Shown here: one piece after another, positions 1-32,515 of the stretch
Layout: each line of letters begins with the position of its first letter
Position numbering within the stretch: the stretch's first letter is position 1
DNA from: a bacterium
GTDB lineage: Bacteria; B130-G9
Direction: 5' to 3'
DNA: 32,515 nt
NCBI GenBank assembly: GCA_021160245.1
Contig: JAGHCW010000192.1
Location: forward strand, 1-32,515
Translations under genes and position numbers: made by a program
The notes under the pieces: generated by a model
The model's input: only the letters and a program-made list of their open reading frames with translations
The model's database searches: none
Told to the model about the DNA's origin: nothing

Positions 1-61
1 CCAAAGCAAAGTCCAATCGCTCGAAAAATGAACCACCGCAAACCAATACCTCGATATTCAT
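1..61 (-). CDS. N-terminal fragment of an unidentified protein, cut by the window edge
   Basis: An ATG at 61 (reading left on the minus strand) opens a frame with no stop to the window edge, giving about 20 residues that begin MNIEVLVCGGSFFERLDFAL. A purine-rich AAGG lies 5 to 8 bases upstream and could serve as ribosome binding site. The beginning looks like the first strand and glycine-rich turn of an alpha/beta fold, but it is too short to assign. It would be transcribed away from tRNA-Asn. The reading frame may be chance, so confidence is modest. Confidence 0.45.
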   Translation of the reverse strand, partial: MNIEVLVCGGSFFERLDFAL

Positions 62-151
62 CAGGCCTTATTAGACAGCCTCTGAAATATGGTGATTTGG
101 ATGATCGAGCTCTCGGGTCTTCGGCAATCTGACTATTCGAAAATCCTGAAC

Positions 152-181
152 TTGACAGTATTAACGCCTAGACACTATATT
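152..181 (+). promoter_or_regulatory. Predicted sigma70-type promoter of tRNA-Asn
   Basis: TTGACA at 152-157 is a perfect -35 hexamer. TATATT at 176-181 matches the -10 consensus at five of six positions, with an 18-base spacer. Transcription would begin around 188, about 14 bases before the mature tRNA. This is one of the best promoters in the window, as expected for a stable RNA gene. Confidence 0.7.
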
Positions 182-201
182 CGTCAGTAGTATTGCCATA
201 C

Positions 202-277
<76 letters not shown>

Positions 278-370
278 AGGTCTGGTGCCCCGATGGCAGA
301 AGCACTCCCTCATATTGACCTGGCCATCCCGGCTTGATGAGCTGTCGCGGCGGGCTATCATTCATTTTGA

Positions 371-1841
<1,471 letters not shown>

Positions 1842-1950
1842 CGGGAGAGTTTGCTAAACAAGCAGAAGCTCCTGCTCAATTCTGGTTCTCGACATTCGGC
1901 GAGTGGGCTGGGCTCAGTTTCAATCACCCATTGAGCAATCTTTTGGACAC

Positions 1951-3075
1951 ATGACAGGGATACTATTCATAAGCGGTACGACCAGGCCTGGCGGCGCATG
2001 GGAGAGCCTTAGAGACATTGTTTTTGGCCTTGATAGGCAGGAATTCGAGCCGGCGATAGCTAGCGCCAAACCTCCAGCCTGGACAGGTCCAAAGGATGGC
2101 ATCAAAAGCGTTCTTGTGAAAATGCCCATGTGGCGAAAGGGGAAGAGCTTACTGCGCATCCCATTTGCGGTCTCTCGACTGAGTCGCGTTCTGCGGTCCT
2201 TGAATATCTCTCTGATTCACGCGAATAGCCTCTGGGATGTTCCCTATGCTATATGGGCAGCGCGGCCGTTCGGAATACCCGTTGTGGCCCATATCAGGAC
2301 GGAAATAACGCGGGACAAGGTGCGTAAATACTCCATTGACAAGGCCGATGCCGTCATCACGACCTCAAGGAAGTCCGAGTCTATGCTTACCAAGTTCCGG
2401 CGCCTCGACTCGAAGGTGTGTCATCTGCCAAACGGCGTCGATCTCGATCGATTCGATCCGTCGCTACCGGGTGATGAAACAAGAGCGAAGCACCGGATAG
2501 CAAAGGACGCGATAATCTACAGCGCAATCGGTCGCATAGACAAGCTCAAAGGGCTCGATCTCCTCGTCTTGGCGTTCAGCCAACTGCTCAAAAAGGCGCC
2601 AAATGCGAGGCTCTTGATCGTCGGCGATAACAGGGGGAAGGGGAGCTCATTCAAGCTTGAGCTTCAAGAACAGATCGCATCGTTTGGACTTGAGAATCAT
2701 GTAGTATTCCCAGGTCAAGTAACCGATGTAGTCCCATATTATGCCGCGACAGATGTTCTAGTCATGCCAAGCAGGACTGAGGGCTTTGGACGCTCAGCAG
2801 TTGAGGCGATGGCGATGGCAAAGCCGGTTATCGCCTCGGATGTCGGCGGCCTGCCGGAAGTTGTTAGGGATAGGAAGACCGGGTATATATTCGGGGATGG
2901 GAACGCGGAAGAACTTGCCGAGAGGATGACAACACTCGCGCTTTCTCGGACAATGAGAGTCAAATTCGGAGCAAAAGGTAGAGATGTGGCAGAAAAGAGC
3001 TTTGATCTCAACTCGATTGTGGCGGCTATCCAGAACATCTACAGAAGCCAAATCGCCAAGCGTGAGAAGGCCTAG
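1951..3075 (+). CDS. Glycosyltransferase family 4 (GT-B fold)
   Basis: Probably transfers a sugar from an activated nucleotide sugar to a growing surface glycan at the cytoplasmic membrane; donor and acceptor are unknown. The N-terminal half has the Gly-rich start ILFISGTTRPGGA. The C-terminal half has the GT4 donor-site pattern MPSRTEGFGRSAVEAMAMAKPV, which contains the E-x7-E motif, followed by SDVGGLPEVV. The frame stays open upstream to a GTG at 1903, but the ATG at 1951 puts the first beta strand at the N-terminus as usual, so a 374-residue product is preferred. It ends three bases before a deacetylase gene, and the pair looks like a unit. Confidence 0.88.
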   Translation: MTGILFISGTTRPGGAWESLRDIVFGLDRQEFEPAIASAKPPAWTGPKDGIKSVLVKMPMWRKGKSLLRIPFAVSRLSRVLRSLNISLIHANSLWDVPYAIWAARPFGIPVVAHIRTEITRDKVRKYSIDKADAVITTSRKSESMLTKFRRLDSKVCHLPNGVDLDRFDPSLPGDETRAKHRIAKDAIIYSAIGRIDKLKGLDLLVLAFSQLLKKAPNARLLIVGDNRGKGSSFKLELQEQIASFGLENHVVFPGQVTDVVPYYAATDVLVMPSRTEGFGRSAVEAMAMAKPVIASDVGGLPEVVRDRKTGYIFGDGNAEELAERMTTLALSRTMRVKFGAKGRDVAEKSFDLNSIVAAIQNIYRSQIAKREKA

Positions 3076-3078
3076 ACG

Positions 3079-3858
3079 ATGACGACTGCAAGGGTCCCTA
3101 TTTTCATGTTCCATCATGTTCTCCCGAAGACGGACGACGCGATAGGCTCATCTCTTGTCGTCTCTTTGGATAAACTTGAGCAAATAGTCACTTGGTTCCT
3201 GAAGCGGGATTTTGAGTCGATGACTATGGGGCAGCTGATAATTGGGCTTATGACCGGGGACGCCTCTTGCCTTAAGCGCAAGTTCGTGCTTACTTTCGAT
3301 GATGGCGCGAGGGATAATTTTGAACACGCTTGTAAATCTCTTCTGAGATTGGGATGTACAGGGACGTTTTTCGTTCCAACGGACTACATAGGCGGGACAA
3401 GCGCTTGGCGAAAAGGGAAGCGGGCATTCGAGATAATGACTGAGGACGAGATTGTGGAGCTTCATGGAAACGGCTTTGAGATAGGGTCACATGCATGTTG
3501 CCACACAGACCTTACTGCTCTGTCGAACGCTGAGCTAGCGCGGCAGGTGAATGTCTCCCGAGAGATTCTCTCATCAATCATTGGCGCGGACGTTCTCTCA
3601 TTTGCCTATCCTTATGGGCTTTTTGATCAGAATGTAATAGCATCCGTGAGAAAGTCGGGCTATGCGGGAGCCTGCACGACGCTGAGGGGCTCTGTTCAGG
3701 ATTCTCGACATGGCTTTGCTCTTAAGCGCATCATGGTAACGGAGGCAACCAGCAGAGTACGGTTGCGTTATTTCATAAGCGGGCTTTTGGATTTTGAGCA
3801 CAGAAAAGAGTATCTGAAAGCGGTTTCATCACGGCAAAACGGCGGTGAGACCGAATAA
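3079..3858 (+). CDS. Polysaccharide deacetylase (NodB homology, carbohydrate esterase 4)
   Basis: Predicted metal-dependent removal of N-acetyl (or O-acetyl) groups from a glycan. The 259 residues carry NodB motif 1 (LTFDDG, whose Asp pair binds the metal and acts as base), TGTFFVP, motif 2 as SHACCH in place of the usual H-S/T-x-x-H, and motif 3 around FAYPYG. No clear signal peptide is visible, so the enzyme may act on the cytoplasmic side or on lipid-linked sugar. The start follows the glycosyltransferase stop by three bases, indicating an operon in which this enzyme modifies that pathway's product. Confidence 0.88.
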   Translation: MTTARVPIFMFHHVLPKTDDAIGSSLVVSLDKLEQIVTWFLKRDFESMTMGQLIIGLMTGDASCLKRKFVLTFDDGARDNFEHACKSLLRLGCTGTFFVPTDYIGGTSAWRKGKRAFEIMTEDEIVELHGNGFEIGSHACCHTDLTALSNAELARQVNVSREILSSIIGADVLSFAYPYGLFDQNVIASVRKSGYAGACTTLRGSVQDSRHGFALKRIMVTEATSRVRLRYFISGLLDFEHRKEYLKAVSSRQNGGETE

Positions 3859-3891
3859 CTGTGAGACAAGGTCAGGGCTAATCGAGGTTTT

Positions 3892-5730
3892 TTGAATATG
3901 TTAACTGGTGAAGACCTAAAAGCGAAGCTCAAGAGTATTGACAGGTCGGGCTATAAGTCCTACAAGACGCTAGCTGGTCGCTACAAATGCGGAGACTACA
4001 TACTGATCTTCGACATAATCCAAAGCGACCCCTTTGCCCCTCCCTCACGCATCCGCGTTAGGGTGCCCAGCGATGTGTCGAGATTCCCAAAGGCTCTCTT
4101 CTCCTCTGCGCCTCGTAAGAGGGCGCTTGAGGACTTTCTCACTCGTCAGTTTCATGCTGCTACGCAAGAGTCGAAGCGCCGGATAAGGGGCTCCGGGAAA
4201 AGTGGTACTCTCGAAATAGCACAATGTGGGCAGGAGGTTCTTGCGCGCAGTTCGATGAAGGTGACGGATGAGTACATTGAGGCGCGATTCGTCGCCGGTC
4301 TACCGGCGGATGGCCGAATCATACTGGGCCACGAGGCCTACGCGATGTTCTATGGGGTTCTTCCGGGCCTTGTTCGGAGCGCGTTGATGTATCAGAACCT
4401 CGACAGGAACGCGCTCGCGAAACATATAGAAGTTGTTGAGGACCAGGATTACATCAGACAGAGGCTTGAGGAGTTGGGACTCATAGCGTTCGTGGCGGAT
4501 GGCTCTATCCTGCCTCGGCGCAGCGGAATTGACGATCGCCCGATGTCCGGAATCATCGTTGACGTGGACACACTGGATGTGGTCAACCCGGGTCAAATCG
4601 GCGCTAATGTCGTCATTCCCTTTAAGTCTCCCAGAACACTCAGCATGGAGATAAGCACGCCGAACCGCGGTCTAGTCAAAGGCATGGCTCTTAAGCCCGG
4701 CGTAACGCTCATTGCGGGAGGTGGATTCCACGGGAAGTCAACGTTGTTATCGGCGATTCAAAGGGGAGTGTATGACCACATCCCCGGCGATGGCCGGGAG
4801 TATGTTGTAACTCTCGACACAGCGATGAAGATAAAGGCGGAAGAGGGGAGAAGCATCGAGAAGACGGACATAAGGCCCTTCATAGACAACCTCCCATTCG
4901 AGCAAAGCACGATGGCTTTCACAACGCAAAACGCAAGCGGAAGCACGTCCCAGGCGGCGAATATAATGGAATCGCTCGAGATGGGCGCCAATGTGCTTCT
5001 AATAGATGAGGACACATCGGCAACGAATTTCATGATTCGGGACGTGAGGATGCAGCATCTGGTTCCGAAGAACAAGGAACCGATCACTCCATTTGTGGAC
5101 AAAATAAGGCTCTTGTATCGTGACAGAGGCGTCTCTACAATCTTGGTGATGGGCGGCTCGGGCGATTACTTTGAAGTGGCGGACTTAATCCTCGTGCTTG
5201 ACAACTACATCGTGAGAGACGATACGGTCAGGGCACAGACGATAGCGATTGATAATTGCACGAAGCGCAAGGTCGAGGGAGGAGATGAGTTCGGCGAGGT
5301 TGTGAGTCGTTGCCCCATGAGGCGTGCGATGAGCTCCAGGTCAGGCAAGCATGAGGTAAAGATCGACGTTAAGGGGAAAGACAAAATACTCTATGGTGAT
5401 AGCGAGATCGATCTCTTGGCTATCGATCAGATTGTTGATATTGGGCAAACCCACGCAGTAGGAGACGCGATCTACTACGGGGTGTCGAACTATTTGAAGG
5501 ATTTGGAGAGCAACTTGACCATATCCGAGCTAGCTTATCACGTTGATGAGGACATTAGAGAAAAGGGCCTGGACATTCTGTCGCCATTCGCTCGTGGAGA
5601 TTATGCCAGGCCGAGGCGCTTAGAAATAGGGGCAGCGATGAACCGTTTGCGCTCCCTCAAAGTCAGGCAAAATAGACCGGAAAAACAAGTCCAGGAAGGG
5701 GCAGAAGTTGACAAGGAATCTGTTATTTAA
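3892..5730 (+). CDS. ABC-class P-loop ATPase, COG3044 type, function unknown
   Basis: A 612-residue soluble protein of the predicted ABC-class ATPase family (COG3044, Pfam ABC_ATPase), for which I know of no settled role. Visible motifs are Walker A GGGFHGKST near residue 276, a signature-like SGSTSQA near 350, and Walker B LLIDEDTSATNFMIRD near 369; the last is a family hallmark. There are no membrane segments. A TTG at 3892 and an ATG at 3898 are both possible starts; GAGG at 3884-3887 is closer to ideal for either than any later codon. The 3' end overlaps secD by 23 bases, so it is likely co-expressed with the export genes. Confidence 0.88.
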   Translation: MNMLTGEDLKAKLKSIDRSGYKSYKTLAGRYKCGDYILIFDIIQSDPFAPPSRIRVRVPSDVSRFPKALFSSAPRKRALEDFLTRQFHAATQESKRRIRGSGKSGTLEIAQCGQEVLARSSMKVTDEYIEARFVAGLPADGRIILGHEAYAMFYGVLPGLVRSALMYQNLDRNALAKHIEVVEDQDYIRQRLEELGLIAFVADGSILPRRSGIDDRPMSGIIVDVDTLDVVNPGQIGANVVIPFKSPRTLSMEISTPNRGLVKGMALKPGVTLIAGGGFHGKSTLLSAIQRGVYDHIPGDGREYVVTLDTAMKIKAEEGRSIEKTDIRPFIDNLPFEQSTMAFTTQNASGSTSQAANIMESLEMGANVLLIDEDTSATNFMIRDVRMQHLVPKNKEPITPFVDKIRLLYRDRGVSTILVMGGSGDYFEVADLILVLDNYIVRDDTVRAQTIAIDNCTKRKVEGGDEFGEVVSRCPMRRAMSSRSGKHEVKIDVKGKDKILYGDSEIDLLAIDQIVDIGQTHAVGDAIYYGVSNYLKDLESNLTISELAYHVDEDIREKGLDILSPFARGDYARPRRLEIGAAMNRLRSLKVRQNRPEKQVQEGAEVDKESVI

Positions 5731-7276
5731 ATCCATCTTCGTTGTGGCGCTGGTCGTGCTCGTGGGGTATGCCGCCTTTCCGCCAAGCGAGAAGGTGATA
5801 TTGGGTTTGGACTTAAGAGGGGGCATCCACCTTGTGCTCGAGGTCCAAACGGACACAGCAATACAGGGCGAGTTATCTGAAATGAAGCGGCGCCTGGTCA
5901 ATCTTCTGCAGGACAGCGACATCCCGCTAACTTCAGAGCGAGTGGCAGACGATCTGACAATTCGTCTTGTGGTTTCGAACACGGACGTCAAGACGCGGGC
6001 GATGGCGAAGCTCGTCGAGGAAACAAAGGACTTTGACATACTCGCCACAGAGCTTAAAGGCGAAGAGTGGGAATTGAAGATCTCGCTCAAATCGGCCCAG
6101 GACAAGCGGTTAAGAGACCAATCCGTCCGGCAAGCCCTTGAGACAATCCGAAATCGAGTGGACGAGCTCGGAGTTGCGGAGCCAACCATTCAGCGGGTTG
6201 GCATGACCGGCAATCGGATACTAGTCCAGCTACCGGGCGTCGTGGACCCTGAGCGCGCAAAGATGATCATCGGCCGGACTGCTATGCTTCAACTTCGCCT
6301 CTTGAAAGAAGAAGCAGCCACCAAAGAAGAACTTCTGGACAAGCACAACGGCAAAATACCCCCAGAATCCGAGATACTCCGGATCGCGCCTCCTCGAGCA
6401 AGTGAAAAGAAAGAGGACAACTATGCGATCGTTGAGAGGGATGTAATCGTATCCGGCGCAGACCTTGAGGACGCGCGGTTAGGGCATGATGAGTTCAATA
6501 TGCCTGCGGTCGATTTCCGATTGACAAGAAAAGCTGGCACTGTTTTCGGGAAATTCACAGAGACACACATAAACGAGAGGCTGGCCATTGTCCTGGATAA
6601 CAGAGTGGAGTCGGCGCCATCCATTAGGACTCGCATTAGCACAAATGGGCAGATAACGGGCAATTTTACCGTTCAAGACGCGGATGACCTCGCAGTCATT
6701 CTTCGAGCGGGTGCGCTTCCTGCCACGGTCAAGTATCTGGAAGAGCGAACGGTTGGTCCGTCGTTAGGATTAGACTCCATCAAGAAAGGCGCGCTCTCGG
6801 CGCTGCTTGGCGGCGCGCTTGTGGCCCTCTTCATGCTGTTTTACTACCGTCTTTCTGGGCTGGTTGCGAACTTCGCGCTTGGCCTCGATTTGATACTTCT
6901 GGTGGGTTGCCTCTCACTCTCAGGCGCGGCTTTGACACTACCCGGCATCGCCGGTATCATCTTGACGCTCGGGATGGCAGTTGACGCTAACGTTCTCATC
7001 TTCGAGCGAATAAAGGAAGACCGCCGCGCTGGTAAAACGATCAGGGCTTCTATTCAAGGGGGCTTCAAGCGAGCATTTCTGACAATCGTTGATGCGAACG
7101 TCACGACGCTTATCGCTGCGGTCGTTCTCTTCCAGTTTGGAACGGGGCCGGTTCGGGGCTTTGCCGTCACCTTGATACTGGGCATATTGGCCAGTATGTT
7201 CACAGCTCTTTTTGTTTCGAAGATAATCTTCGAGATTGCTATCACTAAGTTTAACATCAAGCGACTCAGCATTTAG
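5708..7276 (+). CDS. secD: Protein translocase subunit SecD
   Basis: With SecF it uses the proton motive force to pull exported proteins across the inner membrane. The 522-residue protein has one N-terminal membrane segment (about 8-24), the LGLDLRGGIHLVLEV motif at about 32-46, a large periplasmic region, and five C-terminal membrane segments from about residue 355 containing GMAVDANVLIFERIKED. The start is TTG at 5708, inside the preceding gene, with AGGAAGGGG upstream. secF follows after 24 bases. Length and motifs are normal. Confidence 0.97.
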   Translation: MTRNLLFKSIFVVALVVLVGYAAFPPSEKVILGLDLRGGIHLVLEVQTDTAIQGELSEMKRRLVNLLQDSDIPLTSERVADDLTIRLVVSNTDVKTRAMAKLVEETKDFDILATELKGEEWELKISLKSAQDKRLRDQSVRQALETIRNRVDELGVAEPTIQRVGMTGNRILVQLPGVVDPERAKMIIGRTAMLQLRLLKEEAATKEELLDKHNGKIPPESEILRIAPPRASEKKEDNYAIVERDVIVSGADLEDARLGHDEFNMPAVDFRLTRKAGTVFGKFTETHINERLAIVLDNRVESAPSIRTRISTNGQITGNFTVQDADDLAVILRAGALPATVKYLEERTVGPSLGLDSIKKGALSALLGGALVALFMLFYYRLSGLVANFALGLDLILLVGCLSLSGAALTLPGIAGIILTLGMAVDANVLIFERIKEDRRAGKTIRASIQGGFKRAFLTIVDANVTTLIAAVVLFQFGTGPVRGFAVTLILGILASMFTALFVSKIIFEIAITKFNIKRLSI

Positions 7277-7300
7277 ACTTTCTGCTTCAAGGGGAAAAAA

Positions 7301-8527
7301 ATGGAAATACTCAGAAGCGCTGATTTCAAGTTCATTGAGGTCCGGCGCAAGGCGTTCATCTGTTCCGCGATTCTGATACTTGCAGGCCTTCTGTCGTTGA
7401 TCATAAGAGGAGGGCCCAACTACGGTATCGACTTCGAAGGTGGAACACTCATTCAGATGAAGTTCATGGAGCCGGTCGGCGTTTCAGCATTGAGGAACAC
7501 ACTCAACGGCATAGGCTATGGCGACGCCATAATTCAGGAGTTCGGCTCTTCAAAGGAGGTGCTGATTCGAATCAGGGAAGAAGATGATGATGCCCTGCAG
7601 CAGAGCTCTGTTGCCCCAAAGATAGTAGCTGCAATTCGCTCATCGGTATCGAAAACGGGGCCAAGCAAAGGCCTTTTGGATATCAATTCCATAGGCGCAA
7701 GGGAGATAAGAAACATCCTAATGACGCTTCCATCTCTCGCAGATAACGAGACCGAGGCGTCGGCCATAAGCGATTCGATCGTGGCTCAACGAACCGAGGC
7801 AGGCGGCCTTTTTTCAAACATCTCGGCGCTCTCGACGATTCCGAGGGTAACTCCGGAGATACTAGACTTCCTGAAGGGGAAGACCTATGCAGGCGATTTC
7901 ATTGTAGTTCGTCAGGAGATGGTTGGACCAAAGGTGGGCAAAGACCTTCGTGGCAAGGCGCTGCTGGCAATCTTTTGGGCAGTGCTTGGAATCCTTGTGT
8001 ATATCTCCATCAGGTTCCGCTTCCGGTTCGCCGTCGCGGCCATTGTCGCCCTTATTCACGATGTCATGATAACCGTGGGCCTTTTCTCGATTCTCGATCG
8101 AGAGATATCTCTGACGATCATTGCGGCGCTATTGACGATCGTGGGTTACTCCCTGAACGACACAATTGTGGTGTTTGACAGGATACGAGAGAACTCGAAG
8201 GCGCTTAGGAGTCTCCCCATTGCGCAGCAGCTGAACAAGAGCATCAATATGGTGCTTTCGAGAACACTTCTGACATCACTCACTACTTTCATGGTCGTCT
8301 TTTGCCTCTTCGTGTTTGGAGGCGAGGTGATTCGTGATTTCGCTCTAGCCCTGATGATCGGCGTTCTCGTGGGAACTTATTCCTCGGTCTTTGTGGCAAG
8401 CCCAATCCTCTTTGAGTGGGAACAATTCGTTAAGGGCCGGAAGCAAGAGAAGGCGTCTATGAGTGGGTTAAAGGCTCATCCCGCAAGCGCCCGGAAGGTT
8501 CCAAAGTCCAAGCGCTCCAAAAAATAG
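7301..8527 (+). CDS. secF: Protein translocase subunit SecF
   Basis: Partner of SecD in the export motor. Motifs include YGIDFEGGTLIQMKF after the first membrane segment and GYSLNDTIVVFDRIREN in the C-terminal membrane bundle. At 408 residues it is clearly longer than the roughly 320 of E. coli. The extra length lies in the periplasmic loop (about residues 100-200, including a Thr/Ser-rich stretch between GAREIRNI and VVRQEMVGPKVGKDL) and in a Lys-rich tail. A clear AGGGG lies before the ATG. The next gene, a rel homologue, starts 17 bases downstream. Confidence 0.97.
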   Translation: MEILRSADFKFIEVRRKAFICSAILILAGLLSLIIRGGPNYGIDFEGGTLIQMKFMEPVGVSALRNTLNGIGYGDAIIQEFGSSKEVLIRIREEDDDALQQSSVAPKIVAAIRSSVSKTGPSKGLLDINSIGAREIRNILMTLPSLADNETEASAISDSIVAQRTEAGGLFSNISALSTIPRVTPEILDFLKGKTYAGDFIVVRQEMVGPKVGKDLRGKALLAIFWAVLGILVYISIRFRFRFAVAAIVALIHDVMITVGLFSILDREISLTIIAALLTIVGYSLNDTIVVFDRIRENSKALRSLPIAQQLNKSINMVLSRTLLTSLTTFMVVFCLFVFGGEVIRDFALALMIGVLVGTYSSVFVASPILFEWEQFVKGRKQEKASMSGLKAHPASARKVPKSKRSKK

Positions 8528-8544
8528 TGTTGGGAAGCTAGAAA

Positions 8545-10878
8545 TTGGCTCGCAAAAGGACAGTGCGGAATATCGAGCTCATGTCCCCTGGCCATGCGAC
8601 TCGGCTTGAAGCTCTAAAGCGAACGGTTGCGGCGAAGCACCCGCGGACCCGCGCGACCGATGCGATTGATCGGGCCTTCTACTTCGCGGCTGAGTATCAT
8701 CTGGGTCAGAGCCGTCATTCTGGCGAGGACTACATTGAGCACCCTCTCGCTGTGGCCGAGATACTCGCTGAATGGGAGCTCGCACCCGAAGTCATCATAG
8801 CGGCGCTGCTTCACGATGTTATTGAGGACGCCTCGGCTGACAAGATCGTCGAGAAGACCCGACCTAGCGATGCAAGGAAGATCATCCCTCTCCCTGGCGA
8901 GGCAATTACCAGGGAGCAAAAAGCCGAAACCCAGATGCTCCTCAAGCGGCAGATAACGGAGGAATTCGGCGAGGATATAGCCAATATCGTGGAGGGTCTG
9001 ACCAAAGTAGACCGGCTGATGCTCGAGTCCCGGGAGGAGCGTGTCCTTGTGAATCTAAGGCGATTCTTCGTCGCAATAGGCAAGGACCTGAGGATTGTGC
9101 CGATAAAGCTGGCCGACAGGCTCCACAACATGCGGACCTTGGATTCCCTCAAGGAGTGGAAGCGGAAGAGGACTGCGAAGGAGACGCTTAACCTCTACGC
9201 ACCGCTCGCCTATCGATTCGGCATGGGCAGTATTCAGAGCGAGCTGGAGGACCTTGCATTTGAGTATCTTCTGCCGGAAATCTATCAAAAACTCGTTTCC
9301 AGGCTCAAGACGACGGAGGCCCAGGGGCTCGCAGCGATGGCGGCAGCAGAAAAGGGACTCACGAAAAGGCTTCAAGCGGCCAAGATTCCGGCCAAGATAA
9401 CCACGCGGTTCAAACACTACTACAGCATATATCGCAAAATGATGAGGCAGAAGCTCTCAATCGACGAAGTGCTGGATATCGTCGGGATGAGAGTCATAGC
9501 CACAACGGAGCGAGACTGCTACCGGGTGCTTGGCGAAGTGCATTCACTCTGGCTGCCGATACCGGGCATGTTCAAGGACTATATCGCCAGCTGCAAGCCG
9601 AACATGTATCAATCGCTACACACAGTCGTGCTGATAAAGCCCGGCTATCAGATGGAGATACAAATAAGGACACAGCAGATGCACCTCGTTGCGGAGAGGG
9701 GTATTGCCGCTCACTGGCGTTACAAGGCGGAGGCCGACGAGAGCATTCTCAACAAGATGTACAAGGAAAGCGAGGAAGGCCAGTGGGTTGAGGAGTTCAT
9801 AACCGGCTATATTGAGAAGGAGAAGGGCACGGGACTCCTGGACGATATCCGGACAATGCTCCAATCAGAGGACGTTTACGTCATGACGCCTCGTGGAGAG
9901 ATGAGGTGTTTCCCAGACGGTTCTACGCTTATTGATTTTGCTTATGCCATTCATACATCGGTCGGGCACTCCTTTCTCTCCGGCAAGGTGGCAAATGTAC
10001 TCAAACCACCGGACTATCTGCTCAAGACAGGCGACGTGATTGAAATAATCACTGAGAAGAGCGCGAGGCCCAAGAAGGAGTGGCTCACGTTTGTTAAAAC
10101 CCCACACGCTCGCCACTCCATCCAGAAGTGGTTTAGGGTCGAGGAGCGAAGAATAACAGCTGATATAGGACGGTCGGTTCTGAATGGAAAGCTCAGAATG
10201 GCGAAGATCGCTCAGAAGGAGTTCTATAAGTCGCCAGCTCTGCCTGCCTTCATACACGCTCAAGGTCTCTCGGACCAGAGCGATCTGTTCGTCCAGATAT
10301 GTTCGGGCAAGTTGAAGGAGTATGACGTCCTTCAGGGGGTTCTTCCGAAGAATCAGTTTGAGAAAATCCGCAATCTCGCAATCTCCAAGACCTCGCCTAA
10401 GGCCGATCTGCTCGGCAGAATAAGGGCTTATGCCGACGAGGAACTGGTCATATCCGATGCGACGAGTTCCGAAATTATACTAGCGAGATGCTGCCACCCA
10501 ATCCCGGGGGACCAGATAGTCGGCTACATCAAGCGAGGAAGTGGCGTTACCATCCATAGGATCGAGTGCCGAGGCATTGAGCAGATCCTGCCGGACAGCA
10601 TAAGAATTATTCGTGATATTAGATGGGATGTCCCCGAGGAAAAGACGTTCGATGTGCCTCTGAAACTGCATTCAATAAACAGAAGAGGCATACTCGTTGA
10701 CATCACAAAGGCGCTCTTTGATGCCAGCATTGATATGCGACAGCTGAAGAGCGAGGCCTTGCTCGACGGGACCATTATCTTCAGAATGGATGTCCTCGTC
10801 TCCTCGGCAAGTCAGCTTGAGCGGGCATTGGACTCGCTGAAAGACATCGTGGGTATGGTCGAGCTAGAACGGAAGTAG
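8545..10878 (+). CDS. rel: Bifunctional (p)ppGpp synthetase/hydrolase, RelA/SpoT homologue
   Basis: Makes and degrades the alarmone (p)ppGpp in the stringent response. Domain order in the 777 residues is HD hydrolase (about 40-220), synthetase (about 280-395), TGS (about 440-505), a Cys/His segment ARCCHPIPGDQIVGY (about 645-660) and a C-terminal ACT domain. Hydrolase residues are present: EHPLAVA, LLHDVIED and DRLHNMRT. Synthetase residues are present too: RFKHYYS, the Asp of IDEVLDIVGMRV and EIQIRT. Two points are unusual. About 30 extra residues sit between HDVIED and EEFGEDI, and the GRPKH and NGYQSLHT motifs read TRFKH and NMYQSLHT. The start is TTG at 8545 with GGGAAG upstream. It is probably part of the sec transcript. 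Confidence 0.95.
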   Translation: MARKRTVRNIELMSPGHATRLEALKRTVAAKHPRTRATDAIDRAFYFAAEYHLGQSRHSGEDYIEHPLAVAEILAEWELAPEVIIAALLHDVIEDASADKIVEKTRPSDARKIIPLPGEAITREQKAETQMLLKRQITEEFGEDIANIVEGLTKVDRLMLESREERVLVNLRRFFVAIGKDLRIVPIKLADRLHNMRTLDSLKEWKRKRTAKETLNLYAPLAYRFGMGSIQSELEDLAFEYLLPEIYQKLVSRLKTTEAQGLAAMAAAEKGLTKRLQAAKIPAKITTRFKHYYSIYRKMMRQKLSIDEVLDIVGMRVIATTERDCYRVLGEVHSLWLPIPGMFKDYIASCKPNMYQSLHTVVLIKPGYQMEIQIRTQQMHLVAERGIAAHWRYKAEADESILNKMYKESEEGQWVEEFITGYIEKEKGTGLLDDIRTMLQSEDVYVMTPRGEMRCFPDGSTLIDFAYAIHTSVGHSFLSGKVANVLKPPDYLLKTGDVIEIITEKSARPKKEWLTFVKTPHARHSIQKWFRVEERRITADIGRSVLNGKLRMAKIAQKEFYKSPALPAFIHAQGLSDQSDLFVQICSGKLKEYDVLQGVLPKNQFEKIRNLAISKTSPKADLLGRIRAYADEELVISDATSSEIILARCCHPIPGDQIVGYIKRGSGVTIHRIECRGIEQILPDSIRIIRDIRWDVPEEKTFDVPLKLHSINRRGILVDITKALFDASIDMRQLKSEALLDGTIIFRMDVLVSSASQLERALDSLKDIVGMVELERK

Positions 10879-10902
10879 TCACTTGTTTTAAGGAGAACTT
10901 GG

Positions 10903-11289
10903 ATGCCGAAAAGAACGATATCTACAGAAGATGCGCCGGCCGCCATTGGGCCATATTCTCAGGCAACGATTGCAGGCGGCTTCCTTTTCATATCGGGTCA
11001 AATACCAATTGATCCCAAGACGGGGCTTCTCACAAAACAATCACCCGCGGAGCAGATGCGCCTCGTCATGAACAACATCGGCGCCATCCTCAAGCAGGCA
11101 GGGGTGTCATTCAAAGATGTTGTGAAATGCGGCATATTTGTAACTGATCTCGGCGAATTCAAGGCGATAAATGCGGTCTATGCTGAGTTTTTTGATGACC
11201 AGCCCCCGGCCAGAGCAACGATTGAAGTTAGCGCATTACCCCTCGGCGTTGACGTTGAGGTCGATGTAATAGCTTACGCCGGAGAGTAG
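10903..11289 (+). CDS. ridA: RidA family enamine/imine deaminase
   Basis: Hydrolyses reactive 2-aminoacrylate and other enamines or imines released by PLP enzymes; works as a cytoplasmic trimer. The 128 residues have the family opening (AIGPYSQATIAGGFLFISGQ), KDVVKCGIFVTDL, and the C-terminal PARATIEVSALPLGVDVEVD with the substrate-binding Arg. AAGGAG lies 8 bases before the ATG. It follows rel by 24 bases and is probably the last gene of the long plus-strand run, since the next gene is convergent. Confidence 0.96.
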   Translation: MPKRTISTEDAPAAIGPYSQATIAGGFLFISGQIPIDPKTGLLTKQSPAEQMRLVMNNIGAILKQAGVSFKDVVKCGIFVTDLGEFKAINAVYAEFFDDQPPARATIEVSALPLGVDVEVDVIAYAGE

Positions 11290-11325
11290 TCCGGGACGAG
11301 GCGCGGTGAATTGGGCTGAAATTGG

Positions 11326-13170
11326 CTACTCGACTTTCAAAATAGCCATGAAGGCCTCCTGGGGGATGGCGATGGAGCCAAGCTGCTTCATCCTCTTCTT
11401 GCCCTCCTTCTGCTTCTCCAAGAGCTTTCGCTTTCGCGTAACGTCCCCACCGTAACATTTGGCCGTGACGTTCTTGCGCAGCGGCACGACGCGCTCGCGG
11501 CAGATGATCTTGCTGCCGATGGCCGCCTGGATTATGACTTCATAGAGCTGCCTTGGGATGTTCTTCCTCATGCGCCTCACAAGTTGAATGCCTCTTTCAT
11601 AAGCATTCCTCTCATGGGTCATAAGGGAAAGCGCGTCAATTGGTTGGCCGTTGATTAGGATATCCACTTTGACTATTGGCGACTGCTTATAGCCCCTATG
11701 CTCATAGTCGTATGACGCATAGCCCTTTGAAACGGATTTCAACTTGTCGTAGAAGTCGAAGATCGTCTCGTTAAACGGCATATCGTAGGAGAGCAGCAAT
11801 TTCCCTCCGCCAACATACTCCATCGACTTCTGAATGCCGCGCCTGTCCGTTAGTAGTTTCAGAATGCCCCCGATGAACTGGTCCGGCACAATTATCGTGC
11901 AGCGGATCAGCGGCTCACGGATGTGGTCAAGGTCCTTGGGGTCGGGCATCTTCTGAGGATTATCCACATATATAGTCTTTCCGTTCGTTAGGGCGATCTC
12001 ATAGCCAACGTTCGGCGCGGTCGAGATGAGCTGCACGTCGAACTCACGCTCCAGCCGCTCACGGACAATCTCCATGTGCAAGGTCCCCAAGTAGCCACAC
12101 CGAAAACCAAGCCCCAGCGCGTTAGAGCTCTCCGGCTCGTATGTAAATGCCGGGTCGTTTAGCTGGAGCTTGTCCAGCGCAGTCCTCAACATATCATACT
12201 CGCTCGTTGAAATAGGAAATAGACCGCTAAAGACAACCTGCTTAACAGGCAGATAGCCCGGCAGCGGCTCCTCCGCTCCATGCTTGGAAACCGTAATCGT
12301 ATCGCCCAGAGTACTATCCTCCACGCGTTTGATATTGGCCAAGAGAAAACCGACCTCCCCAGCCAGAAGCATATCAGTCGGCTCGGCTTTCGGCGCAAAG
12401 AAGCCCAATTGAAGCACCTCAAACGTCTTTCCTGTTGACATAAACGATATCTTATCTTTGATTCTGACTTTGCCATCTACAACTCTCACCAGTAACACAA
12501 CGCCGTGGTATTGGTCATAAAACGAGTCGAAAACGAGCGCCCGAAGCGGGGCTTCAAGGTCGCCTTCGGGCGGCGGGATACGCTCCACTATGGACTCCAG
12601 AAGAGCATCAACCCCCACGCCGCTCTTTGCGCTCACCGGAATACAGAGGTCACGCTCGATCCCCAAGACATCCTCGATCTGCTGCCTCGTCTCCTCTACC
12701 TGGGCATTTGGCAGATCGATCTTATTGATTACCGGAATTATCCTAAGATCACCTTCCATAGCAAGGTAGAAATTAGCGAGCGTCTGGGCCTCTACTCCCT
12801 GCGCCGCGTCGATTACGAGAATTGCCCCCTCACAAGCGGCAAGACTTCGTGATACTTCGTAAGTAAAATCAACATGGCCTGGCGTATCGATTAGGTTGAA
12901 TATGTATTCTTGACCGCCCTTTGACAGGTATTTCAACCTGACCGTTTGAGCCTTTATAGTAATGCCTCGTTCGCGCTCAAGGTCCATAGTATCCAGCACC
13001 TGATCTGCCATCTCTCGCTTTGACAAGGCGCCGGTCATCTCAATGAACCGGTCAGAAAGCGTCGATTTCCCGTGATCGATGTGCGCGATTATCGAGAAAT
13101 TGCGGATCCTCCGCCGGTTATCGTCAAAAGAACCCGCAAGGCCGGGCCGCCCCTGTTGAATCTCAACCAA
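11326..13170 (-). CDS. lepA: Elongation factor 4 (LepA), ribosomal back-translocase GTPase
   Basis: Ribosome-associated GTPase. Motifs in order are G1 [10 protein letters not shown]3 DTPGHVDF, G4 NKID and G5 SAK, then the EF-G-like domains, and finally the LepA-specific C-terminal tail with [20 protein letters not shown]. The 614 residues match the family. The frame opens at a TTG at 13170 that overlaps the stop of the ROK kinase gene by 8 bases, suggesting coupled translation; this gives an N-terminus some ten residues longer than usual. The gene converges with ridA, leaving only 36 bases between the two stops. Confidence 0.97.
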
Positions 13171-14113
13171 CGCTACAATCCAATGCGTATCGCACCGCGC
13201 CTATGCAGCCCGCCATATCGCCAAGCGCCGCCTTTTCGACAGAAAATTCCCTTGTCCGGGCCAGAAGAGAACGCTCGTTCGCCTCGTCCCGCGCGACCTT
13301 GATGATGTCAAACTTCATGTTGACCATGCGCCCACCCAAGAGCGCCACATGAATGCCACAAGTGTCGCACAACGCGGCCATGGCGATGCCAAGGTATTTC
13401 CCGGCCTCGCTGAGAAGACGGCAAGCAAGCGCATCCCCATTCAGTGCGGCTTGGTCAATCAACTGGGGATTCAGTCTGCTGTCATCATCGCCCATCATGT
13501 CCCACATTTGGGACGCAATGCCGTCGCTTCTGCATCTTAACGCCCTGGAGCATAGGCCAGAAGCAGAACAATACGCCTCCAGGCAGCCCCTCTTGCCACA
13601 AGCGCAAATCTCGCCGTCCGGCTGAACAGTCAGGTGCCCAAGCTCCGCGGCATATCCCGACCCTCCCCAGAACGGCTTGCGATTGATAATCAGCCCAGAC
13701 CCGAGACCCGTCCCAAGAGTAATATGGACGAAACTGCTCTTGTCTGAGCCAGCCCCAAGCCACATCTCGCCTAATGCGGCTAGGTTGGCGTCATTGCCCA
13801 GATAGACATCAATCCCGAGTCGATCGCAAAGCAGCTCGGAGAGAGCCAGATCAACAAAGTTTGGAAGATTCGGCGAATAGAACACGAGTCCTTGCGAGCT
13901 ATCGATGATCCCCGGAAAGCCTATTCCGCAAGCTGAGGCGCTACACCCCGCGTCGCGATGCAATTTCGATACTATTTCGTCGATTGCGTCGACTAGCAAC
14001 GCCACGTCATCAATCGGCGTCCTCTCCTCATGACTTGAAAGGACCTTCCCAGACTCGTCCACAATGGCGCCGCGGAGGTTCGTCCCTCCCACGTCTATTC
14101 CCAACAAGGGCAT
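13163..14113 (-). CDS. ROK family sugar kinase (glucokinase-like)
   Basis: Predicted ATP-dependent kinase of glucose or an amino sugar. Motifs are [13 protein letters not shown] (phosphate 1), [11 protein letters not shown] with the catalytic Asp, [13 protein letters not shown] (phosphate 2), AELGHLTV with the zinc-binding His, and the ROK zinc site [11 protein letters not shown] chose the ATG at 14113 (316 residues) over an in-frame TTG at 14152. It starts directly before the first beta strand, has AGGA upstream, and avoids overlap with the preceding small gene. The ROK family includes repressors, but there is no N-terminal helix-turn-helix here. Confidence 0.92.
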
Positions 14114-14133
14114 ACTAATTCCTGTCCTAACCG

Positions 14134-14292
14134 CTACTCGATGAATATCCAAATAAGAAGATAGAAAATAGCGGTCAACGACACGGCGATAAGCAGCGCA
14201 ACTTTATGATATTCCCAACCATAGCTCTCCTCGGCTTGCTCAGTCTGCTCGGCCGTCTCAACCACATCTTCTTGTCGCTTTTCCCTCGCCAA
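14134..14292 (-). CDS. Small C-terminal-anchored membrane protein, unknown function
   Basis: A 52-residue frame beginning at TTG 14292 directly overlaps the region after the rfaE2 stop (14294-14296). AGAGG about 9 bases upstream supports this start; a longer frame reaching 14376 would lie inside rfaE2. The product has a charged, Glu/Gln-rich N-terminal part (about 30 residues) and one strong hydrophobic helix of about 22 residues at the very C-terminus, ending WIFIE. It therefore looks tail-anchored, with the charged part in the cytoplasm. I recognise no family. Tight spacing with rfaE2 upstream and the ROK gene 20 bases downstream argues that it is real. Confidence 0.68.
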   Translation of the reverse strand: MAREKRQEDVVETAEQTEQAEESYGWEYHKVALLIAVSLTAIFYLLIWIFIE

Positions 14293-14293
14293 T

Positions 14294-14806
14294 TCAAATA
14301 ACCTCTCTCGTCTCTGGATTCTTGCTCCCAGTCCTAATAAGCTCCACAATACTTGAGGTGGAGATACTCTCAACAAGCGGAATCCGCATTACATCTCCTC
14401 CCTGGCTCGTAACAAACTCCCGACCTATTATCTCGTTCATCGCCCAGTCAGAGCCCTTAATCAAGACGTCTGGCACAATCGTCTCAATGACCATCTGCGG
14501 GTCGTCTTCATCAAATTCAAGAACATAATCCACGAACAGCAAAGCGGACAGCACTTCCATCCTCTCCACCGACGGCGTTAGCGGTCGCGTCTTCCCTTTT
14601 AATCTTCTGATTGAAGAATCGGAGTTCACTGCCACAACGAGAACGTCGCCACAATTCCTGGCAGCGGACAAATATCGGACGTGCCCGTTGTGCAAAAGGT
14701 CAAAGCATCCATTCGTGAAGACGACCTTCTTCCCCAAGGCCTTGAGCCCAGAGACGATGCCCGGCATCTCAGCAAGTCGTCGCACCTTCGAATCGCCTGC
14801 ACGCAT
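14294..14806 (-). CDS. rfaE2: D-glycero-beta-D-manno-heptose 1-phosphate adenylyltransferase
   Basis: Adds AMP to heptose 1-phosphate to give ADP-heptose for lipopolysaccharide inner core or other heptose-containing glycans. The 170-residue single domain corresponds to the C-terminal half of HldE. It contains the nucleotidyltransferase motif FTNGCFDLLHNGHVRYL with the H-x-G-H signature at residues 39-42, then VAVNSDSSIRRLKG, PLTPSVERMEVLSAL and the late motif SISTSSIVELIR. The kinase half (HldA type) is absent, as in genomes where the two activities are separate genes. It implies a Gram-negative-type envelope. It lies in a minus-strand run with the TPR gene upstream and the small membrane protein downstream. 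Confidence 0.93.
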   Translation of the reverse strand: MRAGDSKVRRLAEMPGIVSGLKALGKKVVFTNGCFDLLHNGHVRYLSAARNCGDVLVVAVNSDSSIRRLKGKTRPLTPSVERMEVLSALLFVDYVLEFDEDDPQMVIETIVPDVLIKGSDWAMNEIIGREFVTSQGGDVMRIPLVESISTSSIVELIRTGSKNPETREVI

Positions 14807-14831
14807 AATACACTATCCCTTACCGGAAATG

Positions 14832-15911
14832 CTACTGCTCATTAGACCCGGCGGCTGAATCGTCCAGCCATCGCTTTAGCTGCGCAAAGATGGCCATCGC
14901 ATCGGGCCTAACCTCGGTTGCGCCTGCATCGGCCGGCTTGGCCTCGTCGTGCATACATTGCGCCTCCGCAGCTTCCTCCGCTATATCCGCCTCGGTCTCG
15001 GGCGACTCTTCAAGGTCATTCTCCTCGATTGCCTCAGAATGCACCCCAACTTCAGAGACCTCCTTCAGCTCCTTCGCGGGCAGATCCCGCTCTTCCCCTG
15101 CTAGCTCGTCCTCATCCTGAGGCTCCGGCTCAACCGCCGGTCCGGCGGGGATGATTGGCGAGTCTGTCTCATCAGTGGCCGGGTCCTCAGCAGCTGAGCT
15201 GGAAGCCACCTCGCTCTCCAGCATACTCTCCGGCTCGGACTCGGGCTCCGATTCCATACCCGGATAGACCGCCGAGCGTTCCGCCTCGGACTTCTCCCTT
15301 GCCTCTTGCGCCTGAGAGAGAAGCCACTGACACTCCTCACATTGCGGATCAGTCTCGAGTATCGTGGTTAGCACGTCGATCGCCTCTTGATAGTGGCCCT
15401 GTCCCATATAGAGCTTGGCGAGGCTGAGGGTGGGTATCCCGACAAATCCGCTGTCAGCCTTCTCCCTATCCTCTGTCTTTGCCTCGCTATCGACTAGCCG
15501 CTCGAGGCGCTCGATGTGGCTATTGACATCGTGACCTAGCAACTTAAATCTCAACATGCCCTGATACGTCCGCAAGGCCGCGTTCAAGTCGCCTGATAGC
15601 TCTTGCGCCTCGGCCAATCTTCTCGCTGCCAAGAGATTGTCTCTGTCGCGAGACAGAATGGGCTCTAGAAGAGCCCTCGCCTCCATGGGTCTCTCCAGAG
15701 CATTCAAAACACTTGCCAGTGACACTTTCACCGAAGAGAGGTCCGGAAAATGCTTGCTTGCCTCCCTCAAAACATCCTCGGCCGCATCGAGCATCTCAGC
15801 GCTCTCATACAGCCTGCCCAAAGTCAGGAAGTACTCTAGCCGTTTCTCCTTCCGGAGTAGCTTCGTGTATCTAGCTATGTCCTTGTTAAGCTTTCTCTTT
15901 CCCATCGCCAC
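14832..15911 (-). CDS. Tetratricopeptide-repeat protein with acidic C-terminal region
   Basis: A 359-residue protein likely to act as a protein-binding scaffold. The N-terminal 200 residues contain several TPR-like helix pairs, for example around residues 25-55, 60-90, 95-125 and 155-190 (LSLAKLYMGQGHYQEAIDVLTTILETDPQ). Residues about 210-345 are very rich in Glu, Asp, Ser, Ala and Pro and are probably disordered. No signal peptide or membrane segment is visible. The start is GTG at 15911 (an in-frame ATG is two codons later); GAGGAAT lies 12 bases upstream. It leads the minus-strand run rfaE2, small membrane protein, ROK kinase, lepA. Confidence 0.82.
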   Translation of the reverse strand: MAMGKRKLNKDIARYTKLLRKEKRLEYFLTLGRLYESAEMLDAAEDVLREASKHFPDLSSVKVSLASVLNALERPMEARALLEPILSRDRDNLLAARRLAEAQELSGDLNAALRTYQGMLRFKLLGHDVNSHIERLERLVDSEAKTEDREKADSGFVGIPTLSLAKLYMGQGHYQEAIDVLTTILETDPQCEECQWLLSQAQEAREKSEAERSAVYPGMESEPESEPESMLESEVASSSAAEDPATDETDSPIIPAGPAVEPEPQDEDELAGEERDLPAKELKEVSEVGVHSEAIEENDLEESPETEADIAEEAAEAQCMHDEAKPADAGATEVRPDAMAIFAQLKRWLDDSAAGSNEQ

Positions 15912-16091
15912 AGATTCTGAATTCCTCTAAACCTCTCATAATAGGAGCATCGTGTCTGATCCATGCTCTCATGTCAAACCCTCGGCAACACGCAAGGCTC
16001 CTCCCATGAATTTGACCTCAGATTCTGAATATGCTGCATTATGTGGCCATTTGTGCGAAATGTGACAGAAACTCTCCCGCCAAGGTCGCGG

Positions 16092-16313
16092 ATGTTCGCT
16101 GACGAAGTTGGTGAAGCGGCTCATGCCCGTGTTCGCAACCTGATTCGTCGGGGATTGACGATATCGGATGCTTGTCGAGCAGCGTATAGGGGCCGCGGGC
16201 CATGGCGTTGCTCTCGATTACGGCAAATCAATGTCGCCTACCCTAAACGGTTCTTCTCCGGACTTGGACTCGTGGCTCTGCACACACAATGGCAACGCCT
16301 TCGCAATGCCTCA
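16092..16313 (+). pseudogene. C-terminal remnant of a group II intron reverse transcriptase/maturase
   Basis: The frame that opens at 16041 contains a segment matching the extreme C-terminus of group II intron-encoded proteins: ARVRNLIRRGL, then a GRGPWR motif, then NVAYPKRFFSGLGLVALHTQW (about 16128-16292). In intact enzymes this follows the maturase domain; here no reverse transcriptase or maturase core lies upstream, and the frame is blocked by a stop at 16026. The residues before ARVRNL do not fit the family, so the break is probably near 16105. Intact intron domains V and VI follow directly, which supports the reading. Assignment is by pattern recognition, not a search. Confidence 0.65.
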
Positions 16314-16387
16314 TGCACCGCCGCGGAACGGAACCGTACGCCCGGTGGTGTGGGAGGACGGCGGAGCAATCCAACCTCCTACCCGAT
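16105..16387 (+). mobile_element. 3' fragment of a group II intron
   Basis: The fragment combines the C-terminal end of the intron reverse transcriptase with a domain V-like hairpin and a domain VI-like hairpin in the correct order and orientation, ending ACCTCCTACCCGAT at 16387. The left boundary is estimated from where similarity to the protein family fades; a GTGCG at 16053-16057, resembling an intron 5' end, is a weaker alternative. The element lies between two minus-strand genes and is inserted on the opposite strand. It lacks most of the intron and cannot be mobile on its own. Confidence 0.65.
16313..16387 (+). ncRNA. Group II intron domains V and VI
   Basis: The domain V candidate has lower-stem arms CACCG (16316-16320) and CGGTG (16343-16347), with an inner stem that can form from ACGG and CCGT and a bulge after it. 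The run GGTGGTGTGGGAGGACGG is typical of the domain V-VI junction of bacterial introns. The domain VI candidate pairs GGGAGG (16352-16357) with CCT and CCC (16378-16380 and 16382-16384), leaving A16381 bulged six bases before the intron end, the place of the branch-point adenosine. The 3' terminus would be GAT at 16385-16387. Confidence 0.65.
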
Positions 16388-16553
16388 GCTTTGTAGCAGG
16401 CGATCCAGAGAATGGAACCTTGTCGGCCAGAGCCAGAGGCCGCGGCAAGTGAAAGCGGCGCCAGGTCACCGTACTCCAAGAGGTCACTCGCCGATTGCGT
16501 TAATCTCATCTCTCGGACAGCCATTCACGAATGCTACCGAGGCGCACGGACGT
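16388..16553. other. Non-coding spacer after the intron fragment
   Basis: This 166-base stretch is the presumed 3' exon of the intron. Open frames cross it on both strands, but none has a ribosome binding site or recognisable motif, and they disagree with one another. I see no terminator or promoter here. It ends at the stop codon of the minus-strand beta-propeller gene. Confidence 0.4.
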
Positions 16554-17851
16554 TTACGGCTCAAATGTCCACTCGGCGCTTGCCAGGTTGCTGATTCCGA
16601 CCTTAGTGCCCTCTCCATTCCCGACATCGCAAGCTCCCAAGTGTAGCCCCCGTCCTGGCTCTTGAGGGTCCAGCGCGACCGCTTGGACACCTGCACATTT
16701 TTGCGCGTCCCCCTCCATAGACATAAGGTCCCAGCTGTGTCTGTTGTCCGTGGTTCTGAAAAAGCCGGTGTCGGATGAGACGAAGATCGCGCCCGGGTGG
16801 CTGGGATGGAACGCCATGTCGACGACCGTACTGCAGGCAATGCCGAGATTGGCAGCGCTCCAGCTGAGGCCCCGGTCAACAGTCCTGTAAACGCCGAACT
16901 GTGCCCCGACGTAGGTCACGTCGGCAGATACAGGTGAGGCGATCAACCGACGCGCGTGGTAGCCAACATCGAGGCCCTCGTCACGCCGCTGCCAGCTCTC
17001 GGCCCCATCCTCTGAAACGTACAACCGTTCATTGCTAGCGCAGTAGAGCACATCGGGGGCCACGGACGAAACCACCAGGCGATCTACCCGAAGCTCCGAG
17101 AGCCCGGCGTTCTTCGGCGCCCAGTTGATTCCGCCATCAACGCTCTTGACAACACCAAAGTCGCGTGTACACGCATAGAGGGTGTCTGGGTCCTCGGGGT
17201 GCACCGCAAGGTCGTATATAGAAATAGACTCTAGCTCCTCAGATACGACCGGCTCCCAGGCGCCTGCGAAGGTCTGGCATCTGTAAATGCCCCCTGAGCT
17301 ACCGCACAAATAGACCCGCGAGGGATCGCTCAGATCGAATCTGACGAATCTTGCCTCGTAGTTCTCGGGCAGACCTTCGTTTCGCAAGAGCCACTGGTTA
17401 CCCGAGGAGGTGGAGCGGCAGACACCCTTATCCGTGCAGGCCCAGACGACCTCTGGGTTTCTCGGATCGATGGCGACGGAGTTGGTGCGTGCGCCAACGA
17501 AAGCCTCGTCCACGACGCATTGCCAGCTGATGCCGCCGTCCAGCGAGAGCCAGACGTTCCACCCAGTAGTGGCAATTACCAGGTCCCGACCAGCTCTGGC
17601 GGCCGAGACCGAGGCAGGACACAAGTTATAATCCTTGTCCACGCGCTCCCAGCCGGCGCCTCCGTTGAGCGACTTGAAGAGGCCTCCATTACAACAAACG
17701 AACATAACGTCGGGGTCCTCCGGCGCCATAACCAGGTCCGAAGCCCTGTCCCCGTACGGTCGATCGGACGCCATATACCGCCGACTGCGAAGCCCGCCAG
17801 GGCCAAACAGCAGACCATGCCAATCAAAACAAACAGAAAGTCCAGTCTCAT
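16554..17851 (-). pseudogene. Secreted BNR/YCF48-type beta-propeller protein, frameshifted near its N-terminus
   Basis: About six or seven repeats of a form like DPRNPEVVWACTDKGVCRS...G..W mark a beta-propeller of the BNR/YCF48/VPS10-like type, probably extracytoplasmic, with binding role unknown. The repeat frame runs open up to 17942 but carries no signal peptide. In a neighbouring frame, ATG at 17851 has GGAGG 8 bases upstream and encodes a good signal peptide (MRLDFLFVLIGMVCCLALAG) leading to GGIWRPI. Joining this to PYGDRASDLVMAPEDPD needs one extra base near 17752-17764, for example GG instead of G. The restored product would be 432 residues. This could be a true mutation or an assembly error. 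It is followed by no clear terminator. Confidence 0.75.
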
Positions 17852-17917
17852 CTAACCATCCTCCACTCATCTCTTCAATCACATTCCTAACACAAAAACC
17901 TCTTAATCGACCAAGGG

Positions 17918-17940
17918 GCGCGGGTGGGCCGAGCCCGCGC
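17918..17940 (-). terminator. GC-rich hairpin, possible terminator
   Basis: GCGCGGG (17918-17924) and CCCGCGC (17934-17940) form a perfect 7-base stem with a 9-base loop. On the minus strand it follows the stop of the 165-residue hypothetical gene by about 20 bases. There is no immediate T-run; GGTTTTTG comes some 20 bases later, so intrinsic termination is only possible, not clear. Confidence 0.4.
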
Positions 17941-17962
17941 ACCGAGGCTCACAGAATCCGCT

Positions 17963-18460
17963 CTACTGGCAGTCGATGTAGAAGCTACCCGACTGTTTGC
18001 AGGTAGTAGGAGCCGCACTATCGTACATGTCGTAGAGCACTGTCGTCTCATTGTCTATTTCATACTTAGCGGAGGTGTAGTAGTGATAGTAGCACTCGTT
18101 CTCCTCATCGTAACCGGAGACTTCTTTCGTCATCGGGGCATACGGACCGCTATTGCCCAGGCTGGACCAAAGGGCGCCTGCATCGTGAGCGCAGCATTCG
18201 TCCTTGTCCCAATGCTTGGCTGTAAATGTCGTCTCGGATTTATCCAATGGCAGTGGGACACACGTGAGAATGCGGGCACTGACAATGCAGTTGGTCACGG
18301 ACTGCCCGCCGTCCCGGCCAGAATCATCATCCCGGACTTCAGCTGTGCCGGGCGTCCCAGAACCACTCGAACCAGTGAAATCGGAGATAGCAAATGCAAT
18401 CGACCCAGCAGCAACTAGCGCAAGGGGTCGCGGTCTTGGCTTGACTCTGCTTGCCAACAC
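17963..18460 (-). CDS. Hypothetical Cys-containing secreted or membrane-anchored protein
   Basis: A 165-residue frame with GTG at 18460. The N-terminus is basic (SRVKPRPRP), then a short hydrophobic stretch (LALVAAGSIAFAI), then a Gly/Ser/Thr linker, so export or membrane anchoring is plausible. The rest has seven Cys (including ECC and a C-terminal YIDCQ) and Tyr-rich stretches such as CYYHYYTSAKYEID, as seen in disulfide-bonded extracellular proteins. I recognise no family. No clear ribosome binding site precedes the GTG, and an antisense frame of similar length exists, so confidence is moderate. A hairpin follows its stop. It is divergent from the Kelch gene. Confidence 0.5.
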   Translation of the reverse strand: MLASRVKPRPRPLALVAAGSIAFAISDFTGSSGSGTPGTAEVRDDDSGRDGGQSVTNCIVSARILTCVPLPLDKSETTFTAKHWDKDECCAHDAGALWSSLGNSGPYAPMTKEVSGYDEENECYYHYYTSAKYEIDNETTVLYDMYDSAAPTTCKQSGSFYIDCQ

Positions 18461-18531
18461 TTGCAGACTACATTTGCAGAGTTTATGGAATCTTAAAGTG
18501 CATCAATTGTCTAGAAACAGGAGGTGTTCGG

Positions 18532-19605
18532 ATGAACTTCAGCCGTAACGTAGTCCTAGTGGTAGTCTTATGTCTTTTGCTGGGCGTTCCGCAAGTTTGG
18601 GCAGGCTCAAAAGACAAGCCCGCGACATTTCGGGAGATGATCACGAAGAAGGCCGCGCCTGAGCCGCGCGTTGCCTCGGCCGCTATTTTCAGAGAGAAGG
18701 CGAATCAGCTAGCTATCTTTGGCGGGTGGTTGCAGATGCTCAGTTCTAAGGGGGATATCTGGACTCTCGACTTGAAGACCAAGGAATGGTCAAGGATCAA
18801 GCCCAAGAATGGTGATCTTAAGAAGATCGCATTGTCGTCAACCGCGGTTTATGACAAGGCGCGGGACCGGCTGATTGTGATGATGCTGAAGATAGATGGT
18901 GGCTTTGAGACACACTGGTATAGTTTTGCGGATAATAAGTGGAATGCCGTCCCATCGACCAGCGATACTCCCTCGGCCAGAGAAATTCCCAAGCCGGCCC
19001 AAGATACTAAAACGGACTCGTTGGTCCTATTTGGCGGTTCGGCGTGGGCCAATCCCGATTTTACTCGGTATCGTATCATGTATTACAACGACCTATACAC
19101 TCTGTCTCTTAAAGACCTCAAGTATAAGAAGCTTGAGGCAAAGGGCCAGATTCCCCAACCGCGAGGCGGGCATTGCCAGATATATGATCCCAAGACGCAA
19201 TCTGTTGTGGTTTTTGGTGGCGTCGGAGCGGATAAGCAAGGTGCGACAGTCGTATTCAATGACCTTTACGTACTCGATCTTAAGACAATCGAATGGCGAA
19301 AGATCAATGCAAAGGGCATCACGCCTAGACCGAGGTCTTTGCATTCCGCGGTTTACGATCCCCTAAAGCATCGGATACTCGTATTTGGTGGCGAGGGAGC
19401 AAAGGGCAAATTATTCGCAGAAATCCTCCAGCTTGACCTGAAAACTTACACATGGTCGCTTGCAAGCACTAAGTCTCCTATTACATTGCAGTTATCAAAT
19501 ACTGCGTCCACTTGGGACCAGAAGGGCAAGCGCGTTCTCCTTTTTGGAGGCGTGCAGCCGGGCATGATGTTTATGAACTCAGTTTGGGAATTCGTTACAA
19601 AATAG
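18532..19605 (+). CDS. Secreted Kelch-repeat beta-propeller protein
   Basis: A 357-residue exported protein. ATG at 18532 has a near-perfect AGGAGGTG ribosome binding site and opens a signal peptide (NVVLVVVLCLLLGVPQVWA, cleavage after WAG or WA), so the longer frame from 18451 is rejected. At least five Kelch-like units follow, each with a hydrophobic strand, FGG, and a conserved W about 20 residues later, for example LVLFGG, VVVFGGVG, ILVFGGEG and VLLFGG. Such propellers bind proteins or glycans; the ligand here is unknown. It is transcribed away from the other propeller gene and the Cys-containing protein. Confidence 0.85.
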   Translation: MNFSRNVVLVVVLCLLLGVPQVWAGSKDKPATFREMITKKAAPEPRVASAAIFREKANQLAIFGGWLQMLSSKGDIWTLDLKTKEWSRIKPKNGDLKKIALSSTAVYDKARDRLIVMMLKIDGGFETHWYSFADNKWNAVPSTSDTPSAREIPKPAQDTKTDSLVLFGGSAWANPDFTRYRIMYYNDLYTLSLKDLKYKKLEAKGQIPQPRGGHCQIYDPKTQSVVVFGGVGADKQGATVVFNDLYVLDLKTIEWRKINAKGITPRPRSLHSAVYDPLKHRILVFGGEGAKGKLFAEILQLDLKTYTWSLASTKSPITLQLSNTASTWDQKGKRVLLFGGVQPGMMFMNSVWEFVTK

Positions 19606-19711
19606 ACATTGAGGTCTTGGGTGACCTCCACTTTCGTGGCCCGCGAGTCGGACACACAGTCATTAGCGATGCTGCGGGTGGTCTGGGCAGGAATGACAGA
19701 AGGGGGAGGAG

Positions 19712-21109
19712 TTGCCGAGAGTACTGATAATTACTACGGAGCTGTTGCCGACGCTGCCGTGCCTTACCGTCGGTGGCAGCCAGCGAACACACGCTTTGGG
19801 TGAATCGCTGAAGCTCAAGGGGCATGAGGTGATTTACTCACTTCCACTTGAGCATCTTCGGGGTATAAAGCCCCTGCCTGAGAGACTTCTCGAAACCGCC
19901 CACTCTCTCTTAGACATTGATGAGATCATAGAGCGAGTTTCTCCTGACGTGGTTCTCTTTGCGGCGCCTTATCTCGCTCGATTTATGCAAGAGCAGAGAG
20001 TTCCAGTCGTCATGGACATGGCTGCGAATGTGGAATTGGAGACCGCTTTTGCGCCCGGCGAGAACTTCATTGACGTGATGTCAGGCCGGTTGGACCAGTA
20101 TCGCAAGGGCGATTTTTTCATCCTGGGCAGTCCGCGTCAGCTCTATTGGTACTCAGCGTTTCTGCTGCTTTCGGGAATTCCGGTGAATGACGACTATTTT
20201 AGCGTCGTGCCTATCTCCTGTTCTCCGGAGCAGCCTGATATCCCCGAACGCAATGAGCTCAGATTCCTTTGCGCTGGGATGTTCTATCCATGGCAGGACC
20301 CATTTGAGGCCCTGAAAGACGTATTATCTACGCTGGAGGAACACAGTAGAGGAGAACTTCATATATTCGCCGGCAGAGAGCACCCCGCCTGGAAGAGCAT
20401 CTCATCTTCACTTTTCGACCCCGAGGCTGTCCTGGGTGAGAGCGATCGGCTCTTCATCAAGGGCATCTTGCCTTTTGACGAGGCGATGGATACTTGGAAA
20501 CACTACTCATGCGCCATCGATGTTATGAAGCCCAATATAGAACGCATGCTAGCAAATCCAATGCGGACCACAACTTACCTTTGGCTGGGCATTCCGGTCA
20601 TAGTGTCCGACTTCTATTGGGTCTCGGAGCTTGTACGGGAGTATGACGCCGGCTGGGTCGTTTCGCCGAATGACACTGGCGCGGTTCGGGAGATCGTCAA
20701 GATGATACTTGGGCGCCCGGAGATCTTGGAAGAACGCGCGCGCAACGCTCAGAAACTCGTCGCAGACCGTCTTACATGGGACAAGAGCATCGATGGCCTC
20801 GACGCCTTCTGCAAAAGCCCCAAGAAGCTGCAGAAGCGACCGAGTATCCTGAGCACGCTGACGGGTGAACTGAACCGGCTCTATTCCGAGAACATAGCGT
20901 TGGGTAGGAATGTCGGTCACGTCGAGGGTAAACTGCAATTCTCTCGCGAGGAGATTGAGCGACGTATCCAAGAACTGGTAGAGCAAAAGGCAGATAACGC
21001 TGACATCAGGAACAGAATTGACGCCATTCTAAACTCTCGCACTTGGAGGCTAGTCCAGTTCATCAAGCACAAGCTGCTTAGAATGAGGCGCACGCCCTCA
21101 GAGTCCTGA
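19712..21109 (+). CDS. Glycosyltransferase, GT-B type, with C-terminal coiled coil
   Basis: Predicted cytoplasmic glycosyltransferase acting on surface glycan. The 465 residues begin with a strand and Gly-rich loop (VLIITTELL...VGGSQRTHALGESLKLKGHEV). The C-terminal nucleotide-sugar domain has IFAGREHPAW, a repositioned acceptor/donor loop around MRTTTYLWLGIPVIVSDFYWVSELV, and a helical region from about 375. The tail (about 395-450) is a heptad-like coiled coil ending NSRTWRLVQFIKHKLLRMRR, a form common in O-antigen transferases. The start is TTG at 19712, preceded very closely by GGGGGAGGA. The 3' end overlaps the convergent exonuclease gene by 12 bases. Confidence 0.78.
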   Translation: MPRVLIITTELLPTLPCLTVGGSQRTHALGESLKLKGHEVIYSLPLEHLRGIKPLPERLLETAHSLLDIDEIIERVSPDVVLFAAPYLARFMQEQRVPVVMDMAANVELETAFAPGENFIDVMSGRLDQYRKGDFFILGSPRQLYWYSAFLLLSGIPVNDDYFSVVPISCSPEQPDIPERNELRFLCAGMFYPWQDPFEALKDVLSTLEEHSRGELHIFAGREHPAWKSISSSLFDPEAVLGESDRLFIKGILPFDEAMDTWKHYSCAIDVMKPNIERMLANPMRTTTYLWLGIPVIVSDFYWVSELVREYDAGWVVSPNDTGAVREIVKMILGRPEILEERARNAQKLVADRLTWDKSIDGLDAFCKSPKKLQKRPSILSTLTGELNRLYSENIALGRNVGHVEGKLQFSREEIERRIQELVEQKADNADIRNRIDAILNSRTWRLVQFIKHKLLRMRRTPSES

Positions 21110-21970
21110 GAGAAGCCTCAATAACACCTCGCTCATCGTCACGATGTCCAACGCGTTGTGGTGGATGATGTCTTTGACCCGCTGGGCGTCCTTTGTCCTA
21201 ACGAAATCGTGATACGCCTTCGGAATGAGCGCCCCCGGTATGTCCCCGCGACGTTGCCGATTGCATATTCGCGCCTCAAGCGTCTGGAGCTTGCAGTTTG
21301 GGAACTTGCCCTTATATCGCCGGCGCGCCTCGTGTATCAAGTCAAAATGAAACTCCGTCCAGTGAAACGGCACGCGATGATAGACTGAGCGGTCCTTCAG
21401 AAAAGGCAGATCGAATGACTTACCGTTATACGTAACGACGGTCTCGTAGTCCTTCATCCGCTCCCAGAAATAGTGCAGCAGCGGCTTTTCCTCAGAATAG
21501 TCCCGCGCGAGGAGCTGGTCCATGATCATCCTCTCGCCCGAAAGGTACTGGACCCCAACGAGGAAAACAGGCACAGCCGATAGCCCACAAGTCTCGATGT
21601 CCAAATAGAGCATCTTCCTGTGATCTACCTCGCAGAATCGCTTCATATCGGGATGAAGCTTGTCAACGTCAACGCCAATCGCGCCTCGTTTGAAAACGAG
21701 GCAATAATGTGATGTGAATCGCTCCGCAGCGCGCCAGATGTCCGAAAGGTCTCGTCTTATTAGCAGAAACACGCCGTGGGGCGTTTGGATTTCCTGCCCC
21801 GGAAGATCAACTGGCGGCTCGATAAACTCAAGAATCTGATTCTCGCGCTTGGGCGCAGTTTTGGCCGTTTTGGGTTGCTTCTCAGCTTGTCTGTCGCTGC
21901 TGGGCGGCGCCCTCAGCTTGCCGCGATTCAGCTCTCGCAGCCGCCGGCGAATCTCATCCGTTATGACCAT
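21098..21970 (-). CDS. YprB-like RNase H-fold DEDDh exonuclease-type protein
   Basis: A 290-residue protein with a C-terminal RNase H-like domain of the YprB/RNase_H_2 type. The acidic motifs are visible: LDIETCGL (Asp124, Glu126), TYNGKSFDLP (Asp188), and IIHHNALDIV with His270-x4-Asp275, the DEDDh arrangement, so metal-dependent 3' to 5' nuclease activity is expected. A Lys/Arg/Pro-rich N-terminal segment of about 45 residues may bind nucleic acid. No helicase or TPR part is present, unlike some relatives. ATG at 21970 has GGGGGCGAG upstream. It converges with and overlaps the glycosyltransferase gene. The PduS-like gene lies directly upstream, 15 bases away. Confidence 0.85.
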   Translation of the reverse strand: MVITDEIRRRLRELNRGKLRAPPSSDRQAEKQPKTAKTAPKRENQILEFIEPPVDLPGQEIQTPHGVFLLIRRDLSDIWRAAERFTSHYCLVFKRGAIGVDVDKLHPDMKRFCEVDHRKMLYLDIETCGLSAVPVFLVGVQYLSGERMIMDQLLARDYSEEKPLLHYFWERMKDYETVVTYNGKSFDLPFLKDRSVYHRVPFHWTEFHFDLIHEARRRYKGKFPNCKLQTLEARICNRQRRGDIPGALIPKAYHDFVRTKDAQRVKDIIHHNALDIVTMSEVLLRLLSGL

Positions 21971-21985
21971 CGATCTCGCCCCCTA

Positions 21986-23311
21986 TCAACGCTCCAACGT
22001 GATTATATCAGCAGAGACCTCTATAACGACCGCGTCGATCGGCGCGTGAATCGGCGCCCCAAGCTGCCCCTTGTTGATCGAGGCGATGAGCTGGCCTTTT
22101 TTCACACGTTCTCCGACGACCACAATTGGACACGCTGCCTCGCCCACATGCTGTTGCATGGCGACTTTCAGCTTTGAGACCTCCAGTTGACCCGCAAAGG
22201 TGGGTGGCGGGCCATCGAGATGAAGAACGCCGAGCCTGGCTTTCAGCCGCGAGGATGGGAGCCGCCTATCGTGATACTCGGGCCTCGGCTGAGTGCTGCC
22301 GCCGTCCTGCCTCGGACGCGGATACTCCTGCTTCAAAAAGACATTCACTCGCCTCGGTGAAATCTCGAGCGGGCAGGAGTAAAGCGAGCATATTCCGCAT
22401 TCAGAGCAAAAGTGCGACTCGGCGAGGACACCATCCCCAAGGGCCCGGGTGAAGCCCGACCGCCGCATAATGAGATGAGGCCTGATATTGTGCCCCAGAA
22501 GATAACGAGGACAGAGCTCAGTGCAGAATGTGCATTGGTCGCAGACGGACATGCTGATCTTGAAGACTCGATTCAAGGATGAGGACCGCTCCATGATGGC
22601 CCTCGAATCGCTTGATAGAACGACAATGGCTGAGGTAGTTTTCTTGACCCAAGCCCTCCCTGGATCGACCAGATTGCCCATCATCACGCCGCCATCAAGA
22701 ACCGAGAGCCCTTTCGAAGAAGTCAAACCGCAAGCGCGCAGCAGATCATCAAATGATGTCCCAATAGGAACCATATAGACCGCAGGCCTCGGCGCCTCTC
22801 CACAGACCGAGACCATCCGCTCAGTGACCGGAAGGCCTCTTGAGGCGCGGGCAATGTTGTGCAACGTGGCGACATTATGCACGATCACGCCAACATCAAT
22901 CGGCAAGCCGCCCTGTGGGATTACGCGACCGGTCGCCTCGAATGTCAGAACGAACTCGTCACCGACAGGATAGACATCCGGAAGCTGCAAGAGCTCGATC
23001 CTGTCGTAAGGAGCGCTTGCAAGAAACTTCTTGAAGCCCTCGACTTGTGCCTCGTATTTCCCCTTCAGGGCCAGGATGATTCGCTTGGCAGAAACCGCTC
23101 GAGCTGCCAGCAGAAGGCCATCCAGCACATCCCTCGCGTGAAGCGCCATCAACACCTGATCGCAATAGCAGAGCGCCTCGCATTCGGCGCCGTTAGCAAT
23201 CAGAACGTCGGCCTTTGCCGATAGCTTGGCGCAAGTCGGAAAACCTCCGCCACCCGCGCCAACAACACCCGCCTCGCGAATACTCGCTATGATCTCATCT
23301 TGCTCAAGCAT
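21986..23311 (-). CDS. PduS/RnfC-like flavin and iron-sulfur electron-transfer protein
   Basis: Predicted to pass electrons from NADH through FMN and two [4Fe-4S] clusters to a partner. The order in 441 residues is a complex I 51-kDa-like N-terminal domain with GVVGAGGGGFPTCAKL, an SLBB-type region, two cluster motifs CDQCTFCTELCP and CSECGICSLYSCP, and a C-terminal barrel-sandwich domain (VKKGQLIASINKGQLGAPIHAPIDAVV). This order fits PduS (cobalamin reductase) better than RnfC, whose barrel-sandwich domain is N-terminal. The frame reaches 23422, but ATG at 23311 (MLEQDEIIASIREAG) fits family starts. No microcompartment shell or other Rnf genes are in the window, so the electron acceptor is unknown. 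Confidence 0.87.
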   Translation of the reverse strand: MLEQDEIIASIREAGVVGAGGGGFPTCAKLSAKADVLIANGAECEALCYCDQVLMALHARDVLDGLLLAARAVSAKRIILALKGKYEAQVEGFKKFLASAPYDRIELLQLPDVYPVGDEFVLTFEATGRVIPQGGLPIDVGVIVHNVATLHNIARASRGLPVTERMVSVCGEAPRPAVYMVPIGTSFDDLLRACGLTSSKGLSVLDGGVMMGNLVDPGRAWVKKTTSAIVVLSSDSRAIMERSSSLNRVFKISMSVCDQCTFCTELCPRYLLGHNIRPHLIMRRSGFTRALGDGVLAESHFCSECGICSLYSCPLEISPRRVNVFLKQEYPRPRQDGGSTQPRPEYHDRRLPSSRLKARLGVLHLDGPPPTFAGQLEVSKLKVAMQQHVGEAACPIVVVGERVKKGQLIASINKGQLGAPIHAPIDAVVIEVSADIITLER

Positions 23312-23495
23312 ATCTCTACGCAGACTCCCTGCAAAATTGGTTTGGCCCCGTGGTATATAGAGCAATGCTGTAAAAGCAAAGCCGCTAGCACGCCCGCAGG
23401 GGCTTTGTCCGCCCGGTCGCATTATACGCCCTCGATCACAGCAAATGCAACGATCAAGGGATATTACTCAGGCCAAAGCACTCCAGCATGGCTAG

Positions 23496-23524
23496 TTGAA
23501 ACGCAACGAGTTCTCTCTTATATT
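23496..23524 (+). promoter_or_regulatory. Predicted sigma70-type promoter of the GANTC methyltransferase gene
   Basis: TTGAAA at 23496-23501 and TATATT at 23519-23524 each match consensus at five of six positions with an ideal 17-base spacer. Transcription would start near 23531, about 60 bases before the TTG start of the methyltransferase gene. A GATTC (a GANTC site) lies at 23542-23546 in the leader. Confidence 0.65.
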
Positions 23525-23590
23525 GGCATCGGATAATGGATGATTCTTAGACACTCATTTGCCGAATAAGTCGCGGGGAAGCAGGGCAGA

Positions 23591-24526
23591 TTGGCTGATC
23601 GAAAGAGGCGACTCGAGGAAAATACGTCGAGGGTTGATAGCTCATGCGACCTCGTGATTGAGGATTGTAGCAATAGGCGGCAGTACAATCTCGATGATAT
23701 AAGAAACAAGACCATCCACGGAGATTCTCCGACCGCTCTTGAGAAAATGCCGGCTGATGTCTTTGATGCGGTTTTCATGGACCCTCCATATTTCTTGCAG
23801 CTTCCGAAGAAGGACTTAATTCGGTGGGAGGCAAGAACCATCGCTCGAGGTGTCGATGACGAATGGGACAAGTTTCCGTCATTTGAAGAGTATGACACCT
23901 ACATTGAGAAAATGCTCAAGGGCGTGCAGCGAGTGATGAAGCCCAGCGCAACGATATGGGTGATCTCCACCTATCACAGCATGTTCAGGATAGGTAGGGT
24001 CATGCAGGACCTCGGCTTCTGGATACTCAATGACGTTATCTGGGTCAAGACGAATCCGATGCCGAATTGGCTTGGCGTGAGGTTCACAAACGCGACCGAG
24101 AACCTTATTTGGGCGGTGAAGCACAAGGATGCGAAGAAGTACACTTTCCACAAGGACGTTGCGAAGAAGATGGGCATCGGCAGCGTCGGCGCGAATGTCT
24201 GGGTTCTGCCTATATGCACGGGCGGTCAAAGACTCAAGAACGAGAATAGAGAGAAGCTGCATTCGACGCAAAAACCGATCGAGCTGCTCAAGCGTGTGAT
24301 CCTGGTCAGCACCAATGAAGGCGATTTGATCCTCGATCCTGTGGCCGGAACTGGCACAACGGGATATGTTGCCAGCGCTCTTGATAGAGATTTTGTGATG
24401 ATTGAGAGAAGCCGCAAATATGTTGATGGGATTGCGCATAGGTTCAAAACACCGCCTCAAATATCCAAAGAACCCGAGCCAGGCGCCCAAAAGGTTGAGA
24501 GCTACATTCCGCTGGAGGATGGGTAG
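23591..24526 (+). CDS. Orphan N6-adenine DNA methyltransferase, M.HinfI/CcrM-like, predicted GANTC specificity
   Basis: Predicted to methylate adenine in GANTC. The beta-class order is clear: DPPY at residues 64-67 first, the AdoMet motif DPVAGTGTTG at 249-258 late. Family features are VDDEWDKF, IWVISTYHSMFRIG, GFWILNDVIWVKTNPMPN, RFTNATENLIWA and LPICTGGQRLK, all close to M.HinfI and CcrM. The usual FFGTG of motif I reads VAGTG. At 311 residues it lacks the extra C-terminal domain of CcrM. No endonuclease gene lies nearby, so it is orphan and may have a regulatory role. The start is TTG at 23591 after AGGGCAG; no better start precedes the conserved core. A strong promoter lies upstream. Confidence 0.9.
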   Translation: MADRKRRLEENTSRVDSSCDLVIEDCSNRRQYNLDDIRNKTIHGDSPTALEKMPADVFDAVFMDPPYFLQLPKKDLIRWEARTIARGVDDEWDKFPSFEEYDTYIEKMLKGVQRVMKPSATIWVISTYHSMFRIGRVMQDLGFWILNDVIWVKTNPMPNWLGVRFTNATENLIWAVKHKDAKKYTFHKDVAKKMGIGSVGANVWVLPICTGGQRLKNENREKLHSTQKPIELLKRVILVSTNEGDLILDPVAGTGTTGYVASALDRDFVMIERSRKYVDGIAHRFKTPPQISKEPEPGAQKVESYIPLEDG

Positions 24527-24636
24527 CCTTTGGAAACTGAGAAGACGGCGTACCGTCCAGCAGCAGAATAGGGACACAGATCGCTTAATGCGGTGACTGT
24601 GGAACTCGCTAATTAGAGAGGAAACGCGACGCAAAA

Positions 24637-25989
24637 ATGCCAAAGAAGATCGTAATTATCGGCGCCGGGCCAACTGGCATCGGTGCGGCCTATAGGCTGA
24701 ACGAGCTCGGCCACGAGAATTGGGAAATATATGAGCAGAATGACTATATCGGCGGGCTCGCAGCCTCGTTCAGAGACAACAAGGGCTTTGTGTGGGACAT
24801 CGGTGGTCACGTGCTTTTTTCCCACTATCCTTACTTCGACAAGTATGTTGACGGAATCCTGAAGAACGACTACGTATCACACCTGCGGCGCAGTTTCATA
24901 AGAATCCAAGACACCTGGGTTCCGTATCCGTTCCAGAATAATATCCGCTACCTATCAAATGAGGTAATCCTTGAGTGCCTCGTCGGCCTTTATGAGGCGT
25001 CGCGGAACCGGCAGCCGAGCGCAAACTTCCGCGAGTGGATCGACGCCATGTTCGGAGATGGCATCGCGAGGCATTTTATGCTGCCATACAACGAGATGGT
25101 CTGGAAGTTTCCGCTCGATAGGATGTCGAAAGGCTGGATAGCCGAGCGGGTCAGTGTCGTCGATTTCAAGCGGGTTCTCGGCAATGTGATCCTTGAGCGG
25201 GATGACGCGGGTTGGGGCCCCAATAGTAAGTTCAGTTTTCCGCTTCACGGCGGCACGGGGGCGATGTTTGAGGGCTATCGCCAGGCGCTCGGCGATCATC
25301 TTCATCTGAATCACAAGCTCATTTCGGTGGATGCTGAGTCGCGAACGCTCAATTTTGAGAACGGGCATCAGACCACGTTCGACCAGATCGTAACAAGCGC
25401 GCCAATTGACGCCCTGATCCCAATGATCAAAGCCGCGCCTCAGGCAATTTGCGACGCGGCTCGCAACTTGAGCTTCACAAGTGGCGTCATGATTGGGCTT
25501 GGCTTTAAGAAGCCGTGTCCGAGCGACAAGTGCTGGATGTACTTCCCAGAGAGCAGTTCGCCGTTTTATCGTGTAACCTATTTCTCAAACTACTCGCCAA
25601 ACAACACGCCCGGGCCCGATCACTACTCGCTAGTCTGCGAGATCTCATGCCCTCGCGGGACTGTCGATGACGTCGGCTCTAAAGCGGTTGAGACTACGCT
25701 TGACGGCCTTCTGGCGGCTGGGTTGATAACGCGGGATGATGTGGACGCGCTTGTCTCAACGAGAGTCATCAAACTGGAGCGCTCATATCCTGTCCCATCG
25801 CTTGAGAGAGACCAGAACCTGAAGGTGGCTCAGGCCTTTCTTGAGAGATATGATATACTCTCGCGCGGGCGATTCGGCGGCTGGCGATATGAGATTGGCA
25901 ACACCGACCACTCATTCATGCAAGGCAAAGAGGCGATAGACAGGCTTGTATTGGGCGATGAAGAGAAGGTCTGGACGGAAATCGGATGA
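24637..25989 (+). CDS. FAD-dependent oxidoreductase related to UDP-galactopyranose mutase and protoporphyrinogen oxidase
   Basis: A 450-residue flavoprotein of the amine oxidase/COG1232 group. The dinucleotide-binding motif is VIIGAGPTGIGAAYRLNELG, with an acidic residue after the second strand (YEQNDYIGGLAASF). The region DIGGHVLFSHYPYFDKYVDGIL and the C-terminal GRFGGWRYEIGNTDHSFMQG are typical of members found in sugar gene clusters. Substrate cannot be read from sequence: a nucleotide-sugar or sugar-lipid reaction fits the neighbourhood, since a WecA-like gene follows 57 bases later. GAGAGG lies upstream of the ATG at a somewhat long distance. No membrane segment is present. Confidence 0.82.
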   Translation: MPKKIVIIGAGPTGIGAAYRLNELGHENWEIYEQNDYIGGLAASFRDNKGFVWDIGGHVLFSHYPYFDKYVDGILKNDYVSHLRRSFIRIQDTWVPYPFQNNIRYLSNEVILECLVGLYEASRNRQPSANFREWIDAMFGDGIARHFMLPYNEMVWKFPLDRMSKGWIAERVSVVDFKRVLGNVILERDDAGWGPNSKFSFPLHGGTGAMFEGYRQALGDHLHLNHKLISVDAESRTLNFENGHQTTFDQIVTSAPIDALIPMIKAAPQAICDAARNLSFTSGVMIGLGFKKPCPSDKCWMYFPESSSPFYRVTYFSNYSPNNTPGPDHYSLVCEISCPRGTVDDVGSKAVETTLDGLLAAGLITRDDVDALVSTRVIKLERSYPVPSLERDQNLKVAQAFLERYDILSRGRFGGWRYEIGNTDHSFMQGKEAIDRLVLGDEEKVWTEIG

Positions 25990-26046
25990 CAAGGCGGCGA
26001 TTCATAATGGATTCGTATTCTCTGAGACGAAGATCGGCCTATTAGG

Positions 26047-27162
26047 ATGAGCCTAGCCATAACCTATCTCATAGTATTTGCGATCGCCGTCGCCATATCA
26101 CTGATTCTTACCCCCATTGTGAGAACTGTGGCGAGGCGCGTAGGCGCGATGGATTTTCCGGGCAGGCGCAAAATCCATGTTAAGCCGATTCCCTCTATGG
26201 GGGGCATCGCGATACTGCTCGCCTTTATGGCCTCATTGATTATCGGTCTCAAGATTCATCCGGCGCTTGCCGCGGGGCTTGCTGACAAGCTTTCGGGCGT
26301 GCTATTGGGGTGCATCATCCTTCTTGGCGTGGGGATATACGACGACATCAAAGGCCTGCGGCCGACGATCAAGTTGGCAGGACATATTGCCGCCGCGGCC
26401 GTTCTGGTGCTGCACGGATTCACAATCGAGAAGTTCACATCGCCTCTCTCCGAGAGCGGGTCATTGGAAATCCCGGCCACAGCGGGCGTTCTGCTGACGA
26501 TTCTATGGGTCGTTGGGCTGACGAATTCGATCAACCTAATTGACGGTCTGGACGGCCTCGCCTCGGGCATTGTCCTTATCGCCTCAATGACGATGTTCTG
26601 CGTCGCGGTCTATCGGGCGGACTACGTGATAGGCCTGCTGTGTGTGGCAATAGCGGGTTCGGCATTGGGCTTTCTGAAGTATAACTTCTATCCTGCCAGC
26701 ATCTTCATGGGCGACACGGGCAGTATGGGACTCGGTTTCATCTTCGCCGCAATGTCGCTGATTGGCGTCTCCAAGAGCACGGTGGCCGTGGCTCTGCTTG
26801 TCCCGATATGCTCGATGGCCGTGCCACTGATGGACACCGGCCTCGCTTTCTTGCGCCGGGTATTCCGCGGCGAACATCCATTCAAGGGCGATCGCGAACA
26901 CCTGCATCATCGATTGCTCGCCATCGGCCTATCTCAGCGCCAAGCCGTTATCTTCATCTATTTCATCTGCGTCTATCTCGGCGTCATTGCCTTCATCACA
27001 GTTCTCATCCCCTTCACCTACACGTTCCTGATCCTGATTATCCTCGCAATGGGCCTCGTCCTCGCCCTCAAATCGCTCGCCTACCTCGAAAAGCACATCG
27101 CCGGCATAACGGCGGATGTCTCTGAGCCACGAGGAGGCGAAATGGGGGAGGATAGCGAATAG
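26047..27162 (+). CDS. wecA: WecA/TagO-like undecaprenyl-phosphate sugar-1-phosphate transferase
   Basis: Integral membrane enzyme that starts surface-glycan synthesis by moving an N-acetylhexosamine 1-phosphate from UDP-sugar to undecaprenyl phosphate. The 371 residues have about ten membrane segments and the MraY/WecA motifs: GRRKIHVKPIPSMGGIAIL near the N-terminus, a DD pair in IYDDIKGLRPT, NLIDGLDGLASG, FMGDTGSMGLGF, and the His-rich DREHLHHRLL. This last motif favours WecA/TagO over MraY. The ribosome binding site is weak (TTAGG next to ATG). It probably primes the glycan built by the glycosyltransferases of this window; the name wecA is by similarity, and the sugar is not determined. 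Confidence 0.9.
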   Translation: MSLAITYLIVFAIAVAISLILTPIVRTVARRVGAMDFPGRRKIHVKPIPSMGGIAILLAFMASLIIGLKIHPALAAGLADKLSGVLLGCIILLGVGIYDDIKGLRPTIKLAGHIAAAAVLVLHGFTIEKFTSPLSESGSLEIPATAGVLLTILWVVGLTNSINLIDGLDGLASGIVLIASMTMFCVAVYRADYVIGLLCVAIAGSALGFLKYNFYPASIFMGDTGSMGLGFIFAAMSLIGVSKSTVAVALLVPICSMAVPLMDTGLAFLRRVFRGEHPFKGDREHLHHRLLAIGLSQRQAVIFIYFICVYLGVIAFITVLIPFTYTFLILIILAMGLVLALKSLAYLEKHIAGITADVSEPRGGEMGEDSE

Positions 27163-27381
27163 GCTAAGAAATCTGGGACAGAGAACGCCCGTGTGGTAAC
27201 GTCGACCGCCCAACCAACAATCACGATCTACCCGAATGCCAATACAGGTCAACACTGAGCGACTCGTCCGGCCGTAGATGGGACAGGGCGTAACGCACCT
27301 CGACATCCTGAAGAAGATCAAGATTCTCGGCTGATGGAGGTAGCTGATAATGACGATAGCGAAAAAGATCCGGGCGTGTAT

Positions 27382-27861
27382 TCACGCGATTGCCGTCACG
27401 TCGAACTCGAACAACTCCTTCTTGGAATTTCTTTTTCTAATGACCTCTATCTCTGTCTTTTCAAGGCCCACCTTCTCCAGCATATCGGCATAAATAGCTT
27501 CAACAGGGACTAGGTAATCATAGAATTTGGAATTGCCGACGATGTAGTGGATTTGCGCGCCCGGCTTCATGTTCGCTCTCACCGACTTGAAATGCAGCCA
27601 CATATCTTCAAAGTACTTGCCGACATATTTCGCCAACACCGGGCCGGATAAGGCGCAAACACGTATGGGCTGGACAAGGATCTCCCGGTATCTCTCGTCT
27701 TTAGATTTCTTGGCCGCCAATGACTCGACTCCTTTCTGTTCGTTTTCTCAAAGCACTGCCGCGATGTCGCTGGGTTCGCCTTCGCCACTCGTATTGGGAA
27801 TATGGGAACTACCTTGGCGATAGCTCATCACCCTCGTTTCTGCAATCCGAGAGTCTAGCAT
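27382..27861 (-). pseudogene. C-terminal remnant of a DNA methylase with an in-frame stop
   Basis: The 112-residue frame 27382-27720 (TTG at 27720) matches only the C-terminal part of a DNA methylase of the DPPY type: LAKYVGKYFEDMWLHFKSVRANM, then IHYIVGNSKFYDYLVPVEAIYADML, then IEVIRKRNSKKELFEFDV. Upstream in the same frame, 27748-27861 encodes a further 37 residues (MLDSRIAETRVM...SGEGEPSDIAAVL) up to a TGA at 27748-27750. The catalytic motifs are missing. An AAGGAG happens to precede the TTG at 27720, so a short product could still be made. It appears to be a decayed gene truncated near 27862. Confidence 0.7.
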
Positions 27862-28163
27862 ATTTACTAACACTGAGCCTTAGTGTCAACTCATTTTTTC
27901 GCCTCTATGAATGAAAACGTATAATGAGTTACCTTTTCTTGCGTTTTTGATGACTTGGGACATCACACAATCGCGGATGCGTTGAAGGAAATTCTGCCTC
28001 CAACCACTCGACTGTGGTGCGAGCGCCACTTGCCACCCTCATCGGGAAGCACGTGCAAAATGTGAATGCTCAGACCGCCGCCATAAGCACTTGACAACTG
28101 CCGGCGATCTTCGCCATAGTGGTGTTGTTTGCTTCACTGAATTGAGGGGGTCTTGAGGGATGT

Positions 28164-28331
28164 TTAACTAAGGAGCGGCACCAGTTTTTTAGGCTGGCCT
28201 TCCGGTTCAGCGTTCTTTGCCCGTGCGACTCGGCCGAGATAGTGCTGGGCTCGCTCCTTGTCTTGCGCCCTTGATATCAATTCCACTTCATTCCCAGAGC
28301 GCGCCCGCACAATGGTCTTGCTTGCGTTCAC
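28164..28331 (-). CDS. Possible small basic protein of 55 residues
   Basis: GTG at 28331 opens a frame of 55 codons ending TAA at 28164-28166. The translation is compositionally protein-like: VRARSGNEVELISRAQDKER, then QHYLGRVARAKNAEPEGQ and a hydrophobic end PKKLVPLLS; it has a basic, helix-forming middle. GGGGAAG lies about 12 bases upstream, which is far for a ribosome binding site. Codon choice resembles neighbouring genes. I recognise no family; it could equally be a decayed gene end. It is divergent from the ABC-F gene. Confidence 0.35.
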   Translation of the reverse strand: MNASKTIVRARSGNEVELISRAQDKERAQHYLGRVARAKNAEPEGQPKKLVPLLS

Positions 28332-28354
28332 CGCATAAGACGCTTCCCCGTATC

Positions 28355-28394
28355 GCCCGCCCTACACCTAGGCAGGCTAGAAAGCCCGCCCTAC
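28355..28394 (-). repeat. Hairpin unit flanked by 11-base direct repeats
   Basis: GCCCGCCCTAC occurs at 28355-28365 and again at 28384-28394. Between them GGCAGGCT (28371-28378) and AGCCCGCC (28383-28390) can pair; on the minus-strand transcript this is an 8-base stem with one G-U pair and the loop UUCU. The form resembles dispersed REP-like elements. Only one copy is seen in this window. Confidence 0.5.
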
Positions 28395-28422
28395 GCCAAT
28401 GTTGTGTTGTAGGAGGATATGA

Positions 28423-30054
28423 ATGTCTGTGATTTCGTTCAATAAAGTCTCAAAGATACTTGGCGGCGTCAAAGTTCTCGACGACGTCTCTTTTCAGGTG
28501 GGCAGCAGAGCCAAAGTCGGCCTGATCGGTGACAACAGCAGCGGCAAATCGACGATTCTAAGGCTGATCACTGGCAAGTTGAAGCCGGATTCTGGCAAGG
28601 TGAGTATTACCAAATCAGCAATTCTTAGCTATCTGAAGCAGACGCCGGAGCACGATGCCGCTCGTACGGCTTTTGAGGAGGCGCTTTCCGCACGACCTCA
28701 ACTGCTCTCGATGAGGCGCAGAATGCGGTTACACGAGAGTGCTTGCGGGACTGATCCCTCCTCAGATGAAGGCTCGTTGGCTTATGCCGATGCGGTCGCG
28801 GAGTATTATGAGAACGGTGGCGAGAGGTTTGAACAAGATGCCCGTGAGTCACTTCTGAATCTCGGGTTCTCGGAGCAGCAGATGACTCTTCCATTCTCGG
28901 TTCTCAGCGGCGGCGAAAAGGCGCGGGTTGCGCTTGCCAGGGCTCTTCTGGCGGATGCGAATCTACTTCTGCTTGATGAGCCTGACAACCACCTCGACAT
29001 GGAGGGGATTGAGTGGCTCGAGCAGATGCTGAGGGACTATCGCGGGACGATTGTCCTTGTAACGCACGACCGGGAGCTCTTGGACAGCGTCGTCGGGACG
29101 ATTGTCGAGATTGAACGGGGCTCGGTTACGGTCGAGGGAGGTGACTGCTCGCATTATATGAGGCGCAAGCGTGAGCGGCTGAATGAGCAGATGCAAGAAT
29201 ACATTCAGCAACAGCGTCGGATTCGAAAGTTGAAGGACGCCATTCATGAGGCGAGCTGTAAGGCACTCAAAATCGAGAATGAGACAAAGGACTTTCACTA
29301 CCGCAAGCGAGCGTTGAAGGTGGCTCGCAAGGCTGTGAACATCAAGAGACGCATCGAGCGGGAGCTGGCGAGTGAATCGGCGCCCGAGAAGCCTTTTGAG
29401 AATCGCAGTTGTCTGAGGGTGGACCTTGAGGCCGGCCGTTGGGATGGGCGTTCGATCTTGCATCTATATGACGTCTCAAAGTCGTTTGGTCATCGGACGC
29501 TCTTTGCGAATGCGAGCCTTAGGCTGCATCGAGGTCAGAGGATTGCATTGCTGGGACCGAATGGCGCTGGTAAGACAACGTTGATGGAGATTGCGCTTGG
29601 CATTCAAGATGCGGATTCTGGCGATATTTTCCTGTCAAAGGGAGCCACACATTTCTATTGCGATCAGCGACATGCTGGTCTTGACGAGTGCCTTACGGTC
29701 TATGAAACGCTAGCCAAGGGCACGAATCTGACACACAACCAAATACACTATCTTTTGGCAAAGATGCTGTTTAAGCGTGACGCGGTGCGAAAATTGGTCG
29801 GTAACATAAGCGGAGGCGAGCGGACAAAGCTCGTTCTGGCGCTCTTAATGAACTCCAGGGCAGACATCCTGTTGCTTGATGAGCCGACAAACCACCTCGA
29901 CCTCTCGTCAATCGAGATACTCCAGGAATCGCTTAGGAACTTCCCTGGCGCTGTTATGCTAATCTCTCACGACCGGCGCCTCATCAAAGCAGTCGCGACC
30001 GATATGCTCACGCTTCGAGATGAGGCGTTGTGCCCATTTGCTGATGCGCTATAG
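28423..30054 (+). CDS. ABC-F family ATPase
   Basis: Soluble duplicated ABC protein of the class that binds the ribosomal E site and tunes translation or protects against antibiotics. Domain 1 has Walker A GDNSSGKST (about residue 36), signature LSGGEKARVALARAL, and Walker B LLLLDEPDNHLD. A basic helical linker of about 90 residues (from RRKRERLNEQMQEY to IKRRIERELAS) follows. Domain 2 has GPNGAGKTT (about 379), ISGGERTKLVLALLM and LLLDEPTNHLDLSS. No membrane segments are present. GGAGGATATGA precedes ATG at 28423. The 543 residues are typical. Whether it is a housekeeping factor such as EttA/Uup or a resistance type cannot be decided. Confidence 0.92.
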   Translation: MSVISFNKVSKILGGVKVLDDVSFQVGSRAKVGLIGDNSSGKSTILRLITGKLKPDSGKVSITKSAILSYLKQTPEHDAARTAFEEALSARPQLLSMRRRMRLHESACGTDPSSDEGSLAYADAVAEYYENGGERFEQDARESLLNLGFSEQQMTLPFSVLSGGEKARVALARALLADANLLLLDEPDNHLDMEGIEWLEQMLRDYRGTIVLVTHDRELLDSVVGTIVEIERGSVTVEGGDCSHYMRRKRERLNEQMQEYIQQQRRIRKLKDAIHEASCKALKIENETKDFHYRKRALKVARKAVNIKRRIERELASESAPEKPFENRSCLRVDLEAGRWDGRSILHLYDVSKSFGHRTLFANASLRLHRGQRIALLGPNGAGKTTLMEIALGIQDADSGDIFLSKGATHFYCDQRHAGLDECLTVYETLAKGTNLTHNQIHYLLAKMLFKRDAVRKLVGNISGGERTKLVLALLMNSRADILLLDEPTNHLDLSSIEILQESLRNFPGAVMLISHDRRLIKAVATDMLTLRDEALCPFADAL

Positions 30055-30112
30055 CTCTTCTTCACCCGCGTTTGGCAGCAAACATGAGCTGTCAGGCTCG
30101 GTGGTTTCCCAC

Positions 30113-30388
30113 TCAGTGCGTTTTGTTCAGTGTGTTCTGGGCGCCGGCCATGAAACGCCAGAGCGCCTCACTTGCCATTTCTTTGACATGGGGATCGGTA
30201 CTTGTGCGGACAACCTGCTCAAGGCGTTCGCGACAGTTGCTTTTTAGCAAGTCAATTTGCTTCGCAAGCGGTTCCAGCAGATTTTTTGCTACGGGATCGC
30301 CCATTGCAGCCCGTCTCTCAACGGCGGCCATTCCGTCTTCCATTTTCGCCAGGTTGAGCTCCAGCTCCACTAGGATGTGTCTTTTCAT
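30113..30388 (-). CDS. Small helical hypothetical protein
   Basis: A 91-residue charged, almost entirely helical protein (KRHILVELELNLAKMEDGMAA at the start, later LLEPLAKQIDLLKSNCRERLEQVV). It could form a coiled coil; no family recognised. The frame stays open to 30502, but ATG at 30388 has GAGGAGAAG upstream, and a strong minus-strand promoter overlaps the region of the earlier ATG, so the short form is correct. It is convergent with the ABC-F gene, with 58 bases between them. Confidence 0.7.
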   Translation of the reverse strand: MKRHILVELELNLAKMEDGMAAVERRAAMGDPVAKNLLEPLAKQIDLLKSNCRERLEQVVRTSTDPHVKEMASEALWRFMAGAQNTLNKTH

Positions 30389-30500
30389 TCGCTCTTCTCC
30401 TCGTTTGAGGTGAGGCTGGAAAACTGCCCCTTGCTCCCTCGTAGCATTCCAACAATGCCGAGGAAGTCCTGGGCCAATTTCCTTAAGCTCACAATCTAAC

Positions 30501-30528
30501 ATATTACAAAAGCTCGGTCTGATGTCAA
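30501..30528 (-). promoter_or_regulatory. Predicted promoter of the 91-residue helical protein
   Basis: On the minus strand TTGACA (30528-30523) and TAATAT (30506-30501) are separated by 16 bases. Transcription would begin near 30494, giving a leader of about 105 bases before ATG 30388. The position of the -10 box rules out the longer reading frame that starts at 30502. Confidence 0.6.
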
Positions 30529-30579
30529 GTCCCCAGCCTTATGCGAAAGCTGGTTTGATGACGTTGACTATTGACATGC

Positions 30580-30594
30580 CACGATTCAATCGTG
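30580..30594. promoter_or_regulatory. Perfect 7-base palindrome, operator candidate
   Basis: CACGATT (30580-30586) and AATCGTG (30588-30594) are exact inverted repeats around one base. The site lies in the spacer after TTGACA at 30571-30576, whose weak partner -10 would be GATGAT at 30594-30599, upstream of the serine hydrolase gene. It has the size of a dimeric repressor site. No regulator gene is adjacent. Confidence 0.35.
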
Positions 30595-30664
30595 ATGATC
30601 CAATGCACGTGAGGTTTCGAGCTACAATAGTATGGTCGATGCCGCGTAGAAAACAGGGCAACGG

Positions 30665-31879
30665 ATGCAGGACAAGGCGCAAGTAAGCTACACCAGACTT
30701 CGCGACCTCATAGACAGATCAATCAATAATTCCCTGTTCCCGGGCATCGTCTGCCTCGTAAAGCGTCGATGCGAATGGGTCTTTCGCAGCGCAAATGGCA
30801 ATATCGACCACCGTGGCGATGCGCCCATGACCCAGGACGTTATATTCGACGTGGCCTCCCTGACAAAACCTCTCGTTACCGCCCCAGCAATCATGAAGCT
30901 TATGGAGGCGGGCGAGCTCGCAATCGAGGATCGCGTCGCTCGCTATATCTCGGACTTCTCCGAGGGTGAAAGATCACAGGTAACGATATGCGACCTCTTG
31001 ACGCACACGTCGGGACTCCCTGCCTGGGCGCCGCTCTATCTCTATGGCGAAGATGAGGCTGAGATGATGAACTTTCTCTTCAGAATCCCGCTGGAATCAT
31101 CACCCGGAGAGAGAATCGAATACAGCTGCCTCGGCTATATCCTACCGGGCAGATTAGTGGAGAGTATAGCCGGAACCAGCCTCGCCAAATTCGCACGAGA
31201 GCAGCTGTTTGAGCCGCTCGGCCTCAAAGACACGTTCTTCAATCCCCCTCGCACACTTCTTCGCCGCATTGCCCCGACTGAAGATGGGAACGACTACGAG
31301 AGCCAGATGGCATCGCAATTCGCCCAGGACTTCTCAGCGAAAGCATTGCAGAACACACAGCTTGCTACAGATGCCAAAGGCGCCTCAGATAGGCTTAAGC
31401 AGACGAGGCGCGAGGGGCTTATTCATGGAGATGTTCATGATTCCAATGCGTACAGCCTGGGAGGCGTGAGTGGCAATGCGGGGCTTTTTAGTACGGCGTC
31501 CGATATTATGAAGATGGCGGATGAGTTTATGGCCGGCGCTACAGGGACCTCTGAGCCTATGCTTCTCACCGCGAGTAGTATCCGGCAAATGTCGAGATGT
31601 CAAAGAAGCGCCGACGGAAAAAGGCGAGGCCTGGGTTGGCAGCTTAGCGGAGGCAAAAGCTCCAGTTGCGGCTCGAGAATCTCGCAGAATGCGTTCGGGC
31701 ACACTGGATTCACAGGATGCAGCCTTTGGCTAGACCCAAAGCGGCAGCTCACGGTCGCCATTCTATCAAATGCTGTCTGCCCCAGATACAAGCCCGAAGC
31801 CATGAGCGGCTTCAGACCAAAGTTCCACGACCTAGCGATCAGCCTCTCCGACCACACCTTCAAGCAGGCCAAAGCCTAA
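30665..31879 (+). CDS. Class C beta-lactamase-like serine hydrolase
   Basis: Member of the beta-lactamase/penicillin-binding-protein-like hydrolase family. It contains SLTK with the nucleophilic Ser (about residue 66), YSCLGY where YSN or YxN is usual, and HTG (in FGHTGFTG) in place of KTG. VHDSNAYSLGGVSGNAGLFST matches the family's conserved middle. No signal peptide or membrane segment is seen, so it is more likely a cytoplasmic esterase, peptidase or amidase than an antibiotic-degrading enzyme. About 60 residues around 205-250 form a family-variable insertion. The ribosome binding site (AGGGCAACGG) is weak. Confidence 0.87.
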   Translation: MQDKAQVSYTRLRDLIDRSINNSLFPGIVCLVKRRCEWVFRSANGNIDHRGDAPMTQDVIFDVASLTKPLVTAPAIMKLMEAGELAIEDRVARYISDFSEGERSQVTICDLLTHTSGLPAWAPLYLYGEDEAEMMNFLFRIPLESSPGERIEYSCLGYILPGRLVESIAGTSLAKFAREQLFEPLGLKDTFFNPPRTLLRRIAPTEDGNDYESQMASQFAQDFSAKALQNTQLATDAKGASDRLKQTRREGLIHGDVHDSNAYSLGGVSGNAGLFSTASDIMKMADEFMAGATGTSEPMLLTASSIRQMSRCQRSADGKRRGLGWQLSGGKSSSCGSRISQNAFGHTGFTGCSLWLDPKRQLTVAILSNAVCPRYKPEAMSGFRPKFHDLAISLSDHTFKQAKA

Positions 31880-31908
31880 TCGCGGATACATGCAAACCAG
31901 CCGCGATT
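31878..31908. terminator. Bidirectional hairpin between convergent genes
   Basis: AATCGCGG (31878-31885) and CCGCGATT (31901-31908) are perfect 8-base arms around a 15-base loop. The hairpin overlaps the stop of the serine hydrolase and lies downstream of the convergent oxidase-fold gene, so it could serve both. No T-run follows on either side, so it may be a stabilising hairpin rather than an intrinsic terminator. Confidence 0.45.
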
Positions 31909-31936
31909 GTGGCCCAAACATCGATAGCGAATCAAG

Positions 31937-32347
31937 CTAGTCGAGGCTCACCTCTGTGTATTTCATATCGGTCGGGCCCATGAGACGAATGCTGTCGGGT
32001 ATGAGTCGCAGCACGATGTAGTCGGGACTATCCGCGTCACCGACGTATTGCTTCAGTATCGGCATGAAATCGAGCAGCTTCTGCTTATCGGCCTTCTCCG
32101 TGCTGATTATGCACTTGCCGGATAGTCGGACATGGCGTCCTTCCTTGTCCGAGAAACAATACTCCACATAAGGCGTCTTCTTGATGTCGTCAGTCTTCGC
32201 GTCCTTCATGCCCGTTGCACACCAAAACTCTTTGCCAAACCAGCCGCAGCCGCTCATTGGCCTGACGCTTGCCCGCTTGCCATCCGTCGTCGCCAGATAG
32301 CCCCAGTGAGACTCCTTCATAAATGCTTTCAGTTCTTCGAAGTTCAC
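31937..32347 (-). CDS. Pyridoxamine 5'-phosphate oxidase-fold flavin-binding protein
   Basis: A 136-residue split-barrel protein, likely to bind FMN or a related flavin as a dimer. It has the family order: a helix (EELKAFMKESHWGYLATTDGKRASVRPM), the W-F-x-K-E-F-W-C-A-T strand, KTDDIKKTPYVEYCF, then HVRLSGKCIISTEKADKQKLL and the C-terminal YIVLRLIPDSIRLM. The substrate is unknown; members include general stress proteins. The start is GTG at 32347 with an excellent AAGGAGG upstream. Its stop faces the serine hydrolase gene. Confidence 0.85.
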   Translation of the reverse strand: MNFEELKAFMKESHWGYLATTDGKRASVRPMSGCGWFGKEFWCATGMKDAKTDDIKKTPYVEYCFSDKEGRHVRLSGKCIISTEKADKQKLLDFMPILKQYVGDADSPDYIVLRLIPDSIRLMGPTDMKYTEVSLD

Positions 32348-32515
32348 GTCCGACCCTCCTTAATGAACTCGTGATATGCGCTTACTTACGATGTCTCGTA
32401 ATCGTAACTGCCTGGCAATAGTCTTGGCAACTCACATTTCGCGACCCCTCAACATTTAGCCTGGCGCCTGACTCTCCGTCAATGTTGAGCTCCAGTCTCG
32501 GATACGGCATTATCC
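32348..32515. other. Right-hand non-coding edge
   Basis: This 168-base stretch holds the ribosome binding site and presumed promoter region of the flavin-binding protein gene. I see no clear promoter pair and no reading frame with a credible start. Confidence 0.4.

Follow-up and report, generated by a model that had tools for sequence, protein, structure and literature searches.

A solitary, predicted GANTC-type adenine DNA methyltransferase from a short-form clade whose members often adjoin HpyAIV-family nucleases

M.HhaII is part of a restriction-modification system; the enzyme described here, which can be likened to it by description only, is solitary rather than nuclease-partnered. M.HhaII is also a GANTC enzyme that lacks a C-terminal domain and for which no strand separation was observed, and the C-terminal domain has been tied to orphan GANTC enzymes (PMC10359602, in excerpt). 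The solitary CcrM of Caulobacter and other Alphaproteobacteria reads G1 of its target with Arg44 and T4 with Arg129, makes main-chain contacts through F125 and K126, loses more than 100-fold of its activity in the H134A variant and is inactivated by deletion of its C-terminal domain (PMC6787082, in excerpt). The same excerpt places a Helicobacter pylori enzyme in an alignment of CcrM orthologues that includes the C-terminal domain, which is lacking from the enzyme studied here. M.HpyAIV methylates GANTC at 5549 of 5570 sites (PMC3936762, in excerpt). Good general descriptions of orphan methylases exist (PMC4752239, in excerpt), and native DNA from environmental Chloroflexi was seen to carry solitary m6A methylation of GANTC, with no restriction partner (PMC6329791, in excerpt). 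The Chloroflexi methylases belong to a different lineage from our enzyme and are likewise comparable by description only.

The window, by which we mean the whole stretch of 32,515 nucleotides that was analysed, encodes a predicted methyltransferase of this kind. The features relevant to it are as follows.

23591 to 24526, + strand: solitary GANTC-type adenine DNA methyltransferase (predicted), 311 aa, TTG start
23423 to 23590: intergenic region shared with a divergent RnfC-like gene, holding GATTC at 23542
23610 to 23614: GACTC site within the ORF (at codons 7-8, counted from TTG), at chance level
residues 64-74, + strand: motif IV, DPPYFLQLPKK
23780 to 23827, + strand: DPPYFLQLPKKDLIRW (residues 64-79), motif IV and the loop that was mapped onto CcrM
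24335 to 24364, + strand: motif I, DPVAGTGTTG (residues 249-258), predicted SAM binding, with V in place of F as is common in the clade

The ORF is a genuine gene with an intact frame. The TTG start codon was inferred as the first start in the open frame, with GTG at 23654 as an alternative start further in. GC content at third codon positions (0.625) is like that of the neighbouring genes (0.60-0.70). The divergent neighbour encodes an RnfC/NuoF-like protein (21098-23422, - strand), directly downstream of which is a gene for an RNase_H_2 domain protein; also present is a 384 aa Kelch-repeat protein (18451-19605, + strand).

The protein belongs to the Pfam N6_N4_Mtase family (PF01555; 171.2 bits, cut-off 26.7). 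Motif IV (DPPY) precedes motif I, the order found in beta-class enzymes, and the protein is a predicted beta-class N6-adenine DNA methyltransferase. The 3.43 Mb genome of the window (G000) is rich in methylases, with 33 PF01555 matches (31 above the cut-off, some of them perhaps fragments of one gene), for example on contigs C3, C106 and C90. By sequence, the closest relative in the PDB is CcrM (6pbd, E 4.1e-73), and a fold search with an AlphaFold model ranked 6pbd_A first (TM 0.73 on the query). The model is of moderate quality (mean pLDDT 76) and poor at residues 155-168, part of the DNA-reading loop, and our statements about the loop exclude it.

The likeness to CcrM is confined to the methyltransferase domain. 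Beyond the last position aligned to CcrM the protein has just nine more residues, compared with 75-104 in nine long forms; thus the C-terminal DNA-binding domain, SAND-like in CcrM, is absent, as the sequence-only reading had proposed. The score against the NCBIfam CcrM equivalog (NF050803), 309 bits, is far below the cut-off of 830. Also unlike CcrM are the Trp at the position of Pro45 and the Thr at that of His134.

Target specificity was approached by mapping the DNA-contact residues of CcrM, as drawn from the excerpt of PMC6787082, onto the window protein. Identical residues occupy 23 of the 27 positions, and the equivalents of R44, R129, K118, R179, Y34 and K193 are invariant in all 24 aligned rows of the clade described below. 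In the loop of DPPYFLQLPKKDLIRW, R78 corresponds to Arg44, the reader of G1, and W79 to Pro45, which intercalates in CcrM. The five members of a comparison set, which are methyltransferases of a different kind (35-38% identity to the query; one is encoded in the same genome), keep 10-15 of the 27 contacts, and none of the five has either R44 or R129. Because the protein shares 23 of 27 contacts with CcrM, among them the residues that read G1 and T4, GANTC specificity is likely, in agreement with the earlier assignment of this gene to the GANTC type; the nucleases linked to relatives of the enzyme (see below) also contribute to this prediction.

The clade nonetheless departs from CcrM in the variable-base loop and in C5-contact residues, which could suggest an active methyltransferase of changed specificity, recognizing a word such as GAWTC or a different one of five bases. 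Pro45->Trp, Phe125->Trp, Lys126->Leu and His134->Thr (CcrM numbering) are fixed in 24 of 24 clade rows, with Thr at the His134 position also seen in 2 of 12 outgroup rows. In the loop at the variable base, the clade has mostly P and K/N in place of G39 and G40, plus one additional residue. We consider a changed target highly improbable, because Arg44 and Arg129, which read bases, do not vary, the F125 and K126 contacts of CcrM are main-chain ones according to the excerpt of PMC6787082, and the nuclease linked to the methylase in relatives is of the HpyAIV family.

When named genomes were scanned with an alignment that combined the window protein with its two orthologues from the family, at least 80 loci were recovered. 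Among the loci listed, 24 (L039-L061 and L086) are 56-69% identical, and the remainder at most 53%. These 24 loci span many phyla, bacterial and archaeal, by their record labels; since several are short contigs of metagenome-assembled genomes (MAGs), the host label of any single locus may be wrong. L061 and L086, whose frames are broken, were excluded from the alignment and trees of the clade. The clade is split from other CcrM-like sequences with support of 100/100 and, in a second tree with more rows, 100/99. It is recognizable by DPPYFLQL (23 of the 24 aligned rows have F and one has H), by RW, which does not vary, at the positions of CcrM Arg44-Pro45, and by DP[VLMF]AG.GT. The window protein carries the combination DPPYFLQL..RW with no C-terminal domain and is thus a member. 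The variable residue of motif I is V in 16 of the 24 rows, L in four, M in three and F in one. The reading of VAGTG as an altered motif I was accurate as to sequence, and given this clade norm it is the normal form and not a sign of decay or a peculiarity of this protein.

The clade pattern NPMPNWLGVRF occurs exactly in six of 386 genomes, three of which are from the window's own family and one of which (G167) is the genome of locus L039; viral contigs contain no exact copy of it. No phage or plasmid was found to carry the short form: the best phage match is 32% identical among the best 15 of 724 records, plasmid rows are 45-52% among the best 15 of 463 records, and matches in viral contigs reach at most 51%. 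One clade locus, L050, sits among genes that appear by eye to be phage-like. A further CcrM-type methylase, from a genome outside the window's family, has DPPYNMQL and an equivalent of Pro45; it lies at a contig end (L012, G010:C14:4-660), adjoining a gene that we named by eye as lipoyl-synthase-like. We found no description of the short-form clade in the literature searched, which is weak evidence given that the search covered mostly open-access papers, with REBASE outside its scope.

Fourteen of the 24 clade loci have a gene of about 290 aa downstream of the methylase, either directly or after one gene. It was identified as PADLOC type II restriction enzyme PDLC03497 in all four cases scanned, and as a member of the NCBIfam HpyAIV family in both of two scanned (246 and 261 bits, cut-off 160). 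Both methylase and nuclease are already covered by PADLOC models. The window methylase shares predicted target and beta class with HpyAIV-type systems, and its clade relatives are coupled to nucleases of that family; the window methylase is unlike these systems in lacking the nuclease. Intervening genes include one for a PRK00809-like protein (L045:1094-2134, E 1.5e-6) and, in L055 (6882-7613) and L086 (6726-7454), one for a protein common to both loci that matches HARE-HTH weakly, below the cut-off.

An orphan status had been proposed for the window methylase, with a HinfI-type endonuclease beyond the window named beforehand as evidence that would count against it. No nuclease gene was found among the scanned neighbours in the window, nor any nuclease remnant beside the methylase. 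The search was extended to the assembly and to genomes G001, G002 and G003 of the same family. HinfI-family nucleases were not found in these four genomes, and HpyAIV-family nucleases were not found in them or in the clade genome G119 or G179, with sub-threshold matches only in G002 (E 0.13) and G119 (E 0.07). Thus, the window methylase has no HpyAIV-family endonuclease next door or in its assembly; because the assembly is 94.8% complete and in 244 contigs, an unlinked nuclease could be missing from it. The sub-threshold match in G002 (C171:10200-11460) lies just upstream of a methylase that is 33% identical, and the two are possibly a different restriction-modification pair.

For the other loci, the genome of L039 has an HpyAIV-family nuclease on a different contig, at its start. 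The genomes of the nine other nuclease-less loci among the 24 yielded none, in a search that did detect the nuclease in all three control genomes known to carry it. Adding the window genome, G001, G119 and G179 to the 24 scan loci (one of which, L058, from a MAG labelled Candidatus Coatesbacteria by NCBI, is a locus on a G002 contig) gives 28 clade genomes, most of them MAGs that may be incomplete. The nuclease is present in 15 (14 downstream, one elsewhere) and was not found in 13, which are scattered over the tree and include the window genome and two others of its family; in this tally L086 counts as having the nuclease and L061 as lacking it. In the first tree three nuclease-less branches were deepest, and with more rows the inner branching opened up. 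On the larger tree, at equal cost for gain and loss, the nuclease distribution takes five changes if it was absent at the base and seven if present. On this tree, the window's lineage may have lost the nuclease or may never have had it.

Within the family, orthologues were identified in G001 (70% identical) and G002 (69%), at different chromosomal places, so that three genera carry the methylase. The three copies group together with support of 97/89, then 97/90 with more rows. No orthologue was found in G003, which is 83% complete, and the methylase may therefore not be universal in the family. Pairwise dN is about 0.21-0.23 and dS is 1.2 or saturated; thus, the protein is under constraint. 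All catalytic residues are kept in the window and G001 copies and, as far as its contig reaches, in that of G002.

These observations bear on the idea that the gene is a functionless leftover of a decayed HpyAIV-type restriction-modification pair, heading for loss. The patchy, scattered distribution of the nuclease would agree with such decay, as would the lack of a detected copy in G003. Against it are the intact frame, the retained catalytic residues, the low dN with high dS, and the absence of any nuclease remnant adjoining the gene; the tree, moreover, does not establish that the lineage ever had the nuclease. We therefore regard a decaying leftover as decidedly improbable.

The sequence-only reading had also placed GATTC at 23542 and GACTC at 23610 just after the methylase promoter and raised the possibility of autoregulation. 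Both sites exist. Nothing marks them as special, and the second lies in the ORF rather than in a promoter; the only promoter-like match upstream (23496-23524, 10/12) is weak and within the range of shuffles. Across the window there are 156 GANTC sites where dinucleotide shuffles lead one to expect 191, and 40 of 155 neighbouring pairs are no more than 68 bases apart. At least two sites fall within -60 to +30 of three of 24 gene starts (the hand-chosen main ORFs of the window). The G001 orthologue has no GANTC within 150 bases upstream, and the sites of the G002 orthologue are at different positions. Autoregulation through the two sites was thus rejected, as they are at chance level and not conserved in the two orthologues.

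Genome-wide distribution, suggested earlier as a check, gave a similar picture. In a 0.30 Mb sample of G000, GANTC occurs overall at 0.81 of the second-order Markov expectation, and intergenic sites number 133 against 148 expected (0.90), i.e., without enrichment. G003, where the methylase was not found, differs little (0.78 overall, 0.87 intergenic). A positive control of 37 alphaproteobacterial loci with CcrM-type genes, pooled from different genomes, gave 89 intergenic sites against 66 expected, a modest excess (1.36) that was the highest of 16 words. Also not found in G000 was GcrA (PF07750).

A CcrM-like regulatory enzyme, whose GANTC methylation controls the cell cycle or transcription, that of its own gene included, would fit with a solitary gene that is retained in three genera and has two GANTC sites near its start. 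The unenriched intergenic sites, the similar values in G003, the enrichment that CcrM-bearing loci show in the same test, the undetected GcrA, the unconserved upstream sites and the missing C-terminal domain make this role improbable. It is distinctly unlikely, too, that a solitary methylase with Trp for Pro45 and without the C-terminal strand-separating domain acts as an epigenetic regulator independent of the CcrM-GcrA circuit.

The reading that we favour, and consider probable, is that of a GANTC methylase, solitary and constitutive, which comes from the HpyAIV restriction-modification lineage and is kept for protection against GANTC nucleases. The enzyme would flip the adenine of GANTC into the DPPY pocket and methylate its N6 from SAM, acting on double-stranded DNA. 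Judging from conserved residues, Arg78 would read G and Arg164 would read T, as do Arg44 and Arg129 of CcrM, and Trp79 probably serves as the wedge in place of Pro45. Clade members would be the M part of an HpyAIV-type pair in roughly half of the genomes examined; in the window's family the methylase stands alone and is most likely constitutive. It is most likely kept because methylation would render the chromosome resistant to GANTC-cutting nucleases, whether invading or formerly resident. GANTC specificity by itself is more likely than the protective role.

The window gene shows that the lack of a nearby nuclease does not by itself make a CcrM-like gene a cell-cycle regulator: its nearest relatives frequently belong to restriction-modification pairs, which are dispersed over many phyla. 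Because the C-terminal domain has been tied to orphan GANTC enzymes (PMC10359602, in excerpt) and the window enzyme is an orphan without it, the short-form clade is a natural comparison for how GANTC may be read without the strand-separating domain of CcrM.
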